Assembly: GCA_902762955.1 (NCBI GenBank)
Contig: CACWQH010000014.1
Span: forward strand, 1 to 62,400
Reading direction: 5' to 3'
Length of the DNA stretch: 62,400 bases
Source: an uncultured Lachnospiraceae bacterium
Lineage (GTDB): Bacteria > Bacillota > Clostridia > Lachnospirales > Lachnospiraceae
Shown: piece after piece, positions 1-62,400 of the stretch
Layout of the letters: each line of letters begins with the position of its first letter
Position numbering within the stretch: position 1 is the stretch's first letter
Notes under the pieces: model-generated
Seen by the model: the letters and a program-made list of their open reading frames with translations, nothing else
The model's database searches: none
Told to the model about the DNA's origin: nothing
Position numbers and translations under genes: made by a program

Positions 1-36
1 GAGAATCCTTTTTGTTTTCGAAGTTCATAAAGTTTA

Positions 37-981
37 TTATTGAATTCCATCTGTCATCCTGCCTTTCCTGTTAATAATAACAAATAATATTATTACTGTT
101 ACTGCCAGCACTATAGCCGTTACAACACTGGCTTCTATACCATATATTCCACCATTCAAAATGTTATTTCCAACTGATCTCATATCGAAAACAGCTGCCT
201 TAATCTCATCATTTCCACTTAGATTCATTCCAAAAATATTATAAAGGATGAAATTCCAGATTGAATGAAATCCGCAAGCCGCCCATATACTCTTATAATA
301 CAGAGTAAGTAATGAAAAAACGATTGATATCAGGAACAGATTAACTATCGCAAAAAAGATGAACACACCACCTGATAACGTCATATTAAAAAGATGTGGA
401 ATGGTAAACATCGCTGAACTTAGACCTATTGCAACCGGAGCAGATGTTCTCTTCATGAGAAGCCCCATGACAATTCCTCTGCAAAGCACCTCTTCCATAG
501 CTCCCTGGCAGATAAACCCGCCCAGCATAAGAAGTATAAAACCGTTATTAATGTTTTCAAATACTCCGTTATATGATATTGCACCGGCAAGCACTACCAA
601 GAGAACTGATATCACAACAAGAACTGTCCCTGTAATCACTCCTGTAATGTAGCTTCCTACCTTCTGCGTAAATCCTAATTCGGACAGAGTTTTCTTCTGG
701 AACAGCTTCCAATACAGAAACATTATTCCGATTAGGATCACGTAACCGTAATACATTATCAGCATCATTATATTGGGAGAAAACATTTCACCCTGAAGCG
801 GGTTCTTACCACATGCAAAACAGACTGCTATAACAACACCTTCACCAATCAATTCAGCACCTATTTTCACAAACCAGAATATTATGAACACTTTAATGAT
901 ATAAAGTATCCCAGGCATATCGGTTCGATTGTTTAAGGGGCTGATATTCTTAAAAAACTGCTTAATCTTACTCATGACCAC
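37..981 (-). CDS. CPBP family intramembrane metalloprotease (CAAX/Abi type)
   Basis: A 314-residue polytopic membrane protein with about eight hydrophobic segments. The C-terminal half carries the CPBP signature in order: E163-E164-x3-R168 (EEVLCR), H196 in IPHLFN, and H239-x3-N243 in FHSIWN, the residues expected to bind zinc and activate water. Family members cleave within membrane segments; in bacteria they mature or protect against peptides, or act as membrane regulators, so the substrate cannot be named. An AGGAGG lies 5 nt before a GTG start and 11 nt before an ATG two codons later, so either could be used. It appears monocistronic, with an XRE regulator upstream on the same strand. Confidence 0.88.
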   Translation of the reverse strand: MVMSKIKQFFKNISPLNNRTDMPGILYIIKVFIIFWFVKIGAELIGEGVVIAVCFACGKNPLQGEMFSPNIMMLIMYYGYVILIGIMFLYWKLFQKKTLSELGFTQKVGSYITGVITGTVLVVISVLLVVLAGAISYNGVFENINNGFILLMLGGFICQGAMEEVLCRGIVMGLLMKRTSAPVAIGLSSAMFTIPHLFNMTLSGGVFIFFAIVNLFLISIVFSLLTLYYKSIWAACGFHSIWNFILYNIFGMNLSGNDEIKAAVFDMRSVGNNILNGGIYGIEASVVTAIVLAVTVIILFVIINRKGRMTDGIQ

Positions 982-1163
982 AAGTTCCTCCTAAATGTTT
1001 TTTGTTGAGTCAATCATAAGATTTGTGTACAAAAAATTCTACCAATCAGCCTTGGCAATCTGTCAATGCCGGTTAACAATCCTGTTAAAAACCGTTGCAG
1101 GGTCCTATTTTCGCCATTTTTCTTATTCATTTAAATTCCGGTTTATCTTTCGATGTGGCATAT

Positions 1164-1595
1164 TTATTTCTTAAATACATATTCCGTAGCCACTCTAAAA
1201 AAGCAATAAGCCATCCATATAAGCCACGTGTATTCCCATTTTTTTGTAATAAGACTGATGATAAGATATAATATTGCAACAGTAATAGCAATGATCCAAT
1301 TATATATTTTCTTTTTTCGATTCTGCTCATTGATAGAAATATCTACTAAATCAGATATTATATCATCCGTCTTGGGGCTGCTCTCCAGTCTTTCTCCGGC
1401 AATTATTTCAGAAACAGATATATCAAGCGCCTCAGCTAACGGTTCAATTAGTGAAATATCGGGAAAACCCTTTGCTGTTTCCCATTTAGAAATAGTCGCA
1501 TTTGATACTCCGATTCTGTCAGCAAGCTGTTTTTGAGTCAGACCTTTTTCTTTTCTTATTTGTGCTATAAGCATTCCTGTTTTTTCATTGTTCAT
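1164..1595 (-). CDS. XRE-family HTH regulator with C-terminal membrane segments
   Basis: 143 residues. Residues 5-60 form a Cro/C1-type helix-turn-helix (KEKGLTQKQLADRIGVSNAT, then ISKWETAKGFPD). A short charged linker follows, then two hydrophobic segments (about 98-135) that should anchor the protein in the membrane. This HTH-plus-TM layout is common in Firmicutes, where the regulator senses an envelope or peptide signal, often for the neighbouring gene. AGGAG is 9 nt upstream of the ATG. Target genes are unknown; the adjacent CPBP protease is a plausible partner by position only. Confidence 0.8.
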   Translation of the reverse strand: MNNEKTGMLIAQIRKEKGLTQKQLADRIGVSNATISKWETAKGFPDISLIEPLAEALDISVSEIIAGERLESSPKTDDIISDLVDISINEQNRKKKIYNWIIAITVAILYLIISLITKKWEYTWLIWMAYCFFRVATEYVFKK

Positions 1596-1704
1596 TATAA
1601 AATCACTCCTTTTTTTCTTTTATAATAGACAATGGTCGCTATACAATACAATCAACGCTACGTAAAATCGTACTACTCTGCGTAAAACTGAAATATAACT
1701 ATTG

Positions 1705-2169
1705 TTAATTGCTCCATCTGATTACAGGCTGATTGTATTCCATATTTTCATCAAGTCCCGAACCCTCACGTTTTTTCCAAAAACGAAGTGTAAACGACAT
1801 ATTTCTTTCGCATTCTTCGACCAAGGCATTGCCATCATCGAAAGAAGCAAATACTACAAAGCTGTCATCCGGATAACTCTCAACTAATTGATCTATCCAG
1901 CCTTTCATAATCCCAATTGTTTTTTCGAAAAGAAGCATCTTGTCATTATTCGAAATGTTTACTTCATTTCCATCCCATTCCAACCAAGAAAGATCCGTAT
2001 CTTCATTGATACTTCTGTCCATACCACAAAAGTTTCCTACTCCAAAATAAGTTCTTCCAAACGGATCTTTCTTCGTCCAAATCGAGTAGCCGGTATCAGG
2101 CGTAATCTCATTAATCAGAGCCGGATCAAATTCTTTCTTTGAAAGTTCATTTAATTGTATATCCATCAT
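1705..2169 (-). CDS. hypothetical protein, 154 aa
   Basis: Soluble, acidic protein without signal peptide or membrane segment. It is rich in aromatic residues (YSIWTKKDPFG, DLSWLEWDGNE, FTLRFWKKREG) and ends in a Trp-Ser-Asn tail. I do not recognise a domain; the composition resembles the many SMI1/DUF-type small cytoplasmic proteins of Firmicutes, but no diagnostic motif is visible. The ribosome-binding site is weak (AGGG close to tandem ATG codons). It lies between an XRE regulator and a nucleoside phosphorylase on the same strand, with about 50 nt to the latter. Confidence 0.6.
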   Translation of the reverse strand: MMDIQLNELSKKEFDPALINEITPDTGYSIWTKKDPFGRTYFGVGNFCGMDRSINEDTDLSWLEWDGNEVNISNNDKMLLFEKTIGIMKGWIDQLVESYPDDSFVVFASFDDGNALVEECERNMSFTLRFWKKREGSGLDENMEYNQPVIRWSN

Positions 2170-2217
2170 TTTCCCTAAAATCGTATTTTGTCATTCTAAG
2201 TTATCCTGTAAATAATC

Positions 2218-2979
2218 TTACAAATCAACCGCCACATCCACTGCTATCTTAAATGTTTCTCTTTGAAGATCAAATTCTTCTTCATTTCCCAAAGTCGCCT
2301 TATACCAGGCATCACCATTAAGCAGGTCCGCCCCAAAGAAAAATATATATAATTCATATCCATAGTAATTGCACATAGCCTGGAGCCCTGCAGATTCCAT
2401 CTCTACACAAATACAACCTTCTTTTTTTCTGGCATCCGCCTTGTTTTTGGTTTCCATGTATATAGCATCGGTAGTCCATGTCTTACCTTTAACATAAGGG
2501 TATTCATATTTCTTAAATATCTCAGCTAATTTATCTGAATTTTTAATATTAACATAATCAGATACTTCCATATAATGATACGATAATCCTTCATCACGAT
2601 ATGCCGAATTCGGTACTATCAGATTCCCTTTGCATTTCTCCACATCAAGTATCCCGCAGGATCCATACACAATAAACTTACTAGCCCCTGTAACGTAATG
2701 GATTTCATGCATGACACAAGCTGCGCACGCAGATCCTATCGGACTCATGTAAAACAATATTGTTTTTCCATTTACAATAAAGCTGTAAACATCTATGTTT
2801 CCATTTGCTGTTTTAGTAAACCCCACATGCTTGCAATTGTATTGTTTTAGCACCATTTCTTTAACCTGTATCGAAAATGTAACTATACAAATATCCGCAA
2901 TATGATTGGGGGCTTTGAATATGTCATCTAAATCAATGATTGACTTGGATTCGTTGTCAAATGAACTAACTATGCTCAT
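2218..2979 (-). CDS. nucleoside phosphorylase (PNP/UDP family)
   Basis: 253 residues, the usual length for this hexameric or trimeric family, which splits purine nucleosides or uridine with phosphate into base and ribose-1-phosphate. Visible landmarks are the glycine-rich phosphate-loop region near residue 79 (SPIGSACA), the strand YGSCGIL at 105-111, the ribose-binding CVEMESAG at 191-198, and an acidic residue D218 in GADLLNGD in the position used for base recognition. AGGAGG lies 9 nt before the ATG. Specificity for purine versus uridine cannot be decided by eye. It acts in nucleoside salvage in the cytoplasm. Confidence 0.85.
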   Translation of the reverse strand: MSIVSSFDNESKSIIDLDDIFKAPNHIADICIVTFSIQVKEMVLKQYNCKHVGFTKTANGNIDVYSFIVNGKTILFYMSPIGSACAACVMHEIHYVTGASKFIVYGSCGILDVEKCKGNLIVPNSAYRDEGLSYHYMEVSDYVNIKNSDKLAEIFKKYEYPYVKGKTWTTDAIYMETKNKADARKKEGCICVEMESAGLQAMCNYYGYELYIFFFGADLLNGDAWYKATLGNEEEFDLQRETFKIAVDVAVDL

Positions 2980-3101
2980 TATATTTATTACCTCCTGTTC
3001 CCTATTCCTATCTTCCCCATATAGCTTTTAATCAAATAATAGGTTTCAGAAACAAATTCTCAGTTTGTTATCGTCTATAAAACCGGAAAACAACTTCCGA
3101 T

Positions 3102-3641
3102 TTAAACGTCCACGTCACCTTGCAAAAGTTGAATTGCCTGTTCAACGGTTATAATCTTTGCATAGCGCCTTCCCCACATAAATTCATTATAATACTTATA
3201 AGCGGTTTCCTTATCAAAGTATGGATTGTCATATGTTGAGTTTGTGTAGGACGGAACAAGCATATTGAATCCCTTCTCAAATCCGCTTTTGATTGTTGCA
3301 TCCATACAATAATCTGTTGATACACCTATCGTTATAATATCCTTTTCACCCTTGGACTTAAGGTATTCCGTTAATCCGGTCATGGGATGAAACGCACTGT
3401 TTACATTCTTCTCAAATCGCTTTTCATCTTCTCTCGGTGCAAATTCCTCATATATCCCATAGTTGTCCGCTGTCTTATCAAGTTCAGTCCCCGGGCCGTC
3501 ATCATGTTGAACATAAACAACCTCAACATTATTCTCTCGTGCGATGGTAATCAGCTGTTTGATATTATTCCTTACGGTTTCGAATGCATACAGCCTCTCG
3601 TCAAAACAACCTTTTTGAGTATCAACTACCAACAGAATCAT
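3102..3641 (-). CDS. cysteine hydrolase, isochorismatase family
   Basis: 179 residues. The Asp-Lys-Cys triad of the family is visible: D7 in VVDTQKG, K79 in FEKNVNSAF, and C112 in VSTDYCMDAT. Members hydrolyse amides such as nicotinamide, N-carbamoylsarcosine or maleamate, or act on isochorismate; the substrate here is not evident. The start codon overlaps the stop of the upstream GNAT gene (ATGA), with an AAGGAGA inside the end of that gene, so the two are translationally coupled. Confidence 0.87.
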   Translation of the reverse strand: MILLVVDTQKGCFDERLYAFETVRNNIKQLITIARENNVEVVYVQHDDGPGTELDKTADNYGIYEEFAPREDEKRFEKNVNSAFHPMTGLTEYLKSKGEKDIITIGVSTDYCMDATIKSGFEKGFNMLVPSYTNSTYDNPYFDKETAYKYYNEFMWGRRYAKIITVEQAIQLLQGDVDV

Positions 3642-4111
3642 TCATTATCTCCTTCTACTTTCTTTTCCATAACATCGGCGCAAAGATAGTCACCGTGTCC
3701 TGTGTCTATTATAATATAGTCAACCTCGTGATAACCTCGTTTAAGATAGATACTCTTTGCGGGAAGTGATGCATGAAGAACAATCACATCATAAGCAGAA
3801 GATATCTTCTCTTCTGCCATGTCCATAAGAGTTCTTCCATAGCCCCTATGTTGGAATGAAGGCAAGACGAAGAGTCTGTCAATTTCATTGTTTGTAAGTG
3901 TAACTGTTCCCACCGGAATTCCTTCGTCACTTATGAGCAGATATACAATTCCGGTTCTGATATCCCTCATAATATTTTCATCTGAATGGTGCTCAGCAAA
4001 GAAGAGCACAGCTCCATGAGGATAGTACATGGGATAGATTTCCATTATCGTTTCCCGGACGACCTTTTTTACTGCATTAAAATCTTTTTCTTCCGCTATC
4101 CTTATATTCAT
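3638..4111 (-). CDS. GNAT family N-acetyltransferase
   Basis: 157 residues with the acetyl-CoA binding motif A: FVLPSFQHRGYGRTLMDMAE, in which Q87-H-R-G-Y-G92 is the pyrophosphate loop, and a C-terminal strand with the family's typical tyrosine (KSIYLKRGYHEVDY). Full length for the family. The acceptor is unknown. It is the first gene of a two-gene unit with the cysteine hydrolase; the overlap is 4 nt. Confidence 0.85.
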   Translation of the reverse strand: MNIRIAEEKDFNAVKKVVRETIMEIYPMYYPHGAVLFFAEHHSDENIMRDIRTGIVYLLISDEGIPVGTVTLTNNEIDRLFVLPSFQHRGYGRTLMDMAEEKISSAYDVIVLHASLPAKSIYLKRGYHEVDYIIIDTGHGDYLCADVMEKKVEGDNE

Positions 4112-4141
4112 GACTCTTCCTCTTATTGTAAGGCTGTAATT

Positions 4142-4717
4142 TCATTGATCAGGATAACATTTCTTAAAATGCAGTACCTGAACATAAACATCTTTTGTTA
4201 TACCTATCGTTTTAAACCCGGATTGTTTAAAATCATCACTGTTTTTCTTTGTGGTGTGGAACCCGGCATCTTTGCAAAACGTGTTAAAGATCCATCTTAC
4301 AGGGGCAGGAAATCTTGGATCACTGATATAAAGAGATCCTCCAGGTTTCAGCACTCTCATTGCCTCATTCCTGAACCGCTCCTGATCAGTGAAGTGATGA
4401 TAAGCCATACAGGTCATCACTACATCCATAGATTCATCTGCATACGGCAAGTAAGCACAGTCTCCGGAAACAAACTGATAATTCGGATTCTTTTCCTTTG
4501 CAATCGCTATCATATTCTCACTTACATCAAGACCGAATCCACAAATTTTCTTTTGCCTGCCTATAAAAGATAAAACTGTTCCCGTTCCGCACCCCACATC
4601 AAGAACAGCATCCCCGTCTTTGACCTCGATCTCTTTAATCAGATCAGCGTAAAACCTTCCGCTGCCTTTTCCCATGAATCCTGTATCATAATTATCCGCA
4701 TACTTATCAAATTCCAT
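4142..4717 (-). CDS. class I SAM-dependent methyltransferase
   Basis: About 191 residues. Motif I for S-adenosylmethionine binding, VLDVGCGTGTVL, is near residues 38-49, followed by the acidic motif II and DVVMTCMAYHHF, then a motif resembling post-motif III (LKPGGSLYISDPR). This is a Methyltransf_11/25-type small-molecule methyltransferase. I prefer the ATG at 4717 because GGGGAGG is 7 nt away; the ATG at 4723 overlaps the upstream regulator's stop codon but is only 1 nt from the same site. It forms an operon with the ArsR regulator just upstream. Confidence 0.85.
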   Translation of the reverse strand: MEFDKYADNYDTGFMGKGSGRFYADLIKEIEVKDGDAVLDVGCGTGTVLSFIGRQKKICGFGLDVSENMIAIAKEKNPNYQFVSGDCAYLPYADESMDVVMTCMAYHHFTDQERFRNEAMRVLKPGGSLYISDPRFPAPVRWIFNTFCKDAGFHTTKKNSDDFKQSGFKTIGITKDVYVQVLHFKKCYPDQ

Positions 4718-4719
4718 GA

Positions 4720-5076
4720 TCATTCCTCCCCTCTATACGGCAGTTCCGAAGAATAATCAACAGATCTTTGAAGCACAGATATCAATGCCTTGAACGATTT
4801 CATATCCGGATCAAGATAATAGTAATTCCTTGTTCCTTCTCTTCTTACATTTATAACCCCTGCATCCTTGAGTATCTTCATATGATGAGATACGGCAGGA
4901 CGTGACAGGCTGGACATCTTTACAATATCCCCGACGCGCATCCCCATTGGATCAGCAGTTATCATCATCTGATACAGTATATGCAGTCTGTTCTCATCAC
5001 CTAATGCTACAAGTACATCACGACATTCCTTAAAGTCTGCCGATAATCTCATAAACTCTTTTTTTGTGTGCATCAT
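4720..5076 (-). CDS. ArsR-family winged-helix regulator
   Basis: 118 residues. The winged helix spans about residues 20-95, with the recognition helix MSSLSRPAVSHHMKILKDAG and the wing INVRREGTRNYYYLD. No CxC metal-binding motif is present, so it is probably not an arsenic or cadmium sensor. The gene overlaps the methyltransferase by 4 nt, which suggests that it represses that enzyme and itself. A palindrome lies directly at its promoter (separate entry). GGAGG is 7 nt before the ATG. Confidence 0.88.
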   Translation of the reverse strand: MMHTKKEFMRLSADFKECRDVLVALGDENRLHILYQMMITADPMGMRVGDIVKMSSLSRPAVSHHMKILKDAGVINVRREGTRNYYYLDPDMKSFKALISVLQRSVDYSSELPYRGEE

Positions 5077-5088
5077 TCATCCTCCTTT

Positions 5089-5112
5089 GGTTTAAGTTCT
5101 TAAACCATTATA
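5089..5112 (-). promoter_or_regulatory. ArsR promoter -10 box with 18-bp palindromic operator
   Basis: On the minus strand a TATAAT box (plus coordinates 5107-5112) is followed directly by GGTTTAAGAACTTAAACC (5089-5106), two perfect 8-bp arms separated by 2 nt. The palindrome lies between the -10 box and the ribosome-binding site of the ArsR gene, the classical position for autorepression by a dimeric winged-helix protein. Confidence 0.65.
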
Positions 5113-5193
5113 ATGCATTTCAGAAAAAAAAGTTCATTGGGAAAGAAAATCAAGACCATTGAAGCATTAAACTGTAATTTATCAAATCAACTT

Positions 5194-5361
5194 TTATTCC
5201 AATGGTATACGGATGATATATTTCAGATCCTTGAAATCTCCAATGATTTGACCGCCATTTTTCTTGATAGTCGCCGCAGAAGCAAGATTATCCTTATAAC
5301 ATCCAAGAATCACTCTGTCCATGCCTTTCTGCTTACAAACAGATAATGCATATCTGAGCAT
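5194..5361 (-). pseudogene. C-terminal remnant of a GNAT acetyltransferase
   Basis: A 55-codon reading frame starting at an ATG directly after the upstream gene's stop codon. It translates to the conserved C-terminal part of a GNAT enzyme: YALSVCKQKGMDRVILGC, then DNLASAATIKKNGG, the alpha-4/beta-6 region where family members read CDKDNLASAKTIIKNGG. The catalytic N-terminal part and the acetyl-CoA loop are absent. It is most likely a 5'-truncated pseudogene left by a deletion that joined it to the membrane-protein gene. Confidence 0.7.
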
Positions 5362-5802
5362 TCAGTGGCTTATCCCTTTTTTCTTCTTAACAATCAAAAT
5401 GATTCCAAGAATAAATACTGCCGTACCAAGTAATATGAAGAACCCCCATATCAAATTCCAATACGGTGAATGAATATCAAACATGATTGCCAGCAGCTTC
5501 TGCCATACTTCAAGACCGACAGCTATTGCAAATAGATCAAATAAAACATATGCACCGCCAAAAAGGTATATCCACCGCCAGGCGTAATTTGCTTTACGTT
5601 CACGGAAAAATGTAATGATTCCTACAATGCAGAGTCCGGCTAGTATTCCCATTATCAGGAAATACGGCAATCCTTTGTTTTCCATAATTCTCATCCAAAA
5701 AGAAGCATAGGTTTCTCTATCTATCAGAGCCCATATCCTATGCATATGGAACAATCCAAAGAATATAAAAAACCACGGTTCCCATGAATAAATACGTTTC
5801 AT
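5362..5802 (-). CDS. small integral membrane protein, 146 aa
   Basis: About four hydrophobic segments (residues 8-25, 46-66, 76-98, 117-138) and a basic C-terminus (VKKKKGISH). No recognised family; arrangement and length resemble uncharacterised DUF-type membrane proteins of Clostridia. AAGGGG is 7 nt before the ATG. The stop codon is immediately followed by the GNAT remnant, which hints that this gene once headed a two-gene unit. Confidence 0.6.
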   Translation of the reverse strand: MKRIYSWEPWFFIFFGLFHMHRIWALIDRETYASFWMRIMENKGLPYFLIMGILAGLCIVGIITFFRERKANYAWRWIYLFGGAYVLFDLFAIAVGLEVWQKLLAIMFDIHSPYWNLIWGFFILLGTAVFILGIILIVKKKKGISH

Positions 5803-5950
5803 GCAATACCCCTTATCACATTATCCTGAAAGTTAATCGTTCTACATCTCAATAATTATTTGGGGCATTCTGATTCTAAGTATAATACCCCGAATATGTA
5901 TTATATCATAAAACAGTCAAAAATATATATTAAACAAAAAAACAATCTTT

Positions 5951-6193
5951 TTATATTCCAAACTTCTTAGTAAAAAAATGTGTATACTGTCTTTCATCAA
6001 ACAGTTCTTTCAATCTTCTATTTACAAAGCTATCCTTCTCATTTGCATATGCCATCCGGCAGTAGAAATCTTCAGGCGCATTATTAGGCTCATACACCAA
6101 ATTAGCGCTCTTATTCACAATAAATGCATATTGATATGTATCGTTTTCCTTATAAAGTAAATTTATTTCTTTATTTAGAGATTTTTTCTCCAA
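5951..6193 (-). other. possible small gene or gene fragment, up to 80 aa
   Basis: An open frame of about 80 codons with protein-like composition (NDTYQYAFIVNKSANLVYEP and FVNRRLKELFDERQYTHFF). It lacks a convincing start: the only upstream initiator is a TTG without ribosome-binding site, directly after an in-frame TGA. It is either a 5'-truncated remnant or a poorly expressed small protein. No family recognised. Confidence 0.35.
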
Positions 6194-6396
6194 ATAAATA
6201 TGTCAAACACCTAAGATGTGTACTTTCGTATTAGGGACTGTATATTCTACGATTTTACTGACTTCAACAAAATCGTTTTATATATTATTAGCTCTCCACT
6301 CATCATGTGAAGCTATATAATCAATTACTTCCAATGGTTTCATTTTTCTATTTCTAAACTGTACATGCATTTTAGCATATTTGCATAAAGCAAAAG

Positions 6397-6442
6397 TCCC
6401 ACTATGTTACGCATACAGCATCGCTACATACGCTTAGTGGGA
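6397..6442 (-). terminator. long hairpin followed by U-rich tract (terminator of the BECR/RNA transcript)
   Basis: On the minus strand TCCCACTA and TAGTGGGA form the base, and GCGTATGTAGC pairs with GCTGTATGCGT through several G-U wobbles. A CTTTTGCTTT tract follows. The wobble pairs only work in minus-strand RNA, so the structure is probably transcribed in that direction and ends the transcript that begins with the nuclease-like gene at 7023. Confidence 0.5.
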
Positions 6443-6464
6443 TTGATTACTTATTTATATAAAT

Positions 6465-6558
6465 AAGAGGTTATTTGGCAGGCGTCGCGGCTCCTGCATC
6501 TCTTTTAACCCATAGGGTGCGTGGTTGCAACGGAATTTACCACCTCAAATAACCTCTT
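6465..6558 (-). ncRNA. structured RNA element downstream of a BECR-type gene
   Basis: A 13-bp perfect outer stem (AAGAGGTTATTTG with CAAATAACCTCTT) encloses, in minus-strand order, the hairpin GTGGT-13 nt-ACCAC, a small CCC-TAT-GGG hairpin, and the hairpin GCAGG-10 nt-CCTGC. The loops of the first and last hairpins contain CGTTGC and GCGACG, which can pair over 6 bp with one G-U wobble, valid only in minus-strand RNA. This predicts a closed multi-branch RNA with a loop-loop contact. It starts 27 nt after the stop of the gene at 6586-7023. No known RNA family recognised. Confidence 0.5.
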
Positions 6559-6585
6559 CTTTATTCTATACTAATTATAGCTTAT

Positions 6586-7023
6586 TTATTCCCTTTTGTA
6601 AATAACCTCTTTATTTCTCAAATAGTTATCTAATCGCTTCTCCGTTATTTTCCAACTTGTAATCAAAGAATTTTTATATCCCTCTTTATCTTCAGCTGTA
6701 CATATTTTTAATGTTAATAAAATACTTTCCTTCTCACAAGTAATTCTCTTAATTACAAGACCTGTATTAGGACGTTTATCCCTAATTATGTAATCCGGTT
6801 CTGATAAAACATCTTTTACATAATGTATAGCATCATCAAATGCCTCAGGATGTTTTTCTCGTATATGCGATAGCTGTTCATCTGTTATAATTACTTCGTC
6901 ACATACATGTTTATCGGAAATACATCCATATATAGACCAATCCAATGTTCCAAGGCTATGAATTACAGCACTTTCATCATTATCAATACTTCTATCTCCT
7001 GCTTGTCCTTTATTATTAATCAT
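6586..7023 (-). CDS. BECR-fold nuclease-like protein (PBECR type)
   Basis: 145 residues from an ATG preceded at 8 nt by AAGGAG; an in-frame ATG at 7041 lacks such a site. After a polar N-terminus comes a compact domain with the pattern of phage barnase/EndoU/colicin-RelE-like nucleases: VIITDEQLSHIREKHPEAF (a histidine-arginine-histidine helix), PDYIIRD, a strand pair LVIKRITCEKESILLTLKI, and a final strand NSLITSWKI. These domains usually occur as toxin modules on phage head proteins or as small stand-alone toxins cleaving RNA. Family assignment rests on this pattern only. It is followed by a structured RNA, which could be its partner. Confidence 0.55.
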   Translation of the reverse strand: MINNKGQAGDRSIDNDESAVIHSLGTLDWSIYGCISDKHVCDEVIITDEQLSHIREKHPEAFDDAIHYVKDVLSEPDYIIRDKRPNTGLVIKRITCEKESILLTLKICTAEDKEGYKNSLITSWKITEKRLDNYLRNKEVIYKRE

Positions 7024-7674
7024 AATAAATTCTCCTTTCAACCTATAAACTTTTTTAGGAAGTGATTATGCTCTATATCGCATAACCAGTCTTATACATT
7101 TTATACTATCACACGTTTACTTATTTTTCAACTTGTTTTTCTATAAACATACATTTTGTAAATAAAGATATCCCAAGCCAGTCTCCCACTCAACCACAAC
7201 TCAAGGTATAAACACGGTATAAAACACCATTCCATCCACTGACGAACCGCCTATTCCCGTTATCTTATTTTTCCTTCCGAATTCTACACTTTTTCCAAAA
7301 TGGGGCAAAACAAGGCAAATCACTTCCCTCATTCGTAGTAAAATCATAGTAGAAATCGGGGTGTCTTACTACTCCCCAAAGGGGGGGCATTTGAAACCCT
7401 CAAAACTGCTCAATGTGGCTTCATTTTTTCCGAAATCCGTCAAAGGGGGTTCATCGTTAAAAGGTGCTGAATTATCTTCCGAGATATTTCACTAAATTCA
7501 CAAGCCCTTATATTTCCTTACTTTTTTCGGCACACCCGCCGTAGCAGGTGTACCATTTAGTGTACCATCACACGGCATTCAAAAACTTGCAAGCTTTATT
7601 ATATACCTCTTTTCTATTAAAAAAGAATCTTAGAAATATTCTAAGCCCAAAATAGATTAAGTATCTTCCACTTG
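7024..7674. other. gene-free stretch with recombination-like repeats
   Basis: About 650 bp without a credible gene. It contains copy 1 of a repeat shared with 9928-10014 and 10332-10382 (at 7172-7260), a run of seven G residues near 7381, and a pair of 9-bp direct repeats GGTGTACCA / GTGTACCA at 7547-7555 and 7560-7567 resembling recombinase arm sites. Short in-frame fragments on the minus strand near 7500-7550 (GTPATAGVPKKVRKYKGL) could be the tail of a vanished gene. It looks like debris of mobile-element integrations. Confidence 0.45.
7172..7260. repeat. dispersed repeat, copy 1 (about 50-88 bp; copies at 9928 and 10332)
   Basis: Core CCCAAGCCAGTCTCCCACT followed by CAACCACAACTCAAGGTATA and AACACGGTATA. 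The same block recurs at 9928-10014 (extending to ACCGCCTATTC) and, shorter, at 10332-10382. All three are in the same orientation. The core ends with two GGTATA motifs 5 nt apart, as in recombinase arm sites. The copies flank the surface-protein and DUF4238 genes. Confidence 0.75.
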
Positions 7675-8415
7675 TTATTTTTCGGCTCCGCACTCTGAAC
7701 AATAAGTATATTCTATTTTATCAACTACTGTTTCGTCCCAAGCAGCCTGATCTACGATAGTAACAGTTTCGGTATGAGGAACCTGCACTGTAACAGTTTC
7801 GTTCCAAGCAGCAGATCCACCATGACCTGAATAACCATCCATTATACAGTTTACTCCGTTACCACCAGAATTCTGATGAGCTTGTGCTTCAGCTTCAGAA
7901 GAAAAATGAGCTCCACAAGCGTTACACCAATACTCACCATTAGTTGCATCATGATGAATTGTCTGAGTTTCAGTAGTATAAGTTGTCTGAGTCTCTGTGT
8001 GGGTTACAGCATCATGATGAACTACTTTTTCCTCTGTACGATAACCCGTAACCCACGTATGTTTATGTTCTTCATCCTTTTTTGTTCTTTCCGAATTGCT
8101 TTCGGTATTCTCCGTAGTTTTCTTATCTTCCGTTTTCTGTTCCTCAGTCGTTTTATCGTCGGTCTTCTTTTCGTCTTCCTTTTTATCTGACTCTACAGTA
8201 TTGGTTTCTTTTTTATTTGTTGAAGTATCATCTTTTTCCTTATCAGTAGAAACATCTGATTCCTTATCGGCATCCGTAGAAGTCTCCGCTTCCAAACTCT
8301 CTGTCACATCTGATGTTTTATCTTCGGAAGTTTTATTATGAGCAATAAATGTAATACCACCAACAATCAGCAGGCAAACTATAATAGATGAAATAATAAT
8401 GATTTTTTTCTTCAT
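7675..8415 (-). CDS. membrane-anchored surface protein with low-complexity stalk and zinc-finger-like Cys motifs
   Basis: About 246 residues from the ATG at 8415, which has GAGAGGA 8 nt upstream; the longer frame to 8454 has no such site. An N-terminal basic-hydrophobic segment (KKKIIIISSIIVCLLIVGGI) serves as signal anchor. Residues 30-125 form a Lys/Glu/Asp/Thr/Ser-rich stalk (KKETNTVESDKKEDEKKTDD). The globular end has three Val/Thr-rich near-repeats (TEEKVVHHDAVTHTETQ and similar), one CNACGAHF...AHQN motif of C2H2 type, and a terminal CSECGAEK. Such proteins are exposed on the cell surface of Firmicutes; function unknown. The gene sits between recombination-scar repeats. Confidence 0.7.
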   Translation of the reverse strand: MKKKIIIISSIIVCLLIVGGITFIAHNKTSEDKTSDVTESLEAETSTDADKESDVSTDKEKDDTSTNKKETNTVESDKKEDEKKTDDKTTEEQKTEDKKTTENTESNSERTKKDEEHKHTWVTGYRTEEKVVHHDAVTHTETQTTYTTETQTIHHDATNGEYWCNACGAHFSSEAEAQAHQNSGGNGVNCIMDGYSGHGGSAAWNETVTVQVPHTETVTIVDQAAWDETVVDKIEYTYCSECGAEK

Positions 8416-8522
8416 TTCTTCAATCCTCTCTGTTCGTTCCTTATGAAATCTCATTAACCATTTGTAGTAGTCATCTTATATGGTACATCATTTTTTAGGT
8501 ATCTTTGATATACTATATACAA

Positions 8523-8575
8523 ATTTGACAATGATAAGGAATGATAAGGAATGATAAGGAATGATATTGTCAAAT
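8523..8575. repeat. 10-bp tandem repeat inside a 10-bp inverted repeat
   Basis: AATGATAAGG occurs three times in direct succession (8530-8559), followed by a diverged fourth unit (AATGATATTG). The block is bracketed by ATTTGACAAT (8523-8532) and its exact complement ATTGTCAAAT (8566-8575). The arrangement is iteron-like, but no replication gene is nearby. Confidence 0.85.
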
Positions 8576-8735
8576 ATAATGATGTATCTAAAGGTTATTA
8601 TATATTGACATTCTTAATATTACAATTATAAAGGTATACAAGAATACATAAATTTATGTACATTCGGAATATCAACTCCCGTACTTTTACTGAGCAGACT
8701 CCACCGCTTGTTATAATTAAATAGCCCTTCGTGCA

Positions 8736-8764
8736 TAAAAAAAGGGACTGAGGTTAGTCAGTCT
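8736..8764 (-). terminator. rho-independent terminator
   Basis: On the minus strand GACTGA pairs with TCAGTC over a 6-nt loop and is followed by CC and seven T residues. It lies about 270 nt downstream of the DUF4238 gene and in its direction. Confidence 0.65.
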
Positions 8765-8805
8765 CAATAGCCATATAGGAGCTTCAAAACTATTAGTTAC
8801 ATTTT

Positions 8806-8826
8806 GGTGTACCACGAGGTGTACCA
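8806..8826. repeat. paired GGTGTACCA direct repeats
   Basis: Two identical GGTGTACCA units (8806-8814 and 8818-8826) separated by 3 nt. A similar pair is at 7547-7567. Closely spaced direct repeats of this sort are typical of arm-type binding sites of tyrosine recombinases; no recombinase gene is present. Confidence 0.6.
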
Positions 8827-8849
8827 AGTTTTCAGAGATTTCATGAATT

Positions 8850-8939
8850 TATATGAAGATATATGAACTTCATAATTGCTTAAATGCCTTTAATATCAAC
8901 ATATAGAGACTTTTATATCTGTATATGAAGATATATGAA
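8850..8939. repeat. two 18-bp direct repeats TATATGAAGATATATGAA
   Basis: Exact copies at 8850-8867 and 8922-8939, 72 bp apart, in otherwise gene-free DNA. Confidence 0.8.
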
Positions 8940-9032
8940 AACGGCACATTTTATATTCAAAAATAATATATTCATATTAAATTAAGACTCTTATAATGAA
9001 CTCTATCAAAATAATTTTCATCATTTTTACAA

Positions 9033-9904
9033 TTAACTTCTTGCTTTCTTTATAATTGTTAATTGTTCTTCCGTAAGAGGATTTCTAGAAAAAATCCACC
9101 TTTTTGCAAATATAGCAACATTTGTTTGAATATCTCTTATCTGTTCATCATTTAATTTAAAGAAACAATTTCTTTGAAAAGGTTGGCATAATTCAAAAGG
9201 GCACAAATATAACACTAACCTTGACGTTAAAGGAAATGCCACTCCCCCTGGTCGATTATATAATTCATTTTCGAATGGTGCCCATTCAATAATAGGTCTA
9301 TCAGATGTAATGATTAAATCATCAGAAGCAACACCAATTTGAAATGCCATACCCGAATATCTTTCTATTGCAGTTCTAATAATCGTATTTTCATCCCATT
9401 CAATATCGGCTCCCAACGGTAGAAGATTTAAAAGGGTAAAATTTCTTGCTTCCCTATCCGATATTGTTGAATTAGTCTTTTTTAAGAATTTTATACCATC
9501 ATTAATAATATCAGGAGTACGAAATTTTAAAGCTGTCATAAAAATTATTAAATAGCTTTTATCATCATCCGAAAGTATATTAGCACAATTCAAGCATTCT
9601 TCTTTTTGAGACTTTTCTATAATCGACTTAATAACATTACTGGTTTTCTCTTCAATTTTCCCAAACGTTTTTTCAATAACATTTTGCGTTATAAAGGAGC
9701 CATCTTTACCCCTCAATTCATAAAGATTATCTTCAGCACAAATACTTTTGACATTTACCGGAACAGGAATTTGATTCATACTTTTTAAATCATATTCACA
9801 TATAAATGTTTTTTTTCTTTTGATTTCCTTATTTCAGAAAAGCCATTAAAATACATTCTTGGTATAAAATGTTCACTTTCTGTATAGTTATCACCATTTG
9901 GCAT
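9033..9904 (-). pseudogene. DUF4238 family protein, frameshifted in an A8 run
   Basis: The intact frame runs from 9779 to 9033 (248 aa), but the family's N-terminus is encoded in another frame upstream: an ATG at 9904 with AAAGGAGA 6 nt before it, then MPNGDNYTESEHFIPRMYF, the HYIPRFYL-like opening of DUF4238. The frames join at a run of eight A residues (minus strand; plus T at 9809-9816). One more A would restore TFICEYDLKSMNQIPVPV and a protein of about 290 residues. Body motifs include IITSDRPIIEW and FPLTSRLVLYLCP. DUF4238 function is unknown; it is common in defence islands. The gene is either a pseudogene, phase-variable, or carries a base-call error. Confidence 0.75.
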
Positions 9905-9927
9905 TTCAAGTCTCCTTTAAATCATTC

Positions 9928-10014
9928 CCCAAGTCAGTCTCCCACTCAACCACAACTCAAGGTATAAACACGGTATAAAACATCATTTCAATCACTTACA
10001 AACCGCCTATTCAC
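9928..10014. repeat. dispersed repeat, copy 2
   Basis: Near-identical to 7172-7260 over about 87 bp, including the CCCACTCAACCACAACTCAA core, the two GGTATA motifs and the distal ACCGCCTATTC. Confidence 0.75.
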
Positions 10015-10225
10015 GTCAAAAATCTATTCACGTCAAAAATCCCACAATCAACAATTCTTGCCGTGGCAGGTAAAAATTATGTTTATCATTAATATTTATA
10101 CCTCTCAACGCATCAACCCATAATCAAATCCATATTCGATTGCATCTTCTTCATTATAAACAATTTCAATAGAGTTTACATGTATAGATGCGGTCATTCC
10201 ATTATCTTCTATACACCATCTATTC

Positions 10226-10273
10226 TTTATTTGCTACTTTATTTGCTACTTTATTTGCTACTTTATTTGCTAC
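10226..10273. repeat. 12-bp tandem repeat, four units
   Basis: TTTATTTGCTAC repeated four times exactly (10226-10237, 10238-10249, 10250-10261, 10262-10273). On the minus strand it could encode VANK repeats, but it is not part of a credible gene. Such arrays expand by slippage and make good strain markers. Confidence 0.9.
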
Positions 10274-10331
10274 TCTTTTTTCTACTTTTATTAAAATAGC
10301 ATTTGCAATCTTTTATAATATATGTAATTTT

Positions 10332-10382
10332 CCCCAAGCCAGTCTCCCACTTAACCTCAACTCAAGGTATAATCATGGTATA
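10332..10382. repeat. dispersed repeat, copy 3 (short, diverged)
   Basis: About 50 bp matching the core of copies 1 and 2 (CCCAAGCCAGTCTCCCACT, then CTCAAGGTATAATCATGGTATA), with a few substitutions. Confidence 0.7.
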
Positions 10383-10581
10383 CATAATAATTATATATTA
10401 TATTTTTATTTTTTCAATGAACTATTTGTCTAAACTTGTACCGCCTTCTATAATAAATCAAGTTCATCCTTAACCGATTCAACCACCTTACAAACACTAC
10501 GGGATCCTTTAACTCTATACTATCAAGCATGATTAAATATTTTTCATGCAAAAATTACATTTATTATGTCTTAGAAATAAT

Positions 10582-10610
10582 TTGACATTTTGCCCATAGA
10601 TTTTTATAAT
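10582..10610 (+). promoter_or_regulatory. consensus sigma-A promoter of the diguanylate cyclase gene
   Basis: TTGACA (10582-10587), a 17-bp spacer and TATAAT (10605-10610), a perfect match to the vegetative consensus. The ATG of the GGDEF gene is 85 nt downstream of the -10 box. Confidence 0.8.
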
Positions 10611-10695
10611 TTATAGAAATAATACTTTTTGGTGAGTATTATAATATTGATTTGTAACCGGTGATAAAAATCGGATAAATTGAAGGTAATATGCC

Positions 10696-12096
10696 ATGAA
10701 AAAGAGAAAATTTTTACATTCAGCAAAGTATACTATAGTAATATGTATCTTTTTGCTTGCCGTAAATTTCATACTTGGTTATGTTCTGGTAAAACAGTCT
10801 CGTGCGGCTATGACAACCCTTATGAACGACCGTATGCTTGATGTTTCCAATGCCGCTGCGGCATCTTTAGACGGAGATTTGCTCGGCTCTATCGGTGAAA
10901 ATGATATGGGCAGCGATGCCTACGATGAGATTGTTAAAGACCTTAGACTGTTTCAGGACAATATCGACCTTGAGTACATCTATACCGTCAAGGATATGGG
11001 CGATAAACATTTCGGATTTATCGTAGACCCTGATCCGGTTGATCCCGGATTATACGGTGAGGAGATAACCTATACCGATGCCCTCTATCAGGCAAGTCTC
11101 GGAATAGCAGGTGTTGATACAGAAGCCTTTAAAGACCGCTGGGGTACATTTTACAGTGCCTACAGTCCGGTATTTGATTCAAACGGAAATGTAGCAGGTA
11201 TCGTGGGTGTTGATTTCAATGCCAAATGGTACGAAAAACAGGTTAAACGTTTTGCATTTTCCGTTGTACTTGTAAGCTTTTTTTCACTTATCATAGGAGC
11301 AGTCATAGTTATTCTTATCACTGCCCAGGTAAGGAGACGCCTTAACGGAGTCTATGAAGACCTTTCATTTCTCGCCACAGATGTCGAGCATCTTAGCCGT
11401 GAGATGGCAGCAAGCTCCAACTACACTCCGACAACAGATAAGCTTACCTCTGACGATATGGAATTATATACCTCCGGCTCCAAAAAGGATCGTCGGCTTA
11501 ATCGTGATTCCATCGGTGCACTCGGCAACAAGATTAATCTCATGCACACTGAGATGACTCATTACATTTCATATGTTCATGAGCAGGCGTACACTGACTC
11601 CATGACCGGTGTCAGCAACAAAACCGCATATCTTGAAATGGTGAAAAACCTTAATGATAAAATCAGCAAAGGAACCGCTTCCTTTGCAACTGTTGTTTTT
11701 GATGTAAACGGTCTTAAAAAAGTAAATGATAATCTCGGTCATGAGTATGGCGATATGATTATCTGCGATACAGCTCTTATTATAAAGAGAGTATTTGACT
11801 CTGCACGCATCTTCCGAATCGGCGGTGACGAATTTATCGCTATTATGGAAGGCCGCTACACTGACAAATACATGCTTGAATTATTTAAACAGCTCGATAA
11901 GGAGCTCGCATCCTTTAACGCAAACGAAAAGAAATACGAGATGACTCTTTCATTTTCAAGAGGTGCATCTGTATACCGTTCCGGCGAAGATGCCGACTAT
12001 CAGACAGTTTTCAAACGTGCCGATGAAGCCATGTACGCCAACAAAGGACAGTACTACAGACAGTTCGGTGACCGCAGAAGGCGCTCAGACGATTAA
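10696..12096 (+). CDS. membrane-bound diguanylate cyclase (Cache-like sensor, GGDEF)
   Basis: 466 residues. TM1 at 13-33, an extracytoplasmic domain at 40-185 with Cache-like features (LEYIYTVKDMGDKHFGFIVD, then SAYSPVFDSNGNVAGIVGVD), TM2 at 187-209, a HAMP-like linker, then a GGDEF domain from about 297 (YTDSMTGVSNKTAYLE). The active-site motif is intact: RIGGDEF, with GGDEF at 376-380. The RxxD product-inhibition site expected just upstream is absent. It should make cyclic di-GMP from two GTP in response to an extracellular ligand. It stands alone with its own promoter; an EAL phosphodiesterase lies at 22.4 kb. Confidence 0.93.
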   Translation: MKKRKFLHSAKYTIVICIFLLAVNFILGYVLVKQSRAAMTTLMNDRMLDVSNAAAASLDGDLLGSIGENDMGSDAYDEIVKDLRLFQDNIDLEYIYTVKDMGDKHFGFIVDPDPVDPGLYGEEITYTDALYQASLGIAGVDTEAFKDRWGTFYSAYSPVFDSNGNVAGIVGVDFNAKWYEKQVKRFAFSVVLVSFFSLIIGAVIVILITAQVRRRLNGVYEDLSFLATDVEHLSREMAASSNYTPTTDKLTSDDMELYTSGSKKDRRLNRDSIGALGNKINLMHTEMTHYISYVHEQAYTDSMTGVSNKTAYLEMVKNLNDKISKGTASFATVVFDVNGLKKVNDNLGHEYGDMIICDTALIIKRVFDSARIFRIGGDEFIAIMEGRYTDKYMLELFKQLDKELASFNANEKKYEMTLSFSRGASVYRSGEDADYQTVFKRADEAMYANKGQYYRQFGDRRRRSDD

Positions 12097-12149
12097 AATT
12101 TATTATGAGATATTTACAGGACAGAAAGGTGTGCCGTCAGGCGCACTAT

Positions 12150-12185
12150 GATAAGGGGGACAGGCACTTGCCTGTCCCCCTTATC
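12150..12185. terminator. 17-bp perfect inverted repeat between convergent genes
   Basis: GATAAGGGGGACAGGCA and its exact complement are separated by only 2 nt. It lies between the ends of the convergent GGDEF and YitT genes, so it is probably a bidirectional terminator, although no long T run follows on either side. Confidence 0.6.
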
Positions 12186-12208
12186 GCATACCTGTCACTG
12201 TGATATAC

Positions 12209-13081
12209 TCATATCTTCTTCTCACGGGATTTCATATGATTTCCTACAATTTCCGATACATCTGAGATGGTGGTGAAGGTGCTACCTTCTACCGAATTTA
12301 TTAAAAGCTTGAGGTCGTGAATCTCGGCTCTTGTAACGACACAGTAGAGGATATCCTTTGTGTCCTTGCTGACAAGTCCCTCACCCTTGAGAAAGGTTAC
12401 GGTCCTGCCAAGTCCCTCATATATCTTACGTGCAAGCTCATTACCATCATTTGTAATTATCATTACCGACTTCGTGTTATCCCAGCCCATTTCCACGATA
12501 TCGATAACCTTTGATGTGATAAAGTACATCAAAAGCGAATACATACCGCGGTCAAGTCCGAAAACCGCACCTGCAACCGAGTATATAATCACATTAAACA
12601 ATAAAATGAGCGTACCGACTGAAATCGAAATCTTCTTGCTTAGAACAAGTGCAACGATCTCGGTTCCGTCTAGGATTCCGCCTCCTCGGAGCACGAGTCC
12701 CACACCTATTCCCAAAAATACACCGCCAAATGTAACGGCAAGTATATTGTCCTCGGTAGCATTTTGAAGTGGTTCAAACACCGCCGTCATAACGGAAAAT
12801 ATAATAAGTGCCACCGCACATTTTATGATAAATTGTTTACCGATTTTCTTAAATCCGTATATTATAAACGGAAGGTTGATTACCATCACAAGGATACCCA
12901 GCTTAATCGGTACGCCTGCCTTATCATTTAACACATGCGTGATAATCATGCTGATACCTGTGACTCCACCGTCAAATATATTATTTGGTGCAAGAAATTC
13001 CTCAAGCGCAAATGCAGCAATCACCGCACCTGCGATTATCATCAGCCAGGATAGAATTTCGCCTTTTTTCTTCATATTCAT
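12209..13081 (-). CDS. YitT family membrane protein (DUF161/DUF2179)
   Basis: 290 residues. Five to six hydrophobic segments in residues 10-195 include the family's FLAPNNIFDGGVTGISMI and GVGLVLRGGGILDGTEIVAL signatures. The cytoplasmic DUF2179 domain follows at about 205-280 (KSVMIITNDGNELARKI and ILYCVVTRAEIHDLKLLI). YitT proteins are abundant in Firmicutes and thought to be transporters or membrane regulators; substrate unknown. GAGG lies shortly before the ATG. Confidence 0.92.
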   Translation of the reverse strand: MNMKKKGEILSWLMIIAGAVIAAFALEEFLAPNNIFDGGVTGISMIITHVLNDKAGVPIKLGILVMVINLPFIIYGFKKIGKQFIIKCAVALIIFSVMTAVFEPLQNATEDNILAVTFGGVFLGIGVGLVLRGGGILDGTEIVALVLSKKISISVGTLILLFNVIIYSVAGAVFGLDRGMYSLLMYFITSKVIDIVEMGWDNTKSVMIITNDGNELARKIYEGLGRTVTFLKGEGLVSKDTKDILYCVVTRAEIHDLKLLINSVEGSTFTTISDVSEIVGNHMKSREKKI

Positions 13082-13098
13082 ATTTCCTCATCTACAGG

Positions 13099-13183
13099 AT
13101 AGGCACCTTGACATATTTAGGCACACGCAAATCTCGCTAGCGCTCACGATTTGCTTAGCACCTAAATATGTCAAGGTGCCTAT
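13099..13183. repeat. long hairpin with conserved apical loop, member 1
   Basis: A 23-bp perfect stem (ATAGGCACCTTGACATATTTAGG, 13099-13121, with 13161-13183) encloses an inner 7-bp stem GCAAATC/GATTTGC and the loop CTCGCTAGCGCTCA (13133-13146). The loop is shared with 47479-47492 and 51533-51545 although the stems differ. It lies between two same-strand genes. Confidence 0.9.
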
Positions 13184-13189
13184 TCCACA

Positions 13190-13663
13190 TCACAATATTT
13201 TTTCCATGCCTATTTTCTGTGGCACGAGTCCCATCGCCTCATAAAACTTCATGGCAGTCGGGTTGCAGGACCAGACATTTAAAGTTACATTGTAGCAGCC
13301 GCTCTTTTTCGCATAATCAATAACGTAATCATAAAGTGCAGTTCCCACATGCTTACCTCTCGCCGCCTCATCCACACATATATCATCGATATAAAGAGTC
13401 TTGATGTCCGTAAGAACACTATCTCCCTTTATCTGCTTATGTATGCAAAATGCATGACCTAAAGCCACATCATTTTCATCCACGCACACGAAAACAGGTG
13501 TGTCCTCCTGTGCGAGTATATTTTCCAATTCTTCACTGTTATACTTGGTTGCCGGTCCCTTAAAGAGATCCGGTCTGCCATTATGATGAACCATATCCAC
13601 CTGAACAAGCAGCTCAAGTATCCTTTCTATATCTTTATTTGTTGCTCTTCTTACGTTGTTCAT
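13190..13663 (-). CDS. GNAT family N-acetyltransferase
   Basis: 157 residues with the acetyl-CoA motif IDDICVDEAARGKHVGTALY (loop R102-G-K-H-V-G107) and the C-terminal GNAT strand (VWSCNPTAMKFYEAMGLVPQ). The sequence resembles the subgroup with an N-terminal VDMVHHNGRPDLFK acceptor-binding segment, common in Firmicutes. Acceptor unknown. Confidence 0.9.
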   Translation of the reverse strand: MNNVRRATNKDIERILELLVQVDMVHHNGRPDLFKGPATKYNSEELENILAQEDTPVFVCVDENDVALGHAFCIHKQIKGDSVLTDIKTLYIDDICVDEAARGKHVGTALYDYVIDYAKKSGCYNVTLNVWSCNPTAMKFYEAMGLVPQKIGMEKIL

Positions 13664-13688
13664 TTTTCCCTCTTAATATAAATTTTTC

Positions 13689-14411
13689 TTATTTCCTCTT
13701 GTTAGTCGATGAATAAAATTCCTCTCCCGTATCAAGACAAATTGCCGCAAGCCTTCCTCCGTAAAAGCAGGCGCCACAGTCAACCGCTATATGATTATTC
13801 CTTTTATAAATGTACCCCTGTTTGGGATTTGACTCGATTAGCTGAGTCGGCGTATGTCCCGTCACAAGGTAAATATCATCAAAATATTTCTTATCATAAT
13901 CTGCTCTGTCCCAGACAATTTCGCTTAAGGAATAATCTTCTATATCCTTATCCGGCGAAAAATTACCAAGTCCTGCGTGGACAAGCAGATAATCCTTATC
14001 ATTTACAGTAAGCTCCTCGTATAAAGAAAAATCCTTGATAAACTCGATTACCTCTCGCTGCTCATCGGGCTTTAGCCTGCGGAACTCGTCTGTTGTGGTC
14101 TTGCTTCCGTTATACTGCCAGTTCACCAGATTATTAATCAACTTCTCATCCAATTCTTCTATGGATTCTTCCGTTATTTCCTTCATCAAAAATTCAAGGC
14201 ATTCAAGCGCCATCAGCTCATGATTACCCACAAGACAGATTACATTTGGCATCTCCATAAGCTTAAACAAGGTCTTAATCGGGTGCGGTCCTCTGTCAAT
14301 CACATCCCCCATAATGTACAGTGTGTCCTCATACTTTAGCTTAATCTTATCTATGAGCTCCATAAATAAATCATATTCGCCATGTATGTCTCCCATTACA
14401 TATGTTGCCAT
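13689..14411 (-). CDS. metallophosphoesterase (PPP-type serine/threonine phosphatase / Ap4A hydrolase group)
   Basis: 240 residues with all dimetal motifs: GDIHG (7-11), GDVIDRG (35-41), GNHE (62-65), LVHAGL and TGHTPT. The fold and length match bacterial PrpA/PrpE-type phosphatases, which dephosphorylate phosphoproteins or cleave diadenosine tetraphosphate. It may form a unit with the downstream GNAT gene, 26 nt away. Confidence 0.9.
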   Translation of the reverse strand: MATYVMGDIHGEYDLFMELIDKIKLKYEDTLYIMGDVIDRGPHPIKTLFKLMEMPNVICLVGNHELMALECLEFLMKEITEESIEELDEKLINNLVNWQYNGSKTTTDEFRRLKPDEQREVIEFIKDFSLYEELTVNDKDYLLVHAGLGNFSPDKDIEDYSLSEIVWDRADYDKKYFDDIYLVTGHTPTQLIESNPKQGYIYKRNNHIAVDCGACFYGGRLAAICLDTGEEFYSSTNKRK

Positions 14412-14461
14412 GAAAAACCTCCACCAATTATATAAAATGATTCTAATCCGTACTTCTCATA

Positions 14462-15679
14462 TTAATATATTGCCTTAACGGGAACTATCTTATTTTTATC
14501 ATCTAATGGAACAACCATGGAGGACATGCAAACAACAGCACCTTCGCCTATTTCCACATTAAGTGAATTTAGAACCGAAAAATTCTTCAATGCTTCTTTT
14601 CCGGGATCTGCACTCTTTTTTATTTCAATTGGATGTAATCGTCCATTTTCTATAATGATAAGGTCAATTTCTTTTCCGTTATTGTCTCTATAATATACAA
14701 GTCTGCTACGTATATCAATTCCTGCATTAGTATAACCTTTAATAATTTCAGAAACAACATAATTTTCAAACATTGCTCCTGCCATTGCAGAAACCGACAA
14801 TGCCCTGGAATTATTCCACAAACACAAATAACACGCCAGACCCGTGTCCATAAAATAAAGTTTCGGTCTTTTTACCAATCTTTTTACAGTGTTGCTAAAA
14901 TATGGTTTTAGCAACACAACCAAACCTGATGATACAAGAACAGATAACCATGAGTCTGCCGTCTTGCTGTCTATTTGAACATCCTTTGAAATATCTGACA
15001 AATTTACTTCCTGACTTGTTCTTGCTGCCACACAGCTGATAAATTTAAGAAATTTGCTCTCATCTTTTACGTTGATTAAATCTCTGATATCACGCTCAAT
15101 ATAAGTCTGAATATAAGAACCGAAGAAATCCTCTTCAGACAATTCACTATCACTTATGAGACGGGGCATTCCTCCACGCATAATCCGATCAAAAATATCT
15201 ATTACAGTATCATCGGAACTTATATTTTCTATCACACCCGGATTAAACGGAATACTATCACATCCATCAATCTCGGCTCTGGACATAGAATACATCGAAA
15301 GTATTCCAACCCTTCCTGCCAAAGATTCACTTACAGCATTCATCATTTGAAACATTTGTGAACCTGTAAGATAGTAAAGACCATTTTGATTTTTTTCATC
15401 AACTTTTATTTTTATAAAGGAAAGTAACTCCGGAGCATACTGAATCTCATCTATAATTACCGGAGCCGGATATTGCTGCAAAAATAATTCGGGATCTTCT
15501 TTTGCAAGCTGTCGTAATTTAGGATAATCAAGTGTAACATACTGAATCCTATCATCATCTTCAGCAATCCTTTTTAACAACGTTGTTTTACCCACTTGTC
15601 TGGCACCACATACCAACACAATAGGAAAATGTTTAGATAAATATCTGACTCTTTCTTCTATATTTCTTTTAATATACAT
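14462..15679 (-). CDS. ATP-binding protein, AAA_14 plus DUF4143
   Basis: 405 residues from the ATG at 15679, which has GGAGAAG just upstream; a longer frame to 15754 lacks support. Walker A is GARQVGKTT (25-33) and Walker B PVIIDEIQYAPELLSFIK. After the AAA domain there is a winged-helix region and a C-terminal DUF4143 domain with a nuclease-like YYRDNNGKEIDLII...PIEIKKS strand pattern. This very common prokaryotic family is often mobile and is linked to toxin-antitoxin or selfish elements; its role is not known. Confidence 0.88.
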   Translation of the reverse strand: MYIKRNIEERVRYLSKHFPIVLVCGARQVGKTTLLKRIAEDDDRIQYVTLDYPKLRQLAKEDPELFLQQYPAPVIIDEIQYAPELLSFIKIKVDEKNQNGLYYLTGSQMFQMMNAVSESLAGRVGILSMYSMSRAEIDGCDSIPFNPGVIENISSDDTVIDIFDRIMRGGMPRLISDSELSEEDFFGSYIQTYIERDIRDLINVKDESKFLKFISCVAARTSQEVNLSDISKDVQIDSKTADSWLSVLVSSGLVVLLKPYFSNTVKRLVKRPKLYFMDTGLACYLCLWNNSRALSVSAMAGAMFENYVVSEIIKGYTNAGIDIRSRLVYYRDNNGKEIDLIIIENGRLHPIEIKKSADPGKEALKNFSVLNSLNVEIGEGAVVCMSSMVVPLDDKNKIVPVKAIY

Positions 15680-15851
15680 AAGCTTCTCCATTTTATACAT
15701 TTTCGGAATCGAATTCCTTTTTTGTATAATATCTAATATTTTAAAATATGTCAATACTAATTATCCTATGTAAAAGAAATAGTCTTGGGTTATTTTTACA
15801 TTAAACGATGTTATGGATTGCAAATCCTTATGAAAAATATGAATTAGTTAT

Positions 15852-16124
15852 TTACAGGTTCTTACCATACTCGTCTCTTTTCAAGTTGTCAATCAAACGA
15901 TGTGCAAGGTCTTTCTCTATGTCCGTGCCATCATCCACGTAAACCAAAGGCATATTATGCTTTTCGCAAATTTTATTTATCCCCAATAAGGCTTCATATG
16001 CTTCATCCTTATTTTTTCCGGATATAGGACCGTATGAAGTAAACTGTTTTATCAACGCATCCAATTCGTCCTTATCCACTCTGTCATTATTAATCAAATC
16101 ATAAATTCTGCTGTTGTAAATCAT
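15852..16124 (-). CDS. hypothetical protein, 90 aa
   Basis: Small charged soluble protein with good ribosome-binding site (GAGGAGG, 7 nt). Helical composition (VDKDELDALIKQFTSYG; AHRLIDNLKRDEYGKNL). No family recognised. First of a series of short same-strand genes (to 18.1 kb) that look like accessory cargo, perhaps immunity or antitoxin genes without visible partners. Confidence 0.6.
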   Translation of the reverse strand: MIYNSRIYDLINNDRVDKDELDALIKQFTSYGPISGKNKDEAYEALLGINKICEKHNMPLVYVDDGTDIEKDLAHRLIDNLKRDEYGKNL

Positions 16125-16193
16125 AATACCGCCTCCTCTTTAAAAAATCACGTTCATTTCTTTATAAATATCATTATCAGATGCATTAGTCAA

Positions 16194-16571
16194 CTAAACC
16201 TTTTCTAAAACATTAGCACTTACATAAATATTATTTCTTCTGAAGTCTTTTGGACTTTCTTGTAATAAGATAACCTTCAACATACCTTTAGCATTTAAAG
16301 CAAAATAGGGCTCTTTAAGAATAAATTTTTCGTCTAACATCCATGGATATACTTTCATTTTCCATTCAGTTTTTCTAGCAAGATGATACATGCTGGAAAC
16401 AATCAAACTAATTGATTTTTGATCAAGGGTTTTCCAATCTGGTTCTATTTTTAAAAAATCTTTATATTTATTTGAATTTTTATATAAATCAATAATGAAG
16501 TTATTAAAAACAATTTTACAATATTCATTATTATTTCTACATTTTATATCAATTAATGTCTGTAGTGTCAT
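16194..16571 (-). CDS. hypothetical protein, 125 aa
   Basis: Soluble protein with helical N-terminal half and Trp/Tyr-rich centre (KTEWKMKVYPWMLDEKFILK). GAGGAG is 10 nt upstream of the ATG. No domain recognised; the pattern resembles small immunity-type proteins, but this is only an impression. Confidence 0.6.
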   Translation of the reverse strand: MTLQTLIDIKCRNNNEYCKIVFNNFIIDLYKNSNKYKDFLKIEPDWKTLDQKSISLIVSSMYHLARKTEWKMKVYPWMLDEKFILKEPYFALNAKGMLKVILLQESPKDFRRNNIYVSANVLEKV

Positions 16572-16606
16572 ATATAATTGCTCCTCTCTGCAAAAATAAT
16601 TTCCTC

Positions 16607-16930
16607 TTAATATAACACATTCATTTCTTTATATTCCTTAAATACATTGAATGGATGTTCCATCAGACAAATTGGCTTTTTAAGCGGTTTTGTATCTCTT
16701 AATCCTGCAAGATTGGGAAATTGTTTTATTATTTCCTCTAAATCCAAACGATAAGTTATTACACAATAAAGTATAACCTTAGCTTGCTCTGACATATCGT
16801 CAATATTAATTGCCTCTATCTCATCTTTATATTTGTCCATATAATTAAACATTTTTACAAAAAGGGAATTGAGACTGCCATATTCGGTATAACTCCAATT
16901 TGCAGTATCTTCATAATAAAGTTTAGACAT
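16607..16930 (-). CDS. hypothetical protein, 107 aa
   Basis: Small acidic soluble protein (NYMDKYKDEIEAINIDDMSE) with an AAGGAG 8 nt before the ATG. About 35 nt separate it from the next gene, so a polycistronic transcript with its neighbours is likely. No family recognised. Confidence 0.6.
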   Translation of the reverse strand: MSKLYYEDTANWSYTEYGSLNSLFVKMFNYMDKYKDEIEAINIDDMSEQAKVILYCVITYRLDLEEIIKQFPNLAGLRDTKPLKKPICLMEHPFNVFKEYKEMNVLY

Positions 16931-16978
16931 TTGCAGCTCTCCTTTTATGTATAAAGGAACTCTTCCATTATAAAACTA

Positions 16979-17230
16979 TCATCGCCATGTGGCATCCTTA
17001 AAATCTTCCTTATCAATCCTCTTCCTGCTCCGGTCGATATTGGCGCAAAATTTTTTATCGATTTTTTGCAATGCCGCCTTATCTTCCTTCGACAGGGTTA
17101 ATTCATTTAATAGTTTATTTCTGTAAGCGATATACCTGTGATAAGCCCTGAACATTCTCTTAAACTCTTTGTCCATAGCTTCGAGATATTTTTTATTTCT
17201 GAAATTATTTTCATCCGAAGAAATATGCAT
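16979..17230 (-). CDS. hypothetical protein, 83 aa
   Basis: Basic, helical protein (KRMFRAYHRYIAYRNKLLNE; RSRKRIDKEDFKDATWR). I prefer the ATG at 17230, with AAGGAG 11 nt upstream. A longer frame starts at 17269 and overlaps the stop of the upstream gene by 4 nt, but its own start has no site. No family recognised. Confidence 0.5.
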   Translation of the reverse strand: MHISSDENNFRNKKYLEAMDKEFKRMFRAYHRYIAYRNKLLNELTLSKEDKAALQKIDKKFCANIDRSRKRIDKEDFKDATWR

Positions 17231-17265
17231 ATTTTTAAATTCTCCTTGTAAGATAATCTTTATAA

Positions 17266-18135
17266 TCAATTTTTTTCATTAAGTATTTCTTCCTTTGTGA
17301 TTTCAAATTCCCTTACCTGAATTAAATCGGTTTCTAAATTCTCAACATCCCAAAGTACAAACTCCGCTGTAATTTCCTTATTCTCACGAAATCCACATGC
17401 CAACATCATCTTCTTGGAGTATTCATTTTCCACCCTAATAGTAGAAACAAGCTTTTCCGGAAATACAGTTTCTTCTTTAATTGAGTAAAAAGGCGGCTGA
17501 TCTTCTGTATCCTCTCTCCACGTCTTGCGCAAACCATCCTTAAAGGCAATTTCTATAAATTTCTTTAAAACTTTGGTGCCATACCCCTTATTTCGATATT
17601 GTTCAAATATGTATATCTCCGGTTCCAAGGCGGAATCTTCGCCATGAAATCCTAATTGCTAAAATATGTATATCTCTGGTTCCAAGGCGGAATCTCCGCC
17701 ACGAAATCCTATATATCCTATAAATTGTCCTTTAATCTTAATGCTGTAAAAAAGAGGCCTCCACCGAAAATCAATATCATCGTATCTTTCTTCGGTTTCT
17801 TTTATTCCATAGTATTGTTCAAAATCACCTGCCGCTTTAAGTGCCTTCTTAAACTCTTTAGTAATTCCAAAGGTCATCAAACTGGAAACCGGATAAACTT
17901 CAAGTTCTTCAACTTTTATCAGATCAGGATCATAAAGTATCTCCCATTCTTCGGACTCTTCATATCCTCTTTCCGAAGCTCCGCTTTGAGCAAATATAAT
18001 TGTATTGCTCTTTCTGTTGTAGAATATTCCGTCCATCTCGGCGGCATCACATTCCCACCCACTGTCACTCATAAAATGAACATCCTTCGGTATGTTATTT
18101 TCCTCTAATATATGTTCAAGAAGTTCCATAGTCAT
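17266..18135 (-). pseudogene. GNAT-type acetyltransferase split by a duplication with in-frame TAG
   Basis: One continuous frame of 289 codons interrupted by a single TAG (plus 17659-17661). The first part (158 codons) ends GFRGGDSALEPEIYIF-stop. The second part repeats GFHGEDSALEPEIYIF and continues EQYRNKGYGTKVLKKFIEIA, the acetyl-CoA loop (YRNKGYG) of a GNAT enzyme. The repeat arises from a 57-bp tandem duplication whose junction carries the stop. Neither half has the full acetyltransferase: the first lacks the cofactor loop, the second has only a TTG without ribosome-binding site. Probably inactive unless TAG is read through. Confidence 0.8.
17605..17711. repeat. 57-bp-period tandem duplication inside the GNAT gene
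   Basis: Two 50-bp copies (17605-17654 and 17662-17711) with about three mismatches, separated by a 7-nt linker. The period is a multiple of three, so the frame is kept; the linker supplies the TAG. Confidence 0.85.
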
Positions 18136-18216
18136 AACTTATAATCCTCCTCTAAAAACGGCGGTAATCTACTAAATGTTGCTCTGATTGAAATGTATTT
18201 CTTGTTTTGAAAACTT

Positions 18217-18483
18217 ATTTACCTATAAATATCTACACATCGTAGTTACTTATAGGTAATTTTTGAATCATTTTTTCTTTATTTTTTTTGAATTTACCTA
18301 TAAGGTATATTCCGTTTCATTATCTTATAGGTAAATTCTTGACTTTTCTTTTCAGTTTTTCTATATTTACCTATAAGACACTGATAACAGCAGTAGCTTA
18401 TAGGTAATCACACTATTTTTCCTATTCGCTTGCTTCTTTTTTTACCTATGATATGGATTCAACAACAGCATCTTATAGGTAAT
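18217..18483. repeat. array of four palindromic hairpins with variable loops
   Basis: Four units at 18217-18260, 18291-18337, 18365-18408 and 18441-18483 with a regular period of 74-76 bp. Each has arms TTACCTATAA and TTATAGGTAA (the fourth left arm is shorter) around 21-23 nt of different sequence that itself can partly fold. T-rich spacers of about 28-32 nt separate them. It fills the 385-bp gap between the split GNAT gene and the next gene. Unlike CRISPR, the repeat is the palindrome arms and the variable part is the loop. Confidence 0.9.
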
Positions 18484-18520
18484 CATATATAAATCGGTCT
18501 TTTTATAATTCATATAAGAA

Positions 18521-19213
18521 TTAATAATTCTTTACAAAATTCAAAAAGCATTCTGCAACTTTATCATCTGGAGTATCAAACGTAACTTCGGGATTATAAT
18601 ACATAAATTCAACTCTTTTTTCAGCCGGAGAATCAGCTGATGTTGGATATGCAAGATAGGAACGCATAAAATCACCTCTACAAAACTGAAATGATTTCAA
18701 AATACAATTTACAGTTTTTTTATTTTCATCAATAAAAAATCTAATAAACATCAGGTCATATGGAATATAATTCTTCCATACTCTAATATATGAGAATAAT
18801 TTTCCACCACTCTTAAAATCATTATTTGGTGCTTTTTTTATATTTCCCCCACTTCCAGCTCTTTTATCAATAACAATCTTTTTTTTATCCACTTCATTAA
18901 TCTTTTCTTCTAATTTATTTAAAATATCATCTCTTTTTTTTCTTATATCTTCAGAAATCTCATTAAACAATTTCGTTTCATTTGGTAACAAGTGAAAATT
19001 ACCAGAAACCTTATCATGCAAAAATGGTTCATCTTTCTCCTTGGGCGAATATAAATCAATTTCCTTTACTATTCCCTTATCGTATTGGTATAATTTATCA
19101 ATATTCAAACCCGTAAGATTTAAAATTTCATCATAACTGTTCGTCTTATTCGACTTTCTATAAAATTCAGATGTTTTAATTTGAAACTCATCATTTGTCT
19201 GCTCGTTTTCCAC
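18521..19213 (-). CDS. hypothetical protein, 230 aa
   Basis: Soluble, charged protein with a Lys/Glu-rich coiled-coil-like middle (EISEDIRKKRDDILNKLEEK) and a C-terminal domain with aromatic strands (YIRVWKNYIPYDLMFIRFFI). No family recognised. AAGGAGG precedes the ATG by about 15 nt, longer than usual. It forms a same-strand pair with the next upstream gene, also unrecognised, and is followed by the hairpin array. Confidence 0.65.
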   Translation of the reverse strand: MENEQTNDEFQIKTSEFYRKSNKTNSYDEILNLTGLNIDKLYQYDKGIVKEIDLYSPKEKDEPFLHDKVSGNFHLLPNETKLFNEISEDIRKKRDDILNKLEEKINEVDKKKIVIDKRAGSGGNIKKAPNNDFKSGGKLFSYIRVWKNYIPYDLMFIRFFIDENKKTVNCILKSFQFCRGDFMRSYLAYPTSADSPAEKRVEFMYYNPEVTFDTPDDKVAECFLNFVKNY

Positions 19214-19265
19214 AACCTTTTTCCTCCTTAACCTAAAAATCTCTCAAATCATATTCACACCCTGA

Positions 19266-20246
19266 TCACGCCTCATAAACAATTCCTCTTTCCAACTTAT
19301 CCAGTGCCTTTATCATTTCCCGCTCCAATATGCGATACTCGGAGTACGGTTCATTTTTTTCGTCTGCCTCCTTGTGTGCCTCATTTAAGAATTTCTTTCG
19401 TCTGGCAATCATATCCTTATCAACATCAACCACAAAATGAACATTTTCATATTTCCCGTTCTTTACGGCTCTGTATAAAAAGGATTCCTCTTCCAGAAAA
19501 TCAAACACCACATCAAAATATATAATCGCTTCATTTGCGGCAATCCATCTTTTGTCCGAAATTCCCGGAAAGGCGCACATTTTAGTCATATCCTCAATCT
19601 GTCTGAAAATATCCTTCCATTTTTTATTCATCTCGGTGTATGTGGCGTAGCATAAATCAATAGTGGAATATATTTTATCGACCTTTTTCCTGAAATATTC
19701 TCTGCCGTCCTTCCTTGGATATACATCCGGCTCATAATAAAAGAATCTGCTGCTTTCAAGCTTATGGAGCAACGAAACCATTTGAGTTCGAATATATTTA
19801 TTTTTCTGCTCATCACTCATTTTGACTATATCAAGTGCAAGCTTGTCTTCGATGTCCGGATGAAGCTTGACATCAGGATTTTCATTTGGAATCTCAATTT
19901 CCCTAATATATGTATGCTTATCGGGATTGAAGGCTTCAACATTCTGTATCGCCCTCAGATATGCCACCAACGTCTCATCGCCTGCCTCCCTACCCTCACC
20001 TTCAATCAGCTTCTTATTGCATCTTTGAATCGTTTTGGCAGAGTAATCGTAATATTCGGATAATTTCTCATTCAATAAATTTGGCGTTGCGCGTCCTTTA
20101 TCGCCTTCGACCTTGTCAAAGAATTTAAAATAATCTTCTACGTACAGCACCCTGTTAAAAATGTAATCTTTATCTTTAGTGTGCAGCATATTGGGTCCCG
20201 AAACGGTCTTTGCCTTTTCCATCAACTCTTCTTTTGTATAAGCCAT
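19266..20246 (-). CDS. hypothetical protein, 326 aa
   Basis: I chose the ATG at 20246 (AAGGAG, 8 nt away); an open frame to 20321 has no start support. The protein is soluble and mainly helical. The N-terminal 100 residues (LLNEKLSEYYDYSAKTIQRC) could be a helix-turn-helix-like segment, and the C-terminal half is charged and helical (MIARRKKFLNEAHKEADEKN). No known domain. It may be an accessory regulator paired with the 230-aa gene downstream. Confidence 0.65.
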   Translation of the reverse strand: MAYTKEELMEKAKTVSGPNMLHTKDKDYIFNRVLYVEDYFKFFDKVEGDKGRATPNLLNEKLSEYYDYSAKTIQRCNKKLIEGEGREAGDETLVAYLRAIQNVEAFNPDKHTYIREIEIPNENPDVKLHPDIEDKLALDIVKMSDEQKNKYIRTQMVSLLHKLESSRFFYYEPDVYPRKDGREYFRKKVDKIYSTIDLCYATYTEMNKKWKDIFRQIEDMTKMCAFPGISDKRWIAANEAIIYFDVVFDFLEEESFLYRAVKNGKYENVHFVVDVDKDMIARRKKFLNEAHKEADEKNEPYSEYRILEREMIKALDKLERGIVYEA

Positions 20247-20365
20247 ACTACCACTCCTTTTCGCCGTTTTACTTATACTACCACACAAATAAAAATTAGT
20301 CTGGACAATTCTTTTGTCCAAAATGTTTCAGCGGGTGTGTCTTATCACATCGTTTTATCTAAATG

Positions 20366-20392
20366 TGTCACGGGCATGCGCCTTATCACATC
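20366..20392. repeat. dispersed repeat TGTCAyGGGCATGmGCCTTrTCACATC
   Basis: Member of a family also found at 28118-28143, 28153-28178, 51397-51420, 51677-51699 (inverted) and, diverged, 62213-62239. Here it overlaps the stop codon of the YgiQ gene; a partial copy is just to its left (20331-20352). Confidence 0.6.
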
Positions 20393-22316
20393 ATTTTTTC
20401 TTGTGTACGTTTCTGATGGTCTTTTTCTTACTTTGACCGGACTGGTTTTTATTTCTCAATTTACCCTTTTCGGAAGAACCCATATTATTCTTTGGTTTTG
20501 TTTTTCCCGAAACACCTGCCATCTTCCTCGGGCGTATCAGGCACTTCTCATCAAATCCAATCAGGTCGCCTCTGCCAGCCTTGAGAAGTGCTTCTTTAAC
20601 AAGCTCGTAGTTATCCGGATTACGATATTGTATAAGCGCCCTCTGCATCGCTTTTTCGTGAGGATTCTTCGGCACATAAACCTTTGTCATGTCCCGCGGG
20701 TCAACGCCCGTATAGTACATAACCGTGGATATGGTGGACGGTGTCGGATAAAAGTCCTGCACCTGCTCCGGCATATATCCGATGTCCCTAACGTGTTCGG
20801 CAAGCTCAATCGCCGCCTTAAGATCGGAGCCCGGATGCGAGGACATAAGGTACGGCACGAGGTACTGCTTCTTGCCGAGCTTTTCATTTATCCTTGCATA
20901 CTTTTTTGCAAATGCCTTGTAGACAGAGTTCTCCGGCTTGCCCATCTTGGAAAGCACCGAGTCAGCCACGTGCTCCGGCGCGACCTTAAGCTGACCGCTT
21001 ACGTGATACTCACAGAGCTCCCTGAAAAATGTATCGTCCTTATCATAGAGCATATAGTCAAAACGGATTCCCGAACGAACAAAGACCTTTTTGATACCCG
21101 GCAGAGCTCTAAGCTTGCGCAAAAGTGCCAGATAGTCATCGTGATTTATAATCAGATTTTCACAAGGCTTCGGGAACAGACATTGCTTGTTAGGACATGC
21201 GCCGTATCGCTCCTGTTTTTTACAAGCCTTATGATAAAAGTTTGCAGTCGGACCGCCCACATCATGGATGTAGCCCTTGAAATCCTTATCCTTTGTTATA
21301 AGCTTCGCTTCCTCTATCAGCGACTCGTGGCTTCTCGTCTGCATGATGCGACCCTGATGAAAGGTAAGCGCACAGAAGCTGCAGCCGCCATAGCAACCAC
21401 GATTGCTTATGAGACTGAACTTTACCTCCTCTATGGCAGGCACACCGCCCGCCTCTTCATAAGACGGATGGTAAGTTCGCATATAAGGAAGTGCATAGAC
21501 ATCATCCATTTCCTGCACCGTAAGCGGCTTGGAAGGCGGATTTTGAACTATGTACTGCTTGTTGGCATAAGGTTCTACCAGCCTCTTACCCGAATATGCA
21601 TCCGTATTGCAGTACTGCGTGTAAAAGCTATTTGCGTAAAGAAGCTTATCCTCCTTCATGCTCTCATACGAAGGAAGCTCTATATAATCAACGACGGAAC
21701 TTATATCACTTGTCCTGTAAACCGTTCCGTCCACAAATGTAATGTCTGCCACATCAAGTCCCGAATTAAGTGCATCGGCAAGCTCGACAACCGCTCTTTC
21801 ACCCATTCCGTACATCAAAATATCCGCACCCGAATCCATAAGAACGGAGCGCTTAAGCTTATCCGACCAATAATCATAATGTGCAAGCCTTCTTAAGCTC
21901 GCCTCTATACCGCCGATAAGAATCGGCGTCTTTTTATATGTATGTCTTATAAGATTAGAATAAACAATCGTCGCATAGTCAGGTCTTTTACCCATCACAC
22001 CGCCCGGTGTATAGCTGTCCTTATCACGCCTTTTCTTCGACACGCTGTAATGATTAACCATGGAATCCATATTGCCGGCAGATACAAGAAATGCAAGTCT
22101 CGGCTCACCAAGTATGGCTATACTGCTGTCATCCTTCCAATCCGGCTGTGAGATAATCCCCACAGTATAGCCGTGCGCCTCCAAAATCCTACTGATAATT
22201 GCCGTACCAAAAGAAGGGTGATCCACATAGGCATCACCCGTAACATATACGAAGTCAAGCCGGTCTATGCCAAGCGACTTCATTTCTTCTTTTGTTGTCG
22301 GTAAAAATCCTGACAT
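20391..22316 (-). CDS. ygiQ: YgiQ family radical SAM protein
   Basis: 641 residues, typical for YgiQ. An N-terminal domain ([20 protein letters not shown]) precedes a radical-SAM core with the iron-sulfur motif C308-x3-C312-x2-C315 (GCYGGCSFC). The family-specific [11 protein letters not shown] and the C-terminal [10 protein letters not shown] and [11 protein letters not shown] segments are present. A very basic tail follows ([20 protein letters not shown]), suggesting nucleic-acid binding. The reaction catalysed by YgiQ proteins is not established. Confidence 0.95.
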
Positions 22317-22342
22317 CTGTTTGCTGCCTTTTCTAATTGCAA

Positions 22343-22376
22343 AAAGAAGAATATACCTTTACATATATTCTTCTTT
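22343..22376 (-). terminator. hairpin terminator after the EAL gene
   Basis: AAAGAAGAATATA and TATATTCTTCTTT (13 bp) face each other over an 8-nt loop, with a T-rich strand on the minus side. It starts 14 nt after the EAL stop codon. Confidence 0.7.
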
Positions 22377-22390
22377 CGTTAGTTATTTTA

Positions 22391-23998
22391 TCAAGCCTCG
22401 CCATCGACAACGAGTGCTGCCGAACCGTAAGCCTTAAGAGGCTTTCCGTTCTCATCAAATTCTGTAGTGTATCTGACATGGAAAGGTACACGGCCGACTG
22501 TAAGCGGTATGATACCCTCTAAGGTTCCGACACCCTCCTCAAGCTGCTTATGCCAATCTCTGTACATATCCGCATAATCAGGTGGAAAGATTCCAACTTC
22601 AATAGCCGGCTCCGGATAATTCTTTAAAAGCGGTGGAAGCCCCAAATCTCTCATACATCTAAAGCATGGCCGCATCTCCTTGGTATCTATGTCATACTCC
22701 CACGCATAGACATTCACCTGTTCGCTGGCAAAGCGGAATCTTCTCTCGCTTTCGTACAAATCTTCATACATTTTCTTTTCCTTGGTAATATTTTGAACCA
22801 TTGTATAGAAAATATACTGATCCTCTGTCCTTCCAATCATACGGACAAAGCTCTTAACACATATCGTATCCTCACCGCAGCAATCACTGTAAAGATGCCT
22901 CCATGTCTCACAGGTTTCTTCATCCTCCGACTTGATAGCACGCTCAAGAGTATCATAATAAATCTTTTTATTCTCATCATCAAAGGAATTAAGCGGATCG
23001 GAATTAAGGATATCAAGTTCAGTCTGATTCATACCAACCTCTTTGATATATTTTTGATTAATCCTCAAAATCTCTATCTTGCCGTTTTTATTATATGTAA
23101 ATATAGCGGCACCACCTACGTAATTATTGAAGATAAGCGTCTCAAGAGATTCAGGATTCCAAAACTTTCCGGCATCCATAGTACTGATAAGATCCATGGC
23201 AGGTCCTACCGGCTCATGCTCAATTGAATCAAGCTTCTCTATAAATTCTTTCTCCTCAACCGGCTTGGAATAAAGGTATCCCTGGATATATTTGCAGCCG
23301 ATACTCTTCATATAGTCTGCCTGCTCGATAGTCTCGACACCCTCTGCGATAACAGGGGTGTTGAGCCACTTCGTCATCTGAACGATAGAGCTTATAATCG
23401 TACCGCCTCGTCCGCCGATATCTCCACTCAAAAATCTCATATCAAGCTTGATAATATCAACATTAAGATCCTTAAGCACATTTAAGGATGAATAACCGCT
23501 TCCAAAATCATCCATCTCAACTATGTAACCAAGCTCGTGAAGCTTATCAACCACACTTGAGATAAGCTCCACACCGCCAACAGCAGATGACTCTGTTATC
23601 TCCACGCGAAGATACTTGACCGGAACATCATACTTTGCACGAATCTTCTCAATTTCATCCACGTAATTATTATTGTAAATGTCATATCTCGACATATTGA
23701 AGGAAATCGGCACTATATGTCTTCCCTCGTCGATACATTTTCTCTGAAGGCGACAAACCTGTTCGAATACATAAAGGTCAGCCTTGCATATAAGATTACT
23801 CTTCTCTAGCACCGGAATAAATTCCGACGGAAACTGCATACCGTACTCCGGATGTCTCCATCTCATAAGTGCCTCCGCACCGACCATCCTGCCTGTGGCA
23901 TGATTAATCTTCGGTTGATACACAACAAATATATGATTATTTAAAAGAGCCTCGTCAAAGCTGTCCAAAAGCTCCTGCTCATTCATTCTCTTTTCCAT
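22391..23998 (-). CDS. EAL-domain cyclic-di-GMP phosphodiesterase with PAS-like C-terminus
   Basis: 535 residues. The EAL domain is N-terminal (about 1-265), unusual for the family: E42-A-L44 in GAEALMRW, the metal-binding FNMSRYD and RVEITESS, the DDFGSGYSS loop, IIKLDM and IAEGVET, and QGYLYSKP. All catalytic residues appear present, so hydrolysis of c-di-GMP to pGpG is likely. Residues 270-535 look like two PAS-type sensory domains (NYVGGAAIFTYNKNGKIEIL; YTMVQNITKEKKMYEDL). No membrane segment, so cytoplasmic sensing. GGGAGG is 6 nt from the ATG. Confidence 0.92.
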   Translation of the reverse strand: MEKRMNEQELLDSFDEALLNNHIFVVYQPKINHATGRMVGAEALMRWRHPEYGMQFPSEFIPVLEKSNLICKADLYVFEQVCRLQRKCIDEGRHIVPISFNMSRYDIYNNNYVDEIEKIRAKYDVPVKYLRVEITESSAVGGVELISSVVDKLHELGYIVEMDDFGSGYSSLNVLKDLNVDIIKLDMRFLSGDIGGRGGTIISSIVQMTKWLNTPVIAEGVETIEQADYMKSIGCKYIQGYLYSKPVEEKEFIEKLDSIEHEPVGPAMDLISTMDAGKFWNPESLETLIFNNYVGGAAIFTYNKNGKIEILRINQKYIKEVGMNQTELDILNSDPLNSFDDENKKIYYDTLERAIKSEDEETCETWRHLYSDCCGEDTICVKSFVRMIGRTEDQYIFYTMVQNITKEKKMYEDLYESERRFRFASEQVNVYAWEYDIDTKEMRPCFRCMRDLGLPPLLKNYPEPAIEVGIFPPDYADMYRDWHKQLEEGVGTLEGIIPLTVGRVPFHVRYTTEFDENGKPLKAYGSAALVVDGEA

Positions 23999-24093
23999 AG
24001 AAAGCCTCCCCCCTGCTCACAGTTTATATAGATTTATAATACCATAAAAGGGAAGGCTTTACTACCTATAAAATCATAAAACAACCTAATTTA

Positions 24094-25080
24094 TTAATCA
24101 AAATGGTACATATTAGTACTTAAGTATTTCATTCCGTTATCCGCAAAAACAGCTACTATATTCTTGCCTTCATTTTCAGGTCTTAAGGCAAGTTCTTTTG
24201 CTGCGGTAAGTGCTGCAGCAGCGGATGCACCCAAAAATATTCCATCAGATTGTGCAAGCTCTCTTGCAGACTCATACGCTGCTTCTCCGCTTACATTTAT
24301 AATCTCATCAAATTGGAAATTTCTTTTAACTATAAACGGATGACTACACGGTTTTTCTTCTGTCTGGAACACAACAACACCGTCTATGGTTGCCTTAGCA
24401 TCAGGTACAAAGGAAAGTGAATCCGGTGTCGGCTGTACTCCAACCACTTTAACGCCTTCTATATTGTCCTTAAGATATGTACCCACACCGGCAATCGTGC
24501 CCGCTGTACCAACAAGCATAACAGCTATATCTATCTTTCCGTCTGTATCCTCAACAAGCTCAGGTCCGGTTGTCTGATAATGCGCTTTGGGATTATCCTC
24601 GTTAAACAGTTGTCCCACGTAGAAATAATCCTTTTCCTTTGCTTCTTTACCTACTGCTTCCATAAGCTTAACAGGATTAAAGCCAAACTCCTTGAGTATA
24701 GCATCTGCTCCCGGAATATCATTAAGCCCTCTTACATCCGTTCCGTACGCCTTCATAATCTGAATTCTTTCCGGAGTACATCCCGGCTCCATATATATGA
24801 TAAGCGGATGATTCTTAGCTGCACAAAATGCCGCCAAAGCTATTCCCGTATTGCCGCTTGTGGTTTCCACAACTGTCTGCCCCGGTTTAAGTCTACCGTC
24901 CTTTTCCGCTCCCTCAAGCATACTAAGTGCAGCCCTGTCCTTTACGCTTCCCGTCGGATTAAAATACTCCAGCTTTCCCAAAATCTTTGCCTTAAGATTA
25001 TTATCCTTTTCAAAATTTGTAAGCTCAACCAAAGGTGTACGTCCTACCAACTCTGTAATACTTGAATAAATTTTACTCAT
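24094..25080 (-). CDS. cysK: cysteine synthase (O-acetylserine sulfhydrylase)
   Basis: 328 residues, fold-type II PLP enzyme. The PLP lysine K47 lies in GSVKDRA, the substrate loop TSGNTG at 74-79, and the phosphate-binding VGTAGTIAGVG loop follows at about 190-200. It makes L-cysteine from O-acetylserine and sulfide in the cytoplasm. No serine acetyltransferase is nearby. No T-box or S-box leader is visible in the short upstream region. Confidence 0.95.
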   Translation of the reverse strand: MSKIYSSITELVGRTPLVELTNFEKDNNLKAKILGKLEYFNPTGSVKDRAALSMLEGAEKDGRLKPGQTVVETTSGNTGIALAAFCAAKNHPLIIYMEPGCTPERIQIMKAYGTDVRGLNDIPGADAILKEFGFNPVKLMEAVGKEAKEKDYFYVGQLFNEDNPKAHYQTTGPELVEDTDGKIDIAVMLVGTAGTIAGVGTYLKDNIEGVKVVGVQPTPDSLSFVPDAKATIDGVVVFQTEEKPCSHPFIVKRNFQFDEIINVSGEAAYESARELAQSDGIFLGASAAAALTAAKELALRPENEGKNIVAVFADNGMKYLSTNMYHFD

Positions 25081-25150
25081 ATCTTTTTCCTCCTAAATTT
25101 CACACTTATATTTCATATTTTTGTAATTAATTTATATTTTTATCTCTTTG

Positions 25151-26491
25151 TCAAAACTCAACCAACGGTGTTATTTCTTTATTTTCAAGCTTTCCATATA
25201 GCGAAAGCAATGCACTCGCCGAACCGGCTGCACCTATATACAGGCCAAGGTGTGAATCCACATTCCACGGAATTACTCTCGTCCACGCATTGTACCAACG
25301 TATTCCTTTATCATCCTTAAATGCATCTCCGATTAATTTTCTTGCAGTCTCCTTGGCAAGTCTTTCATATTTTTCATCACCTATAGTATCTATTCCGTCT
25401 ATAAAATGAAGCAGTACGCCGGACGAACCACAGCATATGCAGTCATTCCAATAGCCTGCTGAGCGGATATTCGGAACACCCGCTTTTACAAGTGCATTTG
25501 TAAGCTTTCTATAGAATTCAATATAATCCTTATCACCTGTTGCCTGATAAAGCTCCTTTGCCACAATTGCCGTTCCGACCGGTCCGTGACATAGACTAAG
25601 ATAAAATATATCGTAGGCTTTTCCCGTATCCTTCCAATATATATAAGGAACAATCGCCGAATCTCCATCCTTTACCGCAATATTTTCAAGGAACGAAAAA
25701 CCCTTTTTTGCGTAAGACAGATAATTTTCATCCTTAGATGCTTCATAATATTTGGTAAGTAAATAAACCACTCCGGCAGTTCCATGTGCAAAGTTGGAAA
25801 TAAGTCCGCCGGCAGGAAGATTTTTGAAATAATCATTTATCTCAAGGAAGTTCCAATTAACCGTTCCGTCATCATTTACTGTCGCAAGACTTATAATATA
25901 ATCAAGCGTTTCCTTAGCATATGAAAGATACTTTTCATCGCCCGTTATATCTGACAGATAAATCCAATATAAAATGGTGCTTCCATCTCCCATATAGTCA
26001 ATCAGGTTATACCAATGAACCTCACTGTCCTTTTTAATGGCGTATTTGTAAACGGCATCTCCAGCCTTTCTTGCATATTCCAGATATCTTTCATCGCCTG
26101 TTTTTTGATACAGATGATAAGCAAATAAACCCTCACCGGATAAACCCGTATGAATCCCCGGTTTCTTACCGAGCTCTTCGTCGTATGTATCAAGCAGATA
26201 TTCTCCTGCCTGAATAGCTTCCTCCAGATACTCCTTTTTACCGGTTGCCTCATAGAGCTGGATATAAAAGAAACCGATACCCGCAGCTCCGGAATAAATA
26301 GTCCTGTCACTTAACTTACCTGCCAGTTCATCTCCCTCTGAAGAACCCTCTCCGCTGCTTATCTTCCAACTTTTTCCTTTATCCTTCTTAACGGAAAATC
26401 TGTCAATCCACTTCGCAACCGCTTCTGCTGTCTCAAGATAAGTGTTATTGTCAATCTCATCAAACGGACTAATCAGCTTAATATCTCCCAT
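25151..26491 (-). CDS. LanC-like protein (alpha/alpha-toroid, zinc-site variant)
   Basis: 446 residues from the ATG at 26491 (GGAGAG 8 nt upstream; a GTG three codons earlier is too close). Repeated helical hairpins with Gly-rich turns (SGAAGIGFFYIQLYEATGKK; LSGEGLFAYHLY; AHGTAGVVYLL) show the barrel of LanC cyclases. Putative zinc ligands are in SLCHGPVGTA and DCICCGSSGVLL; the second motif lacks the CHG order of true LanC, so cyclase activity is uncertain. No lantibiotic precursor, dehydratase or exporter is near, which argues for a stand-alone LanC-like role, possibly in thiol or glutathione-type adducts. Confidence 0.8.
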   Translation of the reverse strand: MGDIKLISPFDEIDNNTYLETAEAVAKWIDRFSVKKDKGKSWKISSGEGSSEGDELAGKLSDRTIYSGAAGIGFFYIQLYEATGKKEYLEEAIQAGEYLLDTYDEELGKKPGIHTGLSGEGLFAYHLYQKTGDERYLEYARKAGDAVYKYAIKKDSEVHWYNLIDYMGDGSTILYWIYLSDITGDEKYLSYAKETLDYIISLATVNDDGTVNWNFLEINDYFKNLPAGGLISNFAHGTAGVVYLLTKYYEASKDENYLSYAKKGFSFLENIAVKDGDSAIVPYIYWKDTGKAYDIFYLSLCHGPVGTAIVAKELYQATGDKDYIEFYRKLTNALVKAGVPNIRSAGYWNDCICCGSSGVLLHFIDGIDTIGDEKYERLAKETARKLIGDAFKDDKGIRWYNAWTRVIPWNVDSHLGLYIGAAGSASALLSLYGKLENKEITPLVEF

Positions 26492-26567
26492 TACTATCAC
26501 TCTCCTTAATTCATAGTGTTTTTCTTTGGATTAATATAGCACGAGCTTTTGATTATGTATAATTCCT

Positions 26568-26606
26568 AAAAAATACTATGGGTTATAGCTAAAAGCTATA
26601 ACCCAT
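26568..26606 (-). terminator. rho-independent terminator after the DUF2442-HTH gene
   Basis: On the minus strand ATGGGTTATAGCT and AGCTATAACCCAT (13 bp) close a 3-nt loop and are followed by AGTATTTTTT. It lies about 30 nt after the stop of the HTH gene. Confidence 0.85.
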
Positions 26607-26636
26607 GGTGTGGATATCTTGTTTTTTATAATCTAT

Positions 26637-27104
26637 TTAATCATCTTCATAAGAAAAATTAATATTCAACCTACACCCCAATGCCAGAGCAATTCTGTTG
26701 AGTGTACTTACAGATACATTTGCCATACCTCTTTCTATCTTGGATAAATCTGACTGATCAATGCCTGTAGCTTCAGATAACTGTTTCTGTGTCAATCCCC
26801 TCTTGGTTCTTGCATGCATTACCTCCTCACCAACCATAAATGCTATCGCAAGCTTAACAAGGCGTACAGTACGCCCTTCTTCATATATGGTCTCAACATC
26901 AATGTCCAAATCATCATTCCATCTTATACCATACGAGCCCATTAGTTGACCGGATAAAAACAAGTCTCTGTTTTCAAGGGCATGCAGTTGCGGGTACTTA
27001 GTAAAGAGCACAGCCATATCATATTGTTTTACCTTTCCATCTTGAAAAGTAAGTTCAAGCTCGGTTCCATCTTTGAATTCTAATTCTAACGCTTTATGAA
27101 ACAT
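26637..27104 (-). CDS. DUF2442 domain fused to an XRE-type HTH (antitoxin-like)
   Basis: 155 residues. Residues 1-82 are a DUF2442 domain (MFHKALELEFKDGTELELTF; FLSGQLMGSYGIRWNDDLDI) and residues 93-150 a Cro/C1 HTH (KRGLTQKQLSEATGIDQSDL, then SKIERGMANVSVSTLNRI). The start is 1 nt after the stop of the DUF4160 gene and has no separate ribosome-binding site, so translation is coupled. The arrangement small basic protein, then HTH protein, under a promoter with an internal palindrome, is that of a toxin-antitoxin pair with autoregulation. Confidence 0.85.
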   Translation of the reverse strand: MFHKALELEFKDGTELELTFQDGKVKQYDMAVLFTKYPQLHALENRDLFLSGQLMGSYGIRWNDDLDIDVETIYEEGRTVRLVKLAIAFMVGEEVMHARTKRGLTQKQLSEATGIDQSDLSKIERGMANVSVSTLNRIALALGCRLNINFSYEDD

Positions 27105-27105
27105 A

Positions 27106-27360
27106 TTAATCTAATGGTGGGAGTTTTCTATAGTTTTCTGTTTCCCACATCTCCTTTAATTCATTCTTATATTTTAAAACAAATTCCTTGACCAACATTT
27201 TTGCTTTTCGAGGAAATTCCCCTTCCATAATATCTCCTGTTTCAATAAGAAAAGGAGCAGCATAATCTTGAGTAATTGCGTGAATATGTGGGGGATTATG
27301 TTCTTTATTTCTTAAATACATTATAATTATAATACCATAAAAATTAGAAATTGTCGGCAT
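27106..27360 (-). CDS. DUF4160 family protein (putative toxin partner)
   Basis: 84 residues with the DUF4160 hallmark: MPTISNFYGIIIIMYLRNKE followed by HNPPHIHAITQDYAA, then a C-terminal helix FVLKYKNELKEMWE. DUF4160 genes are usually next to DUF2442 genes, as here. Toxin function has been proposed for such pairs but is inference here. The ribosome-binding site is GGGGAGGG 9 nt upstream. Confidence 0.85.
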   Translation of the reverse strand: MPTISNFYGIIIIMYLRNKEHNPPHIHAITQDYAAPFLIETGDIMEGEFPRKAKMLVKEFVLKYKNELKEMWETENYRKLPPLD

Positions 27361-27394
27361 ATTTGTTACGCCCTCCCCTTATAATTCTATTTAT

Positions 27395-27423
27395 ATTATA
27401 AGGGGATATATCCCCTATGTCAA
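27395..27423 (-). promoter_or_regulatory. perfect sigma-A promoter with palindromic operator in the spacer
   Basis: On the minus strand TTGACA (27418-27423), a 17-bp spacer and TATAAT (27395-27400). The spacer contains the 14-bp perfect palindrome GGGGATATATCCCC (27402-27415). A second inverted repeat, CCCCTTATAAT/ATTATAAGGGG (27375-27385 and 27395-27405), spans the -10 box to the ribosome-binding site. It drives the DUF4160/DUF2442-HTH pair; the HTH protein is the obvious binder. Confidence 0.85.
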
Positions 27424-27426
27424 TAT

Positions 27427-28098
27427 TTATTTATGCCTTTTTTCATAATCATTTTCTATATCTTCAAGAAAATTTTCATCATTAAATGCCTGTGTCATCT
27501 TGGCAGAACTTTGGCACATACGTGCACTTGATATTAGATTGGACATAACATTATAATTAAGTCTGGTTCCCACAGAATCACTTTCATATCTTACTGCACG
27601 ATTTTTTGCAATTCCAAATTGACTTGCGACCGAAATAGCATCAATATTAGCACCCATAAAGATAAACTCCCAACCGAGCTTTTTCTTCTTTTTTTCCACC
27701 ATCTTCTTAATCTTGTCATAGGTGTATTTTTTGCTCGCATTTTCCATACCGTCAGTGGTTATGATAAATAAAGTCTTCTCCGGAACATCATTTGGTTCAG
27801 CCTCCTTATGGGTATGTCCGATATGGTGAATCGCTCCTCCGACAGCATCTAAAAGAGCTGTGCATCCCCTTACATAATACTCCTTTGAAGTTATAGGCTT
27901 CACCTCTGTTATCGGTTTTCTGTCGTGTATAACCTCTATCTTGTCATCAAATAAAACTGTCGAAATGATAACCTCACCTTCGCCGATCCTTTGTTTTTCC
28001 AACATGGAATTGTAACCGCCTATAGTATCTGCCTCAAGTCCGCTCATCGAACCGCTTCTGTCTAAAATAAATACAACCTCTGTTAAACCTTTCTTCAT
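27427..28098 (-). CDS. VWA-domain protein
   Basis: 223 residues from the ATG at 28098 (AAGGAGG 8 nt upstream; the longer frame runs through a dispersed repeat). A single von Willebrand A domain with intact MIDAS: D13-x-S15-x-S17 in LDRSGSMSG, T in GCTALLDAVGG and D in ITTDGMENAS. No membrane segment. Stand-alone bacterial VWA proteins of this kind act as metal-dependent adaptors, often with AAA ATPases, ADP-ribose or stress proteins. The macrodomain gene lies just upstream. Confidence 0.85.
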   Translation of the reverse strand: MKKGLTEVVFILDRSGSMSGLEADTIGGYNSMLEKQRIGEGEVIISTVLFDDKIEVIHDRKPITEVKPITSKEYYVRGCTALLDAVGGAIHHIGHTHKEAEPNDVPEKTLFIITTDGMENASKKYTYDKIKKMVEKKKKKLGWEFIFMGANIDAISVASQFGIAKNRAVRYESDSVGTRLNYNVMSNLISSARMCQSSAKMTQAFNDENFLEDIENDYEKRHK

Positions 28099-28117
28099 AA
28101 AACTTACCTCCTTCATA

Positions 28118-28178
28118 TGTGACACGCGCATGAGTCTTGTCACGCTTCTGTGTGTCATGGCATGAACCTTGTCACATC
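28118..28178. repeat. two tandem copies of the dispersed TGTCATGGGC family
   Basis: Copies at 28118-28143 and 28153-28178, same orientation, 35 bp apart, in the gap between the macrodomain and VWA genes. The segment ends in TCAACTTCAAGTTACGAG, which resembles the arm of the giant hairpin at 51.4 kb. Confidence 0.6.
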
Positions 28179-28278
28179 AGTGTCAACTTCAAGTTACGAG
28201 ATAAGTATAACGAATTGGAAAATTAAAATGGTCGCTTCGCAGGCGACTTTTGAAATGTACAAATAAAAAGAGCAGCTT

Positions 28279-29484
28279 CTAATCTCCGAGAAGCTGCTGC
28301 TCATGCTTAAATAATGCAAGGTTAATCGTGTAAATGTCATAGACCTCATTTTCAATAAAGTACTCTACAATCAAATCAAACATACTGCTCGGCGAAAGAG
28401 CATATCCTGCACGGCTTAGGAAATCCTTTGTCTCATCAAGGTTAAGCCTTAAAGCAAGTGCAAATGCCATAGCGGTAATCTTCTTTGGCTGATATGAAGG
28501 ATTGCTTCTTATCTTGGAAAAAAGCTTTCTGTCAACATTTGCCCGCTTATAAACCTCAATATCCGTAAAGCCTCTTTCGTCAATCAGATGCAGCAGATTC
28601 TCCTGCCAAGTGTCCTTGATATGTGCCACTTTGTCATCAAGTGAGCTGTGAATTTTATTATTACCGATATATTTAGCTATCGCCTCGCTTTGTTCACATT
28701 CGATTTGTGATTCGGTTACTTTATCTTCCTCAAAAGAATCTGCAATCTTTTTATTTTTCAGAAAAGGTTTATGCCCTAAATAAGCTTGCGGAGCCATCTC
28801 GGCAGCCTGAAATCTTCTTTCTGACATGTTTTCCGGCATAGATGCCGAAGGCCTTGCAGCCATAAGCCTCGGTCTATCTCCACGTCTGTCACCATCAAGC
28901 AACATCCTCATTTCATCTTCAGTTTCATATTCTTCATAAACCTTTTTAGTTACATAATTATTATCTATGAACTCCTCAACACCTGAAAAAATCTTATCCG
29001 ACAATACGAAAGACTTTTCATCAAATACCACAAGAGTTATCTCCATATCAGAATCAGAGTCCACAAGAAATTCACTGAAAACAGAAACGGCTATCTGAAG
29101 CGCTTCCGCCTTTGGAAAACCATATACACCTGTAGCTATAAGCGGAAATGCGATGCTCTCGCAGCCAAGCTCTTTAGCCAGTTTAAGACTATTCTCATAG
29201 CAGCTTCTTACTGCCTCACGCTCGCCGAAATCTCCACCCTGCCACACAGGTCCTACAGTATGGATTATGTACTTTGCAGAAAGCTTAAACGCCGGTGTAG
29301 ATACAGCATTTCCAACCTCTATACGACCTATCTTTTTTCTTTCTTTCAAAAGCTTCTTTGCGCCTGCAGCCTTATAAATCGCAGAATCAACACCACCCGC
29401 ATAAGTAGGTTCAGGATTGGCAGTGTTTACTATTGCGTCTGCTGATACATTTATAATATTGTTTCTTATTATCTTAAAAGACAT
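28279..29484 (-). CDS. macrodomain protein with C-terminal HTH-like helical domain
   Basis: 401 residues. Residues 1-170 are a macrodomain of the ADP-ribosyl hydrolase/O-acetyl-ADP-ribose deacetylase type: VNTANPEPTYAGGVDSAIY, IIHTVGPVW, and IATGVYGFPKAEA. A disordered Arg/Met-rich linker (about 195-235) leads to a helical C-terminal domain (FTDIEVYKRANVDRKLFSKI; KITAMAFALALRLNLDETKD) that resembles an XRE-like HTH without a clear DNA-recognition helix. This two-part architecture recurs in Clostridia. It should remove or bind ADP-ribose; the target is unknown. Confidence 0.88.
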   Translation of the reverse strand: MSFKIIRNNIINVSADAIVNTANPEPTYAGGVDSAIYKAAGAKKLLKERKKIGRIEVGNAVSTPAFKLSAKYIIHTVGPVWQGGDFGEREAVRSCYENSLKLAKELGCESIAFPLIATGVYGFPKAEALQIAVSVFSEFLVDSDSDMEITLVVFDEKSFVLSDKIFSGVEEFIDNNYVTKKVYEEYETEDEMRMLLDGDRRGDRPRLMAARPSASMPENMSERRFQAAEMAPQAYLGHKPFLKNKKIADSFEEDKVTESQIECEQSEAIAKYIGNNKIHSSLDDKVAHIKDTWQENLLHLIDERGFTDIEVYKRANVDRKLFSKIRSNPSYQPKKITAMAFALALRLNLDETKDFLSRAGYALSPSSMFDLIVEYFIENEVYDIYTINLALFKHEQQLLGD

Positions 29485-29688
29485 GGTTGTTACCTCGTTA
29501 AATAAATTACTAAAAAAGGCGTCCTTTTGAAACTTATATTATCTAATATTTTAATTGACATCCAAACACTTGTAAATATAATTTAAAGTATGATGTTTAT
29601 GAAGTATGATAAAACATAATAAAGTAAAGTATTTATAAAGTATGATAAAGTATAAAAATTATGAGGAATAACAATAATAGGTGACACA

Positions 29689-30321
29689 ATGAAAACATTT
29701 GAATACGGCAACCCAAATGCAGATACAATTTTGATCCAACCGGTAGATGACCACGACACGGCATATATTGAAAATGAAGTTGCTCTTATCAAAGAGTCAT
29801 CCAAAACAGACTTTAAGCTCATCGCCATAAAGGTCAATAATTGGAACAACGACCTCTCGCCCTGGAAAGCACCTGCGGTCTTTGGAAATGAGGACTTCGG
29901 CGGCGAAGCTTGCCGGATGCTTGAAGAGGTCTTAAAGCTTACAGAAGATAAAACCAAAACCTACTACATCGGCGGATATTCCCTTGCCGGCTTATTTGCC
30001 CTGTGGGCAGTCTATCAGACCGATGTATTTGAAGGTGTTGTCGCAGCCTCTCCATCCATATGGTTTCCGGGTTTTGTGAGCTATATGAAAGCCAACGAGA
30101 TAAAGGTGCGAAACGTCTACTTAAGTTTAGGTGATAAAGAAGAAAGGGCGAAAAATCCTACTATGGCGACTGTCGGCGACTGCATCCGTGAGGCTTACGC
30201 ATGGCTTAACGAACAAGGCATAAATGTAACTCTCGAATGGAATCAGGGTAATCACTTTAAGGATGCTGATGTGAGAACAGCGAAAGGGTTTGTGTGGGTT
30301 AAAAGAAAAACTTCTATGTAA
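29689..30321 (+). CDS. alpha/beta-hydrolase, esterase type
   Basis: 210 residues without signal peptide. The nucleophile elbow is GGYSLAG (S98), the acidic residue is probably in LSLGDKEER, and the histidine in NQGNHFKDADVR (about 192). The pattern resembles the esterase D/enterochelin-esterase-like group. AGGTGA precedes the ATG. The gene is one of few on the plus strand here and is closed by a strong terminator. The upstream region has three AAGTATGATAAA-like repeats. Confidence 0.8.
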   Translation: MKTFEYGNPNADTILIQPVDDHDTAYIENEVALIKESSKTDFKLIAIKVNNWNNDLSPWKAPAVFGNEDFGGEACRMLEEVLKLTEDKTKTYYIGGYSLAGLFALWAVYQTDVFEGVVAASPSIWFPGFVSYMKANEIKVRNVYLSLGDKEERAKNPTMATVGDCIREAYAWLNEQGINVTLEWNQGNHFKDADVRTAKGFVWVKRKTSM

Positions 30322-30343
30322 ATTTTTTTACATAGAAGTTTTT
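30306..30343. terminator. bidirectional rho-independent terminator
   Basis: AAAAACTTCTATGTAAA and its exact complement (17 bp) around a TTTT loop, with A and T runs on both sides. It overlaps the esterase stop codon and separates that gene from the convergent RhuM pseudogene. Confidence 0.85.
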
Positions 30344-30348
30344 GTACT

Positions 30349-31166
30349 TTATTCTTTATCTTCAATATCTTTAACAAGTCTATCAAAATCACTTTGATAT
30401 AGAGTATCTTGAATTATTCTGTACTTCTCAAATTCACTTTCAGCAAATTCTTTTGCTATGGAAACATCTGTTTTTCTATCTTTCCATCAGGCGCATTCTT
30501 CCACGAAGTAAGGCCCATATGTTCTTTCTTATGATTAGCTCTTGCGACAATGACCTCGGCTGCAGTATTTCCATGCACCGCATAGTGCATTTTATTTTGA
30601 ACAGTAGCATAGAATTCTTTGGTAATTATTGATTCTTTATCATAATCAACTGCTGTTGCGTAGATATCTGTAATCTTTTGATAAAATCTTCTCTCACTTG
30701 CTCGAATCTCCTGTATCTCTGCAACAAGATGATCAAAATAATCCTCATCAAATATTTGTCCATTTATCAGTCTGTCTTTATCAAGCACATAGCCCTGCTT
30801 GGTAAATGTATCCAACACCTTAGTCGCCCATGTTCTGAACTGTGTCGCTCTTTCAGAATTGGTTCGATATCCAACAGCAATAATGGCAGCAAGAGAATAA
30901 AACTTATAATTATATTTCTTCCCATTATCAGCAACTTGTGCAAAATTTGCACAAGTTGAATTTTCATCCAATTCACCGTCTTTAAATATATTATTTAGAT
31001 GTTTTGTGACAACACTTCTATCTATATCAAATAACTGACCGATTGCCTTTTGAGTCAACCATACATCCTGATTCTGTATGCGTACTTCTATTCCATCTTC
31101 TCCAGCATCTCTGGTGAACACAAGGAAATCTACCGTGCTATTTCTTACTTTTATTTCTTTACCCAT
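30349..31166 (-). pseudogene. RhuM family protein, frameshifted and internally deleted
   Basis: From the ATG at 31166 (AAAGGA 9 nt upstream) the frame encodes the RhuM N-terminal region (VWLTQKAIGQLFDIDRSVVT, YRTNSERATQFRTWATKVLD) and the central HGNTAAEVIVARANHKKEHM. It stops early at 30456 after GLTSWKNAPDGK. In a second frame the sequence continues TDVSIAKEFAESEFEKYRII and ends DRLVKDIEDKE at 30349, which is the C-terminal end of RhuM. About 80 residues between the two are missing. So an internal deletion plus a one-base shift at an A5 run disabled the gene. Intact RhuM proteins accompany restriction and toxin loci. Confidence 0.75.
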
Positions 31167-31276
31167 AATGACTGTTCCTTTCGCAATTATGTCAAACTCT
31201 TTCAAATAAATAATGGTTTGTATTATATGTTTTTTCATCATCGTCAGTTATTAGAAATTTTTTAATAACTGAATCC

Positions 31277-31321
31277 TTCTGAAATTCAGAATACTTAAAA
31301 TTATGGCGAATTCGCCATAAT
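31277..31321. promoter_or_regulatory. two perfect palindromes upstream of RhuM
   Basis: TTCTGAAATTCAGAA (31277-31291) and the 22-bp perfect palindrome ATTATGGCGAA/TTCGCCATAAT (31300-31321), with an A/T-rich TATATT-like box to its right. They lie 110-155 bp upstream of the RhuM start and look like binding sites of dimeric regulators. Confidence 0.6.
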
Positions 31322-31416
31322 TGAAATATAATATACTATATGATAGCATTTTGTCATTATTGTATTTTGGGGCAAAACGCTATTTAATTAATTTCATCAT
31401 TAAATATTATTTGCCG

Positions 31417-31620
31417 TTATTTATTATTTTCACCAACATATTCTCTTCTTCCGTCAGGATATTCAAGGTATGCTCGCCTTGTTTCATCATCGTATCTTGC
31501 AACCGGCAACCCTTTTATTCTTCTAATCTCATCATCTATCCTTATGGATGCCTTAAACCTTTCAGTTAATTCATCATCAGAAATTCCACATGTGGAATCT
31601 AATTCATTCATTATAGCCAT
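31417..31620 (-). CDS. hypothetical protein, 67 aa
   Basis: Small charged protein (MNELDSTCGISDDELTERFK, then AYLEYPDGRREYVGENNK). Size and composition resemble small antitoxin-like proteins, but no family is recognised and the ribosome-binding site is modest (GGAGTGG). Possibly linked to the RhuM gene downstream. Confidence 0.5.
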   Translation of the reverse strand: MAIMNELDSTCGISDDELTERFKASIRIDDEIRRIKGLPVARYDDETRRAYLEYPDGRREYVGENNK

Positions 31621-31647
31621 GATGTTACCACTCCAATAATTATTATA

Positions 31648-32197
31648 TCACCCATTGTTTTGCTTTATATACAACCCATCCTTATCAAACAACACTTCCA
31701 TAGGATTATTATAAAGCATATTTACTCTGTCAATATTATCAATAAATACTTTCACATCATCAGTTCTACTCTCCGAAAATGCCGTCATTGTCTGTTCCGT
31801 CTTTTTTGCATTTCTATCCAACACTCATACAAACAAGTGCCGGATTGATAGCCATAGTTGTCTGAACTGTAGTATTGACCGGATTATATACTGCATTTCC
31901 TTGTAACTTACCATTTTTAAATACACCGGTAAGCATATCTATTCCGTTTCCATCCAAGGACGCAACAGTTCCTTTATAGCCACGCATATTTAAAGCGTAT
32001 AACTGCTGCCCACCATTTACAGTTGATGTGGCAGTTCGAAATGCCTGTGGTATCTGTGCAAATATAGAGCCTAATGAAGCAACACCGTCAAATGAATATC
32101 GAGTATATTCCTTTAGTGCTGTTTCTTCTTCAAATACTATGGGTGTGTATTCTATGTCCATTACGGATTTGATTATTTCGGTTTTGGAATTGTTCAT
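31648..32197 (-). pseudogene. unrecognised gene with a one-base frameshift
   Basis: The frame from 32197 runs 127 codons (EEETALKEYTRYSFDGVASL; QAFRTATSTVNGGQQLYALN; NPVNTTVQTTMAINPALVCM) and stops at 31814. If one G of a GG pair at the junction is dropped, it continues SVDRNAKKTEQTMTAFSESR and FIDNIDRVNMLYNNPMEVLF to a stop at 31648. The downstream part has the charged helical character expected of the same protein. No function recognised. It is a frameshifted gene or a base-call problem. Confidence 0.55.
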
Positions 32198-32282
32198 TAA
32201 AATATTAATCTCCTATGTAATAAATATTAGTTATCGATATGTACTTTCACAACAGACTAAATTCTCAAGTCTCCTTATTATT

Positions 32283-33224
32283 TCATTTATTTCTCCATAA
32301 TCTAGTTGATAATTTTCCACTATCAGTAATATAACACTCAGCTATTCTTTTTATTCCTGCATGATTAGCAATATGTCCATAAAAGTGAATATTTTTTTCA
32401 TGATATCCACCATAACCATCATCAACATGCATATTTTTCCATTCAATTTTATCTGTGCCTTTTATTATTCTTCGATAATACTTTTTGAACACTATATCTT
32501 CTTGCGTACTATTTTTATCATCATATCCCAAAACGATATTTTCTTTATCAATACTACCATGTACATAACAAATCTTTCCCTTATCAATATTATAAATTTC
32601 TGATATCGTATCTGTATAATTAAAGTTTATAACATAATCAGGAGAAATACTATTTATTTGTTCATCTATTTTATACTTGTCCTCATCCCTATACTTCTTT
32701 TCCGCATATTTTAGATACAATCTTAATATAGACTCCAAGTCACTTAATTGTTCTTCCATATTTTTCATTACTTCATCCGTATCTATAGTATTCCATGCTG
32801 TAATAAATATTTTATTAATCTCATATTCTTCCCCATTGTCATTAAATATACTTTTTATATCTTTTAATAAAACTCTTTGAGTTGAGTCATTAATATTATG
32901 ACTGTATTTATAATTTTTGTAGTCCTGAATACTACTAAATTTTCTTTCACTTTCACTTTGTAAAAAATCCAATAATTTTACAATTATAATTTTAATTTCG
33001 ATTTCCAAATCAATCCATGTTTTATTTGAAGTATATTTTAAATCATTAATACAGTACAACAAAAAATCATTATTAAAATATGGAACAAAAACATCTCGGA
33101 TTTTTTTATCAACATAGTTGATATCATCCTGAATATTTTTCATAAAATCTATTAAATCTATATAGTTTGTTTTCATCCCATGATGTAAATCAAATCCATT
33201 TCCAATTACAAGTATATCTCCCAT
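32283..33224 (-). CDS. AbiH family abortive-infection protein
   Basis: 313 residues. The N-terminal signature ILVIGNGFDLHHGMKTNY is diagnostic for AbiH, as is the later PDYVINFNYTDTISEIYN with the nearby ICYVHGSID. AbiH of lactococci aborts phage infection; its biochemistry is not well known, but the fold is SIR2-like/NAD-binding in related proteins. Full length, no truncation. GAGG lies 9 nt before the ATG. It sits in the middle of the accessory island. Confidence 0.9.
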   Translation of the reverse strand: MGDILVIGNGFDLHHGMKTNYIDLIDFMKNIQDDINYVDKKIRDVFVPYFNNDFLLYCINDLKYTSNKTWIDLEIEIKIIIVKLLDFLQSESERKFSSIQDYKNYKYSHNINDSTQRVLLKDIKSIFNDNGEEYEINKIFITAWNTIDTDEVMKNMEEQLSDLESILRLYLKYAEKKYRDEDKYKIDEQINSISPDYVINFNYTDTISEIYNIDKGKICYVHGSIDKENIVLGYDDKNSTQEDIVFKKYYRRIIKGTDKIEWKNMHVDDGYGGYHEKNIHFYGHIANHAGIKRIAECYITDSGKLSTRLWRNK

Positions 33225-33319
33225 ACTTTTACCTCTTGTATATTTAAATAATTATCCTTTAGTTTTTATATTATTTTTAATTTCCTTGCATTTTTATTCT
33301 AATATGTTATTATAATATT

Positions 33320-33397
33320 AAGAACAGCTATATCTGATTACGTTTCGGACGTATCCTGAAGGTAACCACATTTATCAGGGATCAGTTGGCTGTTCTT
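33320..33397 (-). ncRNA. structured RNA element abutting a second BECR-type gene
   Basis: A 9-bp outer stem AAGAACAGC/GCTGTTCTT encloses, on the minus strand, an inner stem CTGAT/ATCAG from which two hairpins branch: CCTGA-15 nt-TCAGG and TACG-TCCGAAA-CGTA. This is a compact three-way junction of 78 nt. Its outer arm begins at the stop codon of the gene at 33397-33891. The sequence differs from the element at 6465-6558, but position and size are alike. No T tract follows, so it is not a plain terminator. Confidence 0.45.
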
Positions 33398-33891
33398 TAT
33401 TTTTCCGCTTTTTTTATATATGCTGAAACAATATAATTCTTCTTACGCTTTGAGGAATTTACAGTTTCAATAATATAATATGTACCATCAATTCTTTTAC
33501 TCATCTTTATCATCGGTGATGCTTCTCCATTTTCATCAAGATAACCCGTTGTTGTTATTCCCTCATACACAATATCATCATAATTTGATATGACATATCC
33601 CATTCTTGCTATATCTTCAATGTTTTTCATAGATGTATCTTGCTTTCCTTCTTTTCCATGTCTGTTAATTATATGTTTAATAGCATTTATATCTAAAACA
33701 ACTCTGCTCCCCTCTACATCTTTACCTGTCAATTCCTTAATTCTTTTAGCTGCTTTATCAGATAAAAATGCAACTGTTATAAAGTTTATTCTATCATTTC
33801 CATTTATAACATCCTCTATGAAGTCTTTAACATCATTATCTATTGAATTACTATACTCTTCCATAATCACTAATTGTTCTGATGTATGCAT
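33397..33891 (-). CDS. BECR-fold nuclease-like protein (PBECR type), second copy
   Basis: 164 residues. The C-terminal half has the pattern of phage-associated barnase/EndoU/RelE-like nucleases: RVVLDINAIKHIINRHGKEG (His-x3-Arg-His helix), a helix with DIARMGYVISNYDDIVYEG, and strands MIKMSKRIDGTYYIIETV and KNYIVSAYI. The N-terminal part (residues 1-60) is an acidic helical region. Distantly similar in layout to the gene at 6586. AAGGAGG is 7 nt before the ATG. Its stop is in direct contact with a structured RNA. Confidence 0.55.
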   Translation of the reverse strand: MHTSEQLVIMEEYSNSIDNDVKDFIEDVINGNDRINFITVAFLSDKAAKRIKELTGKDVEGSRVVLDINAIKHIINRHGKEGKQDTSMKNIEDIARMGYVISNYDDIVYEGITTTGYLDENGEASPMIKMSKRIDGTYYIIETVNSSKRKKNYIVSAYIKKAEK

Positions 33892-33973
33892 AATACCCTC
33901 CTTTATAACTAAAACACTTTATATTCTTCAAAAATATTACATCTAATCAAAATAATTATTAATATTAAAATCA

Positions 33974-34627
33974 TCATACCCCTAACCTATGTCTAACCGT
34001 ATTCAACCATTCACCCTTATATTTAAAATACCTCGGTCCTGCTATATTGTTCTTCTTACCTGTAAGCTTTTTAGCCAAAGCAGTTAATGAATATATCTCT
34101 CCCTCATAGCTTACTTTTCTATCATCAACAACTGTTGCCTTAATATCGTGATCTGCATAATATTCAATCTGCTCACCTATCTGAATCTGACATGCTGAAA
34201 ATGAGAAGTTTGCTGCGCGTTCGGTGCTTTCATTATCTATTTCTTCTGCAAGCCTTTCATCATTTGTTTCACTCTCACTCTTTTCGTATTTTTTGAGTCT
34301 GTCACTAAATCCATGTATTTCTGCTATTGCTTCCAATATTCCATATGCATCCTCCGGTGTCATAGCATAAAATTCACGAACTCTTTTCTGACCGTTAAAA
34401 TTATCTATTGATCTTAAGTCAGGATTAATCCTATCAATTATTGAATGTATCTTTTTATCTGATAATCTCGAATCCACTTCATATGTAGCATATATTCTAA
34501 ACGCAAACGGTATACATTCGCTACGATTTAAATGTGATAATCTTTGCTTTATATCATCTGCATATCCAATTTTCACATAATCAGGAAATGATGGATTTGT
34601 TAATATATAAATTACTCCCTGTGCCAT
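33974..34627 (-). CDS. GIY-YIG nuclease family protein with C-terminal RAMA-like domain
   Basis: 217 residues. The N-terminal GIY-YIG-like core reads GVIYILTNPSFPDYVKIGYA with the conserved R in KQRLSHLNRSECIPFAFRIY; this is the T5orf172-like branch. After an acidic linker a C-terminal domain (YEGEIYSLTALAKKLTGKK, then GPRYFKYKGEWLNTVRHRLG) resembles the RAMA/DUF-type module found with restriction enzymes. It may recognise modified DNA. No methyltransferase is nearby. Confidence 0.8.
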   Translation of the reverse strand: MAQGVIYILTNPSFPDYVKIGYADDIKQRLSHLNRSECIPFAFRIYATYEVDSRLSDKKIHSIIDRINPDLRSIDNFNGQKRVREFYAMTPEDAYGILEAIAEIHGFSDRLKKYEKSESETNDERLAEEIDNESTERAANFSFSACQIQIGEQIEYYADHDIKATVVDDRKVSYEGEIYSLTALAKKLTGKKNNIAGPRYFKYKGEWLNTVRHRLGV

Positions 34628-34738
34628 AGTTAACTCCTTTACTCTAGCTTATTTTCAATAATTAATATTGATTTTTTCTTAATTTCTTAAAAACACTTAT
34701 TCAGCAAACCTAAATCAAAAATTTCATAATACAATCCT

Positions 34739-35230
34739 CTACCACCACATCATCGGCAATATAATTGCATAAAACATAAGCGCCCTTCGGCCATGCTTAT
34801 ATGCTTTTTCTTCTTTATCTGAATCACATGCATAATGATTACGGTCATATTTTTCGATTTCACTAAGTATCTCTTTTATCACGTCTAACTGTGTATTGAC
34901 AGTCAAATCATATTTACTGAACTCTTCTTTAAGACTATCCGGTAACGGGCTCTCAAAATCTACAATTTTTCCGCCTATATCAATATACATCTGCAAATGC
35001 TCATATAGCCACATCAGAGATGTATATTCAAGTGCCCACGTTTCTCTTTCATCAAATCCGTATTTCTTACGCTGTTTATTATATTTCCTCTGTTTATCTT
35101 TATCCTTTTCTTTCTCTTTAGTATGTGGATAGCATATCTGCCCTCCATCTTTCTTAACTGAAGCAAGATTTTTATTATATTTTGACTTATTTATATCTAA
35201 CTTTTTTGACTTTTTATTTTTCTTATTCAT
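34739..35230 (-). CDS. hypothetical protein, 163 aa, coupled to a WYL regulator
   Basis: Lys-rich N-terminus (KKSKKLDINKSKYNKNLASV; KEKEKDKDKQRKYNKQRKKY), a helical acidic middle (EYTSLMWLYEHLQMYIDIGG) and a C-terminal hydrophobic end (ALMFYAIILPMMWW) that may contact the membrane. The ATG overlaps the stop of the WYL gene by one base (TAATG), so it is a coupled effector of that regulator. No family recognised. Confidence 0.65.
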   Translation of the reverse strand: MNKKNKKSKKLDINKSKYNKNLASVKKDGGQICYPHTKEKEKDKDKQRKYNKQRKKYGFDERETWALEYTSLMWLYEHLQMYIDIGGKIVDFESPLPDSLKEEFSKYDLTVNTQLDVIKEILSEIEKYDRNHYACDSDKEEKAYKHGRRALMFYAIILPMMWW

Positions 35231-36216
35231 TATTCATACCTCTCCAAATTCTCCCTCATCAGTTCCTTCGCTCTCTCCCTCACGCTCTCCGGTCCTTCTA
35301 TAACAATCTTTCCACCGAGTGCAATTACCCAGCCTATAAACTGGTCACTTACAACTACATCCACTTTCACGCGGAATTTTTCTTTGCCTGCCTTTTGGAG
35401 CTTGGTTTCCTTGCCAAATTGGTCGATGATGACATTTGCCATTTCATTTTGACAAAGCAGAGTAACACGTTCTTCGATTCCCCCTACCATACGGAAATGT
35501 TTTTTGGTATATGAGTCAATGCCCTTTTCCTTAAACTCCTTGGAACCTAAACGCTTTTCCATAAGCTCCTCTGTGTTCATCATTTTGTCGACACGGTAAT
35601 GGCGGATTTCGTTGATGTTTGTATCAAAACCTACCAAATAGTAATTCTCTGAATCCCAACATAGTGCCCATGGACTTACATCATAGAACTCACCATCGTG
35701 GTGAAATTCCATCTCGCCTTTCGTATTCCAACTGAAATAGCGAAATTTGATTCGGTGATTGTTTGCAATGGCATATTGGATAGCATCGACTGTGTAGAAT
35801 ATACTTTCATTCATGTTCTTAACACGGTCAGAGACAATTACTTCTCTGTCAAGAAGCTTTGCCTCGTGCACACTTACCATTTTCTCTAATTTTTTAATTA
35901 ATTGCTTGGATTTTCTAGTTGTTATGAATTTGGATGATGCTATCGCATCTATGATTAAACGCAGTTCTGCCGGCTCGAATTCTCTCTTGCCGAGGTGGTA
36001 AAATGTTTTGTAACCTTCATGCTCTTTGATTATCTCTATACCATAATCATTGAGCACAGCTATATCGGCATAAAGTGTTTTTCGATTCGCCTCTATGTCG
36101 TACTTTGCAAGTTCTTCCTGTATCTCCGGAAGAGTCAGCCTATGTTCGTCATCTGTTTTTTCCTGCATTATCTTGGCGAGATAAAGCAGCTTTAGCTTTT
36201 GATTTTTGTATTTCAT
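35230..36216 (-). CDS. WYL-domain transcriptional regulator
   Basis: 328 residues. N-terminal DeoR-like HTH (LTLPEIQEELAKYDIEANRK, then TLYADIAVLNDYG), a WYL domain at about 135-215 (IKFRYFSWNTKGEMEF, VSPWALCWDSENYYLVGFD, RHYRVDKM) and a C-terminal WCX segment (RVKVDVVVSDQFIGWVIAL). WYL domains bind nucleic acids or nucleotides and often control DNA-damage or defence genes. It is the first gene of a two-gene unit. Confidence 0.92.
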   Translation of the reverse strand: MKYKNQKLKLLYLAKIMQEKTDDEHRLTLPEIQEELAKYDIEANRKTLYADIAVLNDYGIEIIKEHEGYKTFYHLGKREFEPAELRLIIDAIASSKFITTRKSKQLIKKLEKMVSVHEAKLLDREVIVSDRVKNMNESIFYTVDAIQYAIANNHRIKFRYFSWNTKGEMEFHHDGEFYDVSPWALCWDSENYYLVGFDTNINEIRHYRVDKMMNTEELMEKRLGSKEFKEKGIDSYTKKHFRMVGGIEERVTLLCQNEMANVIIDQFGKETKLQKAGKEKFRVKVDVVVSDQFIGWVIALGGKIVIEGPESVRERAKELMRENLERYE

Positions 36217-36345
36217 CTGTAATCCCCTTTATTTCCCATACTTTACAAAAGTTTATACCCAACAGGTATTATACCATAAAAGGGTGGGAAATAAAAGGGA
36301 CTTTGTATATTTAGAGACTATTATTTTAGTTTTTATTCAGATTGA

Positions 36346-37149
36346 TTATTTTATATCTATAAAATCATAAAATCTATCCAACACATTTTTTATCTTATCG
36401 TCTAAATATCCATCACATTTTCTCTTGAATTCTTCCGGAACTTTATAATACGCTTCACCCATGGCAGCCGCTATATCCGTAAGGGTATCGCAGTCACCAC
36501 CCAGTGAAACAGCGGTTCTTACCACATCCTCAAAGTCTTCGCCCTCAAGAAATGCTGTTATCGCTTCGGGAACAGTCTCCTGACAGCTTTCCACGTGCCT
36601 GTAGGACGGGCGTATATCATCGCAGCTTCGTGACAGATCATAACCAAAGTTGTCCATAACGTATTGCTTGATATACGGTTTGTCAAAACCATTTCTTGCA
36701 AGAAAGATTATAGCCGCCGTTGACTCTGCACCCTTTATACCTTCAGGATGATTGTGTGTGACCTCTGCAGTTAAGCGCGCAACCTCTCTTGTTCTTTCGA
36801 TAGTGTCATAGAGCCAGCCTGCAGCTGATACACGCATAGCCGAACCATTTCCGTAGCTTCCGTACGGCTTGGTATCATCAGAGAAAAGCCAACCTATAAA
36901 TCTTCCTCCGTAGCCTGCATACGGATATGCTCTGCCCCAGGTCTTTATGCTATTGATAAGCGCATTTTTTATCTCCTGCTCTGAAGCATCCTTTTCCACC
37001 GACATAAGTGCCTCGGCAACAGCCACTGTCATAACCGTATCATCTGTAAAATTATTGTCCTTGGTGAACATTTCAAAAATCTTCTTTTTATCGCCTCTGT
37101 CGAACTCAAATCTGCTTCCGACTATATCTCCAATTATTGCTCCGTACAT
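36346..37149 (-). CDS. ADP-ribosylglycohydrolase (DraG/ARH family)
   Basis: 267 residues. The dimetal motifs are intact: NFTDDTVMTVAVAEAL near residues 33-48 and GGDCDTLTDIAAAMG near 228-242, plus MYGAIIGDIVGSRFEF at the start. It cleaves ADP-ribose from modified Arg, Ser or nucleic acid. It is last in a run of tightly spaced minus-strand genes (3 nt from the DUF4317 gene). With the macrodomain protein at 28.3 kb the island has two unrelated ADP-ribose-removing enzymes. Confidence 0.93.
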   Translation of the reverse strand: MYGAIIGDIVGSRFEFDRGDKKKIFEMFTKDNNFTDDTVMTVAVAEALMSVEKDASEQEIKNALINSIKTWGRAYPYAGYGGRFIGWLFSDDTKPYGSYGNGSAMRVSAAGWLYDTIERTREVARLTAEVTHNHPEGIKGAESTAAIIFLARNGFDKPYIKQYVMDNFGYDLSRSCDDIRPSYRHVESCQETVPEAITAFLEGEDFEDVVRTAVSLGGDCDTLTDIAAAMGEAYYKVPEEFKRKCDGYLDDKIKNVLDRFYDFIDIK

Positions 37150-37152
37150 ATA

Positions 37153-37770
37153 CTACCTCCCAATTATTAGATTGATAAGCTCCGTCTGTGCCGGACTTTC
37201 ATCTGAATGATATATGTACATATTATTTATGTCGCTGCTTCTATCCGCAAATGCCGGAAACAGGAATCCGAATTCCGAATCACCCGGCTCATACTCACCC
37301 TCAAGCGGTGCTATGGCACATATGATGAAATCATACACCTCTTCCGATCCCTCAAGCCACGATTTGTCCTTTGCTTTTACCGGCACATCATAGGAACCAT
37401 AAAATAAAAAGATACAATACTCGCCTGCTGCCCTGTAATTTTCTCCGATAATCTCATATAATGTAGCAAGCATGGCATCGTCTTTAAGTCCATTTTCCTT
37501 GAATGTCATAAGAAGTGGCCACAGACTTTCTTTACGATTCTTACCAAATCCGTAATCTTTTAAATTCTCATTCGTATTCGAGAAAATCACAGCCTTTGCC
37601 ATATCAAGATTCCTTTTTGTCTCTGCTGCACTGAGCTTACCAAAATGGATGTTGAAGGTTCCGTTATCAAATCCATCTTCATCCATATATGCTCCTGCAA
37701 CCCTTGAAAAGCAGTTTCTTGATGGTGTCATACGGCGTGTAAGTTCAAGCATATCGTCGCGGTTTATCAT
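37153..37770 (-). CDS. DUF4317 family protein
   Basis: 205 residues, shorter than many DUF4317 proteins (about 380-400). Hallmarks are MTPSRNCFSRVAGAYMDEDG, ENYRAAGEYCIFLFYGSYDV and FGFLFPAFADRSSDINNMYI. The family is restricted to Clostridia and uncharacterised. Short length suggests a reduced subfamily. It probably shares a transcript with the ADP-ribosylglycohydrolase. Confidence 0.85.
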   Translation of the reverse strand: MINRDDMLELTRRMTPSRNCFSRVAGAYMDEDGFDNGTFNIHFGKLSAAETKRNLDMAKAVIFSNTNENLKDYGFGKNRKESLWPLLMTFKENGLKDDAMLATLYEIIGENYRAAGEYCIFLFYGSYDVPVKAKDKSWLEGSEEVYDFIICAIAPLEGEYEPGDSEFGFLFPAFADRSSDINNMYIYHSDESPAQTELINLIIGR

Positions 37771-37783
37771 AAGTTTTTGCCCT

Positions 37784-38056
37784 CTACCCCTTCCTCACTT
37801 CAAATCTCCACTTCTGCTTGATTTTGGGGTATTTAACTCTGTCAACTTCACTCATAAACATCTCATAAGGTCTTGCATATATACCAAAGTTATCATACAA
37901 TGCCTGATATATCATCATTGGCTCCTTGGTTTCGGTATGCTCTGCAACTCCGATTATTCTATATAAGTATTTGTTGGCGTTACGCTCTTCATCACTTAAG
38001 GTTTCCCTTTTAAAGTGCTGAACGATATCGCCCGGGTTGAATTTTCTTTCTTCCAT
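37784..38056 (-). CDS. DUF1653 family protein
   Basis: 90 residues. The family pattern is complete: PGDIVQHFKRETL, YLYRIIGVAEHTETKEPMMI and YQALYDNFGIYARPYEMF. DUF1653 proteins are small, cytoplasmic and uncharacterised. The ATG is 5 nt from the SGNH stop, with GAGG inside that gene. Confidence 0.88.
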   Translation of the reverse strand: MEERKFNPGDIVQHFKRETLSDEERNANKYLYRIIGVAEHTETKEPMMIYQALYDNFGIYARPYEMFMSEVDRVKYPKIKQKWRFEVRKG

Positions 38057-38061
38057 TGTGT

Positions 38062-39006
38062 CTACCTCTTCTTCAAATTATTCTTATAAATTCCATAAGC
38101 CGTGTTCCAGGATTTATATTTTTCATCCTCTCTGTGGTCGGTAAGGATGCCGGTTTCTTCCATATAGCTGCCAAGATAATCCGAGACCTTTCTGGCGCCC
38201 CAGTAGTTTAAGTGGTTGCCTCTGTCCTTGGTTTCGGTTGACCAGTCTATGCCAAGGTCGTGGTCGATATTGAAATCGATAAAATCCACATTCTTTTCGG
38301 CAGCATACTCCTTGACCATATTGTACTTGGAACGGCTCCAGCTCTTCTGACTCGGAACTGCAAGCAATACAAGCTTAATGTCATTTTCTTCGCAAAGCTT
38401 TATCATATCATCAAAGCACTCACGGTTTTCCGGAAGTATGTATGCCTCATTCTCATCATTTATATCCATATAATTGAGCGGATCCTTCTTTGACGGCTTG
38501 ACTCCGGTTATGTAAATGTACCCCTTGTTCACATTAAGCCAGCTGTTTTTGTTCTTGGTAAAATACTTCTTCCAGTTACTGTGGTATTTTACAATCGGAA
38601 CGTAATTTTCTATTCTGTAGGCTATCTTCTTGTAAAACGGAAGCTTGTCAGGATCTCTGAACATGATATTTGCCTCGATAAATACCATCTTCGGATGCTG
38701 ACTTTCTATCGCCACCTCCAGATAATCATATGCGTAAGGCATTATCTGCGCCGGCTGTGCGCAGTCGTAGCAGGTGTAGCCGTAGCCATCCCAGATTTCC
38801 ATCGGGGAAATGGAAGAATATACGAGGCTGTCACCTAAAAATATAACGTCCACCGAATCCTCTTCCTCCGCCACAATTTCGTAGGCAGAGGTCTTGTAAA
38901 GTCCGTATTTTTTCACCTTATCGAGAGGGAGCAAAATAACAGATATGCCTTCCACAAGCATACATAAAATCAACACAAAAACGATACCTTTTAGTGCCTT
39001 TTTCAT
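38062..39006 (-). CDS. SGNH/DltD-like extracytoplasmic protein
   Basis: 314 residues from the ATG at 39006 (GGAGGGA, about 7 nt). An N-terminal signal anchor (ALKGIVFVLILCMLVEGISV) is followed by an SGNH-like domain: nucleophile block VIFLGDSLVYSS and, near the end, GNHLNYWGARKVSDYLG in the Asp-x2-His region. It is last in the Dlt-like operon, as DltD is, and should act outside the membrane, helping or finishing transfer of the acyl or aminoacyl group from the MBOAT protein. Confidence 0.82.
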   Translation of the reverse strand: MKKALKGIVFVLILCMLVEGISVILLPLDKVKKYGLYKTSAYEIVAEEEDSVDVIFLGDSLVYSSISPMEIWDGYGYTCYDCAQPAQIMPYAYDYLEVAIESQHPKMVFIEANIMFRDPDKLPFYKKIAYRIENYVPIVKYHSNWKKYFTKNKNSWLNVNKGYIYITGVKPSKKDPLNYMDINDENEAYILPENRECFDDMIKLCEENDIKLVLLAVPSQKSWSRSKYNMVKEYAAEKNVDFIDFNIDHDLGIDWSTETKDRGNHLNYWGARKVSDYLGSYMEETGILTDHREDEKYKSWNTAYGIYKNNLKKR

Positions 39007-39042
39007 AATCTCCCTCCTTTCATAAGCTATCAATCTAACAAT

Positions 39043-40623
39043 CTAAAAATCCGCATATATCGGATCAACCGGCACATAACCCTGACCATATGCACCAAAT
39101 ATCAGCAGCAAAAGTATAAGCCCATAATATATCGCCCATCTGATCCATATATTTTTCCTGCTTATATTTTCCCTTACATCGATGCCCTTCTCACGAACGA
39201 CACTCATGATAAACATTCCAACCATACCCAACATCAGCACAACATAATCACGGCTGTCCATGCCAAATGTCATAAGCTCGCTCATACTAAAGGACACCGC
39301 ATCAAACATCCTTGCTATCATGGCAAATGCCACCGCCATCGAAGGCGCCCTGAAAAACAGCTCACCAAAAAACACAAGCAAAGTTGTCTTAATCGACTGA
39401 AAAATTCTATAACCCTTTTTCTTACGGTCTATCTTTAATTTCTCGCAGGCTTTGGCAACCGACGGCTCGAAGATATTGCCCATAAGTATCATAAAGAAAT
39501 GATAAAGTCCAAAGAAAATGTAATGCCAGCCCGCACCATGCCAGAGTCCGTTAAGCAGCCACACGCATAAAAGCGCAACCGAACCGCTTACCAGTGGACC
39601 GTAGTGATTTCCAAGCCTCTTTTTAGCCTTGCCGGTAAGACTTTTCATACTCTTGCTAAGAGATACCGGATAAAATATATAATCCTTGAACCAAAGTCCG
39701 AGGCTTATGTGCCATCTGGTCCAGAAGTCCGATACATTTTTTGCAAAGAACGGCTGTCTGAAATTTTCCGGAACCTTCACACCAAACATTTCCCCGATAC
39801 CGATAACTATGTCTATCGTACCCGAAAACTCCATGTAAAGCATAATTGTGTAGGACATGATTCCTACAAATATTGTAAATCCGTTGTATCTGCCCCAATC
39901 CTCAAATACCGACTTAACTATTATATTAAGTCTGTCCGCTATGATGAGCTTCTTGGCAAATCCGTAAAGTATCCTCTGATAGCCCCATGTAAAGCTTTCA
40001 AAGGTAACCTTATTGCCCTCATAAAGTGAATTGGCAGTATCCTGATATCTGGCAATCGGTCCCTCCAAAAGCTGTGGGAAAAATGCCAGATAGAGTGCAA
40101 CTCTAAATATATTTTTATCAGCCTCTATCTTGCCATAATAGATATCGAGCACATAGGAAAGCGCCTCTAAAGTATAAAACGATATTCCTATCGGTGCTAT
40201 GTGCTTTACTATGGTTATCTGATGTCCGACCTTAAAGTAGTTCATCAAAAGGTTAAGGTTAACCGCAAAGAAGTTAAAGTACTTGAACATAAACAAAAAT
40301 GCAACGTTAAATATAATGCACAGCACAAGTACAAATTTTCTCTTCTTCTTGTAGCTTTCCTTTACAGCCTTTTTTTCATCCTTTTCAACCGTCTTAAGGA
40401 CTTCTTTTTTCTTTTCCTCAAGCTTTTGCATGCCGATTCCCGACATATAAATTGAAACAATGGAAAGAACCAGATACAGTATCAGCCACTTGCTGATAAA
40501 CGCAAAGAAAAGAAGACTGATTGCAAGTAATATAAATGCCCTCAGCTTCTTTGGAAACAAATTATAGATAACAACAACCAACGGTACAAACACGAATGCA
40601 AATACCGGATTAAAAAATGACAT
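39043..40623 (-). CDS. MBOAT family O-acyltransferase (DltB/AlgI type)
   Basis: 526 residues with about eleven membrane segments. The MBOAT landmarks are present: PIGISFYTLEALSYVLD, the WTRWHISLGLWFKDYIFYP block, and the catalytic-region LNGLWHGAGWHYIFFGLYHF with its histidine. A charged loop (KLEEKKKEVLKTVEKDEKKA) at 75-95 is unusual. In DltB the tunnel accepts a carrier-protein-bound acyl group from the cytoplasm and moves it to an extracellular acceptor. Its neighbours are a carrier protein and an SGNH protein. Confidence 0.93.
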   Translation of the reverse strand: MSFFNPVFAFVFVPLVVVIYNLFPKKLRAFILLAISLLFFAFISKWLILYLVLSIVSIYMSGIGMQKLEEKKKEVLKTVEKDEKKAVKESYKKKRKFVLVLCIIFNVAFLFMFKYFNFFAVNLNLLMNYFKVGHQITIVKHIAPIGISFYTLEALSYVLDIYYGKIEADKNIFRVALYLAFFPQLLEGPIARYQDTANSLYEGNKVTFESFTWGYQRILYGFAKKLIIADRLNIIVKSVFEDWGRYNGFTIFVGIMSYTIMLYMEFSGTIDIVIGIGEMFGVKVPENFRQPFFAKNVSDFWTRWHISLGLWFKDYIFYPVSLSKSMKSLTGKAKKRLGNHYGPLVSGSVALLCVWLLNGLWHGAGWHYIFFGLYHFFMILMGNIFEPSVAKACEKLKIDRKKKGYRIFQSIKTTLLVFFGELFFRAPSMAVAFAMIARMFDAVSFSMSELMTFGMDSRDYVVLMLGMVGMFIMSVVREKGIDVRENISRKNIWIRWAIYYGLILLLLIFGAYGQGYVPVDPIYADF

Positions 40624-40702
40624 ATAAATCCCCGCTTAATTGTCTTAAGTACTCTCATCATCTGAGCAATTTTGTGATATGCCAATCAAATGAGTCCCAG
40701 TT

Positions 40703-40933
40703 TTAGTCTTCTTCCTGAAGTCTTACGATTAACTCCCAGATTTTTGCTGCAGAATTGAAGTTTGCAGGTATAATCTCAACAGTTGGTATCTCAACATCAA
40801 ACGCATCCTCAATCTCTGAAATGAGTGATAAAATTGTAAGTGAATCAAGATATCTTCCGTCTACAAGATCATCTACTGTCTCGTAGTCCACATCCGGTTG
40901 TAAATCCTCTAAAATTTCAATTAATTCCTCCAT
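40703..40933 (-). CDS. acyl/aminoacyl carrier protein (DltC-like)
   Basis: 76 residues, very acidic, one domain. The phosphopantetheine serine is in RYLDSLTILSLISEIED (about S36), matching the DSL motif of carrier proteins. The C-terminal part (NFNSAAKIWELIVRL) is the usual helix IV. It sits between the decarboxylase-like gene and MBOAT and should carry the activated group to the MBOAT protein. Confidence 0.9.
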   Translation of the reverse strand: MEELIEILEDLQPDVDYETVDDLVDGRYLDSLTILSLISEIEDAFDVEIPTVEIIPANFNSAAKIWELIVRLQEED

Positions 40934-40951
40934 ACCTTTTCTCTCCTTTTT

Positions 40952-42214
40952 TTAATATATTGGTAAATTAATGTTACTTGTCTTGATTACCTCTCTCACG
41001 ACCTTCAGGTTTCCTGCCTTATCGCATAGGGCTATTTTCGGCAAATCCCGGCTTAAGAAAAGCGAGATACCCTCGGTGGATGAATATGCACCTACATTTT
41101 CAAATATGAACACGTCACCGAGTTTAAGTCTCCTTGAGTTTATGTTTTTCACAAGGATGTCATTTACCGTACAAAGTGAGCCGTGTAAATTGTATGTAAT
41201 CAGACCGTTTTCATCCTCGGTTCCGACAAGCAGTTCTTCCGGAATCTTATCAATAGCATTATACGGCTTTTCAATCTGATTTTCATCGTTCAGATTAACA
41301 GCCGCATCCTCCGTAACTCTTACCACCTGAAAATGTGGTATCCTCATACCAAGCGTGCCGCCGTAATATACAAGGTGATTGATGCCGCCGTCCAATATGA
41401 TGAAGTTTCCGTTTTTATTGGACTTCATATCGACGATGCTTGTGTAGTATCTGCCGGAAGCTGCAACAAGGCTTCGTCCTACCTCCAGGGATAGCTTAAC
41501 ACCCTTTTCCTTAATCCTTTCGAGGGCGAGTTTTACTTCATCTAAAAATGCTTCCTCGTCAAATTCCTCTCCCTGATAGTAAAATATCGGAAGTCCCGGA
41601 CCGTACTCGATTTCCCTTACGGTAAAGCCAAGCTCCTCACGTAGGGTATCGATAAGTGTTATAAGCTTATCTGCCTCTTTATTAATCTTCTTAATCGAGT
41701 GCTTTTGTGTACCCGAAAAATACTCTATTCCGTCAATCTCTATAACAGTCTCATCGTTATGCCCGATGATATATTTTAAATCCTCCTCACACACACCGAA
41801 CTGATTACCAGAAGTAAGTCTTATCAAAGCATGTATGTGACGTCCGTATTTTTTTGCGACATCAGTAAGAATCTTCCACTGATTTACGGACTCGATGGTA
41901 TATTTTCGGATATCGTCATAGGACTCTATCATCTCTTCTATTGACGGTCTGTCCTTATGTACGCCGGAGATTACCATTTTATCGCGATTTATGCCAAGGC
42001 TGTTGCAGATATCGAACTCGCCCTTTGAGCATATCTCATAGCCGTCTATCTCTTCCTCTATCTCCTTTACGATAAAGGAGTTTGCCTTGACTGCATAGAG
42101 AATGTCAGCATCCAGCTTGCCTCTAAGGTATTTAATTCTGTCAAGGATTGTGACAACATCATACACATAGGTCGGTGTGCCAATTTCCCTTATAACCTTT
42201 TCGTTATCTATCAT
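40952..42214 (-). CDS. type III PLP-dependent decarboxylase-like protein (LysA/DapDC family)
   Basis: 420 residues. An alanine-racemase-type barrel with PLP lysine in LYAVKANSF (about K43), the sugar-phosphate glycine loop EYGPGLPIFYY, LEVGRSLVAASGRYYTSI, and a C-terminal catalytic GSLCTVNDILVKN followed by ENVGAYSSTEG. These match diaminopimelate/amino-acid decarboxylases. Its place between the AMP-ligase and the carrier protein suggests that it works on the amino acid of that pathway, not in lysine synthesis. A related trio (AMP-ligase, PLP decarboxylase, carrier) accompanies exosortase systems. Confidence 0.88.
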   Translation of the reverse strand: MIDNEKVIREIGTPTYVYDVVTILDRIKYLRGKLDADILYAVKANSFIVKEIEEEIDGYEICSKGEFDICNSLGINRDKMVISGVHKDRPSIEEMIESYDDIRKYTIESVNQWKILTDVAKKYGRHIHALIRLTSGNQFGVCEEDLKYIIGHNDETVIEIDGIEYFSGTQKHSIKKINKEADKLITLIDTLREELGFTVREIEYGPGLPIFYYQGEEFDEEAFLDEVKLALERIKEKGVKLSLEVGRSLVAASGRYYTSIVDMKSNKNGNFIILDGGINHLVYYGGTLGMRIPHFQVVRVTEDAAVNLNDENQIEKPYNAIDKIPEELLVGTEDENGLITYNLHGSLCTVNDILVKNINSRRLKLGDVFIFENVGAYSSTEGISLFLSRDLPKIALCDKAGNLKVVREVIKTSNINLPIY

Positions 42215-42256
42215 TTAGTCCTCCGCTCATCTTTTCAAACAATCAGTCAAAATATT

Positions 42257-42322
42257 TTTTCTCTTCAACAAGATTCTTGTCAGCCCTTACATTTTTTTCT
42301 CATTCACAAGCTTCATGTCAGC
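42257..42322. repeat. imperfect direct repeat, two units of 30 bp
   Basis: TTTTTTCTC-TTCAACAAG-ATTCTTGTCAGC (42257-42286) and TTTTTTCTC-ATTCACAAG-CTTCATGTCAGC (42293-42322), in the gap after the adenylation gene. On the minus strand both could encode AD(M/K)xLV(N/E)EKK, perhaps the remains of a gene end that was duplicated. Confidence 0.55.
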
Positions 42323-42324
42323 AA

Positions 42325-43836
42325 TTACTTCTTCTTTCTCTCTTCCATAAGCTTCTTTCGGTCTATCTTGCCGTTTTTCGTCATCGGGAATTCCTCCCTC
42401 TGTATAAGAAATGTCGGCATCATATATACAGGCATAGTCTCACGAAGCCTTGCATTAAGCTCCTTTTTATCTATGCTGCCTATATAAAATCCGTAAAGCT
42501 TTGATTTTTCCTCGTCAAATATGGTGCAGCTTCTAACGACCTCCGGCACCTCCATGATAGCCTTATCCACCTCTTCAAGCTCGATTCTGTGACCCTGATA
42601 CTTAACCTGAAAATCCTTCCTGCCGTTAAATACTATCTCGCCTGCCTCGTTAAAGTATCCGAGGTCGCCCGTCTTATATATACGCTCACCATAGCCTTTT
42701 ACATTTGGATTAAATGTAAATGCTTTTTCGGTCTGCTCGTCATTATTATAGTAACCAAGTCCGACAGAGGTTCCGGCGATGCAGATTTCCCCTGCCTTAT
42801 CCGGTTCATTTATAATGTGCCCTTCCTCATCCATAAGGTAGACCCTCTCATTAGGAAATGCTTTTCCTATCGGTATCTTGCCGTCATAATCTCTGTTTCT
42901 GTCGATTATATGATAGGTGCAGTTACATGTGATTTCCGTCGGTCCGTAAATATTCACAAAGGTTGTATCCGGCAGATGCTCCATCCACTGCTTAAGGTGC
43001 TTAACCGGCATAACCTCTCCGCTGAAAAGTATCTTTTCAACCGTGTCCGGACATTTATAATCAAGTCCGTGAAAGGTGGTAACCAGACATAACGCCGATA
43101 CCGCCCAGGTAAGGGTGGTCACCTTATTGTCACATATATAGTCGAGTAATGCCGCCGGACTTGAAAAATACCTCTTAGGTATTATAACAAGTGTTGCACC
43201 CATTTTGATAGTGGAATATATATCCTTTACCGATACGTCAAAATCAAAGGGTGCCTGATTGGCGATTATATCCTCATTTTTAAATCCAAACTGTTCAGTA
43301 AATATATCTATAAACTCTATAACCGAGCGATGCGAGATGGTTACTCCCTTCGGAACACCTGTGGAGCCTGACGTAAAGTTAATATATAAAGGATCGGTAT
43401 CTATGTGTCTTTCTCTTGCAGTCGCAAGAATATCCTCATTAACCTCAGTCTCCTTCAAAGCCTTAATGTTATATACATCAAGTCCCTCAAATATTTCATT
43501 TGCGGCATCCAGATTCTCATCATCGGTTATAACTAAGCGCGAATTTAAAACCTCCTTAATAGACAAAAGCCTGTTTTTAGGAAGCTCCGGATTCACAAGG
43601 CAGTAAAAACAGCCTGCATAAACTGCTCCGAAAAATGCCGTAAGTGTATCTATTCCCTTGTCCATAAAGATAATTATGGGTTCATTAAAGAAAGACCTTG
43701 AACCAAGAAATGTTCCGACCTTTTTACATCTGTCATTAAAATCCGAATAAGTTATACTCTTATCTTCTTCAATAATTGCAATTTTATTTCCATATTTTTC
43801 TGCCGAGCTTTTCAAGTAATCAATCACATTATACAT
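42325..43836 (-). CDS. amino-acid adenylation (AMP-forming) ligase, DltA-like
   Basis: 503 residues. All adenylation core motifs are visible: LYINFTSGSTGVPKGVTISH, TFVNIYGPTEITCNCTYHI, YKTGDLGYFNEAG and the terminal lysine in TKNGKIDRKKL. Length and absence of fused carrier or condensation domains match DltA, which activates D-alanine and loads it on DltC. Substrate specificity cannot be read with certainty. First gene of the operon running through carrier, MBOAT and SGNH. Confidence 0.92.
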   Translation of the reverse strand: MYNVIDYLKSSAEKYGNKIAIIEEDKSITYSDFNDRCKKVGTFLGSRSFFNEPIIIFMDKGIDTLTAFFGAVYAGCFYCLVNPELPKNRLLSIKEVLNSRLVITDDENLDAANEIFEGLDVYNIKALKETEVNEDILATARERHIDTDPLYINFTSGSTGVPKGVTISHRSVIEFIDIFTEQFGFKNEDIIANQAPFDFDVSVKDIYSTIKMGATLVIIPKRYFSSPAALLDYICDNKVTTLTWAVSALCLVTTFHGLDYKCPDTVEKILFSGEVMPVKHLKQWMEHLPDTTFVNIYGPTEITCNCTYHIIDRNRDYDGKIPIGKAFPNERVYLMDEEGHIINEPDKAGEICIAGTSVGLGYYNNDEQTEKAFTFNPNVKGYGERIYKTGDLGYFNEAGEIVFNGRKDFQVKYQGHRIELEEVDKAIMEVPEVVRSCTIFDEEKSKLYGFYIGSIDKKELNARLRETMPVYMMPTFLIQREEFPMTKNGKIDRKKLMEERKKK

Positions 43837-44083
43837 TGATTCACATCCCCGATTATCAAAACCGCATAACTGATACTTTAAATCTATCTTGCGATTTCTT
43901 TTTTCCTGCCGTAATCATTATACACGAATACCGTTCAAATGAGACTTCTGGTCAAAGTGCCGCTTACGCCGGCAAAACGACACCTTTCCTCGTATTATAC
44001 CATCCTAATGTTACAGGCAGGTTACAATCCAAAGATTATAATATCATATTTGACTGCTTAAATCCATTAATATTAAATTAAAT
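43837..44083. promoter_or_regulatory. intergenic region upstream of the Dlt-like operon
   Basis: About 250 bp without genes. On the minus strand two TATAAT boxes occur; the upstream one is in the extended form TGGTATAAT. A GC-rich inverted repeat (GCCGGCGTAAGCGGC) lies between them. No clear operator beyond that. Confidence 0.4.
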
Positions 44084-45745
44084 TTACTTTAAAATAATCT
44101 CTTTAAGCTGAACCTTTTCTTTTCCATGATATATAAGATAAAGTGCGTGAACCCCATCCGGTATATCCACATCTGTCTCAAATAGCTTCCACGAAAGGCT
44201 CTCTCCAAAATCTTTCATATAAATTCTACTTAGTATATCACCCTCCGGAGTGATTTTTATATCAAAAAAACAATCTTTTATATCGTTTTCTTTATCCTGA
44301 TGTATAGAAGCTTCAAACTTTTCCTTATCTTTATAAATATACTCTCCACTTCCCATAAGCTTACTTTCAAGCATAACAAGGTCATCACCTATTTCTCCCG
44401 TACCTCTTTCATCTATACGGATAGGTCCTTCATATATAACCCTGTTTTTATCATTTTCAAATCTTGCTTTTACTCCCACACTCTTTAAGTCCTTAAAGTC
44501 AAAGTACTTATAGCCGATTAAAGTACCGTCCTCTATCTCGCCGATAAATCTGTCCCCGCCTAAGTTTGTAACATTTGGAAACGGTATCGGATAGATGCAG
44601 TTCGAACCATGTGGCATATGACCGTTTGTAAGGTTACATGCAATTACGGCAGGATAAGTACCCTTACCTTTTAGTGCCCCCTCATTTAAGCCACAGCTTG
44701 TCACCTCTACCTGTGCTATACTTCCATCGTCTGCAATCTCAATCTTTTCCGCACACGCCTGTCTGCTGTAATCCGACTTATGCGTAAGGCGGTGGAAAAA
44801 TACATACCACTGTCCGTTAATCTCGATTATACTTCCGTGAGTAGTTCCGGTCATGTTAAGCTTATCCGCCTCACTTCTTCCGTTATACCCTACGTCACCA
44901 TTTGAAACTATAGTTCCGCCAAAGGTAAAATCTCTGTCCGGATAGTCACTTACCGCATAGCAAAGCTCATGGTTTTGCCATGACGAATAGATAAAATAAT
45001 ATTTATCTCCAACCTTTCTCATAGACGATGCCTCAAAGAAAGGATGCTGCTCAAAGCTTGTGCCCTTTACCTTATAAGGTATGATATGCTTTGGCTCCTC
45101 CTTTACGGTAAGCATATCATCCTCCAAAACCACCATAACCGGACCGTTTATGCTGTCGGGATAAGAAAGAATTTCCTCACGTGTTCTTCCAAACATCTCT
45201 ATCTCATCATTTAATCTGCCGCTTGTAAGGAAGTCTTCCTCCTCCTCGTAACCATACTGTGTTCCATAATAAATTCTTATAACTCCGTCATCATTGAGTG
45301 CCGCCGGGTCAAAGCAGATGTAACGCTTCATAACCGTACCGTCGGCATACTTAACATTTCCAAGATAAGAAAACGGGCCCGCCGGACTGTCACTTACCGC
45401 AACACTTATCGGGTTGTGATAGCCTCCTTGTCCATAATCTCCGCCCATGCAGTAATAAAGGTAATACCTTCCGTCATTTCCCCTTACCACATCAGGTGCA
45501 TACATATACTTAAGCTTCGGATATATCGGGTCCTGACTTGCCTTGTAGGATACCCCCTCGTATCGCCAGTCGGACAAGTCCGTAACAGGTGCCGAGTAAA
45601 CCACATAGTCCTGCATACAAAATGTATAGCCGCCCTCCTTATCGTGGGAACCATACAGGTAAACCCTGTCTCCAAAGATGTGCGGTTCACCGTCCGGAAT
45701 ATATTCATTTAAAGGTAAAAAAGGATTAAACACCTGTTTTTTCAT
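44084..45745 (-). CDS. glycoside hydrolase family 43 protein
   Basis: 553 residues, no signal peptide, so cytoplasmic. GH43 five-bladed propeller motifs: the base Asp in EYIPDGEPHIFGDRVYLYGS, the second Asp in YAPDVVRGNDGRYYLYYC, and the acid Glu in FEASSMRKVGDKYYFIYSS. A C-terminal beta-sandwich-like domain (about 420-553) follows. Substrates are arabino- or xylo-oligosaccharides in the family. The ATG overlaps the SulP stop (ATGA), an unusual partner. Confidence 0.93.
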   Translation of the reverse strand: MKKQVFNPFLPLNEYIPDGEPHIFGDRVYLYGSHDKEGGYTFCMQDYVVYSAPVTDLSDWRYEGVSYKASQDPIYPKLKYMYAPDVVRGNDGRYYLYYCMGGDYGQGGYHNPISVAVSDSPAGPFSYLGNVKYADGTVMKRYICFDPAALNDDGVIRIYYGTQYGYEEEEDFLTSGRLNDEIEMFGRTREEILSYPDSINGPVMVVLEDDMLTVKEEPKHIIPYKVKGTSFEQHPFFEASSMRKVGDKYYFIYSSWQNHELCYAVSDYPDRDFTFGGTIVSNGDVGYNGRSEADKLNMTGTTHGSIIEINGQWYVFFHRLTHKSDYSRQACAEKIEIADDGSIAQVEVTSCGLNEGALKGKGTYPAVIACNLTNGHMPHGSNCIYPIPFPNVTNLGGDRFIGEIEDGTLIGYKYFDFKDLKSVGVKARFENDKNRVIYEGPIRIDERGTGEIGDDLVMLESKLMGSGEYIYKDKEKFEASIHQDKENDIKDCFFDIKITPEGDILSRIYMKDFGESLSWKLFETDVDIPDGVHALYLIYHGKEKVQLKEIILK

Positions 45746-47412
45746 TGCTCTTTCTCCTCAACCAGTTTCCCTGCCCATTCTATGGCTGCATCTATGTGCG
45801 GCCGGAAGTTTTCCTCGCCGACCATCTTTATAAAGCCGTCCTTTTCCATGGTATGTCTCGGCTGCTCATTTACATGTGAAAATACAAGGGTTATGCCATG
45901 TCTTACGCAACGCTCATGAAACTGCTCCAGCGAGTGCATGGCAGTTGCATCAACTGCAGGCACACCTCTCATACGAAGTATGATTACCTTTGTGTCCTCA
46001 TTAAAATCTATGGCAGCTATCTGCTCTGCATCACCGAAAAACATCGGTCCCGAAATCTCAAATACCCTGACCTGCTTTGGCAGTGGCTTAAGATTCATTC
46101 CGTCAGGATCCTCCTCAGGGTCATAGGAAACCCATCCGGTTATGCCCGACTCCTCGCTCATTCTCTTCATAAAGAGTATGATTGCAAGTCCCATACCGAT
46201 TTCGATTGCAACAACAAGGTCAAATACAATTGTAAGGATAAATGTAACAACCAACACTATTATATCACTCTTAGGTGCGGTTTTACAAAGATGTACAAAG
46301 GTTCTCCACTGACACATATTGTAAGCCACCATAAAGAGAATAGCTGCTATGGTCGGCATAGGTATAAGTGCCGCATACGGCATAAGCATAACCAGTACAA
46401 GGATAAGTACTATTGAATGCACCATACCCGCAATAGGTGTACGTCCACCGTTTTTGATATTGGCAGCCGTTCTTGCGATGGCTCCGGTAGCAGGGATTCC
46501 GCCAAATAAAACCGAACCGATATTACCGAGTCCCTGTGCGATAAGTTCCATATTGGAACGATGATGTGAATTAATCATACTGTCCGCAACCACACAGGAA
46601 AGCAGGGATTCTATCGCTGCAAGTACCGCGATTGTAAAGCCGTCCGACATCGCTGCACGAAGTCCCGACATAGTAAAATGCGGTGCATGGAATGTTGGAA
46701 GATGGTTGCTTATGGTGTATAAATCACCGATTGTATTTACATTTAATCTTGCATATTTTACTACTATGATTCCAACGATTACCGCAACCAGTGAGCCCGG
46801 TATCTTCTCACTTACGTAAGGCCATACTATAAGAATCATAAGGCTTATGCCGCCAATCAAAAGAGCCTCTTTATTGGTAGTATTTATATTATGAACAAAT
46901 GCCTTTATCTTATCGGCCGTTTCTATGGTTGCTGTTCCCTTCGGATATGTAAGTCCGAAGAAATCCTTAAGCTGTCCTATAAGTATGGTCACCGCTATAC
47001 CGGCAGTAAAACCGGTTGTTATTGTATATGGGATAAATTTAATCAAACCACCAAGCCTTAACACACCCATAAGAATGAGAATCACGCCTGCGACTATGGT
47101 TGCAAGTATCATACCGTCCATGCCGTTTTTGGCAATAATTCCTGCAACTATCGTTGCAAATGCTGCCGTCGGTCCTGCAATCTGAACACGGCTTCCTCCG
47201 AAAAATGATATGATAAAACCTGCAACTATCGCAGTGTAGATACCCTCCTCGGGACCGACACCCGATGCAAGTGCAAGTGCTATCGAAAGCGGAAGTGCTA
47301 TAATTGCAACGATTATTCCCGACACAAAATCCGTCGCAAACTGCTTACCGCTATAATGCTTCATAGTAGAAAAAAGCATTGGTTTAATTTTATCTTTACT
47401 ACCCATTTTCAT
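45742..47412 (-). CDS. SulP family anion transporter with STAS domain
   Basis: 556 residues. The SulP transmembrane core (about residues 20-430) includes FVSGIIVAIIALPLSIALAL and GSRVQIAGPTAAFATIVAGI, then a cytoplasmic STAS domain (VIILRMRGVPAVDATAMHSL) at 455-556. Transports sulfate, bicarbonate or another anion by proton or sodium symport; the substrate is not visible. Followed by the coupled GH43 gene. Confidence 0.94.
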   Translation of the reverse strand: MKMGSKDKIKPMLFSTMKHYSGKQFATDFVSGIIVAIIALPLSIALALASGVGPEEGIYTAIVAGFIISFFGGSRVQIAGPTAAFATIVAGIIAKNGMDGMILATIVAGVILILMGVLRLGGLIKFIPYTITTGFTAGIAVTILIGQLKDFFGLTYPKGTATIETADKIKAFVHNINTTNKEALLIGGISLMILIVWPYVSEKIPGSLVAVIVGIIVVKYARLNVNTIGDLYTISNHLPTFHAPHFTMSGLRAAMSDGFTIAVLAAIESLLSCVVADSMINSHHRSNMELIAQGLGNIGSVLFGGIPATGAIARTAANIKNGGRTPIAGMVHSIVLILVLVMLMPYAALIPMPTIAAILFMVAYNMCQWRTFVHLCKTAPKSDIIVLVVTFILTIVFDLVVAIEIGMGLAIILFMKRMSEESGITGWVSYDPEEDPDGMNLKPLPKQVRVFEISGPMFFGDAEQIAAIDFNEDTKVIILRMRGVPAVDATAMHSLEQFHERCVRHGITLVFSHVNEQPRHTMEKDGFIKMVGEENFRPHIDAAIEWAGKLVEEKEQ

Positions 47413-47440
47413 TTTCCTCTTTCATAAAGAATGTTACATA

Positions 47441-47532
47441 TGGACATGCACCTTGATACGCTTTAGGTACACGCACAGCTCGCTGTCGCTCACGCTGTGC
47501 TTTGCACCTAAAGCGTATCAAGGTGCATGTCC
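47441..47532. repeat. long hairpin with conserved apical loop, member 2
   Basis: A 28-bp perfect stem (47441-47468 with 47505-47532), an inner stem GCACAGC/GCTGTGC and the loop CTCGCTGTCGCTCA (47479-47492). It shares with 13099-13183 the segments GCACCTTGA and TTTAGG, but other stem bases differ on both sides. It lies between divergent genes, a place where a terminator is not needed. Confidence 0.92.
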
Positions 47533-47679
47533 ACATATCACACCCATAATATACTTTAAGGTACTTTTATTGTCAACATTTTCTTGCTTTTCCTTGACTT
47601 TTAAGGGCTTTGTTGCTATATTCAAGTTACGTAAAAATAAGAATAATAAATATTAATCAGATATAATTGGAGTTATGTG

Positions 47680-49419
47680 ATGTCAGCTGTATTTTATCTG
47701 CTATCTATAGTATGTCTGTGGATATCATTTTTTTTAATAAGGAAAAGCGAAGCTAAGATAAGTGCTGCAATTTGGTTTATATGCAGTGCATTTTTTGTTA
47801 TCTGTAACCAGGTGTTTTTTGCTGCAATATTTAATCAGTTTCATATAAAAATCAGCATAATCAGTATAGGAATTATTAATCTGATTGTCGCATCGGTCTG
47901 TATCTTTTTTATTACCCGACTGGGTATTCAAAAATACTATATTAAACCGCTTGAAATAATTGAATTGTTAATTATAGCTGCCGTTATTTATAAGTTTGCA
48001 GTCATAAGGTTCGGTCATGACCTTCACATTAATTTCGTTCTGGTTGATGCATCCTCTCATTATGGAATGTCAAAGGATGTTGCTGTAAACCATACACTTG
48101 ACAACAATATGTACTTTGCTGCATTGACCTCCGGTCTTATGATGGAGGTATATAAGATATTTTCACATGGAGATATCTTCCATATGTACAGGATTTTTAT
48201 AATCTGTGAAATTATTTATACAACGTTCACAGCCTTTTTGTTTTGGGTTTTACTTCGCGAAAAGGTTAAAGATAATATATTCAAGGCTGTTGCAGCAGTT
48301 ATCATAACTATAATTTACTGGATCGGTTATCCTGCTTATTCAACAATATTTGGCTATTCGTATTTTGTTATGGGCATAAACATTATCACTCTGTTGATTT
48401 TTATTGTAAATGCATATTTATCCGATGAATACAACAAAACCATAATGATTATTTTCATGAATCTTTTACTTCATGGCATTTTTGTATGCTACACACTTTT
48501 CGTTCCTACTACCTTTTTCGGAGTGTTTATTGCACTTTCTATCTACATGATAAAAAGGGACAAAAAGAAATTTATAAACTTGAAAAATGTGCTTCAGATG
48601 CTTTACATTTTTCTGATTCCGTCTATACTTGGTCTAATCCAATCCTTCTCAAACGTACAGTATCTTTCCGGAAGCGGTGAGGGAATATCTCATGACGGTG
48701 GTTGCTATTCCGATTTTTATTCCAATTTTATACCTCTTATTCCGTTTGCAATCATCGGAATATATATTATTTTTAAAGAAAAGAAAAAAGATAGTCTGAT
48801 TCCTATCAGCATTGTTCAGCTTCTTTTTATGTTTTTATTATTCTATCGTGCTATGAAGGGTACCGTGTCGGCCTATTATTACATGAAAAACAACAGTCTG
48901 GTATGGACAATCCTATGGGTTCTTACTGCGGAAGCAATCCTATATATGATTGATAAATGTAAGGGCGCCGTTATATTTCCGGTGATGTTCCTCGGCTTTA
49001 TATTTATGGGACTTCGAGGAGATGAATATATCCAATCAAAAAATGACAGGTTCATAAATGTCAGTTCAAGAAATACATTTAATATTATTTACTTTAATTA
49101 TGAATTTTCGCGTGTATATCCTTTGCTTGATTCGGACACAATTGATTTATATAAATATGTATATGAAAACTGTCAGGACAAGCTGGTCATATCCGTCAAT
49201 ACCGAACCTGCTAACGGCTGGTTCAATGCCATGAATTCCAACGGAAGAAGCTTTTGCTATGGTGGATACGAAGTGTTTGAAGACATGCTGGACGATGAGG
49301 TTGGCTATGTATGTATAGTCTATACAGAGCCTTACTATGAAAGCCAACAGGAATTTGATAATTTTGATGATATTGTATATGAAAATCCAAGCGGAAAAAT
49401 AATCAGAATTAATCCCTAA
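47680..49419 (+). CDS. polytopic membrane protein, GT-C/polymerase-like
   Basis: 579 residues from the ATG at 47680 (GGAG 7 nt upstream; a GTG one codon earlier is too near). About 12 hydrophobic segments up to residue 450, then an extracytoplasmic C-terminal domain of about 130 residues (SRVYPLLDSDTIDLYKYVYE). An acidic extracellular loop with DASSHYGMSKDVAVNHT suggests a GT-C-like glycosyltransferase or wall-polymer polymerase. First gene of the four-gene glycan cluster. Confidence 0.6.
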   Translation: MSAVFYLLSIVCLWISFFLIRKSEAKISAAIWFICSAFFVICNQVFFAAIFNQFHIKISIISIGIINLIVASVCIFFITRLGIQKYYIKPLEIIELLIIAAVIYKFAVIRFGHDLHINFVLVDASSHYGMSKDVAVNHTLDNNMYFAALTSGLMMEVYKIFSHGDIFHMYRIFIICEIIYTTFTAFLFWVLLREKVKDNIFKAVAAVIITIIYWIGYPAYSTIFGYSYFVMGINIITLLIFIVNAYLSDEYNKTIMIIFMNLLLHGIFVCYTLFVPTTFFGVFIALSIYMIKRDKKKFINLKNVLQMLYIFLIPSILGLIQSFSNVQYLSGSGEGISHDGGCYSDFYSNFIPLIPFAIIGIYIIFKEKKKDSLIPISIVQLLFMFLLFYRAMKGTVSAYYYMKNNSLVWTILWVLTAEAILYMIDKCKGAVIFPVMFLGFIFMGLRGDEYIQSKNDRFINVSSRNTFNIIYFNYEFSRVYPLLDSDTIDLYKYVYENCQDKLVISVNTEPANGWFNAMNSNGRSFCYGGYEVFEDMLDDEVGYVCIVYTEPYYESQQEFDNFDDIVYENPSGKIIRINP

Positions 49420-49506
49420 ATATGGCTTGAATTATCGACAATATCATTTATAATATTGATAATATTTACATTTACAAATAATTTAGATAATAACTGAGGT
49501 ACAAAG

Positions 49507-50199
49507 ATGCGATTATTAATAGTTATCCCTGCCTACAACGAAGCGGCCAATATCAAAAGAGTTGTAGATAATCTCATAGAAAATTTTTCCCAATATGATT
49601 ATATCATCGTAAATGACGGTTCTAAGGATGATACTGCCAAAATATGCAGAGAAAACGACTATAATCTGCTTGATCTGGCAAACAATCTCGGACTTACAGG
49701 TGCAGTTCAGGCAGGTATGCGATATGCCTATCAAAATAATTATGATGCCGTTTTACAATTCGACGGCGACGGCCAGCATCGTCCGGAATATATAAAGGAT
49801 CTTCTTGATGTTATGCAGGAAAAAAATGTAGATATTGTCATCGGTTCAAGATTTGTAACTGAAAAGAAGCCAAAGACCTTGCGAATGCTTGGAAATAATC
49901 TAATCGCCGGACTTATCAGGCTTACCACCGGAAAATATATAAAGGATACAACCTCCGGTATGAGACTTTATGGCAGACGGGTCATCGAAGAATTTTCAAG
50001 AAATATAAACTATGCTCCCGAACCTGATACAATATCTTATCTGATTAAAAGCGGTATGACTGTGGACGAGGTTCAGGTCACTATGGACGAGCGTATAGCC
50101 GGGGAAAGCTACCTCAATTTTGCAAAATCCGTTAAATACATGATATTGCAATGCTTTTCCATAGTATTTATACAGGCTTTCAGACGGAGGGTTAAATAA
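49507..50199 (+). CDS. glycosyltransferase family 2, dolichyl-phosphate-mannose-synthase-like
   Basis: 230 residues, GT-A fold: LIVIPAYNEAANIKRVVDNL, IIVNDGSKDDTAKIC, LDLANNLGLTGAVQAGMRYA, the DxD motif in LQFDGDGQHRPEYI, and IGSRFV. The C-terminus has only a short hydrophobic segment. This group transfers sugars to undecaprenyl phosphate, giving lipid-linked donors for GT-C enzymes such as the upstream gene product. Confidence 0.92.
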   Translation: MRLLIVIPAYNEAANIKRVVDNLIENFSQYDYIIVNDGSKDDTAKICRENDYNLLDLANNLGLTGAVQAGMRYAYQNNYDAVLQFDGDGQHRPEYIKDLLDVMQEKNVDIVIGSRFVTEKKPKTLRMLGNNLIAGLIRLTTGKYIKDTTSGMRLYGRRVIEEFSRNINYAPEPDTISYLIKSGMTVDEVQVTMDERIAGESYLNFAKSVKYMILQCFSIVFIQAFRRRVK

Positions 50200-50588
50200 T
50201 GTCGGATATTTTAAGAATTTTACTGATAGTAGTTTCGGTTATTGCAGGTATATATGCAGTAAGAAAAATCAGGAAATCCCAAATGAAGATAGAAACCGCA
50301 ATCTTTTGGTTTGTGCTTGCCGTCGTTTTGACCATATTAAGCATATTTCCACAGATAGTTCTTTTTGCGGCAGAAAAAATCGGGGTAGAATCACCGGTTA
50401 ACCTGATATACCTGATAATGATTTTCCTTTTGTTTTATAAAGCATTTACACTTTCAGTCAAGGTATCACAGCTTGAGCATAAGGTAAATATACTGACTGC
50501 GGAAAATGCGATAACCAACAAAAAAATACATGATATAGATAATAATAGTATTGATGAAAACCCGGAAAGCAATAACAACGATAATTAA
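50199..50588 (+). CDS. DUF2304 family membrane protein
   Basis: 129 residues with three membrane segments (ILRILLIVVSVIAGIYAVRK; ETAIFWFVLAVVLTILSIFP; LIYLIMIFLLFYKAFTLSVK) and a soluble C-terminal helix. The pattern is that of DUF2304, almost always next to a DPM-like glycosyltransferase, as here; it likely anchors that enzyme. Start and preceding stop overlap by one base (TAATG). Confidence 0.9.
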   Translation: MSDILRILLIVVSVIAGIYAVRKIRKSQMKIETAIFWFVLAVVLTILSIFPQIVLFAAEKIGVESPVNLIYLIMIFLLFYKAFTLSVKVSQLEHKVNILTAENAITNKKIHDIDNNSIDENPESNNNDN

Positions 50589-50608
50589 AGGATAAAGCAG
50601 GAATTATT

Positions 50609-51394
50609 ATGATTAACCATACATTTGTAATATGCGCATATAAGGAAAGCAGATATCTTGAGGACTGCATCAAATCAGTTATAGGCCAAAAGCTAAAAAG
50701 CAACGTAGTTATCGCTACCTCGACTGATAACGACTACATACGTGCTTTGGCAAAAAAATATGACCTTTCTGTCTTTGTGTCAGGCAAAGCCTCCGACATA
50801 TCAAGGGATTGGAACTTTGCACTTTCCGTTGCACCTACCAGATATGTCACCATCGCGCACCAGGATGATATATATGACAGTAGCTACTCAAAAAATGTAA
50901 TGGATGCGATGGAAAAAGACGAGCATGCGCTTATCTGTTGCACAGGTTATTATGAGATAAGGGACGGAAAAAGAGTAAAAAGAAATATAAACCTTTACAT
51001 CAAAAGACTCATGCTTCTTCCTCTTTTAATAAAATCCATGACAGGCAGACGCTTTATAAAGCGTGCACCTATTGCCTTCGGCAACGGTATATGCTGCCCG
51101 TCCGTAACATATAATAAAGATAATATTACTCTTCCGCTTTTTACCGAAGGCATGAAGAGCAATATCGACTGGGAAGCCTGGGAAAAGCTTTCCCGTGTTT
51201 CCGGCAGCTTTTGTTATTGTCCCGACCTTCTTATGGGACACAGAATTCACACCGAATCTACCACAACACAGATCATCGAGGATAACAGCCGCGGTGACGA
51301 GGATTATTTCATGTTCAGAAAGTTTTGGAAGGAAAAAACAGCTCGTTTTCTTACAAAAATATACGGCAATTCTGAAAATTCCAATAAGCTATAA
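50609..51394 (+). CDS. glycosyltransferase family 2
   Basis: 261 residues: TFVICAYKESRYLEDCIKSV, VVIATSTDND, and YVTIAHQDDIYDSSY (acidic DxD-like site), with a later GMKSNIDWEAWEKLSR acceptor region. It resembles cell-wall polysaccharide transferases. Last gene of the cluster; immediately followed by the giant hairpin. Confidence 0.88.
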   Translation: MINHTFVICAYKESRYLEDCIKSVIGQKLKSNVVIATSTDNDYIRALAKKYDLSVFVSGKASDISRDWNFALSVAPTRYVTIAHQDDIYDSSYSKNVMDAMEKDEHALICCTGYYEIRDGKRVKRNINLYIKRLMLLPLLIKSMTGRRFIKRAPIAFGNGICCPSVTYNKDNITLPLFTEGMKSNIDWEAWEKLSRVSGSFCYCPDLLMGHRIHTESTTTQIIEDNSRGDEDYFMFRKFWKEKTARFLTKIYGNSENSNKL

Positions 51395-51396
51395 TG

Positions 51397-51699
51397 TGTC
51401 ATGGGCGTGAGCCTTGTCATTTACAAACTAACGACTTCAGTTGGAATAAAATAAGCAGGTATATATAAGAGCTAACCATCAATTTGCTAAATCAAAGCAC
51501 TCAAATTCTTTATAGGTGCTAAAAATCGAAAACTCGCTACGCTCAAACAGTTCGATTTTTTTAACGCACCTCATAAAGAATTTTCGCTTTTGATTTAACG
51601 CAAATCGGGTTAAATGCTCTTATATATACCTGCTTATTTTATTCCAACTTGAAGTCGTTCAATACATATATCTATGTGGCAAGGCTCATGCCCATGATA
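51397..51699. repeat. 303-bp hairpin (giant inverted repeat), member 3 of the conserved-loop family
   Basis: Arms pair stepwise over nearly the whole length: outer TGTCATGGGCGTGAGCCTTG with its complement at 51677-51699; AATAAGCAGGTATATATAAG with its complement; ATTTGCTAAATCAAAGC; AAATTCTTTAT; AGGTGC; AAAATCGAA. The apical loop contains CTCGCTACGCTCA (51533-51545). Outer arms are copies of the dispersed TGTCATGGGC repeat. It lies between convergent genes (GT2 and NhaC). Confidence 0.9.
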
Positions 51700-51743
51700 T
51701 ACACTATTATGTGAAAGGGTGTCTGTCAAACCCATGACACAAT

Positions 51744-53348
51744 CTATTCAGCTGCTTTCTCTTTCTTATTACCAAGTACCTTAATTACTACAAGTACAAG
51801 AGCCATAAGGATAAGACCTACCGGAAGGGATATCCATGCGCTCTTGGTAAGACCTGCTACGATATAGGTTACAAAGGATACTGCAGCTACAGTAAGTGCG
51901 TATGGAAGCTGTGTTGAAACATGGTTTATATGCTCACATTCCGCACCTGCCGAGGACATGATTGTCGTATCGGATATAGGTGAACAATGGTCACCGCATA
52001 CGGCACCTGCCATACATGCGGAGATAGCTATAATCATCATTGTGTAATCTGTATTTTGGAAACAGTTTACAACGATAGGGATAAGTATTCCGAAGGTTCC
52101 CCATGAGGTTCCTGTTGCAAAGGAAAGACCGATTGCAATAAGGAAAATGATACATGGTAAAAATGCCTGCAAACCTGCTGCCGAACCCTTAACAAGCTCT
52201 GCAACATACTCTGCCGCACCGAGGTTATCGGTCATAGCCTTAAGTGACCAAGCAAAGGTAAGGATAAGTATCGCCGGAACCATCTGCTTAAATCCGTCCG
52301 GAAGGCATTTCATACTGTCCTCAAAGCTTATGACTCCACGGATGAGGTAGAAAACAATTGTAATAACAAGTGCAACGGATGAACCAAGTACAAGACCTAC
52401 AGAAGCATCACTGTCTGCAAATGCATCTATAAAGCTTGCTCCATCGAAAAATCCTCCGGTATAAATCATTCCTACTGTACAGCATACTATAAGAAGAATA
52501 ATCGGAATAAGCATATCTATTACCTTACCGTTGTGATTAACCTTAAGGTCAGCATCCTCTTTTCCCACAAAACTCTTTTTAGCCCAGTAAGCATCAGTAA
52601 GTGCCTGCTCCTCAAACTTCTTCATAGGTCCATAAGAAACCTTCATGGAAACCATAAGCACCATCATAAGAATTGTAAGCAGTGCATAGAAGTTATATGG
52701 TATCGCCTTAAGGAATAAACTCATTCCGTTTTCGCCCTCAACAAAGCCGGAAACTGCTGCTGCCCAGGATGAGATAGGAGCGATTATACATACAGGAGCC
52801 GCTGTAGCATCTATAAGATATGAAAGCTTTTCACGGCTTATCTTCTCCTTATCGGTTACCGGTCTCATGACTGAACCTACCGTAAGGCAGTTAAAATAAT
52901 CATCAATAAATATAAGTACACCGAGTAAAATAGTTGCAAGCTGTGCACCGACTCTGGTCTTAATATGAGTGCTTGCCCAACGTCCGAACGCAAGTGAACC
53001 ACCGGTTTTGTTCATAAGCTGAACCATCATTCCAAGTATTACAAGGAATACAAGAATTCCGACATTCCATGAATCAGAAAGAACAGTTATCACACCATCC
53101 TGAAATACATGGTTTAACGTGTCAACCGGATTAAATCTTGCCCAGAAAAGTGCACCGGTAAGAATTCCGATAAATAATGAGCTGTATACCTCCTTGGTTA
53201 TAAGTGCAAGTACTATCGCAATAAGAGAAGGCAATAACGCCCAAAATGTCTCTTCGACCTGTACACCCTTTTGTTCTATGAAGAACCAGGCCGCAACATA
53301 AAACAATACCAGAACTATGCCTGATATAAGTATCTTCTTGTTTTTCAT
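51744..53348 (-). CDS. Na+/H+ antiporter, NhaC family
   Basis: 534 residues, about 12 membrane segments. Family blocks include VFLVILGMMVQLMNKTGG, ILLGVLIFIDDYFNCLTVGS, APISSWAAAVSGFV and GDHCSPISDTTIMSSAGAEC. Members exchange sodium for protons, or dicarboxylates or amino acids in some branches. AAGGAGAG precedes the ATG. Confidence 0.92.
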   Translation of the reverse strand: MKNKKILISGIVLVLFYVAAWFFIEQKGVQVEETFWALLPSLIAIVLALITKEVYSSLFIGILTGALFWARFNPVDTLNHVFQDGVITVLSDSWNVGILVFLVILGMMVQLMNKTGGSLAFGRWASTHIKTRVGAQLATILLGVLIFIDDYFNCLTVGSVMRPVTDKEKISREKLSYLIDATAAPVCIIAPISSWAAAVSGFVEGENGMSLFLKAIPYNFYALLTILMMVLMVSMKVSYGPMKKFEEQALTDAYWAKKSFVGKEDADLKVNHNGKVIDMLIPIILLIVCCTVGMIYTGGFFDGASFIDAFADSDASVGLVLGSSVALVITIVFYLIRGVISFEDSMKCLPDGFKQMVPAILILTFAWSLKAMTDNLGAAEYVAELVKGSAAGLQAFLPCIIFLIAIGLSFATGTSWGTFGILIPIVVNCFQNTDYTMMIIAISACMAGAVCGDHCSPISDTTIMSSAGAECEHINHVSTQLPYALTVAAVSFVTYIVAGLTKSAWISLPVGLILMALVLVVIKVLGNKKEKAAE

Positions 53349-53539
53349 TTTCTACTCTCTCCTTTGTAAAATCATTTACGCACATTATAACATTCTTTGT
53401 GCATTTCGACAAGCAACTCAAATACTACGACTCTTTTATCAGTACGGTTAATTTTACACAATCATTTTAAATTGCAAAAAAATAATTTTTCTTTTTTCGG
53501 ACAAAATTCTTGTTTTTAAAGGGTTTTGAGCTATTTTTA

Positions 53540-53568
53540 TTGACAAAATATTATAACAATTTTTAAAT
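53540..53568 (+). promoter_or_regulatory. probable sigma-A promoter
   Basis: TTGACA (53540-53545), a 17-bp spacer and TTAAAT (53563-53568), about 60 bp before the ATG of the repeat-rich membrane protein. The -35 box is perfect, the -10 weak. Confidence 0.5.
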
Positions 53569-53627
53569 TTATTTAGTTTTGATTTTTCTAATCATAATAT
53601 TAATAATAATTTAAGGGAGACGAACAA

Positions 53628-54506
53628 ATGGACAATAATCAATATCCAAATTATAACGGCACATCCGGTCAACCGACAGATGCAGGTATGACCCAACCTG
53701 TTTACCCGGAGCAGTCTCAGGCTGGATTTACTCAACCTGTCTATCCGGGTCAGCCACAGCAAGGATTTACTCAACCCGTCTATCCGGGTCAGCCACAACA
53801 AGGAGTTACTCAACCCGTTTACCCGGGTCAGCCACAGCAAGGGTTTACTCAACCCGGCTTTAACCAGACGGGATATCCTTCTTCAAACGGCTACAATATG
53901 CAAGGCTATGGACAGCCGAAGCCAAAAAAACCTGTTAATAAAAAATTACCGATAGCGATTATATCTACTGTTGCACTCGCAGCTATTTTGGCTGTTGTAC
54001 TTATACTTGTTTTAAAGCCAAAAACCGGTGCAAAAACCAAGGAAGAAGCTGTAGAAGAATTCTTAAAGGCCTGGTGTTCTTTAGATGCTGATACTATGAT
54101 TAAATACTCTCTTCCAAAAAATGTTCAGGATAAAGCATTTAAGTATGCTAAAGAGGAATATTCATACTATTATAGTAGTAACATAACCAACCTTAAGGAA
54201 ATGTATCAAAGGGCATATTTTGGAAGATATTACGATTTCTCTGATAAGGTTGAAGTGCGTAATATCAAAGTACACGATTACGATTATTATGGATCGAATG
54301 ATGATCTTGATAAGGAAATTGAAAGCTTTTTCAGCAGATATCTTAATGTAGATCTGGATGTTCAGGATGCTGTCGAGGTTCGTGTTGATTTTGAATATTA
54401 TGAATCAGGCTACTATGGTAACTACTGGGAAGATGAATACGAATACTTCTACATGTATAAAGTTAAGAACAGATGGTATGTATTCCCAGAGGATGTAATT
54501 GACTAG
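53628..54506 (+). CDS. membrane protein with Pro/Gln-rich tandem repeats and extracytoplasmic domain
   Basis: 292 residues. The cytoplasmic N-terminus holds about four copies of a 13-residue repeat, consensus GFTQPVYPGQPQQ. One membrane segment follows (LPIAIISTVALAAILAVVLI, about 108-130), then an extracytoplasmic NTF2/DUF4878-like domain (KTKEEAVEEFLKAWCSLDAD) rich in Tyr and Asp. Such proteins are frequent in Lachnospiraceae; function unknown. GGGAG precedes the ATG. The next gene starts inside its end. Confidence 0.75.
   Translation: MDNNQYPNYNGTSGQPTDAGMTQPVYPEQSQAGFTQPVYPGQPQQGFTQPVYPGQPQQGVTQPVYPGQPQQGFTQPGFNQTGYPSSNGYNMQGYGQPKPKKPVNKKLPIAIISTVALAAILAVVLILVLKPKTGAKTKEEAVEEFLKAWCSLDADTMIKYSLPKNVQDKAFKYAKEEYSYYYSSNITNLKEMYQRAYFGRYYDFSDKVEVRNIKVHDYDYYGSNDDLDKEIESFFSRYLNVDLDVQDAVEVRVDFEYYESGYYGNYWEDEYEYFYMYKVKNRWYVFPEDVID
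53724..53840 (+). repeat. 39-bp in-frame tandem repeats
   Basis: Three complete units (53724-53762, 53763-53801, 53802-53840) with partial units on each side, encoding GFTQPVYPGQPQQ. They differ by few bases, so copy number may vary between strains. Confidence 0.9.
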
Positions 54507-56511
54507 ACATATGAAAAAAATATTAAAGGCAATTATAATTTTATTATCCTTTATAATACTGCTTGTCGGAGCATTTTCCATGTTCACCGCCCTATGGGTG
54601 CGGCGGACATGGACCAAGCTTTCGGCAGGCAGCATTATTTTTCAACTACAAAATTCACTGGAGGGAACCGGCGCAGGTATGGTTAAAACCTTTATATTAT
54701 CTGCCGTTGTTCCCGCTGCAATCACTTTCATAGCAGGCATCCTTATATTTATTTTTATCAAAAAAAGAAACCTTTTTCTGGTACTTTCAAATGTACTGGG
54801 TATAGGTTTATTTGCCTGCGCTCTTTTGCTGCTTTGGAACCGCATCGGTCTCGGTAACTATATAAAATATATGCATAAAAGCTCAACCTTTATCGAAGAT
54901 AATTATGTTTCCCCGGACAGTGTTAAAATCACATTTCCCGATAACAAAAGAAATGTAATTTATATATACCTGGAATCCATGGAGCTTACCTATGCAGACT
55001 ATGAAAACGGCGGAGCAATGCCGGAAAGTCTCATCCCAAATCTCACCTCACTTGCCTATGAGGACGGTGATTATTTTGGCAGCCGTGACTCCCTAAACGG
55101 AGCTTATTCCATGTACGGAACCGACTGGACCATGGGTGCCATGTTTGCCGAAACCGCAGGTCTTCCTCTTATAATTCCGATACAAAAAAACTCCATGTTT
55201 ACACAGGATAAGTTCTTCCCAACAGTAACAACCTTTGGCGATATCCTTGCTGAAAACGGATATAATAATGTATTTATGATTGGCTCGGATGCTGAATTTG
55301 GCGGAAGAGATATCTACTACAGCACGCATGGAAATTATGAAATAGAGGATTACAATTACGCAAAAAAAGCGGGACGCATCCCACAAGATTATATGGTTTT
55401 CTGGGGATACGAGGACGAAAAGCTCTTTGGCTTTGCAAAGGAGGAGCTTGACAAACTTTCCTCTGAATCCGAACCATTTAATCTTACACTTTTGACTGTT
55501 GACACTCATTTTGAAGACGGATATACCTGCCGTCTTTGTGAGGACAGATATGACGATCCATATGCAAATGTTATATCCTGCTCCGACAGACAGGTGACAG
55601 ACTTTGTTGAGTGGTGCAAAACTCAAGAGTTTTATGACAATACGACTATAATTATATCCGGCGATCATCCAACCATGGATACAGATTTTTGCGCTACGAT
55701 AGATACCTCTTACGACAGAAAGGTGTACATTTCCATTGTTAATCCCGCAGAAGAAGTAAGAAGCAGTTTATCATATGATAATGAAAGCATCGATACATCA
55801 GACACCACTGTACAATCAGATAAAACGACAGCCAGCATCTCTCGCGAGTACACGACCTTTGACCTTTTCCCTACTTCGCTTGCAGCAATGGGTGTTGAGG
55901 TAGAAGGCGACCGCCTGGGACTTGGCACAAATCTTTACTCGGATAAACCAACTCTTCTTGAAACCTACGGCTTCGAAGAATTCAATACACAGCTTATGAT
56001 GAAATCAGATTTTATGACTAAACTGGCTGACATAGATTCCACTTCAGCGGATGCATTTTTAGATGATGTGGATGAAAAGCTTGCCTCCATGGATGTGGAA
56101 TTATCTATCGAAGAAACTGCTGCATGCGGCCAATATAAAATCAATGCAGTTATGCTGTCTGACAATCCATCCAGCCTTAACTACATTAAATTATCATATA
56201 TAACCATATCTGACGGAACTTATAACTATTCCACTGTCTTGAAATATGACAATGACTACAGTATATCCGAAGGTAAGACCTGCTACACCGCATACGCAGT
56301 TCTTCCTCTAACAGAAGATAAAAAGCCGGACTTCCATGACGAAACAGGTCCGTTTGCAACAGATAACCCTGTGCAAACTCCTGTAACCGAAAGTCCGACT
56401 ATATCTACACCTTCCCACTGGAAAGGAAATATAACGGTTTCTCTAACCATTGAAACCCACAACGACACCTCATTTTCCAACTGGAGCAAGGACTTCACAG
56501 TTGAATACTAA
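54499..56511 (+). CDS. MdoB/OpgB-like phosphoglycerol transferase (alkaline-phosphatase superfamily)
   Basis: Up to 670 residues. About four N-terminal membrane segments, then an extracytoplasmic sulfatase-type domain: metal site IYIYLESMELTYAD, the nucleophile region YGTDWTMGAMFAETAGLPLI (Thr), and ISGDHPTMDTDF. This form of the Thr motif is closer to MdoB than to LtaS. It transfers phosphoglycerol from a lipid to a glycan or lipid acceptor. A C-terminal Ser/Thr/Pro region follows (about 590-670). The TTG at 54499 has GAGGA 6 nt upstream and overlaps the previous gene by 8 nt; an ATG at 54511 is an alternative start. Confidence 0.85.
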   Translation: MTRHMKKILKAIIILLSFIILLVGAFSMFTALWVRRTWTKLSAGSIIFQLQNSLEGTGAGMVKTFILSAVVPAAITFIAGILIFIFIKKRNLFLVLSNVLGIGLFACALLLLWNRIGLGNYIKYMHKSSTFIEDNYVSPDSVKITFPDNKRNVIYIYLESMELTYADYENGGAMPESLIPNLTSLAYEDGDYFGSRDSLNGAYSMYGTDWTMGAMFAETAGLPLIIPIQKNSMFTQDKFFPTVTTFGDILAENGYNNVFMIGSDAEFGGRDIYYSTHGNYEIEDYNYAKKAGRIPQDYMVFWGYEDEKLFGFAKEELDKLSSESEPFNLTLLTVDTHFEDGYTCRLCEDRYDDPYANVISCSDRQVTDFVEWCKTQEFYDNTTIIISGDHPTMDTDFCATIDTSYDRKVYISIVNPAEEVRSSLSYDNESIDTSDTTVQSDKTTASISREYTTFDLFPTSLAAMGVEVEGDRLGLGTNLYSDKPTLLETYGFEEFNTQLMMKSDFMTKLADIDSTSADAFLDDVDEKLASMDVELSIEETAACGQYKINAVMLSDNPSSLNYIKLSYITISDGTYNYSTVLKYDNDYSISEGKTCYTAYAVLPLTEDKKPDFHDETGPFATDNPVQTPVTESPTISTPSHWKGNITVSLTIETHNDTSFSNWSKDFTVEY

Positions 56512-56519
56512 AATGTTCC

Positions 56520-58013
56520 CTACGCACTGAGTGTAATCGGTGCGTATCTTTCAGAACAGATTACGTGCTCCATTGCTTCTGTTGGTGTCATTCCGACAGT
56601 TTGCATCAATTGCTTGAAGGTTGCTGCGGACTGACCTGATACAAGCTGTACACCTTGTCTGTTTGCATCTGCATGGAAGACATCATTTCTGCTGTTCACA
56701 TTCCAGAATACTACATTTGGAATTTCATATCCGTAGTATCTGTACTCTGCGCGAACCTGGTCATAAAATGTCCATGTTTCATCACTGCATCTGTCAATCT
56801 CCATATCGGAAATTACAATTATGGATCTTGGCATATCTGCTGCAGGAGTGTGGTTCTTAACAGCTATGGCAAGTACCTTTTCAAAAGCAACATGAAGATT
56901 TGTATTCATGCCCCATTCAGCCTTTCTTACAAAGCCTATCTTTTGCTCAAGAGTTTCACCGCGAAGTGAAACAATTTGAGGATTTGCACTAAATGTCATG
57001 AAAAGATTATGATAATCTCCTTGGTTATGCTCTGCAAAATATATAGCAAGTCCGATAGAAGATGCCATAGGTCTGCCATTTGAGCACATCATCGAGCCCG
57101 ACACATCCGCCATAACAAGCGCATTTACTCCATCTTCCACATAGTCTGGGAGCTGTCTCCACTGAGCCTCGAGTGCCTGTATTTCCTGCTCGGTAAGACT
57201 TCCCTTTCTGCCGTAATAATATTGTTCAAGGAACTTTTCTGCAATATCATAAGGATAAAGAGTTGCTGCATGTATGGTTTCCTCACCGTTAACCGCCTTA
57301 TTTATGTACTCTGCATAACGCTCTCTGTCATGTCTTGCAAATGCATTTCTGTATATCATCATGGCTCTGGATGGAACGGTATTATATACAATTTCCCCCC
57401 ATTCATTTGTTGACATCTTTGCCTCAACTATACCAATCTGCTTACGAAGCGCACGAACTATACGCTTGAACTCATATACAGAATAACCAAGTCTTTTTGC
57501 AGTCAATATACCAAGTCTTCTTGTGTTTTCTGAGCTTGCATCGGCAGTCTTAATCCACTTTGCAAGCAAGGATACAGATTCACCGTTTTCAAGAGCTATG
57601 CGGTCAGCCTCAAACTGTTCCTTCATAACTCTCCACATATCATCTTCAAGAGAGGTACCTATCAATGTGTAAAGGTCATCATATCTGCCATATAATCCTA
57701 TGAGTGAAAGGTTGTTTCTCAATGCTTCAGGATGATATGCTGCCATATACTTGATTATACTTCTAAATGCTCTACGCTCACCTAAACCTTCTCTTATATC
57801 TCTTGCATAAAATGCAATCTTTGTTGCCATCAAAGGATTTTCACGGTAAGCCTCTGCGAAGAGTCTGTTTATTCTTGCATCGTCTGCCTCTCTTAACGCA
57901 CCTATAGTGCCAAAGAGGTCAAGACATGCTGTGCCTGTTGTTGAAAGTGCAGCTGCACCATTTTCAGTTTTTGTCCAATTTGCCTTCTTTCTTAAAATTT
58001 CTGAAAATCTCAT
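56520..58013 (-). CDS. Ro60-like TROVE/VWA protein (Rsr family; DUF2828-related)
   Basis: 497 residues. N-terminal helical TROVE-like region (NWTKTENGAAALSTTGTACL; FYARDIREGLGERRAFRSI; IGLYGRYDDLYTLIG; LAKWIKTADASSENTRRLGI) and a C-terminal VWA domain with intact MIDAS (ALVMADVSGSMMCSNGRPMA; VISDMEIDRC). Ro60 proteins form a ring that binds misfolded RNA and Y RNA and in bacteria tether PNPase. Neighbours RtcB and a Y RNA support the assignment. AGAGGTG is 9 nt upstream of the ATG. The related DUF2828 family is the alternative label. Confidence 0.88.
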   Translation of the reverse strand: MRFSEILRKKANWTKTENGAAALSTTGTACLDLFGTIGALREADDARINRLFAEAYRENPLMATKIAFYARDIREGLGERRAFRSIIKYMAAYHPEALRNNLSLIGLYGRYDDLYTLIGTSLEDDMWRVMKEQFEADRIALENGESVSLLAKWIKTADASSENTRRLGILTAKRLGYSVYEFKRIVRALRKQIGIVEAKMSTNEWGEIVYNTVPSRAMMIYRNAFARHDRERYAEYINKAVNGEETIHAATLYPYDIAEKFLEQYYYGRKGSLTEQEIQALEAQWRQLPDYVEDGVNALVMADVSGSMMCSNGRPMASSIGLAIYFAEHNQGDYHNLFMTFSANPQIVSLRGETLEQKIGFVRKAEWGMNTNLHVAFEKVLAIAVKNHTPAADMPRSIIVISDMEIDRCSDETWTFYDQVRAEYRYYGYEIPNVVFWNVNSRNDVFHADANRQGVQLVSGQSAATFKQLMQTVGMTPTEAMEHVICSERYAPITLSA

Positions 58014-58103
58014 TTCTTACACCTCTTTCTTTAAAATAATTACAGGATGCTTTTTTATCATGATTAACAGTCATTTTGAATAGTTGCTGTTAGCATCCCA
58101 AGT

Positions 58104-58240
58104 CGTGAGGGCGGGATTCGAACCCGCAACACCATAATCCAACGATTATAGCTGTTAGAATCACTAATCATGATTCATTTTTCATGTGCTCTACCTCTTG
58201 AGCTACCTCACGTTATCGCCGTGAGCCATAAGCTCACAGC
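58104..58240 (-). ncRNA. yrlA: tRNA-mimicking Y RNA (YrlA-like)
   Basis: The minus strand folds as a tRNA with the anticodon arm replaced. Acceptor stem CGTGAGG/CCTCACG (7 bp; 58206-58212 and 58104-58110), U8-A9, D arm GCTC-AAGAGGTA-GAGC with the conserved GG, and T arm GCGGG-TTCGAAT-CCCGC. Between D and T arms are 60 nt instead of about 22; they form hairpins GAATCA/TGATTC and ATAATC-GTTG-GATTAT. There is no anticodon and no CCA. A leader hairpin GCTGTGAGC-TTATG-GCTCACGGC (58218-58240) with a U-G wobble precedes it. Location between rtcB and the Ro60 gene matches YrlA RNAs, which hold Ro60 and mimic tRNA. Confidence 0.85.
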
Positions 58241-58318
58241 TTTTCTTGTTTTCTCTTCCTTATGTGCCAATAATAAAACAATTACCAAAATTTATCATTT
58301 CAAAAAATCTGCGAAACG
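58241..58318 (-). promoter_or_regulatory. 78-bp shared control element, copy A (upstream of Y RNA and Ro60 gene)
   Basis: Identical to 59595-59672 except for one base (CCAATAAT versus CCCATAAT). On the minus strand it runs from CGTTTCGCAGATTTTTTG to ACATAAGGAAGAGAAAAC. It begins right after the rtcB gene and ends at the leader hairpin of the Y RNA. No consensus sigma-A promoter stands out; I infer an activator- or WYL-dependent promoter. Confidence 0.85.
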
Positions 58319-58335
58319 ATATAACTATGTGCTTA

Positions 58336-59568
58336 TCACCCCTTGAGCACTCCTATAGTCTTAAGCTTTCTTATAGGCGTGACAAGATCTGCCTGGTCCT
58401 CCATAACAACGTCTATATCCTTATATGCAAATCTGCACTCTTCGGCGACATCATTTTTCTTGGATTTACCAAGAACTACACCTTGGTTCTTTAAATCAAC
58501 CATGACCTCTTCGGTGGTAAATTCCGCTCTTGCCTTACTTCTTGAATAAGCGCGTCCCGCTCCGTGAGAGGATGAACAGAAGCTTTCCGGATTTCCCTTT
58601 CCTTCTACAACATAGCTGTATGAACCCATAGCTCCCGGAATTACCGAAAGGTCTCCCACTCTTGCACGGTTAGCACCCTTTCTGTGAACCCATACATTTT
58701 CACCAAAATGATTTTCTAAAGTTGCATAGTTATGGTGGCAGTTAACCTGCATTCCAAACTCTACATTTAAATTTGTATGCTTTTTTATAACATCACAAAC
58801 CACCTTGCATGCCATATCCATCATGGCCTTACGATTTTCAAATGCATAATCCATAGCAAGCTGCATCCAGTTTATGTACTGCTTCCCCTCTATCGAGTCA
58901 ACCGGAAGAAATGCAAGTCTCCATTCTTCTGGAACCTGACTGTAGTAACGGTTGTTAAGCTCTCTTGCTTTATTATGAAAATCATCGCAAATAGCTTTAC
59001 CGAGATGGCGGCTTCCGGAGTGAAGCATAATGCAAAGATATCCATCCTCATCCACTTGAAGCTCTACAAAATGATTGCCACCGCCCAATGTTCCAACCTG
59101 ATAATATCCATCCTCTATCAAAGGAAGAAGCTCCGCATTTGCTTCATACTTATCAAATTCCTCCTTTGCACGGTCAAGAACCTCACTTTTTTGAGGAAGC
59201 TTGTGACGAGCTGTATTGACAGGTATATCTCTCATAAATCCATTGATTATAGCCTGAATAATTGTTCCGTTTCCGGTTTGGATATCCTTTATATCATTAA
59301 CCTTAATATTGGTATCTATAAAGTTCATGCCACAGCCGATATCCACGCCGACAGCATTTGGTATAACCACACCCTTAGTTGCAATCACACCGCCGATTGG
59401 CATACCCTTTCCCGTATGTGTATCCGGCATAAGACATACCCACTTATGTATAAATGGAAGATTTGCAAGATGCTCGGCCTGTTCAAGACTGGTATCCTCT
59501 ATGGCATCCTTATCTCCAAGCCATATTTTTATTGGAAATCTTGTATTATCGTTATAATGTACATACAT
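58336..59568 (-). CDS. rtcB: RNA-splicing ligase RtcB
   Basis: 410 residues from the ATG at 59568 (AAAGGA 10 nt upstream; a GTG at 59577 is too close). Mn-binding Cys in GVDIGCGMNFIDT, histidines in GGGNHFVEL and CHHNYATLENHF, and the nucleotidyl histidine in SSHGAGRAYSRSKA. RtcB joins 3'-phosphate (or 2',3'-cyclic phosphate) to 5'-OH RNA ends with GTP, reversing cuts made by toxins such as RelE- or colicin-like nucleases. This is the lineage of about 400 residues without archease dependence visible here. Confidence 0.96.
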   Translation of the reverse strand: MYVHYNDNTRFPIKIWLGDKDAIEDTSLEQAEHLANLPFIHKWVCLMPDTHTGKGMPIGGVIATKGVVIPNAVGVDIGCGMNFIDTNIKVNDIKDIQTGNGTIIQAIINGFMRDIPVNTARHKLPQKSEVLDRAKEEFDKYEANAELLPLIEDGYYQVGTLGGGNHFVELQVDEDGYLCIMLHSGSRHLGKAICDDFHNKARELNNRYYSQVPEEWRLAFLPVDSIEGKQYINWMQLAMDYAFENRKAMMDMACKVVCDVIKKHTNLNVEFGMQVNCHHNYATLENHFGENVWVHRKGANRARVGDLSVIPGAMGSYSYVVEGKGNPESFCSSSHGAGRAYSRSKARAEFTTEEVMVDLKNQGVVLGKSKKNDVAEECRFAYKDIDVVMEDQADLVTPIRKLKTIGVLKG

Positions 59569-59594
59569 ATCTTCCACATCCTTTCAATCAAATT

Positions 59595-59672
59595 TTTTCT
59601 TGTTTTCTCTTCCTTATGTGCCCATAATAAAACAATTACCAAAATTTATCATTTCAAAAAATCTGCGAAACG
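59595..59672 (-). promoter_or_regulatory. 78-bp shared control element, copy B (upstream of rtcB)
   Basis: Second copy of the 78-bp element, ending 27 bp before the rtcB ATG and 20 bp from the WYL promoter on the other strand. Its near-identity to copy A, despite lying in non-coding DNA, implies recent duplication or strong constraint. Confidence 0.85.
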
Positions 59673-59692
59673 TTTTTTATACCATAGGTAAG

Positions 59693-59741
59693 TTGACTTT
59701 TCAAATGTGCATTTGTAATATATAATTACACAAACAGGAGG
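59693..59741 (+). promoter_or_regulatory. promoter and operator of the WYL regulator operon
   Basis: TTGACT (59693-59698), a 17-bp spacer and TAATAT (59716-59721). The spacer is filled by the palindrome CAAATGTGCATTTG (59702-59715). AGGAGG is at 59736-59741, 8 nt before the ATG. A regulator bound there would block RNA polymerase, fitting autorepression by the WYL protein. Confidence 0.65.
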
Positions 59742-59749
59742 AAAAAATC

Positions 59750-61195
59750 ATGGCAGAGTTTCAGGAGCTAATTAAAAATTTCAGTAAGTGCCGCGACTAT
59801 GTACGTGATTTTTTTGTGTACGGTTTTAAGAGCCGTCAGGATTTTACCTCCGATAAAAAGAGTGCCCGAACCTATGATGATGAGCGAAGACGTATCACAA
59901 GCTGGCTGGGTGACTATGTGGTCGAGGATTTAACAGATGAACATCGTGCACTCGGTAAGGTCAAAAATATATCTCTTCAGATGGACAGCAATCTGCTCGA
60001 TACCAACCCGCTCTTTGCGGTATGGAAGACAAAAAGCTTCACGGATAATGATATACTTTTGCATTTTTATATATTGGATGCACTGCGTGATGAGGCACTT
60101 TCCGCAAATGAGCTTGCCGACCTTTTATCAAACGACTACAAGCTTGCAGTCGATACCCAGCTTGTAAGAAGAAAATGTAATGAATATGTAGACGAAGGCT
60201 TGCTATCTGCCAAAAAGGACGGAAAAACCTTACTATATAGATTAAATCCTACCTGGGATGAATTGTGTAAGGATGACACGGCAGAACCCTTATCCGATGC
60301 CATAAAGCTTATGCAGCTTGACAGTCCGTTTGGTTTTGTCGGTGACACCATCTTAAATAATATACATACTGAAAATCGTATCTTTCGCGTAAAGCATGGC
60401 TTCCCGACATTTACATTGGAGGAAGAAATTGCCTACTCACTCCTTAAAGCAAAAAAAGAGCAGGCTTGTGTAAAGATAGATATCGTAAGCAACCGAAATG
60501 AAGGAAAGGCTGTTACTCATTACGGTTTCCCTTTAAAAATATTTGTGAGCAGCCGAACCGGAAGGCGCTACATATGTATGTATCTTATAAAAAACGGCAG
60601 ATCAAAGAAAAAACAGCACAGTAATGAAGCTCAAACTACTTCAAATCAAAAATCAAATACCGACATACCAATGAAGACAGGATCAACCGAAGATATCGCG
60701 CCACTTAAACTAAAATTTCACTGTGAACGTTTGGATCAGATAAAATCCGTCAAGCAAGTTACTATCCATGACACAGATGAAAACCAATGGGCACAAATCG
60801 AATCCGCTTCGGAAGCTTTTTCTGATATGCTTGAAACGCTTAACCGCAATATACCTTATATCTGGGGAGTTTCCTTTGAAGGCGTAAAAACAAAGGTTGT
60901 TCTCACCCTCCACATTGACGAACAATGGGAACAGTTTATTCTGGTACGACTAAAGCGCGAAGGAAAGGGCGGAGAAGTGACCAAGATTTCCGATAACACC
61001 TTCAGATATGAAAAAACCGTATTTGATGCAAATGAAATGTTCCCATGGTTTAGAACCTTTATCGGCAGAATAGTTGATATCAGATTTTATACCGTGAGCA
61101 ATAAACAGAAAGAAGACGCCGAGAACCGCCTGCTTCGTAAACATTTTTTTAATGATATAAATTCACTTTACGATATGTATGAGATAGAGGAGTAA
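59750..61195 (+). CDS. WYL-domain regulator, RNA-repair operon, protein 1
   Basis: 481 residues, longer than usual WYL proteins. N-terminal 80 residues are charged and helical (FQELIKNFSKCRDYVRDFFV), then a winged-helix segment (ILDALRDEALSANELADLLS; QLVRRKCNEYVDEGLLSAKK). A WYL-like core at about 215-290 (ACVKIDIVSNRNEGKAVTHY; VSSRTGRRYICMYLIKN) precedes a C-terminal WCX-type region (VVLTLHIDEQWEQFILVRLK). A low-complexity Gln/Ser/Asn insert is near 285-310. Divergent from rtcB and coupled to the second WYL gene 2 nt away. It probably senses an RNA or nucleotide damage signal. Confidence 0.82.
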   Translation: MAEFQELIKNFSKCRDYVRDFFVYGFKSRQDFTSDKKSARTYDDERRRITSWLGDYVVEDLTDEHRALGKVKNISLQMDSNLLDTNPLFAVWKTKSFTDNDILLHFYILDALRDEALSANELADLLSNDYKLAVDTQLVRRKCNEYVDEGLLSAKKDGKTLLYRLNPTWDELCKDDTAEPLSDAIKLMQLDSPFGFVGDTILNNIHTENRIFRVKHGFPTFTLEEEIAYSLLKAKKEQACVKIDIVSNRNEGKAVTHYGFPLKIFVSSRTGRRYICMYLIKNGRSKKKQHSNEAQTTSNQKSNTDIPMKTGSTEDIAPLKLKFHCERLDQIKSVKQVTIHDTDENQWAQIESASEAFSDMLETLNRNIPYIWGVSFEGVKTKVVLTLHIDEQWEQFILVRLKREGKGGEVTKISDNTFRYEKTVFDANEMFPWFRTFIGRIVDIRFYTVSNKQKEDAENRLLRKHFFNDINSLYDMYEIEE

Positions 61196-61197
61196 AT

Positions 61198-62211
61198 ATG
61201 CAGCTATTTTCAGAAATATACAACTGCTACTACAATATAATAAACGATTTATTGGGAGGTAGTGAAGCCTTCTCCAAGGCGGAGCTTGAAAAAGCTGTAT
61301 CCAAAGAGGGCTTTGGTGAAACCTCTCTTTATCTTGCACCGAAAATTGCAAGCGGCGAATGGTCTTTCTTTGAAAAAGATAAAGATTTATATGTATCTGT
61401 TTTAGACGGTGAACCTCCGATTGTTTTATCATTACTTCAAAAAAGATGGCTCAAAGCGATTTTATCCGATGCAAGGATAAGGCTTTTTTTCACGGATGAA
61501 CAGCTGGAAAGTCTTAAAGATACTCTTTCAAATATAGAACCCTTGTATAAACAGGATGACTTTTATATATACGACAGCTTTGCCTATGGCGATGACTATA
61601 CAGACAGCACCTACCGCACCAACTTTCACACTATCCTAAATGCCATAAAGGAGAGGCAGCTGCTTGACATAACCTTTCAGTCACATGTAAATAACAGGGT
61701 ACACTACCATTTCCTGCCCTGCAAGCTGGAATATTCGGTAAGAAATAACTGCTTCCGCCTCCTTGCCATAGAAAGCAGAGGCAAAAGCCATGATAAATTT
61801 TATACCATTAATTTGTCAAGAATAAGCGAGCTAAAAGAAACCGGGAAATTTGTTTCAGATACTTCAGGTTTTGATAAGGAATCCGACAAATTTGATAATA
61901 CTGCTTCCCATTATGATATTGATACATACATCACAAGAGGCTACCACAAAGAACCGGTAACACTAATTATAAAAAATGAACGTAATGCATTGGAGCGTGC
62001 GATGCTCCAATTCGCCAATTACAAAAAGAACACCACCCGCATAGATGATACCACTTACAAATGTGAGATATTCTATAACAAAAGCAATGAGACCGAGCTT
62101 TTGATAGAAGTACTCTCCTTCGGACCTGCTATACGTGTGGTAGGAAACGAGCATTTTTTAAGACTGTTAAAAAACCGCCTGATGCTGCAAAAAACCTTAA
62201 ATAATAAATAG
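61198..62211 (+). CDS. WYL-domain regulator, RNA-repair operon, protein 2
   Basis: 337 residues with N-terminal helices (MQLFSEIYNCYYNIINDLLG) and a WYL domain at about 150-215 (QLLDITFQSHVNNRVHYHFL; LEYSVRNNCFRLLAIESRGK), followed by the C-terminal segment ERAMLQFANYKKNTTRIDDT. No clear HTH at the N-terminus, so it may act with protein 1 as a heteromer. GAGGAG overlaps the end of protein 1. Confidence 0.82.
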   Translation: MQLFSEIYNCYYNIINDLLGGSEAFSKAELEKAVSKEGFGETSLYLAPKIASGEWSFFEKDKDLYVSVLDGEPPIVLSLLQKRWLKAILSDARIRLFFTDEQLESLKDTLSNIEPLYKQDDFYIYDSFAYGDDYTDSTYRTNFHTILNAIKERQLLDITFQSHVNNRVHYHFLPCKLEYSVRNNCFRLLAIESRGKSHDKFYTINLSRISELKETGKFVSDTSGFDKESDKFDNTASHYDIDTYITRGYHKEPVTLIIKNERNALERAMLQFANYKKNTTRIDDTTYKCEIFYNKSNETELLIEVLSFGPAIRVVGNEHFLRLLKNRLMLQKTLNNK

Positions 62212-62212
62212 C

Positions 62213-62400
62213 GATATGGGCATGAGCTCTGATACATATCTTTATAATACTATATGTTGAGTGACTTCAAGTTGGGATAAGAAATAAGCAGGTGTATATA
62301 AGTGAATATTATCACGCTTGGGAGCACCCCTTCTCACGCTTGAGAGCACCCTGAAATCATGACGGATTCTCATGCTTGGGAGCACCTTGTGACCACTAGA
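62213..62400. repeat. repeat region at the window's right edge, likely another giant-hairpin arm
   Basis: A diverged dispersed-repeat copy (62213-62239) is followed by ACTTCAAGTTGGGATAAG and AATAAGCAGGTGTATATAAG, nearly the left arm of the 51.4-kb hairpin. Then three direct repeats TCACGCTTGGGAGCACC (62312-62328, 62334-62350, 62370-62386). The right arm is cut off by the window end. Confidence 0.7.

What the first reader, a model, noticed from the sequence alone, without database searches (positions are those of the whole stretch)
56520..62211. Compact RNA repair locus: Ro60, tRNA-like Y RNA, RtcB and paired WYL regulators
Seen: a TROVE/VWA gene, a tRNA-like non-coding RNA and rtcB in one direction, two WYL genes divergent. 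Known: Ro60 with Y RNA handles damaged RNA, RtcB reseals cut RNA, and in Proteobacteria the operon is controlled by RtcR. Inference: here RtcR is replaced by a WYL pair, and the window also has two RelE/colicin-like nuclease genes whose cuts RtcB could repair. The regulatory wiring in this lineage seems little described.
Basis: partly seen in the sequence, partly recalled or inferred. Interest (0 to 1): 0.92.

Follow-up and report, generated by a model that had tools for sequence, protein, structure and literature searches.

The report
Ro60-like RNA repair locus, tRNA-mimic RNAs
A gut bacterium carries an RNA repair locus in which a protein shaped like human Ro60, an RNA that imitates a tRNA but has its anticodon arm swapped for another hairpin, and the RNA-sealing enzyme RtcB appear to share one dedicated switch, and the same RNA signature recurs beside this protein family in many bacteria and phages, so it looks like an unrecognised family of Y-like RNAs.

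Summary
The locus is real. rtcB, a tRNA-like RNA and a Ro60-like gene lie in one direction; two WYL genes diverge. One correction: the protein matches Pfam DUF2828/DUF7788, not TROVE, but its predicted fold finds Ro60 first (top eight PDB hits).

The RNA has intact acceptor, D and T arms, but its anticodon arm is replaced by a covarying hairpin followed by an ACAGCWA motif. Upstream of 83 of 96 related genes lie modules of one kind, a stem of 7-9 bp followed by ACAGCA (reverse strand 2 of 96; resamplings about 2 of 96). They also flank 64 of 77 viral homologues. Some sit in tRNA bodies in normal order, a few in circularly permuted (YrlA-like) bodies, most in neither.

A 22-nt operator precedes both rtcB and the RNA. 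It occurs exactly twice in the 2.65-Mb genome, is followed after 18 nt by TANNNT at 18 of 18 sites of one set and 4 of 6 further sites, and in close relatives tracks the WYL pair.

RtcR and RtcA were not found. Binding, inducer and function are inferred. Repair of cuts made by the window's two nuclease genes is unsupported.

The parts
56520..58013 (-). DUF2828/DUF7788 Ro60-like vWA protein (497 aa), with D303, S305, S307, T371, D403 where a MIDAS is expected
   Evidence: Pfam; the five positions invariant in 43 aligned sequences (the name MIDAS is recalled); AlphaFold model pLDDT 89, pTM 0.88; Foldseek PDB ranks 1-8 are Ro60/TROVE
58043..58099 (-). Stem module of type P: GGGATGCT, TAACAGCAA, 3' strand AGCATCCT, then G
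   Evidence: same rule in 83 of 96 upstream regions
58103..58212 (-). tRNA-like RNA: acceptor, D and T arms intact, anticodon arm replaced
   Evidence: RF00005 49.9 bits; R1 model 106.8 bits (a training sequence), next best beyond the top ten listed 51 bits
58149..58176 (-). Insert in place of the anticodon arm: hairpin GAATCAT / GTGATTC followed by TAACAGCTA
   Evidence: helix 3 of alignment A3: 98.2% of cells paired, 4 of 6 pairs with changes on both sides
58218..58240 (-). Leader hairpin before the tRNA-like RNA
   Evidence: fold
58270..58275 (-). -10-like TATTAT of the RNA/Ro60-like promoter
   Evidence: 18 nt after the operator; TANNNT at this spacing in 18 of 18 sites
58294..58315 (-). 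Operator copy before the RNA: TTCGCAGATTTTTTGAAATGAT
58234..58318 (-). 85-nt promoter repeat, copy before the RNA (95% identical to the copy before rtcB)
58336..59568 (-). RtcB RNA ligase, 410 aa from ATG 59568 (open frame from GTG 59577); the only RtcB found in the genome
   Evidence: PF01139 E 2.5e-114 over 1-426/426
59624..59629 (-). -10-like TATTAT of the rtcB promoter
59648..59669 (-). Operator copy before rtcB, in the gap between rtcB and WYL1
59588..59672 (-). 85-nt promoter repeat, copy before rtcB
59750..61195 (+). WYL1: winged-helix/WYL regulator
   Evidence: family members hit WYL (6 of 14) and PaaX-like (3 of 14) at E up to 0.1; AlphaFold model poor, pLDDT 66
61198..62211 (+). WYL2: WYL/WCX regulator
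   Evidence: family members hit WYL (8 of 15) and WCX (10 of 15) at E up to 0.1; PADLOC WYL 2.1e-9

Best explanation
The locus encodes an inducible Ro60-type ribonucleoprotein plus an RNA ligase. A divergently encoded WYL pair activates two twin promoters: the operator TTCGCAGMTTTTTTGAAATGAT covers the -35 region at a fixed 18 nt from TANNNT. One promoter drives rtcB, the other the tRNA-like RNA and the Ro60-like (DUF2828) protein. The protein's helical ring and vWA domain bind the RNA at a recognition module, a 7-9 bp stem flanked by YACAGCAA. The rest of the RNA is a tRNA body that lacks an anticodon. It presents a tRNA shape to enzymes that handle damaged tRNA (RtcB, nucleases), as bacterial Y RNAs are thought to do, and so tethers, gates or decoys them. 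RtcB then reseals RNAs with 2',3'-cyclic phosphate or 3'-phosphate and 5'-OH ends. Shown by sequence: parts, predicted fold, covariation, recurrence of modules beside this protein family, the operator as a private mark. Inferred: RNA-protein binding, WYL as activator, the inducer, tethering or decoy, RtcB's substrates.
For: Fold: the top eight PDB hits are Ro60/TROVE (best E 5.3e-7, TM 0.45-0.59). RNA: 20 tRNA-like RNAs, 98.8% of cells paired, covariation 0.676 against 0.183 in shuffles, none of 500 reach it. Association: strict modules in 83 of 96 upstream regions (non-redundant 78 of 91), reverse strand 2 of 96, resamplings mean 2.1 of 96, the stretch 800-1500 nt upstream 9 of 90; viral loci 64 of 77, reverse strand 2 of 77; 11 of 12 GenBank phage loci, reverse strand 0 of 12. 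Regulon: the operator occurs twice in 2.65 Mb, reversed control 0; 18 of 18 sites have TANNNT at 18 nt. In the close clade (VWA at least 50% identical) 9 of 9 loci with a WYL gene have it; the 2 operator-bearing loci without one (L047, L048) have the WYL gene on another contig beside an operator. Operators precede rtcB in four other genomes (L226, L227, L237, L239). RtcR and RtcA not found.
Against: No binding or expression data. The full set is a minority arrangement: 7 of 52 well-flanked loci have RtcB plus both WYL genes, 37 of 52 have neither. In more distant WYL-bearing loci the operator is mostly diverged (2-6 mismatches, typically 4-5). Of six further operator sites, two lack TANNNT at 18 nt (L240 has TATAAT at 17, L242 has CATCTT). 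One genome (G131) has the tRNA-like RNA, WYL1 and rtcB but no DUF7788 gene. The genome search with model R1 is weak evidence of specificity: 7 of its 10 best hits were in the model; of the 3 new ones two are on a contig with the gene and one is the G131 orphan; only 7 of the 22 DUF7788 genomes have such a hit. Only 6 modules match the permuted topology and 214 of 262 distinct type P modules have no T arm, so a tRNA body is not essential. The same-genus genome G180 lacks the gene. Rmsd to Ro60 is large (6.8-10 A), identity 12-17%.
Confidence: 0.64

Rival explanations
1. Decoy: the tRNA-like RNAs are sponges for anticodon nucleases or other tRNA-targeting toxins (host or phage), stabilised by the Ro60-like protein. 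RtcB repairs what the decoy fails to spare. Phages carry the pair to protect their tRNA arrays.
For: The anticodon arm is exactly the part replaced; different tRNA bodies (TAGCTCA type and Leu-like GTGGCGGAA type) carry the same insert in one array; 676 phage records hold the protein; tRNA genes and/or RtcB lie nearby in the Listeria, Felixounavirus and Campylobacter phages looked at. Hughes et al. 2020 (PMC7790460, passages) raise the inhibitor idea for YrlA.
Against: Most type P modules have no T arm (214 of 262 distinct); an anticodon-loop cut site is absent.
Confidence: 0.3
2. Cis-acting leader: the RNA is a structured 5' leader that controls the Ro60-like mRNA (T-box or riboswitch kind) rather than a free RNA.
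For: The modules lie between promoter and start codon in most loci.
Against: In 8 of 77 viral loci modules lie only downstream within 1200 nt, as in phage LeBron (L130); an orphan copy stands without the gene (L222); complete tRNA bodies in both circular orders; in L046-L049 the element TANNNT ends 7 nt before the tRNA body.
Confidence: 0.12
3. Degenerate tRNA genes or an insertion-bearing tRNA pseudogene next to an unrelated operon.
For: Rfam calls it a tRNA; no CCA follows in 20 of 20, though many ordinary tRNAs of these loci lack it too.
Against: Compensatory changes in the acceptor stem, T stem and insert hairpin; recurrence of the modules beside one protein family.
Confidence: 0.03

Closest known systems
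Rsr (bacterial Ro60, TROVE-vWA) with Y RNA / YrlA and rtcBA under RtcR, as in Salmonella (Hughes et al. 2020, PMC7790460, passages read)
   Same: Ro60-like fold, tRNA-mimic RNA, RtcB in one locus, divergent regulator
   Different: Protein is DUF2828/DUF7788, not PF05731; the window's tRNA body is in normal order with the hairpin in place of the anticodon arm, whereas the Rfam YrlA model has T arm before D arm; no RtcA or RtcR found; WYL pair and dedicated operator instead
Phage 'Ro-like RNA binding protein' (e.g. Mycobacterium phage LeBron gp53; PHROG 850)
   Same: Same protein family (37% identity over 99%; PHROG 850 E 8e-132); stem-ACAGCAA modules beside it (L130)
   Different: Phage copies lie among phage genes; my searches (listed under Tried and rejected) found no printed description of these RNA modules
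PafBC, the paired WYL activator of mycobacteria (recalled; profile of WYL2 hits PafBC 6sj9 only at E 0.044)
   Same: Two adjacent WYL proteins, promoter element near the -35 region (the latter recalled for PafBC)
   Different: Different operator and target genes; inducer here unknown
Putative phage Y RNAs in Listeria phage CKA15 (PMC12282133, passages and section 8 read)
   Same: Authors suggest Rsr-like CKA15_055 plus abundant non-coding RNAs as Y RNAs; CKA15_055 sits at the place of the DUF2828 gene of its near relatives
   Different: Our modules lie at about 25,290-25,550 of that genome; the one region whose coordinates I saw is 26,236-26,727, so their data as read do not show that the modules are made

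Membership tests
Ro60/Rsr (TROVE) proteins | Pfam TROVE domain PF05731 | tested here: not met
   No PF05731 in the own genome; the protein hits DUF2828/DUF7788
Ro60/Rsr (TROVE) proteins | Helical-repeat ring closed by a vWA domain (fold) | tested here: met
   Predicted model only: Foldseek ranks 1-8 all Ro60/TROVE, TM 0.45-0.59
Ro60/Rsr (TROVE) proteins | Binds Y RNA and misfolded RNA | not testable with these tools
   Needs binding assay
Y RNA / YrlA (RF02553) | Match at the Rfam gathering score (69 bits) | tested here: not met
   Window 18.9 bits, E 0.93; best relative L017 45.7 bits, E 3e-7
Y RNA / YrlA (RF02553) | Stem module plus tRNA-like domain, encoded beside the Ro protein | tested here: met
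   Met in the window. In the family: modules in 83 of 96 loci, but a tRNA body only in type N (36 strict modules, not all checked for the body) and 6 permuted ones
tRNA genes | Anticodon arm with 7-nt loop | tested here: not met
   44 nt stand unaligned where the tRNA model has 7, with a covarying hairpin and ACAGCWA
rtc operon under RtcR | RtcR (PF06956) and RtcA (PF01137) present | tested here: not met
   None in the own genome, about 89% complete
RtcB RNA ligase | Full-length PF01139 | tested here: met
   383 bits, positions 1-426 of 426
WYL regulators | WYL domain | tested here: met
   8 of 15 and 6 of 14 family members hit at E up to 0.1; PADLOC WYL 2.1e-9 for the window's WYL2; the window's own copies weak in Pfam
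WYL regulators | DNA binding at the operator, ligand response | not testable with these tools
   Only co-occurrence tested

The most novel reading that the evidence does not exclude
The DUF2828/DUF7788 family is a second, phage- and bacteria-wide branch of Ro60-type RNP proteins with its own RNA class, which Rfam does not recognise beyond its tRNA part. A stem-YACAGCAA recognition module is grafted onto interchangeable bodies: tRNAs of different kinds in normal order, circularly permuted tRNAs, lone T-arm hairpins, perhaps a tmRNA mimic. In some Lachnospiraceae it forms the core of a WYL-driven RNA repair regulon with rtcB and, in one genome, a second tmRNA.
Probability: 0.5. Interest if true: 0.92.

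Novelty: new variant of a known kind. Interest (0 to 1): 0.84.

Why it matters
Bacterial Y RNAs are known mainly beside TROVE-type Rsr (recalled). In samples from this lineage DUF7788 (22 of 200 genomes of the family) is commoner than TROVE (2 of 146 in the order; 6 of 299 in the phylum; the samples differ), and 676 phage records carry a homologue. If these modules are its ligands, a large set of 'hypothetical' phage and bacterial genes gets a defined RNA partner that can be tested at once. Normal-order and permuted tRNA bodies with one shared hairpin motif would show how a tRNA can be turned into a Y-type RNA. The private operator gives a handle on what signal turns on RNA repair in bacteria that lack RtcR, an open question.

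Tried and rejected
TROVE label: rejected by Pfam, kept as fold likeness. YrlA membership: below gathering score. Missing CCA as a mark of mimicry: 20 of 20 tRNA-like RNAs lack it, but 66 of 125 ARAGORN tRNAs of these loci do too, so dropped. Listeria phage CKA15 transcriptome as proof of expression: the one region with coordinates does not coincide, so only 'compatible'. PBECR nucleases as partners: no positional or operator link. Loss of rtcB in L044 (95% identical gene, one operator copy) by recombination between the repeats: likely, since L045 (76%) has rtcB between two operators, but not proven. WYL1 structure: poor model, not searched. TROVE loci as control: 10 short loci from 8 genomes, 30 kb, gave 8 strict hits on the two strands (4 and 4, one counted twice), stems chance-like by eye; this is above the resampling rate but far below the 159 in 67 kb, and too little to say the module is foreign to TROVE. 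The resamplings are first-order Markov, not exact dinucleotide shuffles.

Rows dropped: one search used 96 of 102 regions (six shorter than 600 nt); one search used 77 of 80 (L164, L166, L172 too short upstream); one search left out L055 (same contig as L029) and phage loci L137-L139, and did not remove duplicates among type N; alignment A3 holds 20 tRNA-like RNAs that I chose by eye for their TAGCTCA-type bodies, leaving out Leu-like bodies. Acceptor, D and T pairing was the selection rule; the insert hairpin was not a rule, but I saw it when choosing.

Literature: Burroughs and Aravind 2016, Sim et al. 2020 and Chen et al. 2014 are not held, so priority in them is unchecked. Searches whose listings showed no description of these modules: (61 and 120 listed only 15 of 136 and of 333 papers).
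Full report
What is there. On the minus strand of 56520-59568 lie, in order of transcription, rtcB, a tRNA-like RNA, a short stem module and a vWA gene. On the plus strand two adjacent genes run the other way from 59750. RtcB is full-length and the only one found in the genome. The RNA at 58103-58212 matches Rfam tRNA at 49.9 bits with 44 nt left unaligned where the model has 7; ARAGORN does not accept it. The 216 nt around it fold at z = -6.6. An 85-nt direct repeat, 95% identical, precedes both rtcB and the RNA.

The protein. Pfam gives DUF7788 and DUF2828, not TROVE, and the genome has no TROVE hit. In 43 aligned sequences D303, S305, S307, T371 and D403, the positions expected for a MIDAS (recalled), are invariant. 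The AlphaFold model (pLDDT 89, pTM 0.88) finds Ro60 or TROVE structures as the first eight hits in the PDB, best E 5.3e-7, TM 0.45-0.59, rmsd 6.8-10 A, identity 12-17%. A sequence profile finds no Ro60. So it is Ro60-like by predicted fold and a separate sequence family. It is already called 'Ro-like RNA binding protein' in mycobacteriophage records and 'RNA-binding protein' in PHROG 850.

The RNA family. I took up to 1500 nt upstream of 102 homologues, the window included. Many hold one or several RNAs with acceptor stem, D arm and T arm, in which the anticodon arm is replaced by a hairpin, often of the form NNNTCATG-loop-GTGANNN, followed by YACAGCAA or a close variant. Twenty of them, chosen for one body type, give 98.8% paired cells, 104 cells with changes on both sides (27.8 in shuffles) and a covariation score of 0.676 (shuffles 0.183); sliding the partner by 1-3 columns drops the score to 0.08-0.13. 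The number of pairs with a change on both sides is 14 against 10.9, reached by 4 of 500 shuffles. The insert hairpin, which was not a selection rule, is 98.2% paired with changes on both sides at 4 of 6 pairs. Different bodies occur, TAGCTCA types and Leu-like GTGGCGGAA types, within one array.

A more general module emerged: a stem whose 5' strand ends just before ACAGCA, with the 3' strand 20-130 nt downstream (type P) or as a local hairpin (type N). A strict rule (perfect stem of at least 7 pairs, at most one G-U) finds it in 83 of 96 regions, 159 modules, against 2 of 96 on the reverse strand, a mean of 2.1 of 96 in ten resamplings, and 9 of 90 in the stretch 800-1500 nt upstream. Of 199 ACAGCA words in these regions 159 have such a stem; in the resamplings about 2 of 18.6. 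On a non-redundant set it is 78 of 91; thirteen regions have none by this rule. In IMG/VR loci 64 of 77 have one within 1200 nt of the gene (56 upstream, 19 downstream), reverse strand upstream 2 of 77, resamplings 8 of 231. Of 12 phage loci from GenBank, 11 have at least one anywhere in the 5-8.5 kb fetched, reverse strand none of 12: for example three upstream of the gene in Listeria phages and two downstream of it in LeBron. In one search, 36 modules are type N (not de-duplicated) and 262 distinct ones type P: 6 with a circularly permuted tRNA body (T arm, acceptor hairpin, D arm: the order of the YrlA model), 42 with a T arm only, 214 without. The two strand orders correspond: opening the TCATG/GTGA loop of the normal-order RNA gives the ends of the permuted one (my reading). 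Rfam 15 recognises only tRNA parts of these RNAs above threshold in the window and the 21 other short loci scanned (the other hits there are unrelated RNAs); one relative reaches YrlA at 45.7 bits, below the gathering score of 69.

Specificity by covariance model. Model R1 of the normal-order RNA, run over 200 genomes of the bacterial family with 18 candidates scored per genome, gives ten hits of 61-107 bits; the next listed is 51 bits, ordinary-tRNA level. Nine are on contigs with the DUF7788 gene, eight within about 1 kb. But seven of the ten were in the model. Of the three new ones, two are on the G118 contig with the gene and one, in G131, is an orphan in a genome without it. Only 7 of the 22 DUF7788 genomes have such a hit. 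The case for association therefore rests on the module counts above.

The switch. The 22-mer TTCGCAGNTTTTTTGAAATGAT occurs twice in the 2.65-Mb genome allowing three mismatches, once before rtcB and once before the RNA; the reversed pattern has none. Across fetched loci 18 sites were found, each followed after exactly 18 nt by TANNNT (not all independent: the window and L044, and L047 and L048, are near copies). Six further sites with at most 2 mismatches came from a genome-wide search of 14 genomes (the reversed control had one hit in all): four have TANNNT at 18 nt, one has TATAAT at 17, one has CATCTT. In L046-L049 the tRNA body begins 7 nt after that element. In the clade at least 50% identical, the 9 loci with an adjacent WYL gene all carry the operator with at most 2 mismatches. 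Two loci without an adjacent WYL gene carry it (L047, L048), and their genomes hold the WYL gene elsewhere, beside an operator. Genomes of L058, L060 and L065, where no WYL1 was found, have none or only a 3-mismatch hit without TANNNT. Two genomes with a WYL1 relative at 42-44% (L057, L076) were not searched genome-wide for the operator. In distant clades the operator is diverged in most WYL-bearing loci. Operators precede rtcB (L226, L227, L237, L239), RNA plus the Ro60-like gene (nine sites), a DUF6847 gene (L240), RNA remnants next to WYL1 (L232, L242) and, in G344, a second tmRNA preceded by a 130-nt stretch that copies the bases around its 5' end (L241). RtcR and RtcA are not found in the window's genome, which is about 89% complete.

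How common the full set is. Of 52 loci with at least 5 kb upstream and 3 kb downstream, 7 have RtcB and both WYL genes, 4 the WYL pair only, 4 RtcB only, 37 neither. The genome of the same genus in the sample lacks the protein. So the compact repair locus is one arrangement of a wider protein-RNA pair.

How it probably works. Inference: the WYL pair senses a product of RNA damage and recruits polymerase at the twin promoters; the Ro60-like ring holds the RNA by the stem-ACAGCAA module; the tRNA body addresses the particle to enzymes that act on tRNA; RtcB seals the ends. Published work on the Salmonella operon ties induction to 5' tRNA halves with cyclic phosphate ends (PMC7790460, passages); whether WYL reads the same signal is unknown. 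The decoy rival is close behind, since the anticodon arm is the very part removed.

What is known. Ro60-Y RNA-RtcB operons are described (PMC7790460, passages). Ro-like proteins of phages are named (PMC13148394, passages), and Y RNAs have been suggested for Listeria phage CKA15 (PMC12282133, passages and section 8). In that phage the modules lie at about 25,290-25,550, between CKA15_055 and CKA15_056, not in the reported peak at 26,236-26,727; the coordinates of the other two peaks were not in what I read. No paper in the held library joins DUF2828 with RtcB, and DUF2828 itself is found in four papers, all on plants by their titles. Key papers are not held, so priority remains open.

Verdict. 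Observation sound with one family name corrected; interpretation half right; the unexpected part is the RNA family and its private operator.

Noticed in passing
L241 (G344:C105 about 77741-78298, minus strand): A second tmRNA (tag ADEAIAA) in a genome that also has an ordinary one (C13); it stands under the 22-nt operator and is preceded by a 130-nt stretch that repeats the 26 bases around its 5' end and then diverges with ACAGCAA.
   Followed up: partly
L240 (G341:C168), 614-1069 minus: A DUF6847 protein gene stands under an exact operator copy (TATAAT at 17 nt): a candidate further member of the regulon.
   Followed up: partly
L222 8091-8206 (G131:C13): Orphan tRNA-like RNA of the same family, with an operator-like stretch before it, in a genome without a DUF7788 hit; the same genome has WYL1-operator-rtcB on another contig (L237).
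   Followed up: partly
window 6586-7041(-) and 33397-33891(-): Two PBECR2/PBECR3 (phage-Barnase-EndoU-ColicinE5/D-RelE like) nuclease-domain proteins, far from the repair locus.
   Followed up: partly
window 6470-6553(-): skipping-rope RNA (RF02924, 67.1 bits) just downstream of the first PBECR gene.
   Followed up: no
window 62309-62387: Three copies of a 21-nt repeat (86-100% alike) just after WYL2.
   Followed up: no
L138 4369-4478 (Synechococcus phage B23): Deposited as 'tRNA-Undet'; by eye a normal-order tRNA body with a hairpin and TAACTGCAA in place of the anticodon arm, near the DUF2828 gene.
   Followed up: partly
L129 1-7553 (Listeria phage AG20): tRNA genes, three stem modules, DUF2828 gene, HTH, phosphohydrolase and a 'tRNA splicing ligase' in one run: a phage version of the repair locus.
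   Followed up: partly
L224, Listeria phage CKA15 26236-26727: The most abundant non-coding transcript region reported for this phage carries no module by my rule; its RNA class is unexplained.
   Followed up: no
L054, L112: Large tRNA gene runs (18 and 13 ARAGORN calls) in bacterial contigs with the DUF2828 gene, reminiscent of phage tRNA arrays.
   Followed up: no
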